A stretch of DNA of 64,000 bases from Sphingobacterium thalpophilum (GTDB taxonomy: Bacteria > Bacteroidota > Bacteroidia > Sphingobacteriales > Sphingobacteriaceae): the NCBI GenBank assembly GCA_945868825.1, contig CAMBMM010000001.1:434001-498000 (forward strand), given 5' to 3'. Numbering within the stretch: position 1 is the stretch's first letter; every line of letters starts with the position of its first letter. Under the pieces are notes generated by a model. It was not told where the DNA came from, searched no databases, and saw nothing but the letters and a program-made list of their open reading frames with translations. Positions 1 to 64,000 of the stretch are shown here, piece after piece. The position numbers and the translations under genes are program-made.

Positions 1-1
1 A

Positions 2-1078
2 TTTGCTACCGAGCAGGGTTTAAACAATGGGAAAAATACGCTCGATTACCACTTCGGATTATTAGAATCGATAGCTAATGATTTATTTACTGCTACCGAA
101 GAGAAAATTATTTTGGCTCAGGGTGAATTGATATCTACCACCTTATTTCATTATTACCTTAAGGAAATTGGTGTACACTCGGTATTATTACCCGCCCTAG
201 ATTTTATGAAGGTAGATGAAGATCATGAGCCCATGGTTGATTTTATTACCGAGCATATTACACCACTACTGACTCAAGAAACCAATTTATACATTACTCA
301 AGGCTATATTTGTCGCAACGCCTATGGCCAAATAGATAATTTACGTAGGGGAGGAAGTGATTATACGGCTTCTTTAATTGGAGCCGCTATTCGTTCAGAA
401 GAAGTGCAAATTTGGACCGATATTGATGGGATGCACAACAACGATCCCCGTATTGTAAAGGGAACCAAACCCATTGCTAATTTATCTTTCGATGAAGCAG
501 CAGAGTTAGCTTATTTTGGCGCAAAAATACTGCATCCGCAGAGCGTTTTCCCCGCTCAGAAATACAAAATACCCGTTCGTTTGCTCAATACCATGGAGCC
601 TGAAGCCCCTGGTACCCTTATAAGTGCATTTAGCGAACCTGGAAAAATAAAATCAATTGCTGCCAAAGACGGCATTACGGCTATTAAGATACAATCGAGC
701 CGCATGCTATTGGCCTATGGTTTTTTGCGTAGAGTTTTTGAAATCTTCGAACGTTTTAAAACACCGATTGATATGATTACCACCTCGGAGGTGGCAGTTT
801 CGTTAACCATCGATGATACTCGAAATTTAGACGATATTTTAAAAGAGTTAGACAAATTCGGCACCGTTGAGTTGGATAAAGATCAAACTATTATCTGTGT
901 GGTTGGCGATTTCGGAGCTGATAAACACGGCTATGCCGCTCGGGTATTTGAGGCGCTAAAACACATTCCAATCCGAATGATTTCTTACGGAGGAAGTAAT
1001 TACAACGTATCTTTATTGGTAAAAACTGCCGATAAAACAGAAGCGCTTCGTTCACTCCATAATCGCTTATTTGAGTAG
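2..1078 (+). CDS. lysC: Aspartate kinase, C-terminal part (cut by window edge)
   Basis: Phosphorylates aspartate, the first step of the lysine/DAP, threonine and methionine pathway. The frame is open from base 2, so the true start lies left of the window; the TTG at 113 is internal because family motifs run through it. Visible are the kinase motifs 'RGGSDYTASLIG' and 'WTDIDGMHNNDPRIV', the 'FGAKILHPQS' segment, and two C-terminal ACT-type regulatory regions after about base 640. The N-terminal KFGGTS motif is missing only because of the edge. lysA follows at once, so this copy probably serves DAP and lysine synthesis. No homoserine dehydrogenase domain follows the ACT region, so it is monofunctional at this end. 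Confidence 0.93.
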   Translation, partial: FATEQGLNNGKNTLDYHFGLLESIANDLFTATEEKIILAQGELISTTLFHYYLKEIGVHSVLLPALDFMKVDEDHEPMVDFITEHITPLLTQETNLYITQGYICRNAYGQIDNLRRGGSDYTASLIGAAIRSEEVQIWTDIDGMHNNDPRIVKGTKPIANLSFDEAAELAYFGAKILHPQSVFPAQKYKIPVRLLNTMEPEAPGTLISAFSEPGKIKSIAAKDGITAIKIQSSRMLLAYGFLRRVFEIFERFKTPIDMITTSEVAVSLTIDDTRNLDDILKELDKFGTVELDKDQTIICVVGDFGADKHGYAARVFEALKHIPIRMISYGGSNYNVSLLVKTADKTEALRSLHNRLFE

Positions 1079-1079
1079 T

Positions 1080-2240
1080 ATGAACACCTTTAGCCACGAA
1101 ATTATCAGTCAATTAATAGCGGCAGAAAGCCCATGCTATTACTACGATATGCGTTTGTTGCAAGCTACCTTAAAAGCCTGTAAACAAGCGGCAGATGCAC
1201 ACCATTTTAAGGTACATTATGCATTGAAAGCAAATTTCAATGAGCCTATTTTAGCTGCCATTCATCAGCACTATTTTGGTGCCGATTGTGTAAGTGGAAA
1301 TGAGGTTATGAAAGCGATAAAAACTGGATTTAACCCTAATGAAATTGTATTTGCAGGCGTTGGTAAAACAGACAAAGAAATTCTTAACGCTTTACAACAC
1401 GATATTTTCTGCTTCAATGTAGAATCGGTGGAAGAGTTGCGTATTATTAACGAATTGGCAGCAAGCCAACATAAAACCGCTCGAATTGCTATTCGCATAA
1501 ATCCCAACGTGGATGCTAAAACCCATCAATATATTACTACGGGTTTAGAAGAAAATAAGTTTGGCGTAAATGCTTGGGAATTAAACGATTGTATTGAGGT
1601 ATTGAAACAATCGCCCAATCTAGAATTAATTGGTATTCATTTTCATGTTGGTTCACAGGTGAAAGATTTAGATGTATTTAAAAGCCTTTGTTTAAAAGTA
1701 AACGAGTTTAATACCTGGTTTGCCGATCGTGGTTTTAACTTGCGTGTGTTAAATGTGGGTGGCGGCTTAGGTGTAGATTATTACCATCCCGATGAACAGC
1801 CTATAGTTGATTTTGAAGCATATTTTACCATTTTTGATCAGTTTTTGGAGCGAAAAAAAGGGCAAGAAGTGCATTTCGAATTGGGTCGCTCTTTAGTTGC
1901 TGCCTGCGGGACCTTAATTAGCCGAGTGTTGTATATCAAAAAGGGATTGAAAAAGAATTTCATGATTTTAGATGCGGGTATGACCGAATTGATGCGTCCG
2001 GCATTGTACCAAGCTTATCATAAAATTGAGAATTTAAGCCGAATAGACGACAAATCTACTGTAAACTACGATGTGGTGGGACCAATTTGTGAAAGCACCG
2101 ATACCTTTGGCAAGGAGGTTGAACTTCCAGAGTCTCAACGTGGCGATTTAATAGCTATACGTACTGCTGGGGCATATGGAGAAGTTATGGTTTCTCGATA
2201 CAATTTGAGAGAACCCATTAAGGCGGTGTATTCAGCCTAA
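1080..2240 (+). CDS. lysA: Diaminopimelate decarboxylase
   Basis: PLP-dependent decarboxylation of meso-diaminopimelate to lysine, the last step of the pathway. The alanine-racemase-like barrel carries the PLP lysine in 'HYALKAN', then 'GIHFHVGSQV', the phosphate-binding glycines in 'LNVGGGLGV', and the C-terminal 'PICESTDTFG' and 'GAYGEVMVSRYN' motifs. The ATG at 1080 is chosen, one base after the lysC stop; a TTG at 1071 would overlap lysC and adds nothing conserved. The 386 residues are a normal length. It is almost certainly co-transcribed with lysC. Its stop abuts the stop of the convergent gcdH with no terminator between them. Confidence 0.93.
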   Translation: MNTFSHEIISQLIAAESPCYYYDMRLLQATLKACKQAADAHHFKVHYALKANFNEPILAAIHQHYFGADCVSGNEVMKAIKTGFNPNEIVFAGVGKTDKEILNALQHDIFCFNVESVEELRIINELAASQHKTARIAIRINPNVDAKTHQYITTGLEENKFGVNAWELNDCIEVLKQSPNLELIGIHFHVGSQVKDLDVFKSLCLKVNEFNTWFADRGFNLRVLNVGGGLGVDYYHPDEQPIVDFEAYFTIFDQFLERKKGQEVHFELGRSLVAACGTLISRVLYIKKGLKKNFMILDAGMTELMRPALYQAYHKIENLSRIDDKSTVNYDVVGPICESTDTFGKEVELPESQRGDLIAIRTAGAYGEVMVSRYNLREPIKAVYSA

Positions 2241-3434
2241 TTATTCAAACGCATTAATTCCAGTAATATCCATGCCGGTAATTAATAAGTGAATATCGTG
2301 TGTGCCTTCATACGTAACCACCGATTCTAGATTCATCATGTGGCGCATAATGGGAAATTCGCCGCTAATACCCATGCCGCCTAGCATCTGTCGGGCTTCA
2401 CGGGCAATTATTAAAGCCGTTTCTACACCATTGCGTTTTGCCATTGATATTTGAGCAGGTGTGGCTTTAGCTTCATTTTTAAGTACTCCCAATCGCCAAT
2501 TTAAAAGTTGGCTCTTGGTTATTTCTGTAATCATTTCGGCCAATTTCTTTTGTTGCAATTGAAATCCACCAATAGGTTTACCAAATTGTATGCGTTCTTT
2601 AGAATAACGCAAAGCTGTATCATAACAATCCATAGCGGCACCTAATGCACCCCAGGCTATGCCAAAACGGGCTTGGTTTAAGCAACTTAAAGGGCCTTTT
2701 AAGCCTTTTACATTCGGTAATATATTTTCTTTGGGCACTTTAACATTATCAAACACCAATTCGCCGGTAGCCGATGCTCGTAAACTCCATTTATTATGTG
2801 TTTCGGGCGTTGAAAAACCTTCCATGCCACGCTCAACAATTAAACCTTTAATGTCGCCTTGTTCGTTTTTGGCCCATACTACAGCAATATCGGCAAAAGG
2901 AGCATTGGAAATCCACAATTTAGCGCCATTTAAAATTACGTGGTCGCCGGCATCCGTAAAGTGCGTAACCATCCCCGCAGGGTTGGAGCCAAAATCAGGT
3001 TCAGTTAAGCCAAAACAGCCCATCCATTCGCCGGTGGCTAATTTTGGTAAATACTTTTTCCGCTGTTCCTCCGATCCAAAAGCGTAAATGGGGTACATGA
3101 CCAATGAGCCCTGTACGGAAGCGGTAGAGCGAATGCCTGAATCGCCACGTTCCAATTCCTGCATCATTAAACCATAGGAAATATAATCTAAGCCAGCTCC
3201 GCCGTATTCAACCGGAATAGTTGGACCGAATACACCAATTTCGCCTAAGCCTTTGATTAAATGTTTCGGGAACTCTGCCTTCTGAGCAAATTCCTCTATA
3301 ATAGGGCTTAGTTCTTTTTTCACCCAGCTGCGCACACTATCGCGAATCAAGCGTTGTTCATCGTTCAGTAAGTCATCTACTATATAATAATCGGGTGCTT
3401 CAAACAAATCTTTTTTTGAGGAGGGGGTATGCAT
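2241..3434 (-). CDS. gcdH: Glutaryl-CoA dehydrogenase-type acyl-CoA dehydrogenase
   Basis: FAD enzyme that oxidises and decarboxylates glutaryl-CoA to crotonyl-CoA in lysine/tryptophan degradation. The 397 residues show the full acyl-CoA dehydrogenase fold. 'GCFGLTEPDFGSNP' is the flavin/substrate loop, 'GIRSTASVQGSLVM' holds the Arg that binds the glutaryl carboxylate in this subfamily, and 'VTYEGTHDIH' near the C-terminus contains the catalytic Glu. The Arg plus the YEGTHDIH ending separate it from ordinary short-chain acyl-CoA dehydrogenases. It is monocistronic, with a TATTTTTG promoter box just upstream. The GcdH call is by family pattern; the substrate is not proven. Confidence 0.85.
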   Translation of the reverse strand: MHTPSSKKDLFEAPDYYIVDDLLNDEQRLIRDSVRSWVKKELSPIIEEFAQKAEFPKHLIKGLGEIGVFGPTIPVEYGGAGLDYISYGLMMQELERGDSGIRSTASVQGSLVMYPIYAFGSEEQRKKYLPKLATGEWMGCFGLTEPDFGSNPAGMVTHFTDAGDHVILNGAKLWISNAPFADIAVVWAKNEQGDIKGLIVERGMEGFSTPETHNKWSLRASATGELVFDNVKVPKENILPNVKGLKGPLSCLNQARFGIAWGALGAAMDCYDTALRYSKERIQFGKPIGGFQLQQKKLAEMITEITKSQLLNWRLGVLKNEAKATPAQISMAKRNGVETALIIAREARQMLGGMGISGEFPIMRHMMNLESVVTYEGTHDIHLLITGMDITGINAFE

Positions 3435-3462
3435 TTTTTCAGGTTGAATAGTTTCCGTTTAT

Positions 3463-3470
3463 CAAAAATA
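3463..3470 (-). promoter_or_regulatory. Bacteroidota -7 box for gcdH
   Basis: TATTTTTG read on the minus strand matches the phylum consensus TAnnTTTG. It ends 28 bases before the gcdH ATG. A TTG lies 22 bases further upstream in the -33 position. Confidence 0.55.
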
Positions 3471-3522
3471 GGTAAAAGCGAATTTTATATCTCAAAAAAA
3501 CGAATAATTATCTCTATTCGTC

Positions 3523-3530
3523 TATTTTTG
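3523..3530 (+). promoter_or_regulatory. -7 box directly before folB (leaderless candidate)
   Basis: TATTTTTG matches TAnnTTTG and ends only four bases before the folB ATG. A transcript starting at the usual distance would begin at or next to the start codon. No convincing -33 TTG is visible. Confidence 0.55.
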
Positions 3531-3534
3531 TTGA

Positions 3535-3900
3535 ATGAGTTCGGTACTAAAAACAGTTGCTTTACGAGATGTTCGATTTTATGCCTACCACGGCTACTAT
3601 CCGGAAGAGCAGCAAATTGGTGGCGTTTTTTATGTTGATATAGTGGTAAATGTATCTGCAACCAATTCGGCTATTGATCAATTAGCCGATACCCTTAATT
3701 ACGAACTATTGTTTGCTATTGCCAAAGAGGAAATGCAGAAAACCAGTAAATTAATTGAAACACCTGCTCAGCATATACTCAATAGGGTGATTAGTACTTT
3801 TCCTGCCTTAACTCGTGTAGAAGTTAGCATACGGAAAGCCCATCCGCCTTTAGCTGGTGAAGTAGCCTATGCAGAAGTGAATTTAATACATACCGCATGA
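3535..3900 (+). CDS. folB: Dihydroneopterin aldolase
   Basis: Cleaves 7,8-dihydroneopterin to 6-hydroxymethyl-dihydropterin and glycolaldehyde in folate synthesis. At 121 residues it has the usual length. The N-terminal 'RFYAYHGYYPEEQ' contains the substrate-binding Glu, and the C-terminal 'SIRKAHPPL' contains the catalytic Lys of the family. The ATG at 3535 starts the conserved sequence; a longer frame from 3429 in another phase is a shadow. Its stop overlaps the start of the next gene by ATGA, so the two are translationally coupled, although no functional link between them is obvious. Confidence 0.92.
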   Translation: MSSVLKTVALRDVRFYAYHGYYPEEQQIGGVFYVDIVVNVSATNSAIDQLADTLNYELLFAIAKEEMQKTSKLIETPAQHILNRVISTFPALTRVEVSIRKAHPPLAGEVAYAEVNLIHTA

Positions 3901-5300
3901 GTCTGAGCTATAGTCCAGTTACTTCAGAATTTATAAGCCAGCTAAATAATTTAATGGGCGAAGCCTTTGTGCTTACTCAACAGTCTGAATTGGCCCCTTA
4001 TGCCCAAGATGAAACGGAGGATTTAACCTATTTTCCCGAGGTGGTGGTAAAACCGCAGACCGCCGAGGAGATTTCTCAAGTGCTTAAATGGTGTAACCAG
4101 TATAATGTGCCGCTCACTCCACGAGGTGCCGGAACGGGCCTGAGTGGAGCTGCTTTGCCCATTTACGGTGGGTTGCTGTTATCTATGGAGCGTTTTAATT
4201 CCATTTTAGAGATTGATGAACAAAATTTACAAGCCACAGCGCAATCGGGGGTAATAACCGAAGTGTTTATGAATGCGGTTGAGGAAAAGGGTTTGTATTA
4301 CCCAGTAGATCCTTCAAGCAAAGGCTCCTGCTTTTTAGGAGGCAACGTAGCTCATGGCAGTGGTGGCCCAAGAGTGGTAAAATACGGCACTATTAGAGAG
4401 TATATTTTGAATTTAAAAGTGGTATTGCCTACAGGAGAAATTATATGGACCGGTGCCAATACGCTCAAATTTGCCTCGGGCTATAACCTTACTCAATTGT
4501 TTATTGGCTCAGAAGGTACTTTAGGCATTGTGACCGAAATAGTAGTAAAACTGATTCCAAAACCTGCCCAAAACGTGTTGTTGTTAGCTTCTTTTACATC
4601 AAATGAACATGCTTGTGAAGCGGTTTCTGCTATTTTTAGAGCAGGTATTACGCCCTCGGCTGTGGAGTTTATGGAGCGCAAAGGAGTGGAGTGGGTGATG
4701 AAAAATGATGGAGTAGTATTTGATTTAAAAGACCAAGTTGCTGCGCTTTTATTAATTGAACTTGATGGACCTTTTTTAGATGCTTTGTATGAAACGGGCG
4801 AACAACTGAATGCTGTTTTAGAACAGTACCACTGTTTAGAAGTTCTTTTTGCCGACACTACTTCGCAGAAAGAAGAACTGTGGCGTATGCGCAGAACCAT
4901 GGCCGTTTCGGTAAAAGCAAATTCGGTGTATAAAGAAGAAGATACGGTAGTTCCCCGAGCGGCTTTGCCTCAATTGATAGCAGGAATTAAACGTATTGGT
5001 CTTGTTTATGGTTTCGAATCTATTTGTTATGGACATGCTGGCGATGGAAACTTACATGTGAATATTATAAAAGGCAACATGAGCGATGAAGATTGGCAGC
5101 ATAAGTTAAAAAAGGGTATAGCCGAGATTTTTGAATTAACAGTTTCTTTAGGCGGAACACTTTCTGGAGAGCATGGCATTGGCTTGGTGCAAAAAGAATA
5201 TATGCATCTCAAATTCTCGGAAGTGCATTTAAACCTCATGCGCCATATTAAACAGGTTTTTGATCCTCAGGGAATACTTAATCCCGGTAAAATATTTTAA
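3897..5300 (+). CDS. FAD-linked oxidase, GlcD-like (glycolate/D-lactate type)
   Basis: A flavoprotein of the GlcD/D-lactate dehydrogenase group that oxidises 2-hydroxyacids. Residues of about 35-215 form the FAD-binding PCMH domain, with 'PRGAGTGLSGAALP', 'PVDPSSKGSCFLGGNVA' and 'FIGSEGTLGIVTE'. The C-terminal substrate half has 'CYGHAGDGNLHVNI', whose His residues bind a metal or substrate, and 'GTLSGEHGIG'. It is full length at 467 residues. No iron-sulfur GlcF partner is adjacent, so the exact substrate (glycolate, D-lactate or another 2-hydroxyacid) cannot be read from context. Its ATGA overlaps the end of folB. Confidence 0.85.
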   Translation: MSLSYSPVTSEFISQLNNLMGEAFVLTQQSELAPYAQDETEDLTYFPEVVVKPQTAEEISQVLKWCNQYNVPLTPRGAGTGLSGAALPIYGGLLLSMERFNSILEIDEQNLQATAQSGVITEVFMNAVEEKGLYYPVDPSSKGSCFLGGNVAHGSGGPRVVKYGTIREYILNLKVVLPTGEIIWTGANTLKFASGYNLTQLFIGSEGTLGIVTEIVVKLIPKPAQNVLLLASFTSNEHACEAVSAIFRAGITPSAVEFMERKGVEWVMKNDGVVFDLKDQVAALLLIELDGPFLDALYETGEQLNAVLEQYHCLEVLFADTTSQKEELWRMRRTMAVSVKANSVYKEEDTVVPRAALPQLIAGIKRIGLVYGFESICYGHAGDGNLHVNIIKGNMSDEDWQHKLKKGIAEIFELTVSLGGTLSGEHGIGLVQKEYMHLKFSEVHLNLMRHIKQVFDPQGILNPGKIF

Positions 5301-5318
5301 AATACGGCTTGGGATGGT

Positions 5319-5326
5319 TATTTTTG
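5319..5326 (+). promoter_or_regulatory. -7 box directly before the 5331 gene (leaderless candidate)
   Basis: TATTTTTG ends four bases before the ATG at 5331, the same geometry as at folB, rpe, aroQ and mnmE. This suggests a separate transcript from the upstream flavoprotein gene and a start site at the initiation codon. Confidence 0.55.
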
Positions 5327-5330
5327 AGCT

Positions 5331-6641
5331 ATGGCCCGTGAATTACTAGAAACAAAGCGTAAAGCATTAAAAATTAACCTCGATCCGAATATTTACGGAA
5401 CTTTCGCCGAAATTGGTGCAGGGCAAGAGGTAGCTCGTAATTTTTTCACGGCTGGTGCCGCATCCGGAACCATCGCAAAAACCATGTCGGCCTATGATAT
5501 GGTGTTTAGTAATTCTATTTACGGTAGCGAAGAAAATGGTCGTTATGTAAGCAAATCTAGATTAGACAAGATGCTTAGCCACGAGTTTGAACTTTTAACC
5601 GAGCGTTTAAATGGCCCTGAATATGCCACTAAAACTTTTTTTGCCTTTGCCGATACGGTAACTACCTTAAATTTTAGTAAAAGTAACGATCCGCATGGTT
5701 GGTTAGGCCTCCGTTTTCAAACAGAACCTAATGGGCCTGCCAACGATATTGTTTTTCACGTGCGCTTGTTAGATAGCGATGCTAGCTTGCAACAACACGT
5801 ACTGGGTGTATTGGGTGTAAATTTGGTGTATGCTGCGTATTTTCACCATCAAGATATTCAAATTATGACCGAGTCTTTGGCCGATAATTTGGCTCAAGGA
5901 TCGGTAGAAATTGATATGGTAAGCCTACATGGCCCAGCTTTTAAAGATGCTGATGACCGCTTGGTGAACTTATATTTAATTGCTAAAGGATTTTCTAGTG
6001 CAGCTATTTTTAATCCAAATGCCGAAGCTTGCCAAAGCAAAGACGTGTTGTACAAAAAGGATGTGATGATTTTACGTACCAAATTTGGGCAAAAGTCTAA
6101 TCCCAATTTCGAATTGTTAAATACTGCCGTAGCTCAATTTAAACGTTCTCAAAATGTAAAAGATGAGCAGGTAATCGTCTTAATAGAAGTGTTAATGACC
6201 AATCTGTTAGACAGCTCTAAAGAGGTAAGTGCTGCAGATTTAGTTGCTTTTGCAAGTAGGGCAGAGGCTTTATGTGCTACCGGTAATTATGTAATTGTTT
6301 CTAATTATACCCGTAATCATAAATTAGCACAGTATTTAAGCCGATGTAGTCCTCATAGTGTGGGTATTTCTACCAATATTTCTAATTTAAAACACATTTT
6401 TACTGCCGAGGAGTATGGCGAAAATTACACCGATGAATTATTGGCTTATGTGAGTGATTTGTTTAGTAAAAATGTAAAATTGTACGCCTATCCGTATTTA
6501 GATAAAACCAATAATCAAATTATTACGACCCAGAACATGCCGGTTTCTCCGGAAGCAAAACCTTTATTCGATTTCTTGGTGAGCAATGGCTATATCTCAG
6601 ACATCGATGGTTTCGATGCCAAAGATGTCAAAACGGTTTAG
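5331..6641 (+). CDS. Conserved protein of unknown function (436 aa)
   Basis: A soluble 436-residue protein with no signal peptide or membrane segment. The N-terminal 'GTFAEIGAGQEVARNFF' followed by 'TIAKTMSAYDMVFSNSIYG' looks strongly conserved; I recognise it as a widespread bacterial family without an established role. I recall database names such as nicotinate-nucleotide adenylyltransferase or TonB-dependent receptor for members, but no nucleotidyltransferase HxGH motif and no beta-barrel features are visible, so those names should not be trusted. Its end overlaps the convergent yajQ by four bases. A -7 box sits right before the ATG. Confidence 0.85.
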   Translation: MARELLETKRKALKINLDPNIYGTFAEIGAGQEVARNFFTAGAASGTIAKTMSAYDMVFSNSIYGSEENGRYVSKSRLDKMLSHEFELLTERLNGPEYATKTFFAFADTVTTLNFSKSNDPHGWLGLRFQTEPNGPANDIVFHVRLLDSDASLQQHVLGVLGVNLVYAAYFHHQDIQIMTESLADNLAQGSVEIDMVSLHGPAFKDADDRLVNLYLIAKGFSSAAIFNPNAEACQSKDVLYKKDVMILRTKFGQKSNPNFELLNTAVAQFKRSQNVKDEQVIVLIEVLMTNLLDSSKEVSAADLVAFASRAEALCATGNYVIVSNYTRNHKLAQYLSRCSPHSVGISTNISNLKHIFTAEEYGENYTDELLAYVSDLFSKNVKLYAYPYLDKTNNQIITTQNMPVSPEAKPLFDFLVSNGYISDIDGFDAKDVKTV

Positions 6642-7129
6642 TTCCGCATATTAATAAACTGCAGGGGTTGTCCAAAATCTTGGCTACGGCAAAGAGAAAT
6701 TACCGCCTGTAAATCATCTAATTTCTTGCCTTGTACACGCAATTGGTCATCCATAATAGAAGCTTGCACTTTTATGCCACTATCTTTTATGTTTTTTACC
6801 AATTTTTTGGCAGTTTCTTTATCTATTCCTTCTTTAATTTTAATTTCTTTACGAATCATATTGCCCGATGCATAGTGCTCTTTTCCCATATCTAGGCAAG
6901 CCGGATCGATTTGCTGTTTTACCATTCTAGAAATAATTGCATCTTGAATGGCTTTTAACCGCATATCGTCTTCGGTAACAATGAGCACCATATTGGTCTT
7001 TTTGTCTAATTCTACGGTGCTGTTTGACCCATTAAAATCATAGCGATTTAAGATTTCCTTTTTGGCAGTATTAATGGCGTTATCTAGGGTTTGGCCATCT
7101 ACTTTACTCACAATATCGAATGAAGGCAT
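6638..7129 (-). CDS. yajQ: YajQ family nucleotide-binding protein
   Basis: A 163-residue member of the YajQ/UPF0234 family, which has two RRM-like halves. Members bind nucleic acids, and a Xanthomonas homologue was reported to bind cyclic di-GMP. Diagnostic features are the N-terminal 'MPSFDIVSKVDGQTLDNA', 'EILNRYDF' and the C-terminal 'LQAVISLCRSQDFGQPLQF' ending. Length and both termini match the family. The 3' end overlaps that of the convergent upstream gene by four bases. Whether it binds a nucleotide here is inferred from the family only. Confidence 0.93.
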   Translation of the reverse strand: MPSFDIVSKVDGQTLDNAINTAKKEILNRYDFNGSNSTVELDKKTNMVLIVTEDDMRLKAIQDAIISRMVKQQIDPACLDMGKEHYASGNMIRKEIKIKEGIDKETAKKLVKNIKDSGIKVQASIMDDQLRVQGKKLDDLQAVISLCRSQDFGQPLQFINMRN

Positions 7130-7158
7130 ATTTTTTATTTTAAATATACGTAAATAGA

Positions 7159-7941
7159 TTAGGCAAGTTCAGCTTGTTTTTCTAATGCAAGCATAACACC
7201 ATCCCACAGGCCAATTCTGTACATTAATCCGAGTTTAACGGCTTCTAAAGCTTCTGCTTTTTTACCTTCATCGGCAGCAATTAAATTCTCGGTCATAGCT
7301 ATAGCTAAATGACTGTGGTGGTCGCCGTCAACTTCTATATGACGTTCTAAATAATACTGAAAAATTGCCGCTTCGTTATCAGTTTTGATATTGATGTCTT
7401 GTACCAAAGCAATAAACATATCTGGAATTAAATCTTCGCGACCAAAAGTAAATACTGCAGCTTGCACGTGGGATTTATTTTCTTCAATTACCCTAAAGGT
7501 GTAGCGTACAAAGTTTTTAATACTTTCATCAATATCTAATTGATTTAGTGCTTCTGTTATAGATAAACCATTTATAATATATTCAATCAGACGGTTTATT
7601 GCTGAGGTTTCAGCACCGGCTTGCTGCATCGCATTTAAATAAAGTTCAAAATGACTAATGTGATTACCATCTTGGTCAATATCGCTTTCTTCGCCTACCA
7701 CAATTTCATTAATTAAAAAGCGGGTAGCTGGAGAACCTACGGGCAGCCAAGGACTTTTTACACAGGTAAGATTGGATTGCAATGCTTTTAAAAGCGACAT
7801 GAAATCCCATACAGCAAATACATGGTGCTGCATAAATATGCGTAAATCGTTCCTAGAGTTAATTCTCTTGTAAACCGGATGGTTTACTAACTGTTGCCTT
7901 AATTCGGCAATTTCTTGTTGAATAAATTGAGTGCTGGTCAT
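7159..7941 (-). CDS. DUF3050 family protein (heme oxygenase-like fold)
   Basis: A 260-residue, mostly helical soluble protein that I place in the DUF3050 family. Conserved-looking elements are 'FMQHHVFAVWDFMSLLKALQ', 'ESDIDQDGNHISHFELY' and 'YYLERHIEVDGDHHSHLA', with His and Glu clusters compatible with the heme-oxygenase-like fold (TenA and diiron relatives). The catalytic role is unknown. It has its own promoter (TTG, 17 bases, TATACTTG) and stands apart from yajQ by 29 bases. The ATG at 7941 fits the start of the conserved region. Confidence 0.8.
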   Translation of the reverse strand: MTSTQFIQQEIAELRQQLVNHPVYKRINSRNDLRIFMQHHVFAVWDFMSLLKALQSNLTCVKSPWLPVGSPATRFLINEIVVGEESDIDQDGNHISHFELYLNAMQQAGAETSAINRLIEYIINGLSITEALNQLDIDESIKNFVRYTFRVIEENKSHVQAAVFTFGREDLIPDMFIALVQDINIKTDNEAAIFQYYLERHIEVDGDHHSHLAIAMTENLIAADEGKKAEALEAVKLGLMYRIGLWDGVMLALEKQAELA

Positions 7942-7948
7942 ACACCTG

Positions 7949-7976
7949 CAAGTATAACCAGTCTTTTTTTATCCAA
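7949..7976 (-). promoter_or_regulatory. Promoter of the DUF3050 gene (TTG-N17-TATACTTG)
   Basis: On the minus strand a TTG (7974-7976) is followed after 17 bases by TATACTTG (7949-7956), a one-base variant of TAnnTTTG. It ends seven bases before the ATG at 7941. Confidence 0.45.
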
Positions 7977-8024
7977 TATAATTTAAGTTAGAATTTGAAT
8001 ATTTTATGACAAGATTCAGAGTTT

Positions 8025-8357
8025 TTAGGCCAGTTCTTTTCGTTTAATTTCAAGCCCTATTTCATCGATAAGGTAGTCGTTGTAAATTTTTTGAGTTTTA
8101 ATTTTCGGCTCAAACATAGAACCGATACCACAAACTAACCAAGTAGGAGACAAGCCAAATTCTTTAGAAAGACACTGGATTTTATCAACGGTAATGTCAT
8201 TATCGCCATTTTCCATTCTAAAATAGCCTACTTGTGTAATGTTTAAAATTTTGGCCATGTCTTTCTGGGTGAATTTTAACAACACTCTTAATTCTTTTAA
8301 ACGTAAACTTCTAAGTTTTTTTTGGTACCTGGTGTTGGGAGATTTAATGGCATCCAT
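8025..8357 (-). CDS. XRE/Cro-type helix-turn-helix regulator
   Basis: A 110-residue protein with a single HTH_3 domain at about residues 22-80. 'FTQKDMAKILNITQVGYFRMENGDNDITVDKIQCLSKEFG' (here only described, not a full domain) has the helix-turn-helix pattern, with 'MAKILNITQ' and 'YFRMENG' as helices 2 and 3. The basic N-terminus precedes it and a short tail follows. It stands alone. A perfect inverted repeat 43 bases upstream of its start may be its own operator. Targets are unknown; neighbours on both sides look like housekeeping genes. Confidence 0.85.
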   Translation of the reverse strand: MDAIKSPNTRYQKKLRSLRLKELRVLLKFTQKDMAKILNITQVGYFRMENGDNDITVDKIQCLSKEFGLSPTWLVCGIGSMFEPKIKTQKIYNDYLIDEIGLEIKRKELA

Positions 8358-8399
8358 GGTTATTTTGTTTTAGATTATATCTCATATAACTACTTAGCG

Positions 8400-8419
8400 T
8401 TTGGTAAAATTGTACCAAA
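8400..8419. promoter_or_regulatory. Perfect inverted repeat, possible XRE operator
   Basis: TTTGGTA (8400-8406) and TACCAAA (8413-8419) form a perfect 7-base inverted repeat with a 6-base spacer. It lies 43 bases upstream of the XRE gene, the usual place for an autoregulatory operator. No T-tract follows it in either direction, which argues against a terminator for the yihY-type gene or the regulator. Confidence 0.45.
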
Positions 8420-8456
8420 TTGAAAATATATTTTACTTTTTCAGCATGCTGTAGAA

Positions 8457-9440
8457 TTATTTGGGTTGATTCTTTAAGCCCAGGTTTTTTCTGAAACGTA
8501 ATAACTGGGGTTTTACCAAACGTAAACTTCTTTTAGAAAGTTCTATACTGGCATTTAATTCAAACCCAATAAGAATAATAAGCGAATTGATGTACATCCA
8601 AATCATCATAACAATGAGTGTACCAATGGAGCCATATAGTTTATTGTAGGTACTGAAATTGTTGATGTAATAAGCGAAACCTACAAATGTTAGTATGGCT
8701 AATACGGTAGCTAGCCAAGATCCGGGGCTAAAAAATTTCCATTTTTTGCGGGTAGCCGGACCGTATTTATAAACCATAGAAATGGTCATAAAATAGAGTC
8801 CAGTAAGCGTAGTCCATCGGGCTAATTCTACCACTAAAATTAAGAAATATCTGTTTATACCCAATTTGGTACGCATTAAGCCAGCTAAGTATTCGCCGAA
8901 GGCAATAACACCTAGCCCGAAAATGAGGGCAAAAACTATCATAAAGGTAAGGATAGTAGCTACGATACGCTGTTTCCACCACGATCTGTTTTCGTTTACC
9001 AATGAGGCTTTGTTAAAGGCTATCATGAGTTTGTGTACGCCATTGGTAGAAAAAAACAAGGCTAAAAAGAAACCAAATGAAAGTAATTTTGCATTTTGGT
9101 TGCGTATAATATCTTCGAGGGTTGTTTGTACGGCTAAGAATGCGTTTTTAGGCAATACCATTTGCATTAAACTAAGAAGCTGCTCTTGGAAATCTGAAAT
9201 AGGTATGTAGGGTATAAGCGTAAATAAAAAAATGATTCCTGGAAAAATAGCCAGCATAAACGTATAGGCCAAAGAAGATGCTTTATTTACCAGCGATTCT
9301 TTCCCCAACTCTTTAAAGAAAAACCCCGCAACCGTATACAAAGGCAATGGCTTAAAGCCAGGCAACATCACAACCTTCGTCCATTCTATAAAAAGGAAGT
9401 AAGGTTTAAATCGCAAAAGCCAACGGTGTATAGCGTTCAT
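8457..9440 (-). CDS. YihY/virulence factor BrkB family membrane protein
   Basis: A 327-residue inner-membrane protein with six predicted hydrophobic spans and the family signature 'KASSLAYTFMLAIFPGIIFL' near residue 58, plus 'GSIGTLIVMMIWMYINSLIIL' towards the C-terminus. This is the YihY (once called RNase BN) family, of unknown function; the ribonuclease label is obsolete. It is the last gene of the minus-strand operon beginning with the PASTA protein, and its ATG shares one base with the thioesterase stop. Confidence 0.9.
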   Translation of the reverse strand: MNAIHRWLLRFKPYFLFIEWTKVVMLPGFKPLPLYTVAGFFFKELGKESLVNKASSLAYTFMLAIFPGIIFLFTLIPYIPISDFQEQLLSLMQMVLPKNAFLAVQTTLEDIIRNQNAKLLSFGFFLALFFSTNGVHKLMIAFNKASLVNENRSWWKQRIVATILTFMIVFALIFGLGVIAFGEYLAGLMRTKLGINRYFLILVVELARWTTLTGLYFMTISMVYKYGPATRKKWKFFSPGSWLATVLAILTFVGFAYYINNFSTYNKLYGSIGTLIVMMIWMYINSLIILIGFELNASIELSKRSLRLVKPQLLRFRKNLGLKNQPK

Positions 9441-9847
9441 TAATTAAAAAACGGCTTTACTTTGTTCAAAAATTCTTCAGAGGGAAGACAGGGCTTATTT
9501 TTTACCATGTCAACGAAAACAAGAGTAGTTTCACCTACATTAATGAGCTCTTCTTGCTCATTATATAACTCATAGTTGAAGTGAATTCGTATGCCCGGCA
9601 TTTTTTCAATAATCACTTTTACGGTTATTTCTTGGTCGTACAATGCGGGTTTAATGTATTTGCATTTAAGATCTAATACAGGCATCATAATGCCCGAGGC
9701 CTCCATAGATTCGTAAGTCATGCCTAGGCTACGGAGTAATTCTACACGCCCTACCTCGTAAAATTGAGCGTAGTTGCCGTAGTACATATAGCCCATTTGG
9801 TCTGTTTCGCCGTAGCGTACTCGTATTTTGGTAGAATGGATGAGCAT
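9440..9847 (-). CDS. Hotdog-fold acyl-CoA thioesterase (YbgC-like)
   Basis: A 135-residue 4-hydroxybenzoyl-CoA thioesterase-like protein. 'VRYGETDQMGYMYYGNYAQF' holds the catalytic Asp within the hotdog 'D-x-M-G/N' pattern, followed by the long helix 'YEVGRVELLRSLGM'. It probably hydrolyses short or medium acyl-CoA or acyl-ACP. It overlaps both neighbours by one base and sits between mltG and the yihY-type gene, suggesting an envelope-lipid role by association only. Confidence 0.88.
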   Translation of the reverse strand: MLIHSTKIRVRYGETDQMGYMYYGNYAQFYEVGRVELLRSLGMTYESMEASGIMMPVLDLKCKYIKPALYDQEITVKVIIEKMPGIRIHFNYELYNEQEELINVGETTLVFVDMVKNKPCLPSEEFLNKVKPFFN

Positions 9848-10899
9848 TATTTCTTTATATTTCTGTCGTTAAGGGCCTGCTGAAATCGTTTGGCATTAGC
9901 CAGGTGGTCGCCTAAATTACTGGCAAAATTATGCGTTCCAGAGAAATCTTCTTTGGCACACATGTAAATATAGTTGTGCGTTTTTGGATTTAAAACAGCA
10001 TCAATAGCGGCAATACTTGGCATAGTAATAGGCCCCGGAGGTAAACCGGTGTGTATATAGGTGTTGTACGGAGAATCTTTACGCAAATGTTTGTTCAATA
10101 CACGGCGTATGGTAAAATCAGTGTTGGCAAAAATAACGGTGGGGTCGGCCTCTAATTTTATTCCCTTATTTAATCTATTTAAATACAAGCCGGCAATTAT
10201 GGGCATTTCACGATCAACTAATGCTTCTGAATCTACAATAGAGGCTAAAATACTTACTTCAGCGGTAGTCAGATTTAGTTTTTTGGCTTTTGCCAAACGT
10301 TCTTCGTTCCAGAATTGTTGGTAATTCTCAAACATTTTCGTAAAAAACGTCTTTGCATCGGTATTCCAATAAAATTCATAACTATTTGGGATAAAAACGG
10401 TGTACACGTTATCGGGGGTAAAACCATAGGCATCTACAAATTCTGCAGAATTGAGCAGTGTACTTAAAGAATTACTATCGGCTTCTAGTTTTTTTGAAAC
10501 CATGACCACAAAGTTTTCTTTTAATCGGATGTTTTGAAAATACAAGGTAACGGGTTCTTGGTTACCCGATTTTAACATATTAATTAAGCGTCGGTTGCTC
10601 ATGCCCGCTGATAGACGGTATTTACCGGGTTTAATTTTTTTACCGAAGTTCATTTTCTCGGCAGCCCATGTAAAGCTGGCCGTGTCTCTTAATAGTTCTT
10701 GTTTTTTTATGATATCTAGTAGGTCAGTATAGCTCGATCCGGTAGGAATATATAGGTAAGCGGCTTTATCTGTTACGTTGCCACCAATAAATCTCCAAAC
10801 ATATTTACCAGTGGTTATGCCTCCAATAAAGAGAATGAATGCACCAAAAGTTAGCACTAGCTTTATACTCAATTTCATTTTGCTTGTTTTTTTGCTCAT
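9847..10899 (-). CDS. mltG: Endolytic murein transglycosylase MltG
   Basis: A 350-residue YceG-like protein that cleaves nascent peptidoglycan glycan strands at the outer face of the inner membrane. A single membrane anchor spans residues about 10-30. A LysM-like region follows, then the catalytic domain with 'ASIVDSEALVDREMP', which holds the active-site Glu, and 'GIKLEADPTVIFA'. The ending 'PGPITMPSIAAIDAVLNP' is also typical. Its place in an operon with a PASTA protein, and divergent from ddl, fits a cell-wall job. Confidence 0.93.
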   Translation of the reverse strand: MSKKTSKMKLSIKLVLTFGAFILFIGGITTGKYVWRFIGGNVTDKAAYLYIPTGSSYTDLLDIIKKQELLRDTASFTWAAEKMNFGKKIKPGKYRLSAGMSNRRLINMLKSGNQEPVTLYFQNIRLKENFVVMVSKKLEADSNSLSTLLNSAEFVDAYGFTPDNVYTVFIPNSYEFYWNTDAKTFFTKMFENYQQFWNEERLAKAKKLNLTTAEVSILASIVDSEALVDREMPIIAGLYLNRLNKGIKLEADPTVIFANTDFTIRRVLNKHLRKDSPYNTYIHTGLPPGPITMPSIAAIDAVLNPKTHNYIYMCAKEDFSGTHNFASNLGDHLANAKRFQQALNDRNIKK

Positions 10900-10902
10900 A
10901 TA

Positions 10903-11211
10903 TTAGCTGCGTTGAACATGTTTTTGCCAGCCCAATAGGCCGTCATGTAAATTAAGTACATTTTTAAATCCGGCTGCCTCCAAAACACTGCAAGCCGTTA
11001 AACTTCGTATGCCTCGTTGGCAAATCACTACAATTTCTTCTTCCAGATCAATTTCTAGGTCGTCTATACCCTGTATTAAGTGACCCAAAGGAATGTTTTC
11101 TCCACCAATATTAAAGGTGTGAAACTCTAATTCCTCTCGTACATCAAGCAAAATAGGAGTTTGCCCCGCTATTAGTTTTGCGTGTAATTCGCTTGCAGAA
11201 ATCCTGTTCAT
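10903..11211 (-). CDS. Single-domain rhodanese-like protein
   Basis: A 102-residue rhodanese domain. 'LLDVREELEFHTFNIGGENIP' is the family N-terminal motif and 'VVICQRGIRS' is the active-site loop with the catalytic Cys at about residue 74. It may transfer sulfane sulfur or act as a thiol relay. There is no signal peptide, so it should be cytoplasmic. It starts within the stop codon of the PASTA gene (TAATG) and mltG follows three bases later, so it is firmly in the operon, although its link with cell-wall genes is unexplained. Confidence 0.9.
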   Translation of the reverse strand: MNRISASELHAKLIAGQTPILLDVREELEFHTFNIGGENIPLGHLIQGIDDLEIDLEEEIVVICQRGIRSLTACSVLEAAGFKNVLNLHDGLLGWQKHVQRS

Positions 11212-11975
11212 TAATTACCTCCGAGAACTAAATCAACACGACTGCCAATGGGAACTTTGCTTAACGAATCGCTAAGAGCTGGACTTTGTTTACTAATTTT
11301 TAAGTTGATAGTATCTCTTGAAGAACCTTGGAAGCTGATTATACCTATCTTTAATGAAGAACCCGATAATGCCATTCGGGCTTCGCCGAGGGTTAAGCCA
11401 ACCAAATCCGGAATATCAACCTCACTAGCACCTAAGCCATCGCCAAGCACTAAATTTACGACAGAACCTTTCGGAATTTCGTCGCCAGCTTGTAGCGCTC
11501 TGCCTCTAAATAAAAATTGGATTACAACATCTTTGGCTACATCCGAAACATAGGTGGTATCGCCCACTTTTAACCCGAAATTACTCAAGGTAGCCTCGGC
11601 TTCTAAATAGGTTTTATTACTTACATCGGGAAAGCGCACAATGGGCGATAGGCGGGTTATTACCGTTAAATAAATGGTTCTATTGAATTTTACATTGGTA
11701 TTTGGGTCCGGATCTTGTTCAATAACAATACCAGCAGCCTGGTTGGGCTGGTATACCGAATCTATTTGGTATCTAAAGCCTTTCGATTCTAAAACCTGTA
11801 TGGCACTTTCAATAGGTAATCCTTTTAATTTAGGTACCGCAACACCTTCGCCGTGGTGGGTGTAAAAACGTAAGCTATAAAAGGTAATGAGCAGAAAAGC
11901 AACAAACACAGCTAAGGCCCAGTATAAATTAGTACGAAACGTTTTGGTGGTTAAATAGCCGAAGAAATTGCCCAT
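11211..11975 (-). CDS. PASTA domain membrane protein
   Basis: A bitopic envelope protein: a short cytoplasmic N-terminus, one membrane span at residues about 17-35 ('ALAVFVAFLLITFYSL'), then about three tandem PASTA domains, which bind muropeptide or beta-lactam-like ligands in other proteins. No kinase or transpeptidase domain is attached. The ATG at 11975 is chosen over the one at 12083: it places the membrane span normally (254 residues), and a TAAATTTG box lies 29 bases upstream of it. The longer start would sit back-to-back with ddl. It is divergent from ddl, which fits peptidoglycan work. Confidence 0.85.
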   Translation of the reverse strand: MGNFFGYLTTKTFRTNLYWALAVFVAFLLITFYSLRFYTHHGEGVAVPKLKGLPIESAIQVLESKGFRYQIDSVYQPNQAAGIVIEQDPDPNTNVKFNRTIYLTVITRLSPIVRFPDVSNKTYLEAEATLSNFGLKVGDTTYVSDVAKDVVIQFLFRGRALQAGDEIPKGSVVNLVLGDGLGASEVDIPDLVGLTLGEARMALSGSSLKIGIISFQGSSRDTINLKISKQSPALSDSLSKVPIGSRVDLVLGGN

Positions 11976-12004
11976 GTGTTTTTTAGTATACGCTAATTTG
12001 ATTT

Positions 12005-12012
12005 CAAATTTA
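12005..12012 (-). promoter_or_regulatory. -7 box for the PASTA-rhodanese-mltG operon
   Basis: TAAATTTG on the minus strand matches TAnnTTTG exactly and ends 29 bases before the ATG at 11975. This supports that start rather than 12083. Confidence 0.5.
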
Positions 12013-12070
12013 ATCGAAAAATAAGGAAATAGGAAGTTTAATCTTGCTAAATAGCTTCGCAATTTTACCT

Positions 12071-12078
12071 TATATTTG
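12071..12078 (+). promoter_or_regulatory. -7 box directly before ddl (leaderless candidate)
   Basis: TATATTTG ends five bases before the ddl ATG. A TTG at 12044-12046 lies 24 bases upstream, at the long end of accepted -33/-7 spacing. Confidence 0.55.
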
Positions 12079-12083
12079 AACAT

Positions 12084-13064
12084 ATGAAGAAAACCATTGC
12101 CCTTATTACCGGAGGATTCACTGGCGAATCTGTTATTTCCTTAAAAAGTGCCGCCCAAATTGAGCAGAATTTAGATGCTTCTAAGTTTGAGGTTTATAAA
12201 ATTATCATTAGTTTTAAATCGTGGTATTATGAGGCCAATGGACAAGTAATTGAGGTTGATAAAAATGATTTTAGTTTATTAATAGCAGGCAAAAAAGTTC
12301 TTTTTGATGCAGTATTTGTGGGTTTACACGGTTCGCCAGGCGAAGATGGTAAGCTACAAGGCTATTTTGATATGCTAAACATTCCCTATACCAGTTGCGA
12401 TGCTCTTACCTCTGCTATTAGTATGAATAAGGGTTATACAAAAGCCATTGTGTCCGATATCCCTGATTTATATGTGGCTAATTCGTGCCAATTTTTTGCC
12501 GATAAGCCAGAAAATGCTACTATTATCGAGCAAAGTTTAAAGTTGCCCTATTTTGTAAAACCAAATAATGGTGGTAGTAGTATTGGTATGAGCAAAGTGA
12601 ATGCCACAGCAGCATTGCCCCAAGCCCTTACAGCTGCTTTTAAAGAAGATACGCAAGTATTGGTAGAAGAGTTTATTAAAGGTAGAGAGTTTACCATTGG
12701 AGTGTATCTTGGTAAAAACGGTATTCAAGTGCTGCCTACTACCGAAATCATTTCTTCAAAAGAGTTCTTTGATTTTGAAGCCAAATATACACCAGGTGTT
12801 TCCGAAGAAATTACCCCCGGCCGTATGACAGAAGAAGAAAAGGTTAGGGTTGAAGCGGTAGTGAGATCTGTTTACAATAAACTTAATTGTAGGGGCGTAG
12901 TGCGTATCGATTATATTTTAGAAGAAGGTAGCGGAAATTTCTACTTCATAGAAATTAATACAGTGCCTGGTCAATCAGAAAATAGTATTATTCCGCAGCA
13001 AGTGCGGGCTACCGGACGTAGCGTGCAAGATTTTTATACGGAGTTGTTAGAGGTAGTACTATAA
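12084..13064 (+). CDS. ddl: D-alanine--D-alanine ligase
   Basis: ATP-grasp ligase that makes D-Ala-D-Ala for peptidoglycan. The 326 residues have the N-terminal 'ALITGGFTGESVISLKSA' region, 'GLHGSPGEDGKLQGYFDML', the ATP-binding 'PYFVKPNNGGSSIGMSKV', and 'FYFIEINTVPGQSENSIIPQQ', which holds the Mg-binding Glu/Asn and the substrate-binding Ser. It is divergent from the PASTA-mltG operon. A -7 box five bases before the ATG suggests a leaderless message. Confidence 0.95.
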   Translation: MKKTIALITGGFTGESVISLKSAAQIEQNLDASKFEVYKIIISFKSWYYEANGQVIEVDKNDFSLLIAGKKVLFDAVFVGLHGSPGEDGKLQGYFDMLNIPYTSCDALTSAISMNKGYTKAIVSDIPDLYVANSCQFFADKPENATIIEQSLKLPYFVKPNNGGSSIGMSKVNATAALPQALTAAFKEDTQVLVEEFIKGREFTIGVYLGKNGIQVLPTTEIISSKEFFDFEAKYTPGVSEEITPGRMTEEEKVRVEAVVRSVYNKLNCRGVVRIDYILEEGSGNFYFIEINTVPGQSENSIIPQQVRATGRSVQDFYTELLEVVL

Positions 13065-13075
13065 AGCAAGCAGCT

Positions 13076-13498
13076 TTAAATAGAATATTTAGCAATCATT
13101 TCTTCGGTAATGCGCATGCCCGTACCCGTTTTGAGATCAATCATCACATAATCGAACCAGCCATCGCAGCTTATTTTGTTCGTTTTTTTGTTTACAATCT
13201 CAAATTTCACTTTACAACCTTTGTTGTTAATTGTTTCTATACCCGTTTTTACGGTGAATTCGTCGCTAAGGCCCAGTGGGCGCTTGTAGTCTACAAAAGC
13301 GGTACGAACTACCCAACCATAGCCTTTTGCCATAAATTCCTCCATGGACATGCCGTAAAAGCGCTCCATTTGCTCGTAGCGGGCAGCCAACACGTAATCA
13401 AAATAAGTGCTGTTGTGTACGTGGTTAAACATGTCAATATCGTCGGGACGTACTTTAAATTCGCTTGTAAAGCTGCTGTACAAAGGCTGTTCACTCAT
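13076..13498 (-). CDS. Acyl-CoA thioesterase (hotdog fold, FatA/YbgC-like)
   Basis: A 140-residue 4HBT-family protein. 'VRPDDIDMFNHVHNSTYFDYV' contains the catalytic Asp and the 'NHVHN' variant typical of this group, followed by 'LAARYEQMERFYG'. It should hydrolyse acyl-CoA or acyl-ACP thioesters. It is distinct from the other hotdog protein at 9440 and is transcribed towards ddl, ending 11 bases from its stop. Substrate unknown. Confidence 0.87.
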   Translation of the reverse strand: MSEQPLYSSFTSEFKVRPDDIDMFNHVHNSTYFDYVLAARYEQMERFYGMSMEEFMAKGYGWVVRTAFVDYKRPLGLSDEFTVKTGIETINNKGCKVKFEIVNKKTNKISCDGWFDYVMIDLKTGTGMRITEEMIAKYSI

Positions 13499-13548
13499 CT
13501 AACAAAGATGCTAAATATTTTTATCAACCAGATTTAAGCTAAAATTGC

Positions 13549-13579
13549 TTGTATAAACCAAAGCTAAACCCTACCTTTG
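13549..13579 (+). promoter_or_regulatory. rpsO promoter (TTG-N20-TACCTTTG)
   Basis: TTG at 13549-13551 and TACCTTTG at 13572-13579 are 20 bases apart, close to the ideal Bacteroidota promoter. It predicts a 5' leader of about 35-40 bases before the ATG at 13622. Confidence 0.65.
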
Positions 13580-13621
13580 CGGCAACTAATTAAATTTTTA
13601 ACGCTTTAATATTATTCAAGA

Positions 13622-13900
13622 ATGTATTTAAGTAATGAATTCAAAGCAAAAATTTTTGCTAAACACGGTAAAAGTGCCACCGATACAGGTACAGCCGAAG
13701 GTCAAGTAGCTTTATTTACAGCACGTATTGCGCACTTAACCGGTCATTTAAAAACCAACAAAAAAGATTTTTCTACACAATTGTCCCTACAAAAATTGGT
13801 AGGTAAGCGTAGAGCAATTTTGGCTTATTTATACAAAAAAGATATCAACAGGTATCGTGCCATTATTAAAGCATTGGAGTTAAGAGATATTATTAAGTAA
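13622..13900 (+). CDS. rpsO: 30S ribosomal protein S15
   Basis: A 92-residue S15 that binds 16S rRNA helices 20-22 in the platform of the small subunit. 'FAKHGKSATDTGTAEGQVALF', 'RIAHLTGHLKTNKKDFST' and 'LVGKRRAILAYLYKKDINRY' are the family's conserved elements, including the His/Asp-rich rRNA contact 'HLKTNKKD'. It has its own promoter and terminator, separating it from pnp, although the rpsO-pnp order is the classical one. Confidence 0.97.
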   Translation: MYLSNEFKAKIFAKHGKSATDTGTAEGQVALFTARIAHLTGHLKTNKKDFSTQLSLQKLVGKRRAILAYLYKKDINRYRAIIKALELRDIIK

Positions 13901-13916
13901 TTCTTAACCCTAAGCG

Positions 13917-13948
13917 AAAAGCCATCTCATTAGGGGGTGGCTTTTTTT
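13917..13948 (+). terminator. Rho-independent terminator after rpsO
   Basis: AAAAGCCA (13917-13924) pairs perfectly with TGGCTTTT (13938-13945), extended inwards by four G-T/G-C pairs, and a run of T follows. It lies 16 bases after the rpsO stop. Confidence 0.85.
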
Positions 13949-14018
13949 GATTTGTAACAAACAAAAACTACATATCGCTATGCTCAAAAGAGGAAAAGTA
14001 TAGCACAATTAAAACAAC

Positions 14019-16148
14019 ATGAATCCAATTAAAAAAACATTCGACATTGGCGACGGCCGCATGATCGAAATTGAAACTGGCAAATTAGCCAAACAAGCCG
14101 ATGGTTCGGTAGTCGTAAAAATGGGCGATACCATGCTTTTAGCAACGGTAGTTTCGTCGCAAACTGCAAAAGAAGGGGTAGATTTCTTACCACTTTCTGT
14201 AGATTATCAAGAAAAATATGCCGCAACTGGTCGTATACCAGGTGGTTTTTTACGCCGTGAGGCCCGTTTATCAGATTACGAAGTATTAATTTCTCGTTTG
14301 GTAGATCGTGCATTGCGCCCTATGTTCCCAGAAGATTATCACGCAGATACGCAAGTAATGATCTCTTTGATCTCTGCCGATAAAGATATTATGCCCGATG
14401 CTTTGGCTGGTTTAGCCGCATCAGCAGCCCTAGCTGTTTCAGATATTCCTTTTAATGGACCTATTTCTGAAGTACGTGTAGCTAAAATTGATGGTAAATT
14501 AGTTATTAACCCATTAATGAGCGATTTAGAACGTGCAACACTAGAATTTATCGTAGCCGGTTCATACAACGATATTGGCATGGTAGAGGGTGAGTGTAAA
14601 GAAATTTCGGAAGCCGAAATGGTAGAAGCCATTGAATTTGCACACAAAGCCATTAAAATTCAGGTACAAGCACAACGTGAACTAGCCGAAATGGTTGGTA
14701 AAACTACCAAGCGTGTGTATTCTCACGAAAACAGCAACCCTGAATTACGTGAACGTGCTTTTGCCGATACGTACGATAAAGTATATGCCATAGCTAAATC
14801 AGCTTCTGCTAAAAACGAACGTTCTGAGAAATTTTCGGAGATTGAAAAAGCATTTATTGCTTCTTTAGGCGAAGGTTTAGACGATGTTACCAAGTTCTTG
14901 GCTAAAAAATATTTCCACGATGTACAATACGATGCCGTTCGTAACCTAGTGTTAGACGAAGGCATGCGTTTAGATGGTCGTGATTCACGTACTGTACGCC
15001 CAATTTGGAGCGAAGTAGGTTATTTACCTGCTGCTCACGGTTCGGCGGTGTTTACCCGTGGCGAAACCCAAGCATTAACTTCGGTAACCTTAGGGTCAAA
15101 ATCGGATGAGCAAATGATTGATGGTGCTTTCATCAACGGATACAACAAATTCTTATTACACTACAATTTCCCTGGTTTCTCAACTGGTGAAGTTCGCCCA
15201 AATAGAGGTGCAGGACGTCGCGAAATTGGCCACGGAAACTTGGCTATGCGCTCCTTAAGACAAGTGTTACCTAATGAAAATCCATATACCATTCGTATTG
15301 TTTCTGATATTTTAGAATCAAACGGATCCTCTTCTATGGCAACTGTTTGTGCCGGTACTTTGGCTCTTATGGATGCTGGTATTCTTATTAAAGCACCAGT
15401 TTCTGGTATTGCCATGGGTTTAATTACCGACGAAAAAACAGGTAAATATGCCATTTTGAGCGATATTTTGGGTGATGAAGATCACTTAGGCGATATGGAC
15501 TTTAAAGTAACTGGTACCGAAAAAGGTATTGTGGCTTGCCAAATGGACTTAAAAATCAATGGTTTGAAATGGGAAGTATTATCAGCTGCTTTAGAACAAG
15601 CAAAAGAGGCCCGTTTACACATCTTAAACGAGATGAAGAAAACTATTGCTACTTCTCGTGAAGATTACAAACCACACGCACCACGTATTGTAACCCTTAA
15701 AATTGATAAAGAATTTATTGGAGCAGTAATTGGGCCAGGTGGTAAAATTATTCAAGAAATGCAACGCGAAACGGGTGCTAACATCTCTATTGAAGAAGTA
15801 GATAATCAAGGTATCGTGGAAATTTTTGCTGATAATAAAGCTGCCATTGATGCTGCTGTTGGCCGTATCAATGCCATTGCTGCGAAACCAGAAGTTGGTG
15901 CCACCTACGAAGGAAAAGTTAAAACTATTATGCCATTTGGTGCTTTTGTAGAAATTATGCCAGGTAAAGATGGTTTATTACACATTTCTGAAATTGATTG
16001 GCAACGTTACGAAACCATGGACGGCATCTTTAATGTTGGCGATATGGTAACCGTTAAATTGTTAGAACTTGACAAACAAGGAAAACTGAAATTGTCTCGT
16101 AAAGCTTTATTGCCTCGTCCGCCAAAACCGGAAGAACAAGGAGCATAA
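14019..16148 (+). CDS. pnp: Polyribonucleotide nucleotidyltransferase (PNPase)
   Basis: 3'-to-5' phosphorolytic exoribonuclease of mRNA decay. At 709 residues it has the full layout: a first RNase PH domain (about 10-140), helical linker, second RNase PH domain (about 320-540) with '[21 protein letters not shown]', then a KH domain (about 553-615) with '[15 protein letters not shown]' and an S1 domain (about 625-700) with '[18 protein letters not shown]'. A terminator separates it from rpsO and another closes it. Confidence 0.97.
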
Positions 16149-16164
16149 TTTTAAACTAATTGCT

Positions 16165-16200
16165 AAAAGCCCCTCCGAATTTTCGGTGGGGCTTTTTTTT
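16165..16200 (+). terminator. Rho-independent terminator after pnp
   Basis: AAAAGCCCC (16165-16173) pairs with GGGGCTTTT (16188-16196), with a further CCGAA/TTCGG inner stem, followed by T residues. It lies 16 bases after the pnp stop. Confidence 0.9.
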
Positions 16201-16213
16201 ATATCAGAATCCT

Positions 16214-16221
16214 TATATTTG
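16214..16221 (+). promoter_or_regulatory. -7 box directly before rpe (leaderless candidate)
   Basis: TATATTTG ends four bases before the rpe ATG at 16226. It starts only 13 bases after the pnp terminator, so the -33 region would overlap the terminator hairpin. Confidence 0.55.
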
Positions 16222-16225
16222 ATGC

Positions 16226-16876
16226 ATGAAACACCTCATCGCCCCCTCGGTACTTTCTGCCGATTTTGCCAATTTGCAACGTGATGTAGAGATGCTAAAC
16301 CGCAGTCAAGCCGATTGGTTACACATTGATATTATGGACGGGGTGTTTGTACCTAATATTTCTTTCGGTTTCCCGGTGCTAAAAGCCATCGCCAAGCATG
16401 CCAAAAAACCATTAGATGTACATTTAATGATCGTAGATCCGGATAGGTATTTGGCCGAATTTAAACAAGCTGGAGCCGCTGTAATTACTGTGCATTTCGA
16501 AGCCTGCACCCATTTGCATCGCACTGTACAAGCCATTAAGGCATTGGGTTGCAAAGCAGGCGTGGCCATCAATCCGCATACACCCGTTTCTGTTTTAGAA
16601 GATATTTTAGCCGACTTAGATTTGGTTTTAGTCATGTCGGTAAACCCCGGATTTGGCGGGCAAAAGTTTATTGAGAATAGTGTTCAAAAGGTTCAGAAAA
16701 TAAGAACAATGGCATCTAGTTTAAACCCAACACTTTTAATTGAAGTAGATGGAGGTGTGGGTTCGGAAAATATTGCTAAGCTAGTAGCTGCCGGAGCCGA
16801 TGTATTGGTTGCTGGTAATGCGGTATTTGCTGCAGAAAACCCGGAGTTGATGATACAAAAATTAAAAACGTTGTAA
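16226..16876 (+). CDS. rpe: Ribulose-phosphate 3-epimerase
   Basis: TIM-barrel epimerase interconverting ribulose-5-phosphate and xylulose-5-phosphate in the pentose phosphate pathway. The 216 residues show '[18 protein letters not shown]', the metal-binding '[16 protein letters not shown]', 'DVHLMI', the flexible loop '[12 protein letters not shown]', and the phosphate site 'EVDGGVG'. The ATG at 16226 gives the conserved N-terminus; an ATG at 16222 is out of frame. The gene sits between the pnp terminator and serC. Confidence 0.96.
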
Positions 16877-16907
16877 AACATTCTATTGTTTACACATAAT
16901 TATATCT

Positions 16908-17975
16908 ATGAAATACAATTTTGGAGCAGGTCCCTGCATTTTACCTCAAGAAGTTTTTAAACAAGCCGCTCAAGCCGTATTGGAGTTTGATCATACTGGA
17001 TTATCAATTCTAGAAATATCGCACCGTACGCCCGAGTTCGAAGCTGTAGTGGTAGAAACCGAACGTTTGGTTCGTACTTTATTGAACGTGCCCGAAGGCT
17101 ATTCAGTAATATTTTTACAAGGTGGCGCCAGTCTACAGTTTTCTATGGTGCCCATGAATTTATTGGGCGATGGGAAAAAGGCAGCCTATACCGATACCGG
17201 TGTTTGGGCCAATAAAGCCATTAAAGAAGGCAAATTATTTGGTGAAATAAACGTAATTGCCTCTTCAAAAGATGCCAATTACACCTTTATTCCCAAAGAC
17301 TACGAAATTCCGAAAGATACAGCTTATTTTCACTGTACCTCTAACAATACCATTTACGGAACCGAAATGCACCAATTCCCAAAATCGTCCATTCCGATGG
17401 TTTGCGACATGTCTTCGGATATTTTTAGCCGCGAAATAAACGTAGCCGATTTCGGTTTAATTTATGCCGGAGCGCAAAAAAATATGGGCCCAGCAGGCGT
17501 AACCTTGGTTATTGTAAAAGATGAAATTTTAGGAAAAATTGACCGTAAAATTCCGTCGATGTTGGATTATAAAATTCATATCGAAGGCGAATCCATGTAC
17601 AATACGCCACCGGTATTTTCGATTTACGTATCGATGTTAAACCTGAAATGGTTAAAAGCCAAGGGTGGTGTAGCCGCCATTGCGCAAGAAAATTTGGCCA
17701 AAGCCCGTGCATTATACGCTGAAATTGATCGTAATCCCTTGTTTAAAGGAACCTGTGCAGTGGAAGATCGCTCGAATATGAATATCTGCTTTGTGATGGA
17801 AAATCCAGAGCTTGAAAAAGACTTTTTAAAATTTGCAGAAGATCGCGACATTATAGGAATTAAAGGACATCGTAGTGTAGGGGGCTTTAGAGCTTCTATG
17901 TACAATGCCTTGCCAATATCTAGTGTCCATTTCTTAATAGATACCATGCAAGAATTCGCCGAAAAAAACGCTTAA
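16908..17975 (+). CDS. serC: Phosphoserine aminotransferase
   Basis: PLP enzyme converting 3-phosphohydroxypyruvate to phosphoserine. The 355 residues begin '[16 protein letters not shown]', with the GxGP motif of the family, followed by '[18 protein letters not shown]'-type sequence. The Schiff-base Lys lies in '[14 protein letters not shown]', and '[15 protein letters not shown]' is near the C-terminus. It is directly followed by serA (8 bases) and a DUF1015 gene, a common Bacteroidota serine operon. Confidence 0.96.
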
Positions 17976-17983
17976 CACACTAT

Positions 17984-18934
17984 ATGTTTAAATTATTAGC
18001 CAACGATGGCATTGACCCTATAGGGAAAGCAATTTTAGAAAAAGCCGGTTTTGTAGTTGATACGCAAACTGTTCCGCAAGAACAATTAGCAGCCGCATTA
18101 CAAAACTACGATGCTTTAACGGTGCGTAGTGCCACCAAGGTGCGCAAAGAATTAATAGATGCTTGCCCCAATTTAAAATTGATAGGTAGGGGCGGTGTAG
18201 GCATGGATAATATTGATGTAGATTATGCCCGAAGTAAAGGCATTGCTGTGGTAAACACCCCTGCTGCTTCTTCTTTGTCGGTTGCCGAATTGGTTTTTGC
18301 TCATTTATTTACCGGCGTTCGTTTTTTACAAGATGCCAACCGGGCTATGCCTAGCACCGGTGCAACCCAGTTTAACGACTTAAAAAAGGCCTATGCCAAA
18401 GGCATAGAATTGCGTGGAAAAACTATCGGTATTATAGGTTTTGGCCGAATAGGTAAAGAAACCGCTAAAATTGCCTTGGGCTTAGGTATGGATGTGTTGG
18501 CCTACGATTTTTCACCTATACCAGAAACCTTGCCGCTTGTTTTTTCAGGAAGTATAGAAGTCAATTTGCCTGTAAAAAGCGTGACTTTAGAAACGCTTAT
18601 TGCAGAATCGGATTTTATCAGCTTACACGTTCCGTTTAGCGATAAACCTATTTTAGGTGCTACCGAATTTGCCCACATGAAAAATGGTGCAGCTTTAGTG
18701 AATTGCTCAAGAGGCGGAACAGTTGATGAAACCGCTTTATTAGCCGCTTTAGACTCAGGTAAATTAGCCTTTGCTGGTTTAGACGTGTTTGATAACGAAC
18801 CTACTCCTCGTCAGGATTTGTTAAGTCACCCTAAAATTTCTCTTAGCCCCCATATTGGTGCTTCTACCAACGAAGCCCAGGAGCGTATCGGAACCGAATT
18901 GGCACAATTAATTATTGATCATTTCAACCAGTAA
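17984..18934 (+). CDS. serA: D-3-phosphoglycerate dehydrogenase (short form)
   Basis: NAD-dependent oxidation of 3-phosphoglycerate, the entry step of serine synthesis. The Rossmann motif is 'IGIIGFGRIGKETAKIALG', and the catalytic Arg, Glu and His lie in the region from 'NCSRGGTVDETALL' to 'LSPHIGASTNEAQ'. At 316 residues it lacks the C-terminal ACT domain that gives serine feedback in E. coli SerA, so it is likely regulated differently. It is placed between serC and the DUF1015 gene. Confidence 0.93.
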   Translation: MFKLLANDGIDPIGKAILEKAGFVVDTQTVPQEQLAAALQNYDALTVRSATKVRKELIDACPNLKLIGRGGVGMDNIDVDYARSKGIAVVNTPAASSLSVAELVFAHLFTGVRFLQDANRAMPSTGATQFNDLKKAYAKGIELRGKTIGIIGFGRIGKETAKIALGLGMDVLAYDFSPIPETLPLVFSGSIEVNLPVKSVTLETLIAESDFISLHVPFSDKPILGATEFAHMKNGAALVNCSRGGTVDETALLAALDSGKLAFAGLDVFDNEPTPRQDLLSHPKISLSPHIGASTNEAQERIGTELAQLIIDHFNQ

Positions 18935-18949
18935 TTAACCCACCATTCT

Positions 18950-20188
18950 ATGCCTACAATCAAAGCATTTAAAGGAATTCATCCTAGCCAATCTTTGGTA
19001 GCGCAAGTGGTCATACCTGTAGAAAATTTAGTATTAGCTGATGCCAAAACTATCCGCGATACCAATCCCTATTCTTTTGTGAACATGTTGGTTCCTAAAG
19101 TCGAAAATCGATTTTTAATGGGATCCAAAACAGAATTGACGTATAAAAAAATCAACGAAAATTTCGATGATTTTTTAGATAAAGGTATATTACAAAAAGA
19201 CGAAAAAGAAGCCATTTATGTGTATAGGGTAAGTCATTATGGATTCACACAAACCGGTTTTTGGACCTTAACGGCTATTGACGATTATCTAAACAATACC
19301 GTAAAAAAACATGAGCTAACCCGGGCCGATAGGGAACAATATTTAGTAGATTATCTTCAACATACCGGCATGGATGCCAATCCGGTGCTTATTACGTATC
19401 CATTGGATGCTATCTTGGCCGATATCTTAGCCAATATTGTAAAAACCGATTCCTTATTACATTTTAAGTTAGATACTGCTCAACACAGTATCTGGAAAAT
19501 TACCGATGAGGTCCTTCTAAAACGCATTATTAATCGCTTTGCGGAACTCTCTGCAACCTATATTGCTGATGGACACCATCGTGCTGCCGCCGCATCTTCT
19601 TATGGTATTGAACGAAGAAAATATAATTTAAAGCATCGTGGTAACGAAGAGTATAATTTTTTCAGCTCGGTATACATGGATGCCGACCAGCTTCGTGTTT
19701 TCGAATTTCATCGTTTGGTTAAAGATTTAGGAAAATTGAAAATTTCTCAATTTTTAGAAAAGATTTCGGAAAAATTTACGTGCACACTTTTACCAAGTAA
19801 TGCCAATTTTGCTCCATCTAAACCCCGTTATTTTGGTTTATATATTGCCGGAAACTGGTACGAATTGGTAAGTAAGAAAGTACTTGATAGTGAGAATCCT
19901 GTGGATAATTTAGATGTATCTATAGTACAAAACGATATTTTAGATTCGATTTTACAAATTTCGGACTCAACAACAGATATTCGTTTAAGTTTTGCTGGTG
20001 GACTTACACCGATAGAAGACTTGGTGAAAAAAGTTGATGATGGCGTGTGTGATGTGTTGTTTACATTGTACCCCACTAGCATAGAAGAATTGTTTAGGGT
20101 AGCCGATGCTGGTGAGGTGATGCCTCCTAAATCTACCTGGTTTGAGCCGAAGTTTCCTTCTGGTTTATTGGTGCATCAAGTAAGTTAA
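18950..20188 (+). CDS. DUF1015 family protein of the serine operon
   Basis: A 412-residue soluble protein of the DUF1015 family, which resembles ParB/Srx-type folds in its N-terminal part. 'YIADGHHRAAAASSYG', at about residue 205, is the family's hallmark. It follows serA by 15 bases and almost certainly shares its transcript. In other organisms free L-serine kinase SerK belongs to a ParB/Srx-like group, so a role in serine or phosphoserine handling is a reasonable inference, but it is not shown here. The 3' end overlaps the convergent small membrane gene by four bases. Confidence 0.87.
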   Translation: MPTIKAFKGIHPSQSLVAQVVIPVENLVLADAKTIRDTNPYSFVNMLVPKVENRFLMGSKTELTYKKINENFDDFLDKGILQKDEKEAIYVYRVSHYGFTQTGFWTLTAIDDYLNNTVKKHELTRADREQYLVDYLQHTGMDANPVLITYPLDAILADILANIVKTDSLLHFKLDTAQHSIWKITDEVLLKRIINRFAELSATYIADGHHRAAAASSYGIERRKYNLKHRGNEEYNFFSSVYMDADQLRVFEFHRLVKDLGKLKISQFLEKISEKFTCTLLPSNANFAPSKPRYFGLYIAGNWYELVSKKVLDSENPVDNLDVSIVQNDILDSILQISDSTTDIRLSFAGGLTPIEDLVKKVDDGVCDVLFTLYPTSIEELFRVADAGEVMPPKSTWFEPKFPSGLLVHQVS

Positions 20189-20520
20189 GCTTTTTCTTTT
20201 TTGAGTTGTAGGCTTAGGTAAATAATGCCGATTAAAAAAGAGGCTAAAAGTGTTATCCACGAAATATATCGATCGATAAGAATATTGGTTTCGTTGCTAA
20301 ATTGAGCGAAAATTAATAACACAATTCCTAAAGCCGCACACGAAAAAGGGAAGAGGCAAGCGCCAATAAACACGCAATTGGTTTTCATTTGTACTAGCCT
20401 ACTTTCGCAGGTAAGCAAAATGTGCCTAATAAATAAGCAGAACAATAAAATGCCAAATAAACTGGCAGTAATAATGCACAATACTAAAGAGCCTAGGCCA
20501 TTAAAGGAGATATCCGACAT
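20185..20520 (-). CDS. Small membrane protein of unknown function
   Basis: A 111-residue hydrophobic protein with three likely membrane spans (about residues 10-30, 48-68 and 84-104), a Cys-rich middle ('CLFIRHILLTCESRL' and 'NCVFIGACLFPFSC'), and a Lys-rich tail. I do not recognise a family. It lies 29 bases downstream of the ABC exporter gene on the same strand, so it may be co-transcribed and could be an accessory subunit. Coding is likely but less certain than for its neighbours. Confidence 0.65.
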   Translation of the reverse strand: MSDISFNGLGSLVLCIITASLFGILLFCLFIRHILLTCESRLVQMKTNCVFIGACLFPFSCAALGIVLLIFAQFSNETNILIDRYISWITLLASFLIGIIYLSLQLKKEKA

Positions 20521-20549
20521 AAAACAGTTTTTTACTGTTTAACGCCTTT

Positions 20550-22373
20550 TTAACTCTCAAATTGTAATTGACTGAGGTAGCGGTATAAACCACCTTCTTT
20601 TTGCATCAATTCTTGGTGGGTTCCACTTTCTAAAATGGTTCCATTTTCTAACACCAAAATACTGTCTGCTTCGCGAATGGTAGCTAAACGGTGAGCAATG
20701 ATAATAGAGGTTCTGTTTTTCATCAATTCCTCTAAAGCTTCTTGCACTAAGCGTTCCGACTCGGAGTCAAGCGATGAGGTAGCCTCGTCTAAAATAAGAA
20801 TAGCAGGGTCTTTTAATAAGGCTCTAGCAATGGCAATACGCTGGCGTTGCCCACCCGAAAGTTTAATACCTCGTTCGCCTACTAAGGTATCGTAACCTTC
20901 GGGAAAACTGGTAATGAATTCATGAGCATTGGCTCGTTTAGCCGCTTTAATAACTTCCTCGTTGCTAGCGCTAAGTTTACCGTAGGCAATGTTTTCTAAA
21001 ATGCTGCCCCCAAATAACAACACATCTTGGGGCACAATGGCTACTTGATTACGAATATCTGTTAAGCTGAAGTGGGTAGATGGTTTTTCATCAAATAAAA
21101 TTTCACCTTCGTTAACTTCATGAAAACGCAAAATAAGAGAAGCCAAAGTCGATTTTCCAGCCCCACTTGGCCCTACAATAGCAATTTTTTGACCTGCTTT
21201 GGCACTAAAACTCAGTTCTTTTAGAACAGGCATTTCAGGTCGAGAAGGATAGGTGAAAGAAACCTTGTTAAAGCGTAAATCACCTTTAATGACTTGTTTT
21301 ACTTTATTTTCATCGGTATTTATAGAAATCGCTTCGTTTTCTTCATGCAAAATTTCTAACACCCGTTCACTAGCACCCACGGCTTTTTGTACGTTGGCGT
21401 ATAGTTCCGGAAAACTACCCATGGCCGCACCTACAAAAATGGCATATAAAATGAAGGTGGTTAAGCTACCTACAGAAAGTTCTCCGCCAGCAACCAGTAC
21501 CGAGCCGTACCAAATAACAGCAACTATAGCTCCGAATAAACAGAAAATTACAAAAGAGGCGAAGGCTCCACGATAGGTAGCTCCTTTTAGGGCAATTTTT
21601 ACTACCTTTTTTAAATTATTTTCGTAGCGGGTGGCCTCGTAGGCTTCATTTACAAATGCTTTTACATTGGAAATTCCTTGTAAGGTTTCTTGTACCACGG
21701 TATTAGATTCGGCTAACTGATCTTGTGCAGCTCTGGACACTTTACGTATAAATCGTCCAAATACTACTGCCGCTACAACTAAAATGGGTAAGATGGTTAG
21801 GTTGAGTAGCGTTAGTTTTGGCGATACGACTACCAAGAGCGAAATTCCTCCTATAAGCAGAACAATTTGTCTAAAAAGTTCGGCTAGGGTAGTGGTTAAG
21901 GTATCCTGAATTTGTGATAAATCGGACGATATGCGGCTATTCAATTCGCCCACTCTGCGGTTAGCAAAGAAATTCATGGGCAATGTAATCAATCGAAAAT
22001 AGGTATCTCTACGGATATCGGCTAACGCTCTTTCGGCAACTTCAACAAATAAACGTATTCTGAAAAAGGATACAAACGATTGAATAAATAAGATGCAAAA
22101 ACAAACAATGCCAATGGTATTTATGTTTGCAGGTATAAAGCTCAATTTTTGCTTGCCTTGTGCGGCATCAATCATGGCACCTAATAAAGATGGAAATGCT
22201 AACCCTGTTAGGCTAGAAAGTAATAAAAACAACATACCAAAGGCAAACTTAACGCGATAGGGTTTTAGATAGCGAAGGAGTTCGGAAATGTTTCGAATAC
22301 TCTGTTTGGTTATTTTGGTTTTTGGAAGTTCTTCGGCTTGGGTATTTCCGCTATTTAATGTTGATTTGGCCAT
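20550..22373 (-). CDS. ABC exporter, fused permease-ATPase (MsbA/BmrA-like half transporter)
   Basis: A 607-residue half transporter: six membrane spans (about 40-325), then a nucleotide-binding domain with Walker A 'GPSGAGKST', signature 'LSGGQRQRIAIARALL', Walker B 'ILILDEATSSLDSES' and the switch His in 'SIIIAHRLATI'. It works as a dimer. The substrate cannot be told from sequence: lipid A/lipid flippase and multidrug export are both possible. It stands apart from the hydrolase gene by 77 bases. Confidence 0.93.
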   Translation of the reverse strand: MAKSTLNSGNTQAEELPKTKITKQSIRNISELLRYLKPYRVKFAFGMLFLLLSSLTGLAFPSLLGAMIDAAQGKQKLSFIPANINTIGIVCFCILFIQSFVSFFRIRLFVEVAERALADIRRDTYFRLITLPMNFFANRRVGELNSRISSDLSQIQDTLTTTLAELFRQIVLLIGGISLLVVVSPKLTLLNLTILPILVVAAVVFGRFIRKVSRAAQDQLAESNTVVQETLQGISNVKAFVNEAYEATRYENNLKKVVKIALKGATYRGAFASFVIFCLFGAIVAVIWYGSVLVAGGELSVGSLTTFILYAIFVGAAMGSFPELYANVQKAVGASERVLEILHEENEAISINTDENKVKQVIKGDLRFNKVSFTYPSRPEMPVLKELSFSAKAGQKIAIVGPSGAGKSTLASLILRFHEVNEGEILFDEKPSTHFSLTDIRNQVAIVPQDVLLFGGSILENIAYGKLSASNEEVIKAAKRANAHEFITSFPEGYDTLVGERGIKLSGGQRQRIAIARALLKDPAILILDEATSSLDSESERLVQEALEELMKNRTSIIIAHRLATIREADSILVLENGTILESGTHQELMQKEGGLYRYLSQLQFES

Positions 22374-22450
22374 TAGGTGGTTACGAAATTAGTCGTAAAA
22401 ATAGGCAAAAAAAGCCGTTTTATCTTAGTATGTATACGTGGTAGCTTGGC

Positions 22451-23398
22451 TTATTTTTTACCTAAAAAGTTGGTAAGCACTTGTAAAGATTGTTTGGGAT
22501 TTTCTTCCATTGGGGTATGGCCAAGGTTTTTAAGTACCACAAGTGTGTCGTTGGGTAAATCTGCATGAAAGTTCTTAGCCACAGTAACTGGAATTAATAA
22601 ATCTTTATCGCCCCAGAGTATAAGAGTTGGAGTTTTTATGTTTTTTATTTGGAGATAAGTGGAATCGTTTAATAACGTTTTAAATGTTGACATGCGCTCT
22701 ATGAAAGCTTGACGGTTTCCAGCTCGTAATGCCAAATTAAAGTACCGATCTACTAATTCTGGCTCAACTTTTGTTTTGTCGGCATACACGTTTTCTATGC
22801 TTTTTTCAACAATAAACCTAGGTGTAACATATTTAAAAAGATTTTTTAATACAGGCATCCCGGCTAATTGAAATGCCACAGGTACCGATTTCGATTCCAT
22901 GGGGTAGCCAGCAGCATCTATCAATATCAATTTAGAGACTTCGGTTGGATAATTAAGTGCGTACCGCCAAGCAATGGCACCTCCTAAAGAATTGCCCCCT
23001 AAAATGCATTTTTTAACATCTAATTTTTTCAAAAAAGTATGAATGAATTGGGCATAATATTCTTGAGAATAATCGCCAGTTTTATTGGGTCCAGTTAGGC
23101 CGTAAGCAGGTAAATCCATGCTAATTACCCGATGTGTTTGTTTTAATTCTTTTACCCATGCCTCCCAGGTATGTAAACTGGCTGCAGTGCCGTGTATCAA
23201 TAAAATTGGTGTGGTATCGGCCCGATTTCCTTCATCGCGGTAGTGTACCAATACATCGTTTATTTGTATAAATTTTGATGGAGCAGGGGCATAGGTGTCT
23301 TTTAATTCAGCTAGCGGAATATCATTTTGCCAATAAACCGCACAAAAAGAACCGCATAGTAGTAAAAATGTGAGAAATAAATAAGTGATAAGTTTCAT
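22451..23398 (-). CDS. Alpha/beta hydrolase, membrane-anchored
   Basis: A 315-residue alpha/beta-fold hydrolase with an N-terminal hydrophobic anchor or signal (residues about 4-22). The oxyanion motif is 'LLIHGTAASLHTWEAW', the nucleophile Ser lies in 'LGGNSLGGAIAWRY', the acid is probably in 'LWGDKDLLIP', and the His is in 'LGHTPMEENP'. It is probably active at the periplasmic face. It is two bases downstream of the ABM monooxygenase gene, so they share an operon with the SAM hydrolase. Substrate unknown. Confidence 0.88.
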   Translation of the reverse strand: MKLITYLFLTFLLLCGSFCAVYWQNDIPLAELKDTYAPAPSKFIQINDVLVHYRDEGNRADTTPILLIHGTAASLHTWEAWVKELKQTHRVISMDLPAYGLTGPNKTGDYSQEYYAQFIHTFLKKLDVKKCILGGNSLGGAIAWRYALNYPTEVSKLILIDAAGYPMESKSVPVAFQLAGMPVLKNLFKYVTPRFIVEKSIENVYADKTKVEPELVDRYFNLALRAGNRQAFIERMSTFKTLLNDSTYLQIKNIKTPTLILWGDKDLLIPVTVAKNFHADLPNDTLVVLKNLGHTPMEENPKQSLQVLTNFLGKK

Positions 23399-23399
23399 A

Positions 23400-23687
23400 T
23401 CAATTTATGGTGTTTAAAGTCCAAGCCTCGGCTTTGTTTTTAAAAAGTGGTTTAACCTTCGACCAAATTTCTCTAAAAATTTCGGATTGACGGTAGCGTT
23501 CTAAATGAATATCGCTGCTCCAGGTGCTAATGGTAAAATACGTATCGGTATCACTGGTGCATTTAAAAATTTCCAAACTATTACAACCATCACTTTTTGC
23601 CAATAGCTGTTTATTTTGATTGAAAATTTCTAAGAATTCGGAAACTTTGCCAGACTGAAAATTGAGTTTAACTATTCGGGTAATCAT
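23400..23687 (-). CDS. ABM-domain protein (putative quinol monooxygenase)
   Basis: A 95-residue dimeric ferredoxin-like fold protein of the antibiotic biosynthesis monooxygenase group, with 'ITRIVKLNFQSGKVSEFLEIF' at the N-terminus and 'TDTYFTISTWSSDIHLERY' in the centre. Relatives include YgiN-type quinol monooxygenases and heme-degrading enzymes. It overlaps the SAM hydrolase stop by four bases (ATGA). The reaction is unknown. Confidence 0.85.
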   Translation of the reverse strand: MITRIVKLNFQSGKVSEFLEIFNQNKQLLAKSDGCNSLEIFKCTSDTDTYFTISTWSSDIHLERYRQSEIFREIWSKVKPLFKNKAEAWTLNTIN

Positions 23688-24463
23688 TTTGAGAATTCTA
23701 TACGTACAATATCGCCCAAACCCAGGCCGAGCAAACCGCTTGCATTTCCTTTATTTATAGCAATTTCTAAGTGATTACTTATACCAAATAAACACAATTT
23801 TTCTCCTTCCGGAACTTCGTTATAATGCCAACTAAGTGTGTTTATAGATTCGTTTCTACGGAAATATAAATTGAAATTTCGCTTTTTTTGGTACCGAGTA
23901 AAAATATCTTTGGTGATATTTGTAATTACATTTTGGAACGAATCAATATAAATAACAGCCCCCCGTATTACATCGTCATTAATAACCGGTTGTAAGGTAA
24001 GGCGTTGTTCTAATTGACTCATCGGCAGGCCAATATCCGAAAGTTTACCACCATTAGCTAAATGGCAAGCAGCTTTTGAAAAAATATCTGAAAGTGGAAA
24101 ATGCAGATATTTTAAATCTTGCATAATATTAATTTCTACTATTTCCTCTGGCTCTGAATCGAAAAGGAGTGAAAAAATACCATTATCAGAGCCCACAAAA
24201 TAATGTCCCTTATAACGCATAGCTAGGTAGCGGGTGCGCTCGTGGTATACCGAATCTATTCCAATTAAGTGAACGGTCTCTTGCGGAAAATAATGAAAGG
24301 CATTTTTAAGCACAAAAGCGGCATGTGGAATATTGAAAGCAGAAATATCGTGCGTAATATCTACAATATTAACGGTAGGCAATAGCGTTACAATGCTACC
24401 TTTTAGGGCTGCCTGGTAAAAATCTTTAGATCCCAGATCGGTAGTTAACGTAATTATTGCCAT
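23684..24463 (-). CDS. SAM hydrolase (DUF62, SAM hydroxide adenosyltransferase)
   Basis: A 259-residue member of the SAM chlorinase/fluorinase family; typical bacterial members hydrolyse SAM to adenosine and methionine. 'ITLTTDLGSKDFYQAALKG' is the N-terminal signature and 'FVGSDNGIFSLLF' corresponds to the substrate loop. The halogenases have special halide-pocket residues that cannot be assigned here, so hydrolase is the safer call. It is the first gene of the three-gene minus-strand operon and is divergent from phoH. Confidence 0.9.
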   Translation of the reverse strand: MAIITLTTDLGSKDFYQAALKGSIVTLLPTVNIVDITHDISAFNIPHAAFVLKNAFHYFPQETVHLIGIDSVYHERTRYLAMRYKGHYFVGSDNGIFSLLFDSEPEEIVEINIMQDLKYLHFPLSDIFSKAACHLANGGKLSDIGLPMSQLEQRLTLQPVINDDVIRGAVIYIDSFQNVITNITKDIFTRYQKKRNFNLYFRRNESINTLSWHYNEVPEGEKLCLFGISNHLEIAINKGNASGLLGLGLGDIVRIEFSK

Positions 24464-24486
24464 TTAAAAAAAATCCTTTTTGTGCT

Positions 24487-24494
24487 TATATTTG
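24487..24494 (+). promoter_or_regulatory. -7 box upstream of phoH
   Basis: TATATTTG matches TAnnTTTG and lies 83 bases before the TTG start of phoH, so the transcript would have an AT-rich leader of about 80 bases. Confidence 0.4.
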
Positions 24495-24577
24495 CTAGCG
24501 GAAATCCGCATACAAATATTCAATTTTTTATCGCATAAAAAAACGTATTTTTAAAAGCAAATAACAATCATTTTCAC

Positions 24578-25537
24578 TTGAACGAATTTACCCAAATCCT
24601 AGAGCATGTAAACCCCATAATAGTGTGGGGTGCCAACAACGAAAACTTCGAAGCCTTAAAAAAACAGTTCCCGAAATTGAAAATTGTGGCTAGAGGTACT
24701 GAACTAAAAGTTTTAGGCGATGAAACGGAGTTACATCTTTTTCAAGCTAAGTTTATCGAAATCTTAAAGCACATTGAGCAATACCAATCGCTTACACCCA
24801 ACGATATAGTACATATTTTAGGAGCTCCCAACACTTTGCCTGATACCGAAAAACCAACAGAAAAAATAAACGGCTCTGAACCCATTGTGTTTGGCCCTAA
24901 TGGTATTGTGGTAAAAGCCCGTACTGCTAATCAACGCCGCATGGTAGAGAGTATTGCTACAAACGATGTAATTTTTGCCATTGGCCCTGCCGGTACAGGA
25001 AAAACCTATACAGCTGTAGCTTTAGCTGTACGATCTCTAAAAAATAAAGAAATTAAGCGCATTATTTTAACCCGGCCGGCAGTAGAAGCAGGTGAAAATT
25101 TAGGTTTTTTGCCTGGTGATTTAAAAGAAAAAATAGATCCGTATTTGAGACCCTTATACGATGCACTAGACGATATGATTCCGGCTGAAAAGCTTAAATT
25201 GTATTTAGAAAATAGAACCATAGAAATTGCGCCATTGGCATTTATGCGTGGGCGCACACTCGACAATTGCTTTGTAATTTTAGATGAAGCCCAAAATGCT
25301 ACCGATTTGCAGTTGAAAATGTTTTTAACTCGTATGGGGCCTACGGCTAAATTTATTGTTACTGGAGACGTAACACAGGTTGATTTGCCAAAAATTCAGC
25401 AATCGGGCTTACATACCGCCTTGCGTATTTTACCTGAAATAAAAGGTATCGATATTATTTATTTGAGTGGAGAAGATGTGGTACGCCACAAATTGGTAAG
25501 AAGAATTTTAGAAGCCTACGGCGATATACAGAAATAA
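24578..25537 (+). CDS. phoH: PhoH-like ATPase
   Basis: A 319-residue PhoH/YbeZ-type protein: an N-terminal KH-like region, then an AAA-like ATPase with Walker A '[18 protein letters not shown]', '[19 protein letters not shown]' and Walker B '[11 protein letters not shown]'. YbeZ partners YbeY in ribosome and RNA metabolism elsewhere; ybeY is not in this window. The start is a TTG. The in-frame sequence back to the TAA at 24536 contains no ATG or GTG, and the conserved N-terminus begins here. purC follows after two bases. Confidence 0.92.
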
Positions 25538-25539
25538 GC

Positions 25540-26493
25540 ATGCAAGCAATAAAAGAAACCCATTTCAACTTTCCGAAACAAACAGCTTTTTACAAAGGTA
25601 AAGTAAGAAATGTGTACACCATTGCTAACAATTTGCTCGTAATGGTAGTTAGCGATCGTATTTCTGCCTTTGATGTGGTATTGCCCGAGGCTATACCCTA
25701 TAAAGGACAAGTGCTCAATCAAATTGCGTCTAAATTTTTAAATGCCACGGAAGATATTTTGCCCAATTGGGTAATTGCTAGCCCTGACCCCATGGTAACC
25801 ATTGGCAAAATGTGTACACCATTTAAAGTAGAAATGGTTATTAGAGGTTATTTAGCTGGTCATGCTTGGCGGGAATATGCTGCTGGTAAACGCAGCGTAT
25901 GTGGCGTAACCTTGCCCGAAGGTTTGAAAGAAAATGATGTTTTACCACAACCCATTATTACACCAACTACTAAGGCCGCGGTTGGGCACGATGAAGATAT
26001 TTCTAGAGAAGATATTTTAGCTCAAGGAATTGTATCGGAGGTAGATTACAGCCAATTAGAAAAATTTACCCGAGCACTTTACCAACGTGGTACTGATATG
26101 GCTAAAGAAAGAGGCCTAATTTTAGTAGATACGAAATACGAATTTGGTAAAGATGCCGATGGCGTAATTACCTTAATTGATGAAATTCATACACCCGATT
26201 CATCGCGGTATTTTTATGCCGATGGCTATGTTGAACGCCAAGCAACTAATGAACCTCAGCGGCAGCTCTCTAAGGAATTTGTTCGTAAATGGCTCATCGA
26301 AAACGGATTTCAAGGAAAAGAAGGACAACAAGTACCCCATATGAGTGCTGAATGGGTGTCTGCCATATCTGAACGTTATATCGAGTTATTTGAGCAAATT
26401 ACCGGCGATACCTTTCAGCGTTTTGAAGGAACAGATGTATCGGGCCGCATATTTGAAAATATTAAGTCTAGTTTAGCGCAATTAAGCGCATAA
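25540..26493 (+). CDS. purC: SAICAR synthase (phosphoribosylaminoimidazole-succinocarboxamide synthase)
   Basis: Ligates aspartate to CAIR in purine synthesis. The 317 residues carry '[20 protein letters not shown]' with '[18 protein letters not shown]' (ATP site), '[13 protein letters not shown]', and 'LVDTKYEFG' with '[14 protein letters not shown]'. The length is that of the longer form found in Bacteroidota and eukaryote-like PurC. It starts two bases after phoH and rnz follows after 24 bases. Confidence 0.96.
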
Positions 26494-26517
26494 ACTAAAA
26501 GCGCTACATACTATACC

Positions 26518-27429
26518 ATGAAATTTGAGCTTACTATTTTAGGAAGCAGTTCGGCTACACCCATTCATGGTAGAAATCCTAGTGCTCAACTACTCAATAT
26601 CAATGAAAAAATTTACCTCATTGATTGTGGCGAAGGCACGCAACAGCAATTGTTGCGTTTCGGAATAAAAGCTGCGAAAATAGATACCATATTTATTAGT
26701 CATTTGCATGGCGACCATTATTTGGGGCTAATGGGTTTATTATCTTCTATGCATTTAGTGGGAAGAACAAAAGCATTGACACTTTTTGGCCCTCCCGAAC
26801 TGGATGAATTGCTTCAACTTCATTTTAAGTATTCTGCTACCCACTTGCGTTTTCCACTTATTTTTAAATCTACGCACAGTGATTCACCTGCCATTATTTT
26901 AGATAATTCGGATGTTGTAGTAGAAACAATAATTTTAAATCATAGGATACATTGTACGGGATTTAAGTTTACCACCAAGCAAACCCTGCCAACACTTAGA
27001 GAAGATAAGGTGATTTCCTTGGATATTCCTATTGCGCACAGAGCCTTAATTAAAAAAGGCTTCCCATATACAGATGCCTCGGGTATGGTACATACGGCCG
27101 ATTCGCTAACCCTGCCGCCACCACCTAAAAAGAGTTTTGCCTATTGCTCCGATACACTTTGCAATGGTTCTTATGCAAAGCAATTAGAAGGGGTAGAGCT
27201 TTTGTACCATGAGAGTACTTTTTTACATGATATGATAGATAGGGCCAATGAAACCTATCATACTACCGCATTACAGGCAGGTACATTGGCTGCAAAAGTA
27301 GGAGTAAGGCGTTTGCTGATTGGACACTTTTCTGCCCGATACAAAGATTTAACACCGCTGTTAGAGGAAGCACAATCGGTTTTTAAGGCTACTCAATTGG
27401 CTATAGAAGGAGAAACATTCTTTATTTAA
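26518..27429 (+). CDS. rnz: Ribonuclease Z
   Basis: Metallo-beta-lactamase endonuclease that trims tRNA 3' ends. The 303 residues show the zinc motif 'ISHLHGDHYLGLMGLL', 'NHRIHCTGF' with its metal His, 'LYHESTF' and the terminal 'IGHFSARY'. The usual 'SDT' Asp is seen in 'AYCSDTLCNGSY'. It is the last gene of the phoH-purC-rnz run, with its stop seven bases from the convergent MCE gene. Confidence 0.95.
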   Translation: MKFELTILGSSSATPIHGRNPSAQLLNINEKIYLIDCGEGTQQQLLRFGIKAAKIDTIFISHLHGDHYLGLMGLLSSMHLVGRTKALTLFGPPELDELLQLHFKYSATHLRFPLIFKSTHSDSPAIILDNSDVVVETIILNHRIHCTGFKFTTKQTLPTLREDKVISLDIPIAHRALIKKGFPYTDASGMVHTADSLTLPPPPKKSFAYCSDTLCNGSYAKQLEGVELLYHESTFLHDMIDRANETYHTTALQAGTLAAKVGVRRLLIGHFSARYKDLTPLLEEAQSVFKATQLAIEGETFFI

Positions 27430-27435
27430 TTCAGC

Positions 27436-28380
27436 TTATTTTTTTCCGCCACCAAATACAGAGAAGTGTACATAGCGCTTCGGATTGGCTTTTAAATCAA
27501 TCATCAACTTGTCCAAATTTTCAGCAGACTGTGCTAAATTATCGTACAACTTTTTATCGTTTATTAATAAGCCAATACTGCCTTCACCGGCATTTATTTT
27601 AGAAATCACTTGCTGTAAATCTTTAACAGCTTGGTTGGCATTTATAAGAGTTTCTCCGATGTTAGCTTTGGCAGTTTGGTCGCTTATTTGCTCAAAATTG
27701 GCTACTATGGTACTTATTTTCTGATTGTTGTTTTTAAAATTAGTAGAAATAGATTGCAGGTTAGATAAAATGCCAGATATTTTAGCAGTTTCAGAATCCA
27801 TTAGGCCATCTACTTTTTTAGAGGTACGTTCTAAATTTTCGAGCGTATTGGCAATGCTAGCAAAACTGCGGTCGAAGTTTTTCTGAAATTTAGGATTTAA
27901 GGTATTGTTAACCGATTCTAGAATAGAATCTAAACGGCTAGCAATTTGATCAGCTTTCTTTTGAATTGGTTTCACTTGATCCATAAATCCTTCTTGAATA
28001 AAGGCAGTTAAGGTGTCGCCATCAGCAGCAAAGACCTTACTGGTGCCCAATTCGAATACAATGGCTTTTCCTCCTAATAAATCGGTGCTTTCTAAACGAG
28101 CAATAGTATTTTTAGGAATATTGTAGCCCGGGCTTATTTGAAATTCGGCAATAATTTTACCATCTGGAGCTAAGGTAAGTTTAGAAACCCTACCAATTTT
28201 AAAACCATTAACCAATACAGGTTTAGATTCGGTAAGCCCGTCTATATTTGGATAAACAGCATATAATTCATCTTCCCTCATAAACAAATCGGTACCCTTT
28301 AAAAAGCTATAGCCCAATATTAAAACAGTAATGGCTACCGTGGCCAATATGCCTACTTTTGTTTCGTTAGATATTTTCAA
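27436..28380 (-). CDS. MCE-domain (MlaD-like) lipid transport protein
   Basis: A 314-residue protein with an N-terminal membrane anchor (about residues 8-27), one MCE domain (about 38-115, including 'PVLVNGFKIGRVSKLTL'), and a long helical, partly coiled-coil region with 'LESVNNTLNPKF' and repeated 'DQTAKAN'-type heptads. MlaD-like subunits bind phospholipids under the outer membrane and work with MlaE/MlaF, which are not here. It is 19 bases downstream of the amidase on the same transcript. Confidence 0.9.
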   Translation of the reverse strand: MKISNETKVGILATVAITVLILGYSFLKGTDLFMREDELYAVYPNIDGLTESKPVLVNGFKIGRVSKLTLAPDGKIIAEFQISPGYNIPKNTIARLESTDLLGGKAIVFELGTSKVFAADGDTLTAFIQEGFMDQVKPIQKKADQIASRLDSILESVNNTLNPKFQKNFDRSFASIANTLENLERTSKKVDGLMDSETAKISGILSNLQSISTNFKNNNQKISTIVANFEQISDQTAKANIGETLINANQAVKDLQQVISKINAGEGSIGLLINDKKLYDNLAQSAENLDKLMIDLKANPKRYVHFSVFGGGKK

Positions 28381-28399
28381 AATCTTTGAGTTAAGCTTT

Positions 28400-29308
28400 T
28401 TAATCTACTTCTAGTTGTTTCTTATACGTTTGAATTGCTTTAAATAAACAATCCACTATTTCTTGTTGTCCGGTTTCAGAATTCATATAGGCTTCTTCTT
28501 CTGGATTAGAAATGAAGCCAATTTCGGTTAATAATGCAGGCATACCGGCTCTGGCTAATACGGCCAAACTTTTTTCTTTCACACCCCGATCAATACGGCC
28601 CGTTTTTGCATATTCATCTTGCATAAAAGTAGCCAATTTAATGCTCTGTTCTCTGAAACTATTTTTTAAAAAGGAAAACATGATGATACTTTCCGGATCT
28701 TTTGGGTCGTAGCCTTCATAATTGTCTTTGTAATCCTTTTCTAGCAAAATAGAAGCGTTTTCTCTTAATGCAATATCTTGCTCGTCCATTCGCCCAAAAC
28801 CAGAAACGAATGTTTCTACACCGCTAGTACTGGTACTTTGGGTGCTAACGGTAGAATAGGTGGGTACTTTTTTACCTTTTTTATTACGATGATAACCTGT
28901 TATTATAGTTTTCTTGTATATAGGCATGGAGTTGCAATGTATAGAAATAAATAAATCGGCTTTTACTCTATTAGCTAAACCAATACGTTCGTATAAGGGT
29001 ACAAAAACATCTGTAGTGCGTGTATATACTACCTTTACGTCCTTAAGTTGTTCTTCTATGACTTTTCCCAGGCGTAAAGCGGTCATCAAGGCCACATCTT
29101 TTTCTTTAGAAATTACCCCGTGTGTTGCTCCGTCTTGCCCACCATGGCCTGCATCTATTACAATTGTTTTTATGCGATAAGGCGAAGTTAGAGGCGGTTT
29201 GCCACTGGAAATAAATGGCATAAGTATTAAAACCGTTAAGAAAGCAGAAATCGGTCTGATGAATGGGATATTTTTCATTAATTTTGAACGATTTTTCGAG
29301 TTGAACAT
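28400..29308 (-). CDS. N-acetylmuramoyl-L-alanine amidase (AmiC/Amidase_3)
   Basis: Zinc amidase that removes stem peptides from murein. 'TIVIDAGHGGQDGATHG' supplies the first zinc His, a Glu follows in 'SKEKDVALMTALRLG', 'LFISIHCNSMP' supplies the next His, and 'ALLTEIGFISNPEEE' the catalytic Glu. A hydrophobic export signal lies in residues 14-29. The ATG at 29308 is given; another at 29278 would put the signal at the very N-terminus. A -7 box ending three bases before 29308 favours the longer, leaderless form. It is divergent from lptD. Confidence 0.92.
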   Translation of the reverse strand: MFNSKNRSKLMKNIPFIRPISAFLTVLILMPFISSGKPPLTSPYRIKTIVIDAGHGGQDGATHGVISKEKDVALMTALRLGKVIEEQLKDVKVVYTRTTDVFVPLYERIGLANRVKADLFISIHCNSMPIYKKTIITGYHRNKKGKKVPTYSTVSTQSTSTSGVETFVSGFGRMDEQDIALRENASILLEKDYKDNYEGYDPKDPESIIMFSFLKNSFREQSIKLATFMQDEYAKTGRIDRGVKEKSLAVLARAGMPALLTEIGFISNPEEEAYMNSETGQQEIVDCLFKAIQTYKKQLEVD

Positions 29309-29311
29309 TTA

Positions 29312-29319
29312 CAAAAATA
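29312..29319 (-). promoter_or_regulatory. -7 box directly before the amidase gene (leaderless candidate)
   Basis: TATTTTTG on the minus strand ends three bases before the ATG at 29308. It sits in the 27-base gap between divergent amidase and lptD starts. Confidence 0.5.
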
Positions 29320-29335
29320 GTATTCATCGGCTAAT

Positions 29336-31909
29336 TTGAAATTAAAAAAAGCTCTTTTTCTATTTATTCTGTTCAATTGTTTCTATTTAGGGGCAATGCG
29401 TACTCTCTTTGCGCAAAAAAAACCTAGTACTAAATTTCCTGCGGTACAGGTTGATACCATTAAACAAACAAATTCTAAATCGGCAAAACTAGATGCTGCT
29501 GTAAAGTATACAGCCGAAGATTCTATTCGTTTTGATAAAAAAAATGGCATTATTTACCTTTATGGTAGAGCACGGGTGAATTACACCGACTTTGAATTAG
29601 ATGCCGACTACATCCGTTTAGATCAAAAAAATAGTTCCGTTTTTGCAAAAGGTGCTTTGGATCCAATAACCAATCGCTATAGAGGTCGTCCAATTTTAAA
29701 ACAGGGTGCCGATCAGCCAATCACCACCGATTCTTTATTATTTAATATTTATACAAAAAAAGGTAAATCCTACGGTGTTTTTTCTGAGGTAGATGGGGGT
29801 TATTTGCAAGCCAAACAATTCAAGAAAAATCAATTCGACGAAGGTTTTTTTAAAAATGGTATTTATAGTACGTGCAATTTAGATCATCCGCACTTTGGAA
29901 TTTTTATTACTCGGGGTATTGTAACTGAAAAACAAATAGTTACCGGACCATCCTATCTACAAATTGAAGATATTCCAATTCCGGTGGGTATACCATTCGG
30001 TTTTTTCCCGAAAGCAAACCGAAGAGCTTCAGGTATTTTATTCCCAACTTTTGGAGAAGATGCAACCCGAGGTTTTTTTATGCGTGATTTTGGTTATTAT
30101 ATTGGCCTAAATGAGTATTGGGATATGACATTAAGGTCTAGCTTATATAGCCGTGGTTCTTATGATTTAAGTATGGCTGCTCGTTACCAAAAACGATACA
30201 AGTTTGATGGTAATCTTAATCTACGTTATTCATCTACCCGTACAGGTATTGAAGGAACTCCCGGCTATAAACCATTTAAAGATTTTAATATACAATGGAG
30301 TCATACACAACGACCAGAGGCTAATCCGGGTACTACTTTTACTGCTTCGGTAAATGCGGGTACTTCTAGCTATTTTACCAATACTGCAGCTGGTGGTACG
30401 TATAATTTCGATCAATTAACTCGAAATACACTCTCTTCCAATATTAGTTATGGAAAAACTTTTGGCAATGGCTTGTTTAACTTTACATCAAGTTTAAGTC
30501 ATAGGCAAGATATGCAGCAAAAAACGGTGTATTTAGAGTTGCCTACTTTTAGTTTAAATATGAGTACCATTAGCCCATTTGATTCTAAAACAAGAACCGG
30601 CGATCAAAAATGGTACCAGCGGATAAATCTTGGTTATAGCCTACGTGGAACAAATACCTTAGATACCAAAGAAGATTTATTATTCAAATCGGGTGCGCTA
30701 AAAAATCTTCGTAATGGCTTTCAACATACGGTTCCTATCAGTTTTTCCCAAAACCTTTTTAAGTTCTTTAATTTAAACTCGGGGGTAAGTTATACCGAGA
30801 ATTGGTATACAAAAACTATTCGGAAACAATGGTCTTCGGCAGAAAATAAAGTATTAATAGATACCGTATCGGGCTTTAGCCGATCTTATGAATATAGTTT
30901 AAATTCTGGACTGACGACTAAATTTTACGGCCAAGTAAATTTTAAAAAAGGACGCTTAATGGCCCTTAGACACGTGTTAACTCCATCTGTAAGTTTCAAC
31001 TACCGCCCAGATTTTAGTGCATCACAATTTGGTTATTATCAAGATGTTCAAAGCAATACCCAAGGTGCGATTTCGCAGTATTCGATATATGAGCAAGGTG
31101 TGTATGGCTACCCTAGCCGTGGCAAGGTGGCAGGAATTGGTTTTAGTGTAGATAATAATATTGAGGCAAAAGTGAAAACCAAAAGAGATACTCTTGGAAA
31201 AGGTGAAAAAATACCCATAGTTCAGGGGCTTAGCTTTTCTGGAAATTACAATTTTGCGGTCGACTCCTTTAAATTATCTACCATTAACTTTTCGGGTAGA
31301 ACCTCATTACTCAAGCAAAAATTAGGTGTAGCTTTCTTTGGTATTCTAGATCCGTATCAATTAAATAGTGCTGGTGTACGCATCAATAAATACAGCATTT
31401 CTGAAGGTAAATTAGCCCGTTTATCTAATTTTGGCTTATCGCTCGATTTTAATTTAAACTCATCTGGCTTAAGTAAAAGTCATCCGAAGCCTCAAAAAAA
31501 CACCTTGGCAGGCCTAACACCCCAACAAGACGAACAGTTAGCCCAAATTAACCGTAACTCTGATGCTTTTGTAGATTTTAACATTCCGTGGACTTTCAGA
31601 GCATCTTATAGTTTTAACTATTCTAAAGTTGGTTTAATGTCTTATAAAACAAATACCTTTAATTTTAATGGCGATTTTAGTGTAACGCCAAAATGGAAAC
31701 TTACCTACACCTCTGGTTACGATTTTCAGCAGAAAAAAATAAGTTTAACTCAAGTAGGAGTTTATAGAGATCTCCATTGTTGGGATTTATCGTTCGGATG
31801 GATTCCTTTTGGAACCTATAGAAGTTATACGGTTGATTTACGAGTAAAAGCTTCCATTCTACAAGATTTAAAACTAAGCAAACGACGCGATTACTTCACC
31901 CAATTTTAA
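29336..31909 (+). CDS. lptD: LPS-assembly outer membrane protein LptD
   Basis: An 857-residue OstA/LptD-type protein that inserts LPS into the outer leaflet. A signal peptide (residues 1-26, ending 'MRTLFAQ') is followed by the OstA-like periplasmic domain (about 50-230, 'GIIYLYGRARVNYTDFELDAD') and a long beta-barrel rich in alternating aromatic strands. The start is TTG, since the signal peptide begins there and no ATG lies nearby in frame before residue 21. cinA follows after one base. Amidase and MCE genes lie divergently, an envelope cluster. Confidence 0.88.
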   Translation: MKLKKALFLFILFNCFYLGAMRTLFAQKKPSTKFPAVQVDTIKQTNSKSAKLDAAVKYTAEDSIRFDKKNGIIYLYGRARVNYTDFELDADYIRLDQKNSSVFAKGALDPITNRYRGRPILKQGADQPITTDSLLFNIYTKKGKSYGVFSEVDGGYLQAKQFKKNQFDEGFFKNGIYSTCNLDHPHFGIFITRGIVTEKQIVTGPSYLQIEDIPIPVGIPFGFFPKANRRASGILFPTFGEDATRGFFMRDFGYYIGLNEYWDMTLRSSLYSRGSYDLSMAARYQKRYKFDGNLNLRYSSTRTGIEGTPGYKPFKDFNIQWSHTQRPEANPGTTFTASVNAGTSSYFTNTAAGGTYNFDQLTRNTLSSNISYGKTFGNGLFNFTSSLSHRQDMQQKTVYLELPTFSLNMSTISPFDSKTRTGDQKWYQRINLGYSLRGTNTLDTKEDLLFKSGALKNLRNGFQHTVPISFSQNLFKFFNLNSGVSYTENWYTKTIRKQWSSAENKVLIDTVSGFSRSYEYSLNSGLTTKFYGQVNFKKGRLMALRHVLTPSVSFNYRPDFSASQFGYYQDVQSNTQGAISQYSIYEQGVYGYPSRGKVAGIGFSVDNNIEAKVKTKRDTLGKGEKIPIVQGLSFSGNYNFAVDSFKLSTINFSGRTSLLKQKLGVAFFGILDPYQLNSAGVRINKYSISEGKLARLSNFGLSLDFNLNSSGLSKSHPKPQKNTLAGLTPQQDEQLAQINRNSDAFVDFNIPWTFRASYSFNYSKVGLMSYKTNTFNFNGDFSVTPKWKLTYTSGYDFQQKKISLTQVGVYRDLHCWDLSFGWIPFGTYRSYTVDLRVKASILQDLKLSKRRDYFTQF

Positions 31910-31910
31910 T

Positions 31911-33161
31911 ATGTTAGCAGAGATTATAACCATAGGCGATGAAATACTGATAGGGCAGGTAGTGGATACCAACTCGGCTTGGATAGGCAAAAAATTGAGC
32001 GAAATTGGTGTACGTGTACAACAAATTACATCCATTTCCGATCAAAAAGAAGCCATTATGCAAGCTCTCACAGCTGCATCTGCACGTGTGGATATTGTAT
32101 TGCTTACTGGTGGCCTTGGCCCAACCAAAGACGATATTACCAAGAAAACTTTAGCTGAATACTTTAATGTTGGTTTTAAACAAGATGCAGACACCCTTAC
32201 AAGAGTAACAGCATTTTTTGAAAAATTTAAAGCCCCTTTATTACCTATAAATAAAGCACAGGCCGATGTGCCCGAAAACTGCACAGTGTTGCAAAATAAA
32301 AATGGTACTGCACCAGGCATGTGGTTTGAACAAGACAATTGCATCATCGTATCCATGCCGGGTGTGCCTTTTGAGATGAAATACCTGATGGAGGAAGAGA
32401 TTTTACCACGCATTAAACAAAAAGCCAATTTGCCAGCTATTGTACACCATACCTTGTTAACTGCAGGAATTGGTGAATCCTTTCTTTCTGAACGTATTGC
32501 TGAAGTAGAAAACAACTTACCAAGCCACATAAGCTTAGCCTATTTGCCAAAATTGGGGCAAGTACGTTTACGTTTAACAGCTTTGGGAACGGATAAAAAA
32601 AGCCTAGAAACAGAAGTGCAAGGCCTTGCCAATCAAATTAAAAAGTTAATAGGGCCCTACTTTATTACCGATGCTGATTTACCTTTTGAGAAGGTGATTT
32701 TAGACTTTATGGAAGCCCGTAAACTAAAACTAGTATTAGCAGAGAGTTGTACTGGTGGGTTTTTAGCACATCAGTTTACCCAACATGCTGGTTGTAGTTC
32801 GGTTTTCGAAGGAAGTGCCGTGGCCTATTCCTACGACCTTAAGGAGCGTATGCTTGGGGTAAATCACCAAACCTTATTAACATATGGTGCCGTTAGTGCT
32901 GAGGTAGTGGAAGAAATGGCACAAGGGGCCTTAGCAAAATATCATACAGACTACGCCGTTTCTATAAGCGGTATAGCGGGCCCAGATGGTGGTATGCCTG
33001 AAAAACCTGTGGGTACAGTGTGGATTGCCGTAGCCAATAAAACTAAAGTAATTAGCCGCAGATTTGAGTTTGGCTACAAACGTAAAGAAAATATTGAACG
33101 CTCGGCAGCCAATGCCTTGCTTATGATTTATAAGTTACTAACAGAAGATTACGCTTCATAA
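31911..33161 (+). CDS. cinA: CinA family nicotinamide mononucleotide deamidase-related protein
   Basis: A 416-residue CinA with an N-terminal MoaB/MogA-like domain ('ITIGDEILIGQVVDTNSAWI', 'LLTGGLGPTKDD', residues 1-170) and a C-terminal PncC amidase domain ('VLAESCTGGFLAHQFT', 'YSYDLKERMLGV', 'ISGIAGPDGGMPEKPVGTVW'). Such proteins hydrolyse ADP-ribose and deamidate NMN in pyridine nucleotide salvage. Both domains are complete. It is almost fused to lptD (one-base gap), though the functions look unrelated. Confidence 0.94.
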   Translation: MLAEIITIGDEILIGQVVDTNSAWIGKKLSEIGVRVQQITSISDQKEAIMQALTAASARVDIVLLTGGLGPTKDDITKKTLAEYFNVGFKQDADTLTRVTAFFEKFKAPLLPINKAQADVPENCTVLQNKNGTAPGMWFEQDNCIIVSMPGVPFEMKYLMEEEILPRIKQKANLPAIVHHTLLTAGIGESFLSERIAEVENNLPSHISLAYLPKLGQVRLRLTALGTDKKSLETEVQGLANQIKKLIGPYFITDADLPFEKVILDFMEARKLKLVLAESCTGGFLAHQFTQHAGCSSVFEGSAVAYSYDLKERMLGVNHQTLLTYGAVSAEVVEEMAQGALAKYHTDYAVSISGIAGPDGGMPEKPVGTVWIAVANKTKVISRRFEFGYKRKENIERSAANALLMIYKLLTEDYAS

Positions 33162-33169
33162 AAAAGGCT

Positions 33170-33177
33170 TATTTTTG
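33170..33177 (+). promoter_or_regulatory. -7 box for the E2 acyltransferase gene
   Basis: TATTTTTG ends 20 bases before the ATG at 33198, giving a short leader of about 15 bases. Confidence 0.5.
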
Positions 33178-33197
33178 CATCAAACCTATCAAAACAT

Positions 33198-34523
33198 ATG
33201 GCTGAATATCAGTTAACTCTTCCTAAAATGGGCGAAAGCGTTGCCGAAGCTACCCTAATAAAATGGGTAAAAAATATTGGCGATACGATTCAAGCAGATG
33301 AAATTATTTTAGAAATTGCTACCGATAAGGTAGATTCTGAAGTTCCTTCGCCCGTAGCCGGTAAACTGATAAAAGTTCTATTTAACGAAAATGATATGGT
33401 GCAGGTGGGAGAGGTTATTGCACTTATTGAAACTGAAGGAGGTGACTCTAGCAGCCCAGTGCCTCCAGTAGAAACCGCTCCTGAAGTCATTCCTGAAGTT
33501 GCAACACCAACTATAGCTGATATTCCCGGTATTAATGAATTTGTTGCAGATCCAATTGTTGCAATAGAAGCTGCTTTCAACCAAAGTGATAAGTTTTATT
33601 CGCCTTTGGTTAAAAGCATTGCTACCGAAGAAGGAATTACTCCTGCTGAATTAGATGAAGTAACAGGTACTGGTACTGATGGAAAAGTTACAAAACAAGA
33701 TTTGTTGAATTATATTGCCAATAAAGGCACTGGTGTCACTAACGTGCAGGCCCCTAAATCCGATTCGGTAGAAAGTCCTAAATCCACAACTACGCCCGTG
33801 CAGGTAGTTTCTGGTTCTGATGAAATTATTGAAATGGATCGCATGCGTAAACTCATTGCCGAACATATGGTTATGAGCAAGCAAACGTCGCCTCACGTTA
33901 CTTCTTTTGTTGAGGCCGATGTAACCAATGTGGTGCGTTGGAGAGATCGGGTAAAAAGTGCGTTTGAAAAACGAGAAAACGAAAAATTAACCTTTACACC
34001 AATTTTTATTGAGGTCGTGGCCAAAGCCATTAAAGATTTTCCGATGATAAACGTATCGGTAAATGGTCATCAAATAATTGTAAAAAAAGACATTAATATA
34101 GGAATGGCAACTGCCTTACCATCAGGTAATTTAATAGTACCAGTAATTAAACGTGCCGATTTATTAAATATGGTTGGCTTAAGTAAATCAGTAAATGATT
34201 TAGCCAATCGTGCACGCCAAAATAAACTACAACCCGATGAGGTAAGAGATGGTACATTTACCTTAACCAATTTAGGCTCTTTTGGCAATATTATGGGTAC
34301 ACCCATTATTAACCAACCTCAAGTAGCCATTTTAGCCGTGGGTGCTATTAAGAAAAAACCTGCCGTTTTAGAAACTGCTGATGGGGATGTAATTGCCATT
34401 AGACATATGATGTTTCTATCTTTATCATACGATCACCGAGTGGTAGATGGTGGTTTGGGTGGTTCTTTTGTACGTAGGGTAGCCGATTACTTAGAGGCTT
34501 GGGATGTAAATAGAGAAGCTTAA
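33198..34523 (+). CDS. 2-oxoacid dehydrogenase E2, dihydrolipoyl acyltransferase
   Basis: A 441-residue E2 component. One lipoyl domain (residues 1-78) has the lipoylated Lys in 'EIATDKVDSEVPSP', a Pro/Ala/Val-rich linker follows, then a peripheral-subunit-binding domain (about 133-172, 'YSPLVKSIATEEGI'), a second linker, and the catalytic domain ending in 'LSYDHRVVDGGLGGSFVRR' with the active-site His and Asp. The substrate could be branched-chain 2-oxoacids, 2-oxoglutarate or pyruvate; no E1 or E3 lies nearby to decide. Confidence 0.9.
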   Translation: MAEYQLTLPKMGESVAEATLIKWVKNIGDTIQADEIILEIATDKVDSEVPSPVAGKLIKVLFNENDMVQVGEVIALIETEGGDSSSPVPPVETAPEVIPEVATPTIADIPGINEFVADPIVAIEAAFNQSDKFYSPLVKSIATEEGITPAELDEVTGTGTDGKVTKQDLLNYIANKGTGVTNVQAPKSDSVESPKSTTTPVQVVSGSDEIIEMDRMRKLIAEHMVMSKQTSPHVTSFVEADVTNVVRWRDRVKSAFEKRENEKLTFTPIFIEVVAKAIKDFPMINVSVNGHQIIVKKDINIGMATALPSGNLIVPVIKRADLLNMVGLSKSVNDLANRARQNKLQPDEVRDGTFTLTNLGSFGNIMGTPIINQPQVAILAVGAIKKKPAVLETADGDVIAIRHMMFLSLSYDHRVVDGGLGGSFVRRVADYLEAWDVNREA

Positions 34524-34525
34524 TT

Positions 34526-35641
34526 TTAAGCTAAAGCTTGCGCCAAATCAGCCTGTAAATCTCCTATATTTTCCAATCCTACCGATACCCGAATAAGGTT
34601 TTTAGGTGTTTTGGTATCAGGTCCTTCCACAGAAGCACGGTGTTCCAATAAACTTTCTACACCACCTAAACTAGTCGCTTGGGTGAATATTTTCACGTTA
34701 TTACATAACTTTAGGGCAGCTTCTTCGCCATCTTTTACCAAGAACGAAATCATGCCTCCAAAACCACATTGCTGTCTTTTAGCCAATTCGTGTTGCGGGT
34801 GGCTGGCTAAACCCGGATAAAACACACGTTCTACTTTTGGGTGTTTTTCTAAAAAACTAGCCAATGCTTGTGCATTTTCTAAATGCCCTTTCATGCGGTA
34901 AGGCAAGGTTTTAATACCACGAACAGTCATATAACAATCAAAGGGAGCGGGTACAGCCCCTGAAAGATTTTGAATAGTTCTAATTTGTTCCCAAAACGCA
35001 TCAAGTTTTTTGGTGATTAAAGCACCACCTAATACATCACTATGCCCACCCAAATATTTAGTGGTAGAATGCATCACTATATCGGCTCCCAAAGCTAAAG
35101 GACATTGAAAAATTGGCGTAGCAAAGGTATTATCACAAGCCACTTTAATGGCATGCTTTTTAGCTAAACTGCAAACGGCAGCTATATCACTAATTTTTAA
35201 TAAGGGATTAGAAGGACTTTCCAACCAAATTAATCGGGTAGTGGGTTTAATGGCCTTTTCAATCTCATCCAAAGAGGTGGTATCTACAAAATCTACACTT
35301 AAAACACCTTTAAATACTTGTAGGAGTGCATTGCGTAAGCCGTGATACATATCATCGGGCGCAATGACGTGGCTCCCGGGTTCCAAGGCTTGAAATACTG
35401 CCGAACCGGCGGCATTGCCGGAAGAGAATGCACAGGCATCAAGGCCATGTTCTAAGGCCGCTAAAACTTTTTCTAAAGAACGACGGTTAGGGTTGCCACT
35501 ACGAGTATATATATAGCCCTCGGGGTAATTTCCTTCAGCATCTCTTTCAAAGGTTGTAGATAAGCTAATTGGCTGAATAACTTCGCCTGTTAAGCTATTT
35601 ACGTTGTTGCCAGCGTGTATGGCTATGGTTTCAATTTTCAT
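34526..35641 (-). CDS. Trans-sulfuration PLP enzyme (cystathionine gamma-synthase/lyase type)
   Basis: A 371-residue Cys/Met-metabolism PLP enzyme. The N-terminal 'TIAIHAGNNVN' and 'YTRSGNPNRRSLEKVLAALE', the PLP Lys in '[18 protein letters not shown]', and '[16 protein letters not shown]' mark the family. It may make or cleave cystathionine. The window has a second paralogue at 46512, so the two probably divide synthase and lyase roles, but sequence alone does not say which is which. Confidence 0.88.
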   Translation of the reverse strand: MKIETIAIHAGNNVNSLTGEVIQPISLSTTFERDAEGNYPEGYIYTRSGNPNRRSLEKVLAALEHGLDACAFSSGNAAGSAVFQALEPGSHVIAPDDMYHGLRNALLQVFKGVLSVDFVDTTSLDEIEKAIKPTTRLIWLESPSNPLLKISDIAAVCSLAKKHAIKVACDNTFATPIFQCPLALGADIVMHSTTKYLGGHSDVLGGALITKKLDAFWEQIRTIQNLSGAVPAPFDCYMTVRGIKTLPYRMKGHLENAQALASFLEKHPKVERVFYPGLASHPQHELAKRQQCGFGGMISFLVKDGEEAALKLCNNVKIFTQATSLGGVESLLEHRASVEGPDTKTPKNLIRVSVGLENIGDLQADLAQALA

Positions 35642-35720
35642 AGTATATAATCCTTTCGTAAACTTAACAAATGCGTGGCTTTATCCCAACAATAGGATTA
35701 ATTATTGTGTGCCGAATGTG

Positions 35721-35728
35721 TATTTTTG
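35721..35728 (+). promoter_or_regulatory. -7 box for the mqnE operon
   Basis: TATTTTTG ends 18 bases before the mqnE ATG. It lies in the 105-base divergent region between the trans-sulfuration gene and mqnE. Confidence 0.5.
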
Positions 35729-35746
35729 TAAAAAAATATAGCTGCC

Positions 35747-36934
35747 ATGTCTTCCACGCTTTCTTTTTTAGTATCCGATCCTTCTTTGCCTATAGAACTC
35801 AAAGCTATTGCGCAAAAAGTACAACAAGGTGAACGCATTAGCCCCGAGGAAGGGCTATTACTTTACGAAAAAGCTGATATTTCTTATTTGGGTGTTTTAG
35901 CCAATTTTATTAGAACGCAAAAACATGGTGACAAAACTTATTTCAATCGCAATTTTCATATAGAGCCCACTAATTTATGTGTGTACGATTGTAAATTTTG
36001 CTCTTATTCTCGTTTGTTGAAACAAAAAGACGAAGGGTGGCAGTTTACTAAAGAGGATATGATGAACATCGTAAAATCATACGATGGAATGTCTGTAACC
36101 GAAGTACACATTGTGGGTGGTGTTTTGCCTCAATACGATGTTGATTTTTATCTGGATTTATTTCAGTCTATTCGTGTGCACCGAGCAGATTTACACATTA
36201 AAGCGCTTACGCCGGTAGAGTTTCATTACATCTTTAAAAAAGCTAAAATTGATTATGCCACAGGCATGAAATTGATGAAAGAAGCAGGCTTGAACTCTAT
36301 TCCTGGTGGTGGTGCCGAAATATTTGCCCCCGAAATTAGAGAGCAAATAGCAAAAGATAAATGTACGGGCGCTCAATGGTTAGAAATTCATGAAATTTGG
36401 CATAATTTGGGCATGCGTTCCAATGCCACTATGCTATATGGCCATATAGAAAAGTACGAGCATCGTATTGATCATATGGAGCAATTACGCCAATTACAAG
36501 ATCGTACGGGTGGTTTTCAAACCTTTATTCCGTTGAAATTCAGAAATCAGGACAATCAATTATCGCACCTAAACGAGGTAAGTGTGCTCGAAGATTTGCG
36601 TAATTATGCCATTTCTAGAATTTATCTCGATAATTTCGATCATATTAAAGCGTATTGGGCCATGATAAGTCGGCAAACCGCACAACTTTCTTTGAGTTTT
36701 GGGGTAGATGATATTGATGGAACTTTGGACGATACCACCAAAATTTACACCATGGCTGGTGCCGAAGAACAAAATCCGGCCATGAGCACGCAAGAATTGG
36801 TGAATTTAATTAAACAAGTTGGCCGCCATCCTTTAGAACGTGATACTCATTATCACGTTATTCAAGATTTTAAGGATATAGTGTTTGACGATGAAGTAAA
36901 ACCCAACTATTACCCCTTACCGGTATTGAATTAA
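35747..36934 (+). CDS. mqnE: Aminofutalosine synthase (radical SAM)
   Basis: Radical SAM enzyme that joins 3-[(1-carboxyvinyl)oxy]benzoate to SAM-derived adenosine in the futalosine menaquinone pathway. The Fe-S cluster motif CX3CX2C is 'CVYDCKFC', at about residue 77. The flanking 'FHIEPTNLCVYDCKFC' and the 'GGGAEIFAPEIREQI' segment are typical of the MqnE/MqnC/CofH group. The 395-residue length and a linked mqnA favour MqnE over MqnC. The next gene starts on its stop codon. Confidence 0.9.
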   Translation: MSSTLSFLVSDPSLPIELKAIAQKVQQGERISPEEGLLLYEKADISYLGVLANFIRTQKHGDKTYFNRNFHIEPTNLCVYDCKFCSYSRLLKQKDEGWQFTKEDMMNIVKSYDGMSVTEVHIVGGVLPQYDVDFYLDLFQSIRVHRADLHIKALTPVEFHYIFKKAKIDYATGMKLMKEAGLNSIPGGGAEIFAPEIREQIAKDKCTGAQWLEIHEIWHNLGMRSNATMLYGHIEKYEHRIDHMEQLRQLQDRTGGFQTFIPLKFRNQDNQLSHLNEVSVLEDLRNYAISRIYLDNFDHIKAYWAMISRQTAQLSLSFGVDDIDGTLDDTTKIYTMAGAEEQNPAMSTQELVNLIKQVGRHPLERDTHYHVIQDFKDIVFDDEVKPNYYPLPVLN

Positions 36935-37551
36935 TGTATACAGCCAAAACATTTTACATTATTAGGCACGGCGAAACCGATTTAAACAGCCAAGGAATAA
37001 TTCAGGGCCGTGGAATGAATACCGATTTAAATGAAAAAGGTGCAGTACAAGCTGCAGCTTTCTTTAATGCATACCAACACATTCCATTCGATATAGTTTA
37101 TACTTCAACCTTAAAGCGCACCCACCAAACGGTTGCCAAATTTATTGAGAATGATGTTCCTTGGATACAACACGCTGGTTTAGATGAATTGGCTTGGGGA
37201 ATTTATGAAGGCAAACCATCAGAAATTACCAAACCGGCATTTTTAGCCTTAACAACAGCATGGTTAGCAGGTGCGGTACACGAAAAGTTTGAAGCTGGCG
37301 AAAGCCCTATGGAGGTTCAAAATAGACAATTAGAAGCTTTAGAAGAGTTAAAAAAACTACCAGAAGAAGTATCCAACGTGTTAATATGTATGCATGGTCG
37401 AGCATTACGCATATTCTTATGCGTGTTATCTGGTTTATCCTTATCGCAAATGGATACATTCCCGCACACTAACACCACTTTGTATAAAGTGTATTTTGAT
37501 GGTGAGAGCTTTGAAATTCAGGAATACAACAATACCCAGCATCTAGTCTAA
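36934..37551 (+). CDS. Histidine phosphatase family protein in the mqn operon
   Basis: A 205-residue phosphoglycerate-mutase-like phosphatase. The phosphohistidine motif is 'FYIIRHGETDLNSQGIIQGR', the second catalytic part has 'LDELAWGIYEGK', and the distal His lies in 'VLICMHGRALRIFLC'. It begins on the last base of mqnE and ends one base before mqnA, so it is co-transcribed with menaquinone genes. No phosphatase step is part of the standard futalosine pathway; its substrate is unknown. Confidence 0.9.
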   Translation: MYTAKTFYIIRHGETDLNSQGIIQGRGMNTDLNEKGAVQAAAFFNAYQHIPFDIVYTSTLKRTHQTVAKFIENDVPWIQHAGLDELAWGIYEGKPSEITKPAFLALTTAWLAGAVHEKFEAGESPMEVQNRQLEALEELKKLPEEVSNVLICMHGRALRIFLCVLSGLSLSQMDTFPHTNTTLYKVYFDGESFEIQEYNNTQHLV

Positions 37552-37552
37552 A

Positions 37553-38278
37553 ATGAGCGATAAAATTAACGTTTCTGCCGTTTCTTATACCAATACCAAA
37601 CCTTTTGTGTACGGGCTTACCCATTCGCCGGTAGCAGCGCACATTAACTTAAGTTTAGATATACCCGCTACTTGTGCCGATAAATTGTTGAATAATGAAG
37701 TAGATCTTGGCTTGGTTCCAGTAGCCACATTACTGCGTATGCCACATTATGAATTAGTTTCCGATTACTGCATTGGAGCGGTAGGGGCGGTCAATTCGGT
37801 ATTCATTTTTTCAACCAAACCAATTGAAGAAATTCAAAGTATTTGCTTTGATGCACAATCTAGAACCTCTAATTTATTAGCCCAAGTGCTTATGAAACAT
37901 TTGTGGAAAAAAGAAGTGCAATGGTTAAGTGAAGGACAGGCAGATGCATTTGTAGAGATTGGCGACCGCACCTTCGGAAAAAAAGCACACTATGTATATA
38001 GCTACGATTTATCGGAATGTTGGTTCAGTTTAACTCAACTTCCTTTTGTATTTGCAGTTTGGGCAAGTGTAGTAAAATTACCTCAACACTTTTTAAGCTT
38101 ATTTAATGACGCTTTGGATTTAGGTCTCAATAACCGCAATGCGTTAATAGAAAGTTTAGCAAAGGAAAACCTAGCTATTGATTTAAGGCACTATCTCACC
38201 CAATCTATAGATTACCAATTCGATTCCCAAAAACGTTTAGGACTTAGCACGTTTTTAGAGTTGGCAAGTGCGCTCTAA
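37553..38278 (+). CDS. mqnA: Chorismate dehydratase
   Basis: Converts chorismate to 3-[(1-carboxyvinyl)oxy]benzoate, the first step of the futalosine menaquinone route. A 241-residue periplasmic-binding-protein-like fold: 'KINVSAVSYTNTKPFVYGL' at the start, 'CADKLLNNEVDLGLVPVATL', and 'SRTSNLLAQVLM' in the substrate cleft. With mqnE it shows that the organism makes menaquinone through futalosine. The last 24 bases overlap the lost C-terminal frame of the opposite nucleoside phosphorylase. Confidence 0.92.
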   Translation: MSDKINVSAVSYTNTKPFVYGLTHSPVAAHINLSLDIPATCADKLLNNEVDLGLVPVATLLRMPHYELVSDYCIGAVGAVNSVFIFSTKPIEEIQSICFDAQSRTSNLLAQVLMKHLWKKEVQWLSEGQADAFVEIGDRTFGKKAHYVYSYDLSECWFSLTQLPFVFAVWASVVKLPQHFLSLFNDALDLGLNNRNALIESLAKENLAIDLRHYLTQSIDYQFDSQKRLGLSTFLELASAL

Positions 38279-39124
38279 TACCAACTTTATTGTTTTATCA
38301 ATCGTTTTACTCGGGTTTCTAGAGAACTCATATTTAACTCTGCTAGCTAAAATGGCATTAACCGATATGGCTTGGTGGCCTAAAATATTGGCTAAACCAT
38401 AAATTCCTTAGGTTTCCATTTCTAAATTAGTTAGTCGCCAATTATCTTTTTTAATGCCCGATAATTGCTTAATAAAATTTGGAATAGTTTTAGTAAAACG
38501 CAATTCGCGTCCTTGTGGTGCATAAAATCCTGGTGCTGTAACTGTAATTCCACGAGGTAAATCTTTACCAATTTTACGCAATAATAGTTTGCTTCCGGCA
38601 CATACATAAGGTTTAAAAGTTTTAAAAGCAGGGGCTTGGCTAACTATTGCTCTTAAAATAGCTTTTTCTTCTCGACTTGCTTCATAGGTGTAAAAGGCCA
38701 TCAAGGCATCAAGGCCAACAGCGTATTCAGATACCAAAATGCTATCAATAGGTATGTCTGTTTGAATGGTGCCGGAGGTGCCAATCCGAATAATATTCAG
38801 GCTTTTAAGTTTTTGTAAATACACCCTACGATCAAGATCTATATTCACTAATGCATCCAATTCATTAAGTACAATATCTATATTATCGGTTCCAATACCT
38901 GTAGATATTACACTAATTCGTTTCGAACCTATATAGCCGGTATGGGTAATAAATTCACGTTTTCCTTTGCGTAATTCTACTTTATCGAAGTGTTTGCTTA
39001 CTTCACCCACCCGATCCGGATCGCCCACGGTAATAATATCATCAGCTAAATCTTCGGGCAAAATGTTTAGATGATATACGCTACCATCTTTATTTAAAAT
39101 GAGGTCTGTTGTGGTAATTTTCAT
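38255..39124 (-). pseudogene. Nucleoside phosphorylase interrupted by an in-frame TAA
   Basis: A PNP/UDP-family nucleoside phosphorylase (uridine phosphorylase-like). Translation from 39124 stops at the TAA at 38408-38410 after 238 residues, directly behind 'NLEMET', the ribose-binding EME motif. The same frame then continues without damage for 50 codons ('GIYGLANILGHQ' onwards) to a TAA at 38255-38257. With the stop read through the product is 289 residues, the family's usual size. Conserved parts upstream include 'IITVGDPDRVGEV', 'STGIGTDNIDIVLNEL' and 'IRIGTSGTIQ'. It overlaps the YigZ gene by ATGA. It may be a recent pseudogene, a readthrough gene or a sequencing error. Confidence 0.85.
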
Positions 39125-39732
39125 AATGTTGATAGATAAATTAACCTCAAGTTATTGATATTTTCTAATAGTGTAATAATTTTTAATACAAATTGTTGTC
39201 TAACTTCAATTATCAAGGAGCATTCGGTATCTAATTCCTGAGCTATAATAGTGATGTTTTCATCTTTTAGTATTTTCATCACCGAATTAAGTTGGGTATA
39301 GGGTACGTATAATTGATAGCAATCTTTTATCGTTTTTTCTATTATTTCAGCTTCTTTAATAGCTGCTAACGACGCTTCTTTGTAAGCATGTATTAAGCCA
39401 GGAACACCCAATAAGGTACCGCCAAAATAACGTACAACGGTTACACAAACTTGGGTAAGATTGGCTGATAAAAGTGTATTCAATATTGGTTTTCCTGCCG
39501 TTCCAGAAGGTTCTCCGTCGTCATTTACCCTAAAAACCGACCGATCTGTACTTATTCGTAGCGCCCAGCATATATGTCTAGCCTTGGGGTGTTCGGCCTT
39601 TAATTGCGCCAGTATTCCTTTTACATCCTCTACCGATTGAATAGGGAATATGTAGCCAATAAACTTGCTTCCTTTATCTTTAAAGAGTCCTTGAGCGGGT
39701 TTTTTTACGGTTAAATACGAATCGCTAAACAC
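39121..39732 (-). CDS. YigZ/IMPACT family protein
   Basis: A 203-residue IMPACT-family protein: 'KDKGSKFIGYIFPIQSVED' at the start, 'HICWALRISTDRSVFRVNDDGEPSGTAG' in the centre (here the 'DDGEPSGTAGKP' core is the hallmark), and 'CVTVVRYFGGTLLGVPGLI'. A C-terminal ferredoxin-like domain (DUF1949) follows. The family is linked to translation control, but the bacterial role is unclear. It lies between a DMT transporter gene (two bases) and the nucleoside phosphorylase (ATGA overlap), on one transcript. Confidence 0.92.
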   Translation of the reverse strand: MFSDSYLTVKKPAQGLFKDKGSKFIGYIFPIQSVEDVKGILAQLKAEHPKARHICWALRISTDRSVFRVNDDGEPSGTAGKPILNTLLSANLTQVCVTVVRYFGGTLLGVPGLIHAYKEASLAAIKEAEIIEKTIKDCYQLYVPYTQLNSVMKILKDENITIIAQELDTECSLIIEVRQQFVLKIITLLENINNLRLIYLSTL

Positions 39733-39734
39733 CC

Positions 39735-40604
39735 TTATGCTAGTGAAATTAAAACAATGGCTAGTAGGGCTAATGCAATACCCATATAATTTAATCGACT
39801 TAATTTTTCTTTAAATAGCCATAAACCCACCAACGAACCTAAAGCAATTACTCCAATATTCATGCTGGTAAATACAATAGAAGGTTGTGTACTCAAGGCT
39901 TTATGGGCTTTTAAATAGAATAAAATATTGCCGAAATTAAAGGCACCTAATATGATACCGAAGATCATATTTTTGAGATTTAGATGATTATGTTGGATGT
40001 ACCGGTTATAAGCCAATAGGATGAGTGAAACGAATAAGGCTAACACAAATACCCAAAATAGCGATGTGGTAAATGGAATTTCGGAAAATGTAGCCAATTG
40101 TTTAAAAAACACATCAATAATACCCATTCCAATAAACACAAGAAGTGGATAAACCCAAGAATAGCTAGCGCTAGATTGATTATGTTTCCAGGGTATTGAG
40201 AAAAGTACAGCAACAATACCTATAACTATGGCTATCGATTTTTGATTAGAAATAGTCTCACCAAAAAGTAAAAAAGCAGCTAATAATGGAATGAGCAACG
40301 ATAAGCGTTGAGCAATATCGGTACGTACTATGCCCGATTTGGTTACAGATATGGCCAAAATGATAAATAAGGTTGGTAATAACAAACCTAGTAGGGCATA
40401 GGTGCCAAGCGGACTTTCTGTAGGAAAATTGAGACTCGGCTTGAATATAAACAAGCATGCCAAGGCGGCTACTACATAATTTATGGGTATGGCTTGCACC
40501 ATATTTACTTCATAGCGCTTAGCTACTTTTAGTAAAATGGAAACAAGTACGCTACAGAAAATACTTATAAAGACGTATAACATGGCTTGTATAATACCTT
40601 GCAA
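39735..40604 (-). CDS. EamA/DMT family transporter
   Basis: A 289-residue inner-membrane protein with about ten membrane spans in two EamA-like halves; the second half ends 'GLWLFKEKLSRLNYMGIALALLA', the pattern of drug/metabolite transporters. Substrate unknown. It heads the run transporter, YigZ, nucleoside phosphorylase. An unrelated DMT protein lies at 55377. Confidence 0.87.
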   Translation of the reverse strand: MQGIIQAMLYVFISIFCSVLVSILLKVAKRYEVNMVQAIPINYVVAALACLFIFKPSLNFPTESPLGTYALLGLLLPTLFIILAISVTKSGIVRTDIAQRLSLLIPLLAAFLLFGETISNQKSIAIVIGIVAVLFSIPWKHNQSSASYSWVYPLLVFIGMGIIDVFFKQLATFSEIPFTTSLFWVFVLALFVSLILLAYNRYIQHNHLNLKNMIFGIILGAFNFGNILFYLKAHKALSTQPSIVFTSMNIGVIALGSLVGLWLFKEKLSRLNYMGIALALLAIVLISLA

Positions 40605-40675
40605 AATAGTGGAATTTATTTGTTTTTGAATGCGATTCTAGCTTTTTTACCAAAGCTTTTATTTATTTTGCAGGG

Positions 40676-41530
40676 ATGACTTTTTTTGACCTTGAAAAAC
40701 AGTTTAGTGCCGAATTAAGCAACTCTTACGCTAGGGAGGAAGCATCAATGCTTTGTTTTTTAAGCGTTCAACATCGTTTATTATGGACAAAGGCAAGCTA
40801 CCTACTTAATAAACAAGACCTAGTTTCGGATGCGGATGAGACCTATTTCTTAGAAATTCTTGCCCAACTAAAAACCTCAAAACCTATTCAATACGTATTA
40901 GGAGAAACCGAATTTTATAGGCGTACTTTTCGAGTAAACCCTGCCGTATTGATACCAAGACCCGAAACCGAGGAATTGGTAAAATGGATTTTAGAGAGTG
41001 TTTCGATAGTAAATCCTTCGATATTGGATATTGGAACCGGAAGTGGCTGTATTGCTATCAGCTTGAAAATAGAATTACCTGAAGCAGAGGTTTTTGCTTT
41101 AGACATTTCTGCCGACGCCTTGGCGCTTGCTCAAGCGAATGCTGCATTACATGAAGCAGCAGTTAGGTTTATTGAAAAGGATGTATTGCTCATGAAGTCT
41201 ACCGATTTATACAGCAAATTTGATGTCGTGGTGAGCAATCCACCCTACATTGCTTTGGCCGAAAAAGACAGCATGAAAGCTAATGTATTAGCAAATGAGC
41301 CACATCTGGCTCTTTTTGTACCCAATACCAATCCGCTTATTTTTTACGAACGTATCGCATCTATAGCAACAGATTTATTAAACCCGAATGGCTTCTTGTT
41401 TTTCGAAATAAACGAACGTTTTGGTACAGAGGTGCTAGAATTGCTTGTAAAAAAAGGTTTTAAACAAGTAGAATTGCGAAAAGATTTGGGTGGTAAAGAC
41501 CGCATGGTAAAAGCGCAGTGGTTGGGCTAA
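40676..41530 (+). CDS. prmC: Release factor glutamine N5-methyltransferase
   Basis: Methylates the GGQ glutamine of release factors. The 284 residues have an N-terminal helical domain and a Rossmann methyltransferase: 'LIPRPETEELVKWI', SAM motif 'ILDIGTGSGCIAI', 'VFALDISADAL' and the catalytic 'VVSNPPYIALAEK'. The gene overlaps the convergent Xer recombinase by four bases at the 3' ends. Confidence 0.95.
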   Translation: MTFFDLEKQFSAELSNSYAREEASMLCFLSVQHRLLWTKASYLLNKQDLVSDADETYFLEILAQLKTSKPIQYVLGETEFYRRTFRVNPAVLIPRPETEELVKWILESVSIVNPSILDIGTGSGCIAISLKIELPEAEVFALDISADALALAQANAALHEAAVRFIEKDVLLMKSTDLYSKFDVVVSNPPYIALAEKDSMKANVLANEPHLALFVPNTNPLIFYERIASIATDLLNPNGFLFFEINERFGTEVLELLVKKGFKQVELRKDLGGKDRMVKAQWLG

Positions 41531-42426
41531 CTACGCGGATGATACTGTAAAATCGTGCTTTTTAGATAGTCTCGATCTAGGTGCGTATAAATTTCTGTAG
41601 TAGTAATACTTTCGTGGCCTAGCATTTCTTGCACGGCCCGTAAATCGGCACCACCCTCTAATAAATGCGTAGCAAAAGAATGTCTAAACGTATGGGGGCT
41701 AATGTTTTTTTTGATTCCAATTTTAGCGGCCAAGCCTTTAATAATTAAAAAAACCATTACTCTAGAAAGTGATGACCCTCTATTGTTCAGGAATACCCAA
41801 TCTTCACAACCGGGTTTTATTTTAAGGTGTACCCGAACCTCCTGAAGCCAAATTTGCAGAAATTTTGCCGCCTCTGACCCAATGGGTACTAATCGTTCTT
41901 TATTGCCCTTACCTAAAACTTTTACCAATTCTATATCTAAAAATAGGTTAGATATCTTTAATTCAACTAATTCAGATACCCGTAAACCACAGCCGTAAAG
42001 CATCTCTAAAATAGCTTTGTTGCGCATCCCCTCTGGTTTAGAAAGATCAATAGCATCTATTAAGCTATTTATTTCGTGTATACTCAATGTATCGGGTAGC
42101 TTTCGGCTCAATTTCGGGCTTTCTAGGAGCGAAGTTGGATTGTCGCTCAATAGCCCTTCGAGAACCAAAAAGTGAAAAAAGGTTTTTATGCCCGATAAAA
42201 TTCTAGCTTGAGAGCTGGCACTCATTCCACGGCCATGAATCCATGCAATAAATTCTTTTAAATCAGAAAAATCGACCTGGTTGAGGGATTTGCCTACCAG
42301 TTCACTTTCTAAAAAGCTTTCTAGTAGCGCCACATCACGCAAATAGGCTGCACTTGTATTGGCCGAAACCGAACGCTCGAGCTTTAAATACGCTTGAAAT
42401 CCTTTAATTATTGACGCCCACTGCAC
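41527..42426 (-). CDS. Tyrosine recombinase XerC/XerD
   Basis: A 299-residue housekeeping recombinase that resolves chromosome dimers at dif. The N-terminal SAM-like domain (about 1-90) precedes the catalytic domain: Arg in 'GCGLRVSELVELK', Lys in 'LGKGNKERLVPIG', 'HTFRHSFATHLLEGG' with the HxxR pair, 'LGHESITTTEIYTHL' with the second His and the nucleophile Tyr. It is nearer XerD by its typical ending. No inverted repeats or cargo genes surround it, so it is not an integrase. Confidence 0.93.
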   Translation of the reverse strand: MQWASIIKGFQAYLKLERSVSANTSAAYLRDVALLESFLESELVGKSLNQVDFSDLKEFIAWIHGRGMSASSQARILSGIKTFFHFLVLEGLLSDNPTSLLESPKLSRKLPDTLSIHEINSLIDAIDLSKPEGMRNKAILEMLYGCGLRVSELVELKISNLFLDIELVKVLGKGNKERLVPIGSEAAKFLQIWLQEVRVHLKIKPGCEDWVFLNNRGSSLSRVMVFLIIKGLAAKIGIKKNISPHTFRHSFATHLLEGGADLRAVQEMLGHESITTTEIYTHLDRDYLKSTILQYHPRS

Positions 42427-42445
42427 CTTTTTCGATTTTAAATTT

Positions 42446-42453
42446 TATGTTTG
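42446..42453 (+). promoter_or_regulatory. -7 box directly before aroQ (leaderless candidate)
   Basis: TATGTTTG ends four bases before the aroQ ATG at 42458, in the 31-base divergent gap with the Xer gene. Confidence 0.55.
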
Positions 42454-42457
42454 AGTA

Positions 42458-42871
42458 ATGAATATCTATATCATCAACGGACCAAATTTAAACTTACTTG
42501 GCATTAGAGAGAAATCTATTTATGGCGAACAAGGATTTGAGTCGTTTTTTGAGGACTTAAAAACACAATTTCCATCTGTAAATCTACACTATTACCAAAG
42601 TAATGTAGAGGGCGAATTGATAAATAAATTACACGAAATTGGTTTTATTGCCGATGGAATTATTTTTAATGCTGGTGGGTACACACATACTTCCGTTGCC
42701 ATTGCCGATGCCATTGCCGGTATAACATCGCCTGTTATTGAGGTGCATATCTCAAACGTATATGCTCGAGAAGAGTACCGACACGTTTCTTTGATGGCAA
42801 AAAACTGTAAAGGGGTAATTAGTGGATTTGGCTTAGCTAGTTATAAGTTGGCTTTAGATAGCATTCTATAA
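42458..42871 (+). CDS. aroQ: Type II 3-dehydroquinate dehydratase
   Basis: Dehydrates 3-dehydroquinate in the shikimate pathway. The 137 residues show the type II pattern: 'IINGPNLNLLGIREKSIYG' with its catalytic Arg and Tyr, 'YQSNVEGELINKLHE', 'FNAGGYTHTSVAIADAI' and 'EVHISNVYAREEYRH' with the catalytic His and Arg. It feeds chorismate, the substrate of mqnA, but is not linked to it. The 3' end overlaps the glycosyltransferase by six bases. Confidence 0.96.
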   Translation: MNIYIINGPNLNLLGIREKSIYGEQGFESFFEDLKTQFPSVNLHYYQSNVEGELINKLHEIGFIADGIIFNAGGYTHTSVAIADAIAGITSPVIEVHISNVYAREEYRHVSLMAKNCKGVISGFGLASYKLALDSIL

Positions 42872-43885
42872 TTGCTTGTAGGTTTTTTGTTTGCGCACAA
42901 AATATTGCCAAACAATGCTTCGTGGAAATAGGCCTATTGCATTAAAAGTGCCTTTTAGTTCTAAGGCTTTTGCTTCATTTTTCCAAACTCGTTTTAAAAA
43001 TTCTACATGCGCACGGCTAATGGCCCAGGCATTTTTAGGTTTTTTATCTACCAAAAACTTAACTAAACTCATAAAATCTAAGAAAAAACGCAACACAATA
43101 ATATAGATTCGTTTATTTTTTGGTAGGTTTTTGTAGAGTATAAGGAGATTGTTTCGGAAGTTTAAAAAGGTTTTTTGCGGGCTTTCTGCTGATAAGGTGC
43201 CACCGCCAACATGATACACACTAGCCGCAGGGCAGTACCAAATTTGTTTACCCAAACGTTTTAAACGCCAACACAAATCAATTTCTTCCATGTGAGCAAA
43301 CAAACTTTTGTCAAAGCCACCTGCTTGTAGCCAAGCTTCTTTTTTAATAAATAAGGCAGCACCACTAGCCCAAAAAATTTCAGTTTCTTTCTCGTATTGA
43401 CCATAATCTTTTTCCAAGCTATCAAAAATGCGTCCTCTACAAAATGGGTATCCTAAAAAATCGATTAATCCACCGGCAGCTCCGGCATATTCAAAACTTG
43501 TTTTATCGGCATAACTTAAAATTTTAGGTTGGGCGGCTGCTGCATCGGGGTTTTTTTCTAATAAATCTACTACAGGTTCAATCCAATCTGGTGTAACTTC
43601 CACATCCGAATTTAGGAGCACAAAATAGTCGGTATCTACCTGAGCTAAAATTTGGTTATATCCACCAGCAAAGCCATAGTTTTTATCGTTCTCAATAACT
43701 TTTATTTGAGAATACTCTTGTTTAAGCCAGGCTACCGAGGTGTCGGTAGATGCGTTATCGCCCACAATAATGGAAAGATTCGTATAGGTACTAGCCAATA
43801 CCGAAGGCAGAAAATTAGCTAAATGTTGTTGTCCGTTCCAATTTAAAATAACAACGGCTACACGGGGTTTTTTACTGGCCTTCAT
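42866..43885 (-). CDS. Family 2 glycosyltransferase (rhamnosyltransferase-like)
   Basis: A 339-residue GT2 enzyme. The GT-A fold begins 'PRVAVVILNWNGQQHLANFL', the metal-binding DxD-type site is 'FVLLNSDVEVTPDW', and 'FAHMEEIDLCWRLKRLG' carries the catalytic ED/xxW-like motif. A short hydrophobic C-terminal part follows. It should add a sugar to a cell-surface polysaccharide. It overlaps the LpxL-type acyltransferase by four bases, suggesting joint envelope work. Confidence 0.9.
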   Translation of the reverse strand: MKASKKPRVAVVILNWNGQQHLANFLPSVLASTYTNLSIIVGDNASTDTSVAWLKQEYSQIKVIENDKNYGFAGGYNQILAQVDTDYFVLLNSDVEVTPDWIEPVVDLLEKNPDAAAAQPKILSYADKTSFEYAGAAGGLIDFLGYPFCRGRIFDSLEKDYGQYEKETEIFWASGAALFIKKEAWLQAGGFDKSLFAHMEEIDLCWRLKRLGKQIWYCPAASVYHVGGGTLSAESPQKTFLNFRNNLLILYKNLPKNKRIYIIVLRFFLDFMSLVKFLVDKKPKNAWAISRAHVEFLKRVWKNEAKALELKGTFNAIGLFPRSIVWQYFVRKQKTYKQL

Positions 43886-44760
43886 GATGTTTTAGGTTGA
43901 TGTTTCCAACGTTTGTGAGACCAAAGCCAGTAAGCTGGGTTAGCTATAATGATGTTTTCTAATTTCTTATTGTATTTTTCGGTGATCTCGTCTTCAGCAG
44001 TTGCCAATGGATTAGCCTCTAAAACAGAAAATTCAGCTTCGTAAAAACCTCTTTTTACCCGTTCCACGTGCATATATACAATGGGACTCTTGGTGAGTTT
44101 AGCAATTTTTTCTAAACCTTTAAACACTGCTGTAGGCTGATTTAAGAAGTCTACAAAATGCATATTATCTCTAGCAGAAGGGGTTTGATCACTCACCATA
44201 AAGGTGATAGTGGGTTCACCTTGGTGCTCTATTATAGTGCGAATAGATTGTTTCATAGGTACCATAAGTGCACCATATTGTGCTCTAATACCATTTATAA
44301 CCATTTCTGCCGATTTATTACTTAATGGCTTGTAAACCAAAATGGTTTTTACAGGTATTTGCAATGTTAAACCAGGAGCAGACCACTCCCAATTGGCATA
44401 ATGGCTCATGGCCAATAATATAGATTGATTTTTATTGGTAAACTGGGTTATAACTTCTGGATTTTTTAAATGAAAGCGTTTTTGAAAGCTTTCTTTACCC
44501 ATGCTGAGAGATTTTAAACTTTCTATTATATTGTCGGCTAAAAATCGGAAATAGGTTTTTTCTATAACGAGGCGCTCTTGTTCGTTTTTTGTAGGGAAAG
44601 AGCGGCGTAAATTATCGCGAACAACCTGCTTGCGGTAACTAATCACATAATACAAGAGGTAATACAGGCAATCCGAAAAAAAGTATAGCACAATGAAAGG
44701 CAATACAGAAATCAGATATAAAAATCCGTAACTAATCCAAAAAATAGGGTTGAGGGTCAT
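43882..44760 (-). CDS. LpxL/HtrB-type lysophospholipid acyltransferase
   Basis: A 292-residue membrane-associated late acyltransferase of the lipid A biosynthesis type. The catalytic HX4E lies in 'SHYANWEWSAPG', and 'MVSDQTPSARDNMHFVDFLN' is another family feature. N-terminal membrane spans cover residues about 10-40. It probably adds an acyl chain to lipid A, though ornithine-lipid or similar acceptors are possible in Bacteroidota. The GT2 gene overlaps its 3' end by four bases. Confidence 0.88.
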   Translation of the reverse strand: MTLNPIFWISYGFLYLISVLPFIVLYFFSDCLYYLLYYVISYRKQVVRDNLRRSFPTKNEQERLVIEKTYFRFLADNIIESLKSLSMGKESFQKRFHLKNPEVITQFTNKNQSILLAMSHYANWEWSAPGLTLQIPVKTILVYKPLSNKSAEMVINGIRAQYGALMVPMKQSIRTIIEHQGEPTITFMVSDQTPSARDNMHFVDFLNQPTAVFKGLEKIAKLTKSPIVYMHVERVKRGFYEAEFSVLEANPLATAEDEITEKYNKKLENIIIANPAYWLWSHKRWKHQPKTS

Positions 44761-44838
44761 GTATGGCTTGTGTGCTATTTGCTAATCGTGTCTGAATGCT
44801 TAGTTTTGGCTAAAATCAATACAAACATAAAATTTCGG

Positions 44839-45444
44839 ATGCATAAAGACACCATATTCCCACTATTTTATCTGCCACCAATCCATTATTTTACGGCATT
44901 AAAAGAAAGTCAAGGTGATATTTTACTCGAAATACACGAACATTTTCCGAAACAAACCTATCGCAATAGAGCTTCAATTCATTCGCCAAATGGCAAATTA
45001 GATCTTATTGTGCCTGTAGAAAGAGGAGCAGAGGTGCGTAGGCCCATTAAAGATATTCGCATTAGCTATGAGTTTAATTGGCAACGCATTCATTGGTTGA
45101 GTTTGCAAACAAGTTACCGCAGTTCGGCATTTTTCGAATTTTATGAAGATGATTTCGCACCCTTTTATGAAAATAAATGGGAGTTCTTAGTTGATTATAA
45201 TCAAGAATTATTGACTTTAATAAGCCGTTTATTAAAGCTAGATTTTTCATTTATACCTACCACCGAGTATAAACCTGTAGAAACAGAGCTAGATTTTAGA
45301 AAGGCTATTCATCCCAAAAAAGATATTTTCTTTAGTGTTTCCCCGTATTATCAAGTATTTGAAGATCGTAATGGCTTTATAGGAAATTTGAGTATAGTAG
45401 ATTTGTTATTTAATCAAGGCCCACACTCTAGAAACCACATATAA
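44839..45444 (+). CDS. WbqC family protein
   Basis: A 201-residue WbqC-like protein, a family found in surface polysaccharide loci. 'FPLFYLPPIHYFTALKES' is the start and 'FPKQTYRNRASIHSPNG' plus 'WQRIHWLSLQTSYRSSAFFEFY' are conserved. The reaction is uncertain. The ATG at 44839 is preferred because the 23 extra codons upstream are not conserved-looking and overlap the promoter region of the divergent acyltransferase. A strong hairpin follows the stop. Confidence 0.85.
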   Translation: MHKDTIFPLFYLPPIHYFTALKESQGDILLEIHEHFPKQTYRNRASIHSPNGKLDLIVPVERGAEVRRPIKDIRISYEFNWQRIHWLSLQTSYRSSAFFEFYEDDFAPFYENKWEFLVDYNQELLTLISRLLKLDFSFIPTTEYKPVETELDFRKAIHPKKDIFFSVSPYYQVFEDRNGFIGNLSIVDLLFNQGPHSRNHI

Positions 45445-45446
45445 TA

Positions 45447-45482
45447 GTAAAAGCCTTCACCAGTATTGGCAAAGGCTTTTAC
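45447..45482. terminator. Bidirectional terminator between WbqC gene and lipoprotein gene
   Basis: GTAAAAGCCTT (45447-45457) pairs perfectly over 11 bases with AAGGCTTTTAC (45472-45482) around a 14-base loop. It lies between two convergent genes, 2 and 19 bases from their stops. Confidence 0.8.
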
Positions 45483-45501
45483 AAACTAGGATTCTTAATT
45501 A

Positions 45502-46374
45502 TTACTTTCTTAAGGTAATTTCTTTGGTTTTTCCATTGGCACTTAAGGTTGCCTTATTGTCGCAAGTACCGGTTCCATAATCTAATGTTAGCTGAGGGCG
45601 ACCAGTTATGTTGATTAATAACTTACCAGAACTAATGTAAAGGCAAGCCACTTTTTTAACCAATGGTTCTAAGGTAGTGTATGAATAGGTTTTACCTCCA
45701 GCAGAGGTAGCACTTAAACTTCCACTCATAGAAAACTCATCATCGGTTGGGCTAGTATTCGAATTTTCTATCCAAGTAATGGTTTTTACTGCGGTTAAGG
45801 TAGATGTTCCGCCAGTTGCACGAATACGCGAATTGTTTATGGTAACCGTAAAGCTGTAATTACCGGCTGCATTTGGCCCGTTATTTACAATAGATTTAGT
45901 ACCCTCAATTTTATCGCCATTGATGTAAAAATTATCAAAGCTAATATTAATTGTGGTGCCAGCTTGTTTGAAACGACCACTATAAACGGCTACAATCTTG
46001 CCTTTTTTCAATTTGCCACCATCGTCGCAACCTGTACCATAATCTATAGTTACAGTTTTAGGAAATGTGTTACCGCTTGGACTTACCGTTACGGTTCTGC
46101 AGGTAGTATTAGGTATTAACCATGTTGAAGAAGAGGTAGCATCTGTAGCTAAGCCCGTTGAATTAGTTACCGGCACGTCGAATAAACTCACATTTTGCGA
46201 ACTGATTAAGAATAAATCATTAAAGGTGTCGGTAACAGTCTCGTCACCTTGAGCGCTTTCAATAACAGTGTCGGAATCTATTGTGGAAATTTCTTCTGTT
46301 TTTTTACAAGAAGATACAAATGTTAAGGTAGCCAAGCATGCTACCGTAAAATAAGTGTAAAGGTTCTTTTTCAT
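45502..46374 (-). CDS. Lipoprotein of unknown function
   Basis: A 290-residue exported lipoprotein. The signal peptide ends in the lipobox 'TFVSSCKK', with Cys about residue 23. The mature part is rich in Thr, Ser and Asn and predicted to be all beta. A motif 'DYGTGCDDG' recurs near the C-terminus as 'DYGTGTCDN', suggesting two related units each with a Cys. I know similar proteins only as hypothetical Bacteroidota lipoproteins. The ATG at 46374 is chosen because the lipoprotein signal starts there; an upstream ATG at 46452 adds 26 residues that break the signal. Confidence 0.82.
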   Translation of the reverse strand: MKKNLYTYFTVACLATLTFVSSCKKTEEISTIDSDTVIESAQGDETVTDTFNDLFLISSQNVSLFDVPVTNSTGLATDATSSSTWLIPNTTCRTVTVSPSGNTFPKTVTIDYGTGCDDGGKLKKGKIVAVYSGRFKQAGTTINISFDNFYINGDKIEGTKSIVNNGPNAAGNYSFTVTINNSRIRATGGTSTLTAVKTITWIENSNTSPTDDEFSMSGSLSATSAGGKTYSYTTLEPLVKKVACLYISSGKLLINITGRPQLTLDYGTGTCDNKATLSANGKTKEITLRK

Positions 46375-46487
46375 TTTGATTGTTGTTTGGGTTTTCACTT
46401 TATTGTTTTGGTTTATTGCTTTGATAAAGTTAAACAATAAAGGTTTAACCATATATTATTTTTTTTAGAAAATGTAACCGATAAGTG

Positions 46488-46495
46488 TATTTTTG
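46488..46495 (+). promoter_or_regulatory. -7 box for the trans-sulfuration gene at 46512
   Basis: TATTTTTG ends 16 bases before the ATG at 46512, giving a leader of about 12 bases. Confidence 0.5.
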
Positions 46496-46511
46496 AATAT
46501 AATCTAAGCAT

Positions 46512-47657
46512 ATGCAATTCGGAACCAAAGCCATACATGCTGGTCAAGAGCCAGATCCAACAACGGGAGCCATTATGACTCCAATATTTCAAACTTCTAC
46601 CTATTGGCAAGAATCGCCTGGTAAGCATAAAGGTTATGCATATGCTCGAGGGAAAAATCCAACTAGAAAAGCTTTGGAAGATTGTATGGCTGCCTTAGAA
46701 AATGCAGAATTTGGTTTAGCATTTTCGAGTGGAATGGGTGCAACCGATACCGTAATGAAACTACTTAAACCAGGCGATGAAGTAATTACTGGAAACGATT
46801 TATATGGCGGATCTTACCGTATGTTTACCCAAATATTTGCTCAATACGGTATCAAATTCCATTTTATTGATTTAGACGATGCGGCCAATATTAGCAACTA
46901 TATAACTGAAAATACAAAGTTAATTTGGATTGAAACACCCACCAATCCAACTATGCGCATTGTAGATATAGAAGCTGCCGCTGTCATTGCCAAAGCAAAA
47001 AACCTACTGCTAGTGGTTGATAATACCTTTGCTTCGCCGTATTTACAAAACCCCATTGATTTGGGTGCCGATATAGTGATGCACTCTGCCACCAAATATT
47101 TGGGTGGCCACTCCGATGTGATTATGGGGGCTTTGCTTACTAACCGTAAAGACTTATTTGACAGACTAGCTTTTATTCAAAATTCATGCGGTGCCGTACC
47201 AGGCCCAATGGATTGCTTTTTAGTGTTAAGAGGTTTAAAAACCTTGCATTTGCGCATGAAAGCACATTGCGAAAATGGACGTAAAGTAGCCGAATATTTA
47301 AAAAATCATCCGAAAGTAGAAGTAGTGTATTGGCCAGGTTTTATAGATCATCCCAATCACGAAATCGCAAAAAAACAAATGCGTGATTTCGGTGGCATGA
47401 TTTCTTTTAGTACCAAAGGAGCTACATTAGAATCAACCTTTAAGTTAGCTTCTTCATTTAAAGTATTTTCTTTAGCCGAATCTTTGGGTGGGGTAGAATC
47501 GCTCATAAATCATCCGGCAACTATGACACATGCCTCTATACCAAAAGCCGAACGCGATAAAGCTGGAGTAACCGACACCTTATTGCGTTTAAGCGTTGGG
47601 GTAGAAGATGCAGAAGATATTTTAGCCGACTTAGAACAAGCTTTAGCCCGTATTTAA
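46512..47657 (+). CDS. Trans-sulfuration PLP enzyme (second copy)
   Basis: A 381-residue cystathionine gamma-synthase/lyase-type enzyme. It shows '[20 protein letters not shown]', '[20 protein letters not shown]', the PLP Lys in '[18 protein letters not shown]', and '[17 protein letters not shown]'. It differs clearly from the paralogue at 34526. The '[10 protein letters not shown]' and 'GQEPDP' start is the form usually named cystathionine gamma-synthase/lyase in this phylum. A TIGR02757 gene overlaps its stop by one base. Confidence 0.9.
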
Positions 47658-48430
47658 TGTTTCCCTCACCCGATGATCTTCGTGTTTTTTTAGATCAAAA
47701 GGTAGCGCAATACAATCAAAAAGAGTTTATAGCCCACGATCCGATAAGTATTCCGCACTTGTTTAGTAAAAAACAAGACATTGAGATTATGGGATTTTGG
47801 GCTGCCGTATTGGCTTGGGGGCAACGCAAAACCATTATTAATAAATGTAAGGAACTTATTCAGCTAATGGACTATAGTCCTTACGACTTTATTTGTCATC
47901 ACGAAGATTCGGATTTAAAGCGTCTTTTGGGTTTTAAACACCGCACTTTTAATGCTACCGATACACTCTATTTTATCCAATTTTTTCAGCAGCATTACCA
48001 AAACCACCAAAGTCTAGAATCGGCATTTTTTAGTACCGAGAGCCAAACTATGGAACAGATGCTCAATCGGTTTCGCAGTAATTTCTTTGCCTTTACGCCC
48101 GATTATCCAGCCCGAACAAAGAAGCACATTGCCGCACCCAGTCAAAAATCGGCTTGTAAACGCATCAATATGTTTTTACGTTGGATGGTTAGAAAAGATA
48201 GCCAAGGTGTAGATTTTGGCCTATGGAAAAATATAAAACCAAACCAATTGGTTTGCCCTATTGATGTGCATGTAGAACGGGTTGCCCGAAAATTAGGCCT
48301 CATAGAACGTAAAAACCTAGATTGGATTACTGCAGTAGAACTCACCGAACAGCTTAAAACCTTTGATGCACAAGATCCTGTAAAATATGATTTTGCATTA
48401 TTTGGTTTAGGTGTAGAAGAAGGCTTTTAA
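47657..48430 (+). CDS. TIGR02757 family protein
   Basis: A 257-residue protein of the TIGR02757 group, known by sequence only. 'EIMGFWAAVLAWGQRKTII' and the C-terminal 'CPIDVHVERVARKLGLIER' with 'DPVKYDFALFGLGVEE' are characteristic, the latter reminiscent of helix-hairpin-helix DNA glycosylases, so a role with DNA is possible but unproven. It starts on the last base of the upstream gene. Confidence 0.88.
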   Translation: MFPSPDDLRVFLDQKVAQYNQKEFIAHDPISIPHLFSKKQDIEIMGFWAAVLAWGQRKTIINKCKELIQLMDYSPYDFICHHEDSDLKRLLGFKHRTFNATDTLYFIQFFQQHYQNHQSLESAFFSTESQTMEQMLNRFRSNFFAFTPDYPARTKKHIAAPSQKSACKRINMFLRWMVRKDSQGVDFGLWKNIKPNQLVCPIDVHVERVARKLGLIERKNLDWITAVELTEQLKTFDAQDPVKYDFALFGLGVEEGF

Positions 48431-48448
48431 AGCCTGCATAATAAGCGG

Positions 48449-48456
48449 TATATTTG
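48449..48456 (+). promoter_or_regulatory. -7 box directly before mnmE (leaderless candidate)
   Basis: TATATTTG ends four bases before the mnmE ATG at 48461. Confidence 0.55.
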
Positions 48457-48460
48457 CGCC

Positions 48461-49822
48461 ATGTTTCAGCAAGACGATACGATTGTAGCCTTAGCCACGC
48501 CTAGCGGGAGTGGAGCCATTGGCCTTATCCGCTTGTCTGGACCCGAGGCCATTACCATTACCCAACAGGTATTTAAAGGCAAAAATTTAAGCAAACAAGC
48601 CTCTCACACCATTCATTTCGGAACTATTAAAGATGGTGAGCAAATTATTGATGAAGTATTAGTTTCTCTTTTTATAGGTCCACATTCATATACCAAAGAG
48701 CATGTGGTGGAGATTTCTACCCACGGATCTTCTTATATTATTCAAAAAATTATTAGGCTGCTTATTGGCAAAGGCGCTCGTGCTGCCAAAGCTGGTGAAT
48801 TTACCTTGAGAGCCTTTTTAAACGGCCAGTTAGATTTATCGCAAGCAGAGGCCGTAGCTGATTTAATAGCTTCCGATTCCCAGGCTTCACACCAATTGGC
48901 CATGCAGCAAATGCGTGGTGGTTTTTCTACGCAATTACAACAGTTACGAGAAGAACTAATCCATTTCGCTTCCATGATTGAGCTAGAGCTGGATTTTGCT
49001 GAAGAAGATGTAGAGTTTGCCAATAGAGATGACTTAAAAGCATTAATTTTGAAGATTAATGCCGTTCTGCACAAGCTTATTCAGTCTTTTGAGCAAGGGA
49101 ATGTGTTAAAAACGGGCGTTCCGGTGGTAATTGCCGGTTGGCCCAATGTGGGTAAATCAACCTTATTAAACACCTTATTAAACGAAGAACGGGCTATTGT
49201 TTCAGAAATAGCTGGTACCACCCGAGATACCATTGAAGATGAATTAACCATTAACGGTATTGTTTTCCGATTTATAGATACTGCTGGCATTCGTGTTACG
49301 CAAGACACCATTGAGGCTATAGGCGTGGAGCGTACGCATGAAAAAATGAAACAAGCCAAATTGATATTGTATTTGGTTAGCCCAGATCAGCCTAAACAGA
49401 TTATTGAGGAACAATTGCTCGGTTTAGAAACGGCTACTATTCCGTTTTTAACTATTTTAAATAAAGCAGATATGCTGAGTGAAAGTCAAGAAGAAGTTTT
49501 TAACCAAATTCCACTAATTCGACTGTCAGCCAAAAATAAAACAGGTATTGAGGAATTGAAAACAGCTATTTTAGAAAAAATACAGTTACACAATATTGCC
49601 GCCGATGAGGTCTTAATTAGCAATACCCGACATGTAGAAGCTTTGCAAAAAACCGAAAGTGCCCTTGCCAACGTGTTATTCAATCTCGATACTTTGGTAA
49701 CCTCCGATTTTATCTCCAGCGATATTAAGCAAGCGCTACACTATTTGGGTGAAATTACGGGCTTGGTTACTACCGATGATTTGTTGGAAAATATCTTTTC
49801 TAAATTTTGTATCGGTAAATAA
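48461..49822 (+). CDS. mnmE: tRNA modification GTPase MnmE
   Basis: With MnmG it installs cmnm5 on the wobble uridine of tRNAs. The 453 residues have the N-terminal folate-binding domain ('DTIVALATPSGSGAIGLIRLSG'-type start), a helical domain, and an inserted G domain with G1 'AGWPNVGKSTLL', 'GTTRDTIEDEL', 'DTAGIR' and 'NKAD'. It ends in the catalytic 'FCIGK'. The frame in phase with the next gene overlapping its 3' end is a shadow. Confidence 0.97.
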   Translation: MFQQDDTIVALATPSGSGAIGLIRLSGPEAITITQQVFKGKNLSKQASHTIHFGTIKDGEQIIDEVLVSLFIGPHSYTKEHVVEISTHGSSYIIQKIIRLLIGKGARAAKAGEFTLRAFLNGQLDLSQAEAVADLIASDSQASHQLAMQQMRGGFSTQLQQLREELIHFASMIELELDFAEEDVEFANRDDLKALILKINAVLHKLIQSFEQGNVLKTGVPVVIAGWPNVGKSTLLNTLLNEERAIVSEIAGTTRDTIEDELTINGIVFRFIDTAGIRVTQDTIEAIGVERTHEKMKQAKLILYLVSPDQPKQIIEEQLLGLETATIPFLTILNKADMLSESQEEVFNQIPLIRLSAKNKTGIEELKTAILEKIQLHNIAADEVLISNTRHVEALQKTESALANVLFNLDTLVTSDFISSDIKQALHYLGEITGLVTTDDLLENIFSKFCIGK

Positions 49823-49871
49823 GTTTCCCCATTTTTTTTATGCATATTTATTTCAACCAATCATTTTTTCT

Positions 49872-51005
49872 ATGCGCTTACATACCATCATATTACTAGT
49901 ACTTGCTGGCTCTGTTTTACATTCTTGTTCAAAAAAAACAAATACCACTGCGCTAGCTTCTTCACCAGAAATGTATCTAGGCGCCGATTTATCATATATC
50001 AACGAAATAGAAAATTGTGGAGCCCAATATCGTCAGAATGGACAAAACATTGAGCCCTATACAATTTTTGCTGCAAAAGGCTGCAATTTGGTACGCCTAC
50101 GCTTGTGGCACAACCCAACTTGGAGTAATTTTTCCAATTATGCCGATGTAAAACGAAGTATGCAACGTGCAAAAGCTAAAAATATGCCCGTATTACTCGA
50201 TTTTCATTATTCAGATACGTGGGCCGATCCTGGAAACCAAGCCATACCCGCAGCTTGGGCTAGTATTACCAACGTAACCACCTTGGGTGATAGCGTATAT
50301 AATTATACCTTAAACACACTTTTAAAGTTAGGAGCCGAAAATTTAACACCTAGCATCGTTCAGGTAGGTAACGAAATAAACAGTGAGGTGCTACAACCCA
50401 ATGGTCAACCCAAATACACTATCAACTGGACTCGAAATGCGTCATTAATCAATCGAGGTATTCAAGGCGTACGCGAAGCTTCTCGTAGGTTAAATAAAAA
50501 TATAGAGGTGCTGCTGCACATTGCGCAACCCGAAAACGCATTGTGGTGGTTCCAACAGGCATCCGCTAATTCAATTAGCGATTTCGATTGGATTGGGGTT
50601 TCGTATTATCCCCTTTGGTCAACCACTTCACTTACCAATTTACCCGGAACCATTCAAACTTTAATAAATACCTACCGTAAAAAATTCATGATTGTAGAAA
50701 CGGCCTACCCGTATACCTTACAAAATGCCGATGGTTCGACTAATATTTTAGGTCAAACAGCTTTATTAAGTGGGTATCCGGCTACACCAGAGGGGCAGAA
50801 AAATTACATGATTCAATTGGTGAAACAAACACTAGCTGGTGGAGGAAAGGGTGTGGTGTATTGGGAACCTGCTTGGGTGATCAACACCTGTACCACGCCA
50901 TGGGCTACGGGTTCGGCCTGGGATAATGCCACATTTTTCAATAGCCAAAATCAAAATGAGGCATTGCCTGTATTCGATTTCTTCAATCAAGCTAATTACA
51001 GATAA
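49872..51005 (+). CDS. Arabinogalactan endo-beta-1,4-galactanase (GH53), lipoprotein
   Basis: A 378-residue glycoside hydrolase family 53 enzyme that cuts beta-1,4-galactan. A lipoprotein signal ends 'GSVLHSCSKK'. The TIM barrel shows 'MYLGADLSYINEIENCG', 'LVRLRLWHNP', 'VLLDFHYSDTWADPG', the acid/base Glu in 'VQVGNEINSEV' and the nucleophile Glu in 'KFMIVETAYPYT'. The ATG at 49872 starts the signal; longer in-frame starts lie inside mnmE. galK follows after two bases, so galactose release and phosphorylation are coupled. Confidence 0.92.
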   Translation: MRLHTIILLVLAGSVLHSCSKKTNTTALASSPEMYLGADLSYINEIENCGAQYRQNGQNIEPYTIFAAKGCNLVRLRLWHNPTWSNFSNYADVKRSMQRAKAKNMPVLLDFHYSDTWADPGNQAIPAAWASITNVTTLGDSVYNYTLNTLLKLGAENLTPSIVQVGNEINSEVLQPNGQPKYTINWTRNASLINRGIQGVREASRRLNKNIEVLLHIAQPENALWWFQQASANSISDFDWIGVSYYPLWSTTSLTNLPGTIQTLINTYRKKFMIVETAYPYTLQNADGSTNILGQTALLSGYPATPEGQKNYMIQLVKQTLAGGGKGVVYWEPAWVINTCTTPWATGSAWDNATFFNSQNQNEALPVFDFFNQANYR

Positions 51006-51007
51006 AA

Positions 51008-52168
51008 ATGAGTGAATTAACCGAAAAAGTAATTTCGGCCTTTCGTGTTAATTTTAAGCACGAACCAAGCTATACTATTTTATCTCCCGGCCGAATTAAT
51101 ATTATAGGAGAGCACGTAGATTATAACGATGGCTTTGTATTGCCTGCGGCCATTGATAAATATGTTTGTTTGGCCATTGCCGAGAGCGGAACTAGTCAAT
51201 GTACCTTGGTAGCGCTTGATTTAGATAAAAGCTACACATTTGATTTAAATACAGAATTAGTCCCCGTGGCCGATATGTGGGCAAACTATATTTTAGGTGT
51301 AGTAGCGCCTTTAAAAAAGCAATTTAAAGGTTTTAATATCACATTTAGCAGTACCATCCCCATGGGTTCTGGCTTATCTTCCTCTGCTGCGGTAGAATGT
51401 GGGGCTGCCTTTGCTTTAAATACACTATTTGATTTAGGACTTAGTAAAGAGCAATTGGCAAAATTAGGCCAAAAAGCAGAACATACCTTTGTAGGTGTAA
51501 AATGTGGTATTATGGACCAATTTGCCAGTGTTTTTGGTAAAGCGAACCAAGTAATTAAGTTAGACTGTAACACGCTTGCTTATGAATATTACCCAGCTAA
51601 CCTAGGAGATTATTGTTTGGTTTTGTTGGATAGTAAAGTAAAACATACACACTTGACATCGGGTTATAATACCCGAAGATATGAGGTGGAAACCGGTTTA
51701 CAAATTATAAAAAATGCTTTTCCGGAGGTAAACAGCTATAGAGATTGTACAATGGAGCTATTGGAGGCTGTAAAAGATGGATTAGGCTTAACGCTCTACA
51801 AACGCTGTTCTTTTGTGGTGCAAGAAATTAATCGGGTAGGGGAAGCTGTTGAAGCTTTAAGAAACAACGACTTTGAAACCCTTGGCAAATTGATGAACTC
51901 CACCCATGAAGGACTTTCTGCAGACTACGAAGTAAGTTGTGATGAGTTAGATTTTTTGGTAGCTCAAGCCCAAAATTTACCTGGTGTATTGGGTGCCCGT
52001 ATGATGGGAGGTGGCTTTGGGGGCTGTACCATTAATTTACTGAAAAAATCGGCTTTATTAAAACTTGAAGATGAGATTCAATTGGCTTATAAAAAACGTT
52101 TTGGAATAGATTTAGAAGTGTATAAGGTAGCTATTTCGGAAGGAACACACCTATATAATCAAAATTAG
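51008..52168 (+). CDS. galK: Galactokinase
   Basis: Phosphorylates galactose at C1 in the Leloir pathway. The 386 residues carry the GHMP motifs 'SPGRINIIGEHVDYNDGFVLP' (galactokinase signature, quoted in part), 'PMGSGLSSSAAVECGAAF' (ATP loop) and 'GARMMGGGFGGCTINLL'. The catalytic Asp lies in 'KCGIMDQFASVFG'. It is two bases downstream of the secreted galactanase, so galactan-derived galactose is the likely source. galT/galE are not in the window. Confidence 0.95.
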   Translation: MSELTEKVISAFRVNFKHEPSYTILSPGRINIIGEHVDYNDGFVLPAAIDKYVCLAIAESGTSQCTLVALDLDKSYTFDLNTELVPVADMWANYILGVVAPLKKQFKGFNITFSSTIPMGSGLSSSAAVECGAAFALNTLFDLGLSKEQLAKLGQKAEHTFVGVKCGIMDQFASVFGKANQVIKLDCNTLAYEYYPANLGDYCLVLLDSKVKHTHLTSGYNTRRYEVETGLQIIKNAFPEVNSYRDCTMELLEAVKDGLGLTLYKRCSFVVQEINRVGEAVEALRNNDFETLGKLMNSTHEGLSADYEVSCDELDFLVAQAQNLPGVLGARMMGGGFGGCTINLLKKSALLKLEDEIQLAYKKRFGIDLEVYKVAISEGTHLYNQN

Positions 52169-52189
52169 TTAAGCAGTTTAAAACGCTTA

Positions 52190-52205
52190 TGTAAATACAT
52201 TTACA
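52190..52205. promoter_or_regulatory. Palindrome in the proteorhodopsin upstream region
   Basis: TGTAAAT and ATTTACA flank a two-base centre, a perfect 7+7 inverted repeat, 21 bases after the galK stop and about 235 bases before the opsin gene. It could be an operator, but also a weak galK 3' hairpin. No known regulator motif fits exactly. Confidence 0.3.
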
Positions 52206-52326
52206 ATTGCTGTTTTCCACAATTTATTTTTTAGAAAACCTATAAAAAGTATTTTCAGTCCATTTTTTTTGTAAAATGTTGATAATTATACCAAAACTAT
52301 CTATTCAAAAACTATGTGTTTTTTAA

Positions 52327-52338
52327 AAACAATTGTTT
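52327..52338. promoter_or_regulatory. AT-rich palindrome near the likely opsin promoter
   Basis: AAACAATTGTTT is a perfect 12-base palindrome. Directly beside it TATTTTTA resembles a -7 box with one mismatch (last G to A), about 90 bases before the opsin ATG. The surrounding DNA is so AT-rich that chance is a real alternative. Confidence 0.25.
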
Positions 52339-52359
52339 ATTTTTATTCAAACCTAAATA

Positions 52360-52422
52360 AAGTGGTAGCAAGACCATCTCAAAAAATCTGGGCGTTTCCG
52401 AAAAGCCATACGAGTAGGACTT
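52360..52422 (+). promoter_or_regulatory. Possible structured 5' leader of the opsin mRNA
   Basis: This stretch is less AT-rich than its surroundings and can fold as an outer stem (AAGT 52360-52363 with ACTT 52419-52422) enclosing a TGGT/ACCA hairpin (52363-52366 with 52373-52376) and a GGC/GCC hairpin (52391-52393 with 52405-52407) with an inner TTT/AAA pairing. The stems are short and position 52363 is used twice, so it is only a suggestion. It matches no riboswitch class I know. The opsin ATG follows 17 bases later. Confidence 0.3.
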
Positions 52423-52439
52423 AACCAAAAATAAACATT

Positions 52440-53159
52440 ATGTCAAATCTTTTATTAGATGCTTCTATGGTCATTTCTAATACTGACTATGTAGCTTTTA
52501 CCTTTTTTATAGGCACCATGGCAATGATGGCTGCTGCTGTTTTCTTCTTCTTTGAAGTAGGAAATACTGCCCCAGAGTGGAGAACTTCTGTTCTTGTTTC
52601 TGGTTTAATTACATTCATTGCAGCTGTACATTATTATTACATGAGAGGTTACAGTTTGGAAACTGGTGAATCACCAATATTTTTCCGCTATGTAGATTGG
52701 ATTTTAACTGTGCCTTTGATGTGTGTTGAATTTTATTTAATCACCAAAAAAGCAGGTGCTAAAGTTAGCTTATTGTGGAAACTTATTTTTGCTTCGGTAA
52801 TTATGTTAGTTACCGGATATTGGGGAGAGGCTGTTGCCAGAGACCAAGCCGCATTCTGGGGCTTAGTATCAGGTTTAGCTTATTTCTACATTGTGTATGA
52901 AGTATTTGCTGGTGAAGTGGCAAAACTTGCAAAAGCAAGTAACCCTGCCGTTCAAAAAGCAGTAGGTGCTTTACTTAAATTTGTAATCATTGGATGGGCT
53001 ATCTATCCAATTGGCTACATGGCTGGTACAGCCGATGGACAGTGGTATGCTTTCATGAAAGATTTACCACTTGATATGGATATCATTTACAACATCGGTG
53101 ATGCGGTAAATAAAATCGGTTTTGGTTTAGTGATTTACTCACTTAGCCGTTCTAAGTAA
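52440..53159 (+). CDS. Proteorhodopsin, light-driven outward proton pump
   Basis: A 239-residue seven-helix retinal protein of the inner membrane. The residues match the green proteorhodopsin: His64 (H75), Arg83 (R94), proton acceptor Asp86 (D97), Thr90, donor Glu97 (E108), Asp221 (D227) and retinal Schiff-base Lys225 (K231). The DTE triad marks a proton pump, not a sodium (NDQ) pump. Met94 at the tuning site predicts green absorption. Gly141 replaces Phe152 of the classical protein, the fenestration position of xanthorhodopsin. There is no cleavable signal peptide. A hairpin terminator follows, then crtY-blh, which make the retinal. Confidence 0.97.
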   Translation: MSNLLLDASMVISNTDYVAFTFFIGTMAMMAAAVFFFFEVGNTAPEWRTSVLVSGLITFIAAVHYYYMRGYSLETGESPIFFRYVDWILTVPLMCVEFYLITKKAGAKVSLLWKLIFASVIMLVTGYWGEAVARDQAAFWGLVSGLAYFYIVYEVFAGEVAKLAKASNPAVQKAVGALLKFVIIGWAIYPIGYMAGTADGQWYAFMKDLPLDMDIIYNIGDAVNKIGFGLVIYSLSRSK

Positions 53160-53180
53160 TTTTATCATTTAGGTTTAACT

Positions 53181-53218
53181 AAAAGGTACTCGTATTTTAC
53201 GAGTACCTTTTGTTTTTT
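53181..53218 (+). terminator. Strong hairpin terminator between opsin and crtY
   Basis: AAAAGGTACTCGTA (53181-53194) pairs perfectly over 14 bases with TACGAGTACCTTTT (53198-53211) around a three-base loop, and a T-rich tract follows. It starts 22 bases after the opsin stop and ends about seven bases before the crtY ATG. Confidence 0.9.
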
Positions 53219-53224
53219 GTACAC

Positions 53225-54364
53225 ATGCACTACGATATCATTTTACTAGGAGCTGGATGCTCTTCTATGCAATTACTGCATGCCATGTTGCGCACAAGTA
53301 ATGGAAAGAAGTTGCGTATACTAATTCTTGAGAAAGAACAAGATTTTCCTGAAAAATCATGGTGCTTTTGGTCTAAAAATGCTACAGAATACGATTCACT
53401 GGTATCTAAAAAATGGAATCAGATAGAGTTTTTTACAGCTAGTTACGCATTACATAAAGCCATAAATCCATATCAATACAAGTACATACATTCCCAAACG
53501 TTTTTTGATTTCCATGTAGATTTAATCCATAAATCGGGCAATGTAGATTTCTTTAGAGACGAAGTGTTAAGTGTTGACAGAAATGATCAGATTTTTACTG
53601 TAAAGACTCCTAAAACTACGTATACAGCCGCTAAAGTATACTCTAGTATGTATACGAAAAGTGAATTGCAGAAAAATGAACTTTTACTTTGGCAACATTT
53701 TTATGGTTTTTTTATCAAAACAGAAAAGCCGGTATTTAATAAAGATGTGTTTAGAATGATGGATTTTAGAATACCGCAAAGTGCTACAGGTAGTCATTTT
53801 ATTTATATTCTTCCCTTTTCAGAAACTGAAGCTTTAGTTGAATTTACTGCTTTCTCATCGGTAGAAAGTTATGCAGATACTGAATACAAAGACTATTTAT
53901 CTACCTATATCCAGACACACTTTCAGACGAATTATCAAATTAGCAGAATTGAGCGGGGTAAAATACCCATGACGAATGCTAAACCTAATACCGACAATTT
54001 AGATGGCATAATTCCAATTGGTGGTAGGGCAGGTGCCATTAAACCAAGTACCGGATACGCCTTTAATCGGATTAGGAAAAATACACAAGCACTTTTTTCG
54101 GATGATTTTGGAAGATTAGAGGCTCCTTTTTTTAACCAAAATAGATTCCAGCTTTACGATACACTATTACTTCAAATTATTAAAACTGATCCGCAAAAAA
54201 TAAACTTGGTTATGGAACAGTTGTTCCGAAAAAATAACCCGACTACGATATTGAAGTTTTTAGATGAAGAAACAACTATACTAGAAGACCTTAGCATTTT
54301 TTCACGCTTACCCATTCCATTATTTTTAAATCAATTAAAAAACTATGTAAAAAATCGGATATGA
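53225..54364 (+). CDS. crtY: Lycopene beta-cyclase (CrtY family)
   Basis: Cyclises lycopene to beta-carotene, the precursor of retinal. A 379-residue FAD-dependent protein: the dinucleotide-binding 'IILLGAGCSSMQLL' at the start, 'KSWCFWSKN', the 'LWQHFYGFFIKTEKPVF' segment, 'FRMMDFRIPQ', and 'IPIGGRAGAIKPSTGYAF' at about residue 265. The ATG at 53225 is taken; an upstream TTG at 53210 lies inside the terminator stem. It overlaps blh by ATGA. Other carotenoid genes (crtE, crtB, crtI) are not in the window. Confidence 0.93.
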   Translation: MHYDIILLGAGCSSMQLLHAMLRTSNGKKLRILILEKEQDFPEKSWCFWSKNATEYDSLVSKKWNQIEFFTASYALHKAINPYQYKYIHSQTFFDFHVDLIHKSGNVDFFRDEVLSVDRNDQIFTVKTPKTTYTAAKVYSSMYTKSELQKNELLLWQHFYGFFIKTEKPVFNKDVFRMMDFRIPQSATGSHFIYILPFSETEALVEFTAFSSVESYADTEYKDYLSTYIQTHFQTNYQISRIERGKIPMTNAKPNTDNLDGIIPIGGRAGAIKPSTGYAFNRIRKNTQALFSDDFGRLEAPFFNQNRFQLYDTLLLQIIKTDPQKINLVMEQLFRKNNPTTILKFLDEETTILEDLSIFSRLPIPLFLNQLKNYVKNRI

Positions 54365-55275
54365 GAACACGTATACTACTAATCGGTTTTTTATTGAGTA
54401 TTTGCTCTTCACTATTAAATTTTACGCCTTTACAACAAACTTATATGCTTTTTATTGGCGTAGCTATCATCGGTATTCCGCATGGCTCTATTGATCATTA
54501 TTTATACATGACTAACAATAAGCTTAGTGGATCATTTATACATTTCTTCAAATTTCTAATCCAATATATAGGCATAGGACTTATTTATGCAGCATTATGG
54601 TGGTTAAATCCTGTACTTGCGCTATTCATTTTTATTGGTATATCTGCTTTTCATTTTGGAGAATTAGATACCTTGAATTTCGATTTTAAAAATAAAAAAT
54701 ATGCCTATCTAGTAGCATTTACCTATGGTTTTTTGTTTCTATTAAATCTTTTGTTGTTTAATGGTAAAGATGTGTTGCCAATTATTAAATCATTTCCAGG
54801 TATTTCACTAACTAATACAGCATTGCTCCAATCCAGTGATTTATGGATACCCATCTTCCCCATAATATCGGTTATCATTTTCTTTGTTATTCTCCTTATT
54901 TCGCTCGAAAAAAGTGCATATTTTTCAAAAAAAACACTTACAAACCTGCTTTTTTTAGCCTTTTTGCAGGGCTTAATTTTTAGCATGCCATTAATTTTAG
55001 GCTTTGCCTTTTATTTTTGCGCTTGGCACGCTGTATTATCTTTTAATAGTATTTTAAAACATTTAGAGTGGCAAACTAAATCGCCATTATTTGTGTTGAA
55101 AAAACTGGTACCTACCAATTTGGCAGCTTGGTTATTTTTGGGCTCACTTATGTTTTACTTTAAGTCAGATTTAAATAGATTAACGGCCATTTTATTTCTA
55201 GGTATTGCAGTGTTAACCGCTCCTCATATTGGTGTGATAAGCAAGATGCTTCAATCACAGAAAATGAAGGTCTAA
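54361..55275 (+). CDS. blh: Beta-carotene 15,15'-dioxygenase (Brp/Blh family)
   Basis: Cleaves beta-carotene into two retinal molecules. A 304-residue membrane protein with about eight to ten spans and the iron-ligand histidines of the family: His41 in 'GIPHGSIDHYL', His98 in 'SAFHFGELD', His223 in 'FCAWHAVLSF' and His289 in 'LTAPHIGVI'. It is translationally coupled to crtY by an ATGA overlap. Together with the upstream opsin this gives the proteorhodopsin-retinal module. Confidence 0.93.
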   Translation: MRTRILLIGFLLSICSSLLNFTPLQQTYMLFIGVAIIGIPHGSIDHYLYMTNNKLSGSFIHFFKFLIQYIGIGLIYAALWWLNPVLALFIFIGISAFHFGELDTLNFDFKNKKYAYLVAFTYGFLFLLNLLLFNGKDVLPIIKSFPGISLTNTALLQSSDLWIPIFPIISVIIFFVILLISLEKSAYFSKKTLTNLLFLAFLQGLIFSMPLILGFAFYFCAWHAVLSFNSILKHLEWQTKSPLFVLKKLVPTNLAAWLFLGSLMFYFKSDLNRLTAILFLGIAVLTAPHIGVISKMLQSQKMKV

Positions 55276-55376
55276 TTCCATATAGTTTTACGGTATTTTA
55301 ACACAAAATTAACAAGCAAGGGAATTGATTTTCTTACCTTAGTACTTTAAAAATCCCCATTGCTATACATTAATTT

Positions 55377-56225
55377 ATGCCCTTAAAACTCTATTTATTA
55401 GTAGGTTTAGCCTATTCTTGTTTCTTTTGTACCGATATTCTTATTCGGAAATATAGTGTAAATGCCAATTCGTTTTCATTTATTTTAAAACGTAGTGCTT
55501 ATACCGTTTTACTGTCATTTGCTTTATTGGTAGGTTCCTTAACCATCTTAACTCCACCTAGTGTGTTGGTGGCGCTACAAATTATTGGCATCTCTATCAT
55601 TTGCGGTATGGGTTTGTGGCTCTTTATTTTAGCTAACAGACATATCAGCTTTCCCAACGTAATAGTAATTAATTTATTTGGCTTATTGGTGCAACAATTA
55701 GCAGCCAGGTTTATTTTAGGCGAACATTTTAGTCCATATTTCTATCCAAGTTTGGCCATTTGTGTGCTAGGTTTGTTGGTACAAGCCTCGGTTCCTAAAT
55801 TACAAAAGGGACTCGTTTTGGCTTTATTGAGCATAACCTGTTGGTCTTTCGGGTATTCTCTTTTATCCATTCCGCTTAAATACACCGCCGTTACTTGGAG
55901 TGCTTTTATAATGGAGAGTACCATTTTATTTTCTGCTTGGCTTTTTTATAAATTAACTAGAAAAGATGCTGATCAAAAGATTGAAAAACCACCTATAAAG
56001 CCCCTTAATTTTATCATTATTGCGGTGCTTACCACCATGGGTAGTTTGTTAATTAAGCAATCGTATAAAGAGTTTCAAGTAGGAGAAATTAGCTTACTTT
56101 ACTTATTTCTTTTCCCATTTTCCTTGCTGGTGAGCAAATGGTATTTTAAAGAAGAAATAAGTAAACGAGAATGGCTAGGCACCTGTATTATTTTTATCGG
56201 GATAGCCTTATTTGTAATTAGGTAA
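55377..56225 (+). CDS. EamA/DMT family transporter
   Basis: A 282-residue inner-membrane protein with about ten membrane spans, two EamA halves, and the closing 'WYFKEEISKREWLGTCIIFIGI' typical of the family. Substrate unknown. It lies 101 bases after blh on the same strand, so it may have its own promoter. It is different in sequence from the DMT protein at 39735. Confidence 0.88.
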   Translation: MPLKLYLLVGLAYSCFFCTDILIRKYSVNANSFSFILKRSAYTVLLSFALLVGSLTILTPPSVLVALQIIGISIICGMGLWLFILANRHISFPNVIVINLFGLLVQQLAARFILGEHFSPYFYPSLAICVLGLLVQASVPKLQKGLVLALLSITCWSFGYSLLSIPLKYTAVTWSAFIMESTILFSAWLFYKLTRKDADQKIEKPPIKPLNFIIIAVLTTMGSLLIKQSYKEFQVGEISLLYLFLFPFSLLVSKWYFKEEISKREWLGTCIIFIGIALFVIR

Positions 56226-56266
56226 GTTCTATTCAATACGCTATACTTGAATAAGATTTATTATTT

Positions 56267-57466
56267 ATGCCTAGGCCGGTATACCTTTCAAGTTTTCAAT
56301 TAGATTATTTGCGTGTTCAATTACAGCATGTTTCTGGCATTACAATTTCCGATGCCAGGGGTTGTAAATCATTGGTAGAATATCTAGAAAAAAAGCACAA
56401 GGTATTTATTAGTGAGAGTACCTTAAAAAGGCTATTTGGTCTAATTTCCTCCAACAAATCCGCTTCTTTATATACCCTTAATTTAATAGCTGATGTATTG
56501 GGTTCTAAAAATTGGAAAAAACTGATAGAGCGTTTAGAACATACCAGTTTTGAAGAAATAAACCACGTCTTATTAAATCAATTTTTACCCGATCAAGGGT
56601 TGGTACCCACTTCCTTTTTAAATTCCCCCGAACTAAAATTAAATTCCTGGTCTGAAGCCTATCAATTGTATATTTATTCCTCCAATTTAATACTAAGCCA
56701 AAATTGGGAGGCCATGCATGAACTGTTTGATTGTGCTGTACATTCTGAAGATTTACAACAGTTTGATTACCTCATATTTGCTTTTCAGCCCTTTTGTTTG
56801 CATGCTTTCCGGGGCGACCAAGCATTAATAGATTTTATTGATGTAAAACTTAAAACCTCTGAAATTGCTCAAATTTTTGTACTTACTGGGCAGGTGTTTG
56901 ATGCAAAATTAACTGATTATTATGGTATATGGATTGATACCTTGTCGCAAGATATTCCCGAAAAATTGTATCCTTTCATTAAACTCATGCAATGCCAAAA
57001 GCAGTTTATGAATGAGAAAAAATCGGCTGCTCAGCACACACTTACTGAAGTGATAAAATACAGTGAAACCAAAGCACTGCACCCCATATTAAAGGGTAGA
57101 GTAGCAGCTTGGAGTTATATTTTAAATCACAACGAAGACTATTTAAACAGGGTTTTGGCCAAGTATAGTGATGAATTGTCGCAGATAGAAATTTTGCAAT
57201 TTGCCAGCCGTTTGGTTTGGCAATATGCAGATGCTGAAAAAGTATTCAAGCAATTTGATAATTTATCGCACACGGAAACTAATTTAACCAATACCTTTTA
57301 CCAAAAAGGACGCTTAGATTGCTATAAATTAGCTCATGCCTATAATCTTAAACTTCAAAAATCTACCCACTATAAAGAAGTTTTAAAAGAAGTAAACCCA
57401 CATTACTTTCATCTTTCCGATTTAGCTTGGCTGCAAGGCCAATACCAGATGATGAGGATTAGTTAA
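56267..57466 (+). CDS. Unknown protein with HTH-like N-terminus and helical repeats
   Basis: A 399-residue soluble protein that I cannot name. Residues of about 20-90 ('ISESTLKRLFGLISSNKSAS', then 'YTLNLIADVLGSKNWKKL') look like the HTH-like N-terminal domain shared by many uncharacterised Bacteroidota proteins. The rest is helical and Leu-rich with TPR-like spacing, but no clear consensus repeat. This suggests a regulator or scaffold with a sensing tail. It is 41 bases downstream of the DMT gene and next to the proteorhodopsin module, so a link with either is possible but not shown. Confidence 0.75.
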   Translation: MPRPVYLSSFQLDYLRVQLQHVSGITISDARGCKSLVEYLEKKHKVFISESTLKRLFGLISSNKSASLYTLNLIADVLGSKNWKKLIERLEHTSFEEINHVLLNQFLPDQGLVPTSFLNSPELKLNSWSEAYQLYIYSSNLILSQNWEAMHELFDCAVHSEDLQQFDYLIFAFQPFCLHAFRGDQALIDFIDVKLKTSEIAQIFVLTGQVFDAKLTDYYGIWIDTLSQDIPEKLYPFIKLMQCQKQFMNEKKSAAQHTLTEVIKYSETKALHPILKGRVAAWSYILNHNEDYLNRVLAKYSDELSQIEILQFASRLVWQYADAEKVFKQFDNLSHTETNLTNTFYQKGRLDCYKLAHAYNLKLQKSTHYKEVLKEVNPHYFHLSDLAWLQGQYQMMRIS

Positions 57467-57527
57467 TTAAAAACGATTATATATGTCCTATAATTAATAT
57501 TATGTTAAATAGTATTTTTGGATAAAA

Positions 57528-57561
57528 GAAAAACTAAACCTAATATAGATTGGGGTTTTTC
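57528..57561. terminator. Weak hairpin between convergent genes
   Basis: GAAAAAC (57528-57534) pairs with GTTTTTC (57555-57561) around a 20-base loop. It lies between two convergent genes and could stop transcription from both sides, but the loop is large. Confidence 0.35.
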
Positions 57562-57579
57562 TGTGGTAAAGTATATACC

Positions 57580-58755
57580 CTATTGCAAAGCATTAATTTG
57601 TTTAGTTAACTCGGCTACTTTAGCAGCGTTCTTTTTAATTACGTAATAGGTTTTTAAATTTTGCAAAGCATTCAAAGATTTCGGATCTATTTGTACTGCT
57701 TTATCTAAATACGGAAAAGAACGATCAAATTCTGATTGCGCAGCCTTCAAAGCAGTATCGTATTCTTTTTGCTTATTTGCTGGCAAGGTATTGGCTTTAT
57801 TGTACAAATCAATACCGTTGTTTAAAATGCCACTTCCTAGGTTCAAGGTAGCATCAAAATAGTTTGCATCCAGTTCTATTGCTTTTTTGTAAGCATCTTC
57901 TGCCTTTTTGTATTCTTTTAAGGCATCGTAAGCAATACCTAAATAAAAATGCTCCAGTTTATTTTTAGGGTCTAATGCAATTTGTGCTAATATTCTTTCA
58001 ATTATTTGTTTTTGTTTACCACTCATCAAGCTCAATTCTATTTCTTGTGTAGCTAAAGCCTGATCGTTAAATTTAGTGGCATAGGTACTAGCTATAGCAA
58101 TTGCGTTCACTGTGTCCTTCTCTAAGGCATATAATTTAGATAAATCTAGGGCAATGAGTTTGTTAGCAGAATACTCAAGTTTTACCAACTCTCCATATTT
58201 CTTTATGGCTGCTTTATAATTTTGTGCATTAATAGCCGATAAACCGGCATAATAGGTTAAGGTCGTATCGCTTGGTTTGTAAATCAACGATTTTTCAAAG
58301 GCCTCATAGGCTTGGCTAAATTTCTGCGTTTGGAAAGCACGTACGCCTATATTCAATTCAAACTGAGCAAATAAATTGTTTGTACGTTCAATATTTCCAG
58401 CATTTTGTGCCGCTGCACCTAAATCAATCGCTTTCTTTAAGTCTTCTTTTGCAGTAGCTAAGGTTTGCTCGGCACTTAAACTAACGGTATCTAATAAAGC
58501 CAGTTCAGCATAAATCATGGCTTTATACATCCATGTTGAAGCATCTACAGCTGTTTTCTCGTTTACAGCGGCTTTGTCAATAGAAGCTTTAGCTACAGTA
58601 ATGCTGGGCATAGCCAATACTAGAGAGCCAGCATCTTTTAGCGTAATAAATTTCTCATAACTGGTTTTTGCAGCATTCAACTCCCCTTTTTGTGCAGAGG
58701 CACTGTACGCACAGCCCAACAAAGCAAAGGCGAATACAAGTGATTTCATTTTCAT
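57580..58755 (-). CDS. Exported TPR-repeat protein
   Basis: A 391-residue protein with a signal peptide (residues 1-21, ending 'CAYSASA') and several TPR units, the clearest in 'FYLGIAYDALKEYKKAEDAY' with 'AIELDANYFDATLNLG' behind it. The spacing fits four to six repeats. It is probably periplasmic and binds other proteins. gyrA lies 28 bases upstream on the same strand; the TPR gene could be co-transcribed. Function unknown. Confidence 0.88.
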   Translation of the reverse strand: MKMKSLVFAFALLGCAYSASAQKGELNAAKTSYEKFITLKDAGSLVLAMPSITVAKASIDKAAVNEKTAVDASTWMYKAMIYAELALLDTVSLSAEQTLATAKEDLKKAIDLGAAAQNAGNIERTNNLFAQFELNIGVRAFQTQKFSQAYEAFEKSLIYKPSDTTLTYYAGLSAINAQNYKAAIKKYGELVKLEYSANKLIALDLSKLYALEKDTVNAIAIASTYATKFNDQALATQEIELSLMSGKQKQIIERILAQIALDPKNKLEHFYLGIAYDALKEYKKAEDAYKKAIELDANYFDATLNLGSGILNNGIDLYNKANTLPANKQKEYDTALKAAQSEFDRSFPYLDKAVQIDPKSLNALQNLKTYYVIKKNAAKVAELTKQINALQ

Positions 58756-58783
58756 AATTTTAATTTATTGGTTAATACTCGTT

Positions 58784-61366
58784 TTATTCTGGATTTTCTT
58801 CAGTAGGCTCCACTCCTGTTTCTGGCGTCTTTACATCGGGTGTTTCCTCTGTAACGGTGCCATCAACAGCAATCGTATCCTCTAGGTCGCTTTCATCTTC
58901 GTGGGCAACTTTGGCAATAGAAGCAATTTCATCTTCGCCTTTAAAAGTAATTAAGCGCACGCCTTGCGTAGCTCTGCCCATTACTCGTAAATCGGCTACG
59001 CCAATACGAATCACAATACCCGATTTATTGATAATCATTAAATCATCGGTATCGATTACATCTTTAATGGCAACCAATTCACCGGTTTTTTCCGTAATAT
59101 TAATGGTTTTAACCCCTTTACCACCACGGTTAGTTACCCGATAATCTTCAATATCGGTACGTTTTCCGTATCCTTTCTCAGAAACTACCAAAACGGTTAC
59201 TTCCGGATTGTTTACGGTAATCATACCAATTACTTCATCTTTAGCATGTGCCAAGGTTACACCACGTACTCCTGTTGCCGTACGGCCCATTGGGCGAACC
59301 GTAGATTCGTTAAAGCGAATGGCTCTGCCGGAGCGTAACGCCATTAACACTTCACTTTGGCCATTGGTTAAGCAAGCTTCTAACAATTGGTCGCCCTCAT
59401 TAATATTAATGGCGTTAATACCGTTGGCACGAGGACGTGAGTAGGCTGCTAACGACGTTTTCTTAATGGTACCTTTCTTGGTACACATAATAATAAAGTT
59501 GTTTTCTAAGTACTCTTGGTCTTTAAGGTTAATTACTTTAATAAAGGCCTTTATTTTCTCCTCTTTCGGAATATTGATGATGTTCTGAATTGCTCTTCCT
59601 TTAGAAGTTCGTGTGCCTTCTGGAATTTCAAATGCACGCAACCAGAAACAACGTCCAGCTTCGGTAAAGAACAACATATAGTTATGTGCCGATGCCGTAA
59701 TGATATGCTCAATAAAGTCTTCGTCTCTCGATTGAGAACCCATGGAGCCTTTTCCGCCTCTACCCTGAATGCGGTAATCGGTTAATGGCGTACGTTTAAT
59801 ATAGCCTTCGTGCGAAATGGTAATAACCACTTCTTCGTCGGCAATAAAGTCTTCCATGCGCATATCTTCTGCAGAATGCACAATTACCGAACGACGCTCA
59901 TCACCATATTTCTCTCTAATTTCTATCAATTCGTCTTTGATGATTCGCATACGCATATCCTCATCGGCCAAAATAGATTTTAAGAATTCAATGGTTTTCA
60001 TCAACTCCGCAAACTCTTCTTTAATTTTATCACGCTCTAGTCCGGTTAAACGGCGAAGCGTCATATCCAAGATTGCTCTCGATTGAATGTCAGAAAGGTC
60101 GAATTTCTCCATTAAGCCCGTACGAGCATCTTCTGGAGTATCCGAATTGCGAATCAATTTAATTACTTCGTCTAAATGATCTAAGGCAATTAATAAACCC
60201 TCTAAAATGTGGGCACGCTTTTCGGCTTCAGCTAATTCAAATTTGGTTCTGCGTACTACAACTTCGTGGCGGTGTTCCACAAAGTATTTGATCATGTCTT
60301 TCAGGTTTAATAACTGCGGACGGCCCTTTACCAAGGCAATGTTATTTACTGAAAATGAGGTTTGTAGGGCAGTGTATTTAAATAAGTTATTTAATACTAT
60401 AGAAGAATTGGCATCACGTTTAATTTCGTACACAATACGCATACCCTCTCTATCCGATTCATCCCGAATTTCAGAGATACCTTCAATTTTTTTCTCGTTT
60501 ACCAATTCGGCAGTACGCTCAATCATATTGGCCTTATTTACCTGATAGGGTATTTCGGTTACAATAATGCGTTCTCTGTCGTTTCCGTAGGTTTCAATCT
60601 CGGCTTTAGCACGCATCATAATACGGCCTCTACCGGTTTCGAAAGCCTCTTGCACGCCGGCATAGCCGTAAATTATACCTCCTGTTGGGAAATCGGGGGC
60701 TTTAACGTATTGCATTAGGCCAGAAACCTCAATGTTATTATCGTCTATATAAGCAGTAATGGCGTTAATAACCTCGGTAAGGTTGTGTGGGGCCATATTG
60801 GTGGCCATACCCACGGCAATACCCGAAGCACCGTTAACTAATAAATTAGGGATTTTGGTTGGTAAAACGGTTGGTTCTTCTAAGGAATCATCGAAGTTTA
60901 ATTGATAATCAATGGTGTCTTTATTGATATCATTTAACATTTCTTCGGCAATTTTCTTTAATCTAGCCTCAGTATAACGCATAGCAGCCGGGCTATCTCC
61001 ATCAATAGAGCCAAAGTTTCCTTGGCCATCTACCATGGGGTAACGTAAGCTCCAATCTTGGGCCATACGCACCATGGTGTCGTAAACCGATGAATCGCCG
61101 TGTGGGTGATACTTACCCAATACATCACCGACAATACGGGCAGATTTTTTATAAGGCTTGGTACTCGTTACGCCTAAATCGAGCATACCATACAATACCC
61201 GGCGGTGTACAGGTTTTAAGCCATCGCGTACATCGGGCAAAGCACGGGAAACAATTACCGACATCGAATAATCGATGTAGGCAGATTTCATTTCCTCTTC
61301 AATATTGATTGGGATTATTCTGTCGTTTTTAGGTTCCAAATTTCCTTTTTCTGTTTCTTCAGCCAT
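58784..61366 (-). CDS. gyrA: DNA gyrase subunit A
   Basis: The breakage-reunion subunit of gyrase. At 860 residues it carries the catalytic Tyr131 in '[10 protein letters not shown]', the quinolone-pocket residues Ser92 and Asp96 in '[12 protein letters not shown]' (the susceptible type), and the GyrA box 'QGRGGKG' in the C-terminal wrapping domain, which separates it from ParC. Six beta-pinwheel blades and an acidic tail ('EESDLED...' type) follow. The GyrB partner is not in the window. Confidence 0.96.
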
Positions 61367-61506
61367 AGCGTTTGGTAATCTTGCTAATTTTTAGTTTTTC
61401 TTGTTAAAATATGCGTAAAGCATACGCGAATATACGTATTTGGGAAACGTAAATAAGCTAGTGTGGAAAAGTTTTGCGATTACTAAAAAAGGGCTTTATC
61501 GGGCCT

Positions 61507-62409
61507 TTAAACCCAGTTTATATCCTTCTTCAAGAGCGATAAGGTTTCGGCCTCTAAACTTCCCTCGGTTGGTACGAAATTATATACCCAATTTGCTTGC
61601 GGTGGCAGGCTCATTAAGATTGATTCGATACGGCCATTGGTTTCTAGACCGAACTTTGTTCCGGCGTCGTATACGAGGTTAAATTCGGCATAGCGGCTAC
61701 GACGTTGGTATTGCCATTCTTTTTGTTCTTGGGTAAAGGCTTTGCTGCGGTTACGAGCAATAAGCTCGGTATAGATAGGTAAAAAACTACGCCCAAGGGC
61801 TTTGGAGAATTCGAAAATTTCATCCCAATCAATGTTTGCGGTCTTAGGACTTAGGCGATCGTAGAAGATACCGCCAATGCCACGGGTTTCTTCGCGGTGT
61901 TTGATGTAGAAGTAGTTATCGGCCCAGGTTTTAAATTCTTGGTAAAACGTTTTATTGTAGCTATCGCAAACTTGTTTTAAACCTTGGTGGAAGAATTTGG
62001 CATCTTCGGAAATGATATAATGTGGGGTTAAATCGATGCCGCCACCAAACCAACGAACTTCTTCGGAGAGTTCGAAATAGCGTATATTCATATGAATAAT
62101 AGGCACCCAAGGATGGTTAGGATGAATCACTATAGAAATTCCGGTAGCAAAAAAGTCCTTTTCGCTTACGCCAAAGGCTTTTTTAATGGGTTCGGGTAAT
62201 TTACCATATACCGCCGAGAAATTAACGCCTCCTTTCTCAATAATGGCTCCATGTTGTAGTATTCGGGTTCGACCCCCTCCTCCACCTTCACGTTCCCAAA
62301 TCTCTTCTTCAAATTTTCCTAAACCATCGGCCAATTCTAAACCGGCGCAAATTTCATCTTGAATAGTTTGGTAAGCTGCTGCTATTTCTTCAGGTGTAGG
62401 CATATCCAA
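61507..62409 (-). CDS. hemF: Oxygen-dependent coproporphyrinogen III oxidase
   Basis: Oxidative decarboxylation of coproporphyrinogen III in heme synthesis, needing O2. The 300 residues contain 'RVLQHGAIIEKGGVNFSAVYG'-like sequence, 'VRWFGGGIDLTPHY', and 'RGIGGIFYDRLSP', the family signatures. Oxygen dependence fits an aerobic life style. It stands alone between gyrA and the MFS gene. A box CATTTTTG ends three bases before its ATG, a one-base variant of the leaderless promoter type. Confidence 0.96.
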   Translation of the reverse strand: MDMPTPEEIAAAYQTIQDEICAGLELADGLGKFEEEIWEREGGGGGRTRILQHGAIIEKGGVNFSAVYGKLPEPIKKAFGVSEKDFFATGISIVIHPNHPWVPIIHMNIRYFELSEEVRWFGGGIDLTPHYIISEDAKFFHQGLKQVCDSYNKTFYQEFKTWADNYFYIKHREETRGIGGIFYDRLSPKTANIDWDEIFEFSKALGRSFLPIYTELIARNRSKAFTQEQKEWQYQRRSRYAEFNLVYDAGTKFGLETNGRIESILMSLPPQANWVYNFVPTEGSLEAETLSLLKKDINWV

Positions 62410-62469
62410 AAATGAGATTTTTAAATGAATTTTGAGGAATGGTATTGATAATTAGACAAAAAAAATGTG

Positions 62470-63711
62470 CTAGAGCACTGTTTCTCCAGATTCTTCTAAA
62501 TAATCGAGTTCTTTACCAAAAGTTTCTTCTAGATGCCATAAGGCCCAATACGCTATGCATACGGTACCTGTACCCACTATGATAGCAGCATTTACTAAAC
62601 CATAATGTGCTTTTAGGCTAGTAAAAGCCAGGGTAACCAAAATGAGAGAACCTCGTACCATGTTGGGCACAGTGGTAGTTACGGTAGCTCGTAAATTGGT
62701 GCCAAATTGTTCTGCTGCCATAGTAACAAAAACAACCCAATAACCTGTAGCTAAGCCAAAATAAACACATAAAATATAAAACTGAGTAGCGCTTAAGCCG
62801 CTAGAGTTTAAAAAGAATAAAATTCCAGCAAAGGTGAAACTTAAAAAGATGAACACAATTTTCTTCCGGGTTTTGAACAGTTGGCTAAGGCTGCCACTTA
62901 AAAAATCGCCAAAGGCAATACCAATATAGGTAAACATAATTCCTTTGCCGGGCTCAATGGTTCCGATAATGCCTAATGGTTTGGCAAAATCGGGGGCAAT
63001 ACCCACTAAAATACCAACTACGAACCAAACCGGAACGGCAATAAGAATACTATAAATGTATTTTTTCATTCTAGTTTTTGAGGAAAAAAGCATCCTTAAA
63101 TCACCTTTTTTTACAGATTTGTTTTTCATATTGGCAAACATTCCCGATTCAAATACCCCGATTCGGAGTAAGAGCAATAACATTCCTAAGCCCCCACCTA
63201 CCAAGTACGCAATGCGCCAATTAAAAGTAGCACCCACAAAATAAGCTGCCACCGCACCAAACAAACCAATGCTGGCCACCAGCATGGTACCATATCCTCT
63301 ATTTTCTTTGCTCATGGTTTCGCTAATGAGCGTAATTCCAGCACCCAATTCACCGGCTAAGCCTATACCGGCTATAAACCGCAAGGCCGCATACCAACTT
63401 ACATCTTGTACCAAGCCGTTGGCAATATTGGCTAAAGAATAAAGTAGAATTGAGCCGAAGAGTACATAGATACGCCCTTTTTTATCGCCTAATATTCCCC
63501 ATAATATACCACCGATAAGTAAACCAGCCATTTGCCAATTCATTAATTCTAAACCAATGGAAGTGAGTTTATCGGCGGGTACACCTAAATCTGTTAAACT
63601 TTTATTTTTAACAATCAAAAAGAGCAATAAATCATATATATCTACAAAATAACCCAATGCTGCGACCAAAATAAGTAAGGAAATAGATTTTGAGATTGGG
63701 CTATTTTTCAT
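62470..63711 (-). CDS. MFS transporter (sugar/organic-acid type)
   Basis: A 413-residue major facilitator with 12 membrane spans. The start 'MKNSPISKSISLLILVAALG' precedes span 1. 'GGILWGILGDKKGRIYVLFGS' is the family's cytoplasmic loop 2-3 motif (RxxDxxGR-like), and 'GIGLAGELGAGITLISETM' follows. Substrate unknown. The ATG at 63711 is chosen because the 24 upstream codons (from 63783) precede the hydrophobic start and overlap a promoter-like box. Confidence 0.9.
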   Translation of the reverse strand: MKNSPISKSISLLILVAALGYFVDIYDLLLFLIVKNKSLTDLGVPADKLTSIGLELMNWQMAGLLIGGILWGILGDKKGRIYVLFGSILLYSLANIANGLVQDVSWYAALRFIAGIGLAGELGAGITLISETMSKENRGYGTMLVASIGLFGAVAAYFVGATFNWRIAYLVGGGLGMLLLLLRIGVFESGMFANMKNKSVKKGDLRMLFSSKTRMKKYIYSILIAVPVWFVVGILVGIAPDFAKPLGIIGTIEPGKGIMFTYIGIAFGDFLSGSLSQLFKTRKKIVFIFLSFTFAGILFFLNSSGLSATQFYILCVYFGLATGYWVVFVTMAAEQFGTNLRATVTTTVPNMVRGSLILVTLAFTSLKAHYGLVNAAIIVGTGTVCIAYWALWHLEETFGKELDYLEESGETVL

Positions 63712-63715
63712 AATA

Positions 63716-63723
63716 CAAGTGTA
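63716..63723 (-). promoter_or_regulatory. Variant -7 box directly before the MFS gene
   Basis: TACACTTG on the minus strand, a one-base variant of TAnnTTTG, ends four bases before the ATG at 63711. The geometry matches the leaderless candidates. Confidence 0.35.
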
Positions 63724-63798
63724 AAATATTCTAAACAGTATAATATTTACATGCAAGTTATTAATTTTAGAATTCTTGCACACATTAGAATTGTAAAC

Positions 63799-64000
63799 AT
63801 GGAAAATTTTGAACGTTTTAATCCAACAAAGTTACTTTTTGGAAAAGATGTAATGGATGGTATATGCACCGAATTAAAGCCTTTAGGCACTCGAGCTTTT
63901 ATCATTATTGGTAAAGAATCGGTAAAAAAGAATGGGCTTTACGCTCGTTTGGTTTCTTTATTAAATATTGGAGGCATTGCGCACCAAACGTTTGAAGGTA
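63799..64000 (+). CDS. Iron-containing alcohol dehydrogenase, N-terminal part (cut by window edge)
   Basis: The first 67 codons of a group III (YqhD/BdhA-like) alcohol dehydrogenase: 'MENFERFNPTKLLFGKDVM' and 'RAFIIIGKESVKKNGLYARL', the NAD(P)-binding start of the family. The rest lies beyond the window. It is divergent from the MFS gene with an 87-base gap. Confidence 0.85.
   Translation, partial: MENFERFNPTKLLFGKDVMDGICTELKPLGTRAFIIIGKESVKKNGLYARLVSLLNIGGIAHQTFEG

Follow-up and report, generated by a model that had tools for sequence, protein, structure and literature searches.

The gene described here is a uridine-phosphorylase-like member of the nucleoside phosphorylase-I superfamily. 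In a uridine phosphorylase studied earlier, Met236 and Glu237 of the EMET motif bind the ribose and Gln206 and Arg208 the uracil, while Glu235 and Thr238 support a phosphate-binding Arg (PMC7271239). The nearest solved structure to the protein described here is 3bje, the uridine phosphorylase of Trypanosoma brucei (Foldseek E 4.4e-29; TM 0.88 of the query), which it also resembles in sequence (phmmer E 1.8e-35), the FYxxQGR and NxEMET motifs being common to both. The copy under study differs from the uridine-phosphorylase-like members of this superfamily in that it stops directly after EMET. At the level of the gene, the closest parallel is the young bacterial pseudogene made by a single nonsense mutation, with which the locus shares one premature stop in an otherwise intact frame, an undecayed tail behind it, and intact orthologues in relatives; no difference from this class was noted. 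Translated pseudogenes, the 'pseudo-pseudogenes' of Feng et al. (2022, NAR), as that work is cited in PMC11078800, would be comparable if the present gene still yielded some full-length protein.

The Interrupted Frame

The window, that is, the whole stretch of 64,000 nucleotides analyzed here, comes from a genome of 1.66 Mb in 4 contigs with a completeness of 99.4%. The frame of the uridine-phosphorylase-like gene starts with ATG at 39124 on the minus strand, and 238 codons of it remain open (38408–39124; Pfam PNP_UDP_1, E 2.4e-19) up to a premature TAA at codon 239 (38408–38410), which directly follows NLEMET. Behind this stop the frame stays open for another 50 sense codons (38258–38407, minus strand) to a second TAA at 38255–38257, which is, by reading of the frame, the original terminator of a 289-residue protein. 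Both the premature and the natural end are as the initial annotation had placed them, and its residues and lengths were confirmed. An open run of 50 codons has a chance of about 0.03 at the local base composition, which is modest evidence alone; it is not the length of the run but its conservation, with the 289-residue protein 97% identical in amino acids to that of the nearest relative and the tail strongly conserved in 93 relatives, that marks the tail as genuine coding sequence.

Both ends of the frame meet a neighbor. Its last 24 bases (38255–38278) overlap convergently with the end of a plus-strand gene at 37553–38278, MqnA-like by context, and upstream a yigZ-like gene (39121–39732) overlaps the phosphorylase ATG. 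Futalosine-pathway genes occupy 35747–38278 and run convergently with the broken phosphorylase; within this region MqnE, which scores above its NCBIfam cut-off, and the MqnA-like gene, assigned from context only, flank a gene that reads as phosphoglycerate-mutase-like.

Codon 239 in Relatives

No second genome of the window species was found; its best match in the named collection is a sister species of the same genus, with about 90% DNA identity and one contig collinear with nearly the full 64 kb. The search of named relatives gave a Sphingobacteriales MAG (isolate name LacPavin) as closest, followed by Sphingobacteriaceae MAGs, Daejeonella and Pedobacter. Apart from the stop, the phosphorylases of the window and the sister species have the same length and share 97% amino-acid identity over residues 1–289. 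The sister species carries TCA (Ser) at codon 239 and differs from the window within this codon at 38409, so that a single substitution suffices to yield the TAA, in line with the one change that the initial annotation had counted from TCA to TAA.

For the wider comparison, 93 relatives with an intact frame were aligned, and 16 loci whose frame was missed by a simple motif filter were left out. All 93 have a sense codon at the position of the stop, encoding Ala in 89, Ser in three and Gly in one, in agreement with the earlier expectation of Ala and sometimes Ser; in each, the protein continues for 47–52 residues past this position. Relatives sharing the 238-residue C-terminus, named by the initial annotation as counter-evidence, were looked for among these 93 and not found. 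The premature stop, absent from the intact orthologues, is thus specific to the window genome among the genomes compared.

Two other loci were considered as second broken copies. An internal stop at L096 was rejected, being the natural end of that locus, and further 'stops inside' in the family survey were assumed to be natural ends, as their matches reach query residues 287–288. In a genome of the same genus (G002; L163 1500–1673, at the end of contig G002:C139), only phosphorylase codons 263–289 match, adjoined by about 95 unrelated bases up to the end of the 3.5 kb contig, and these bases gave no convincing match elsewhere in the genus. This case was set aside as evidence, since in a 60% complete assembly it may reflect a deletion or a faulty end of the contig.

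Constraint on the Tail and Age of the Stop

Over the first 238 codons, the window and the sister species differ with a dS of 0.33 and a dN of 0.015 (dN/dS 0.044). The 50 tail codons show 14 synonymous changes and two replacement changes, the latter in 116.8 sites (dN/dS 0.028), so the downstream codons still bear the mark of selection that a recent nonsense pseudogene should show. The tail is as constrained as the body, indicating that it was translated until recently. Conservation imposed by the convergent plus-strand gene can be rejected as the cause, because the overlap covers only 24 bases and the 42 tail codons outside it (240–281) have a dN/dS of 0.036. Moreover, all replacements between the two genomes, in body and tail, fall at positions that are variable in other relatives, and the sister comparison bears out the earlier remark that the frame carries no damage besides the stop.

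A simple Poisson model gives a chance of about 4e-8 for no more than two replacements in a tail that was free of constraint along the entire window branch. Under the same model, its constraint-free time amounts to at most about 20–35% of the branch since the split from the sister species (95% limit), the range reflecting different ways of dividing the divergence between the two branches. At the level of sequence comparison, the tail codons are shown to have been under purifying selection until late in the window lineage. Together with the placement of the replacements at variable sites, this constraint leaves three possibilities: the stop arose recently, translation still extends through the tail, or the base call is erroneous.

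Origin of the Stop

The reading we prefer, at roughly two chances in three, is a recent nonsense mutation from TCA to TAA in an intact gene, giving a newborn pseudogene that is either fixed or still polymorphic. A single base change in the Ser codon TCA, the state seen in the sister species, would have created the TAA at codon 239; translation would end there, the product would be without the closing helix, strand and helix of the fold and presumably would not work, and the gene would have become a pseudogene very lately in the sampled population, in all or some of its members. Among the options of 'recent, recoded, or error' offered at first, the sister TCA and the unrelaxed tail favor the recent event.

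An error in the sequencing or assembly consensus, or a minor variant taken into it, is the main rival, a possible but distinctly weaker explanation, according to which the population has a working gene. The lack of damage besides the stop, within a surrounding sequence that is intact and constrained throughout, fits an error just as well as a very young event. The change is a single C-to-A, or G-to-T on the other strand, which is a common type of artefact, and about 4.6% of random substitutions in the phosphorylase gene create a stop. However, in the comparison of 62 genes over 64 kb (20,303 residues) with the sister species, the phosphorylase stop is the only true internal stop and there is no frameshift, the other flagged stops, at residues 7–21, being taken as a matter of start-codon choice. 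One internal stop in 62 genes is about the usual frequency of bacterial pseudogenes. We estimate far below one false stop per window at plausible error rates. A recent gene-breaking mutation is most likely and a sequence error less likely.

That the TAA is read through by recoding, a suppressor tRNA or leaky termination, so that the full-length enzyme is still made, is highly improbable. It would likewise yield a conserved tail, and if true, a conserved gene would survive despite an in-frame TAA, but the recency of the stop alone accounts for this conservation. TAA is the terminator of 50 of the 63 window genes. The genome has 35 tRNA matches, 34 of which are given an ordinary sense anticodon by ARAGORN, the last being a weak match, located directly behind a tRNA-Ile/tRNA-Ala pair and not called by that program; the anticodon TTA is absent from the 34 that were read. 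The stop occurs in none of the relatives compared, so a conserved recoding site is lacking. Taken together, the use of TAA, the tRNA set and the solitary internal stop lend no support to a code change or a suppressor tRNA, and the recoded option among the three raised at first loses its ground accordingly. Restart of translation past the stop was also rejected: the tail contains no in-frame ATG or GTG, and its sole TTG is at codon 281.

Predicted Effect of the Truncation

The protein belongs to PNP_UDP_1 (PF01048) with or without its tail, scoring 80.9 bits when the stop is read as X and the tail included and 70.1 bits when it is omitted (cut-off 25.1), which indicates that the tail contributes to the family match. 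The intact homologue reaches 84.4 bits against TIGR01718 (uridine phosphorylase), whose equivalog cut-off is 280; with this bacterial group far under the NCBIfam uridine phosphorylase cut-offs, its substrate assignment is putative. The sister-species protein as modelled by AlphaFold2 (mean pLDDT 89.5, pTM 0.90) has, past the position of the stop, a helix (238–248), a strand (251–261) and a C-terminal helix (271–286), all with pLDDT above 90. In the window copy, the codons for the final strand and the C-terminal helix lie behind the stop; the intact homologue has both elements and with them a complete fold. Among relatives, several positions within the tail are invariant.

The counterparts of the named substrate-binding residues, the Gln and Arg of FYxPQGR and the Glu-Met-Glu-Thr, all precede the stop, and the loss is therefore structural. 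With its last helix, strand and C-terminal helix gone, the 238-residue form is probably inactive, as judged from the model. It is the least probable reading of all that this form is a functional shortened enzyme, even though it keeps every one of these residues, since three well-predicted terminal elements are missing, no aligned relative ends at codon 238, and the tail has invariant positions.

Dispensability of the Gene

The other PF01048 genes of the genome resemble a purine nucleoside phosphorylase, an AMP nucleosidase and a futalosine-hydrolase-like protein, as assigned from sequence appearance and context. As these differ in apparent type, there is no obvious duplicate to cover the function. 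No further copies came up in a scan of viral contigs. An orthologue is detectable in 169 of 251 family genomes; among the 236 near-complete ones, it was detected in 162 and not in 74. Loss thus seems to be tolerated, about one third of the near-complete genomes being without a detectable orthologue. Within the genus, the phosphorylase is intact in all other genomes that have a complete copy, indicating that the gene is normally under selection there.

The finding is of a routine kind, with nothing unusual in the genetic code and little significance beyond the window genome. Automatic annotation should mark the locus as a pseudogene, or as a possible error in the sequence, rather than report a 238-residue enzyme. 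If the stop is real, it would represent a dated loss of a gene for nucleoside salvage in a Sphingobacteriaceae lineage with a small genome.

The neighboring yigZ-like gene (IMPACT family) also differs between the two species: it is intact in the window, and the sister species is without about 377 bases of it (39237–39614 in the window; about 64026–64034 of contig G001:C10), so that the gene has apparently been largely deleted there.
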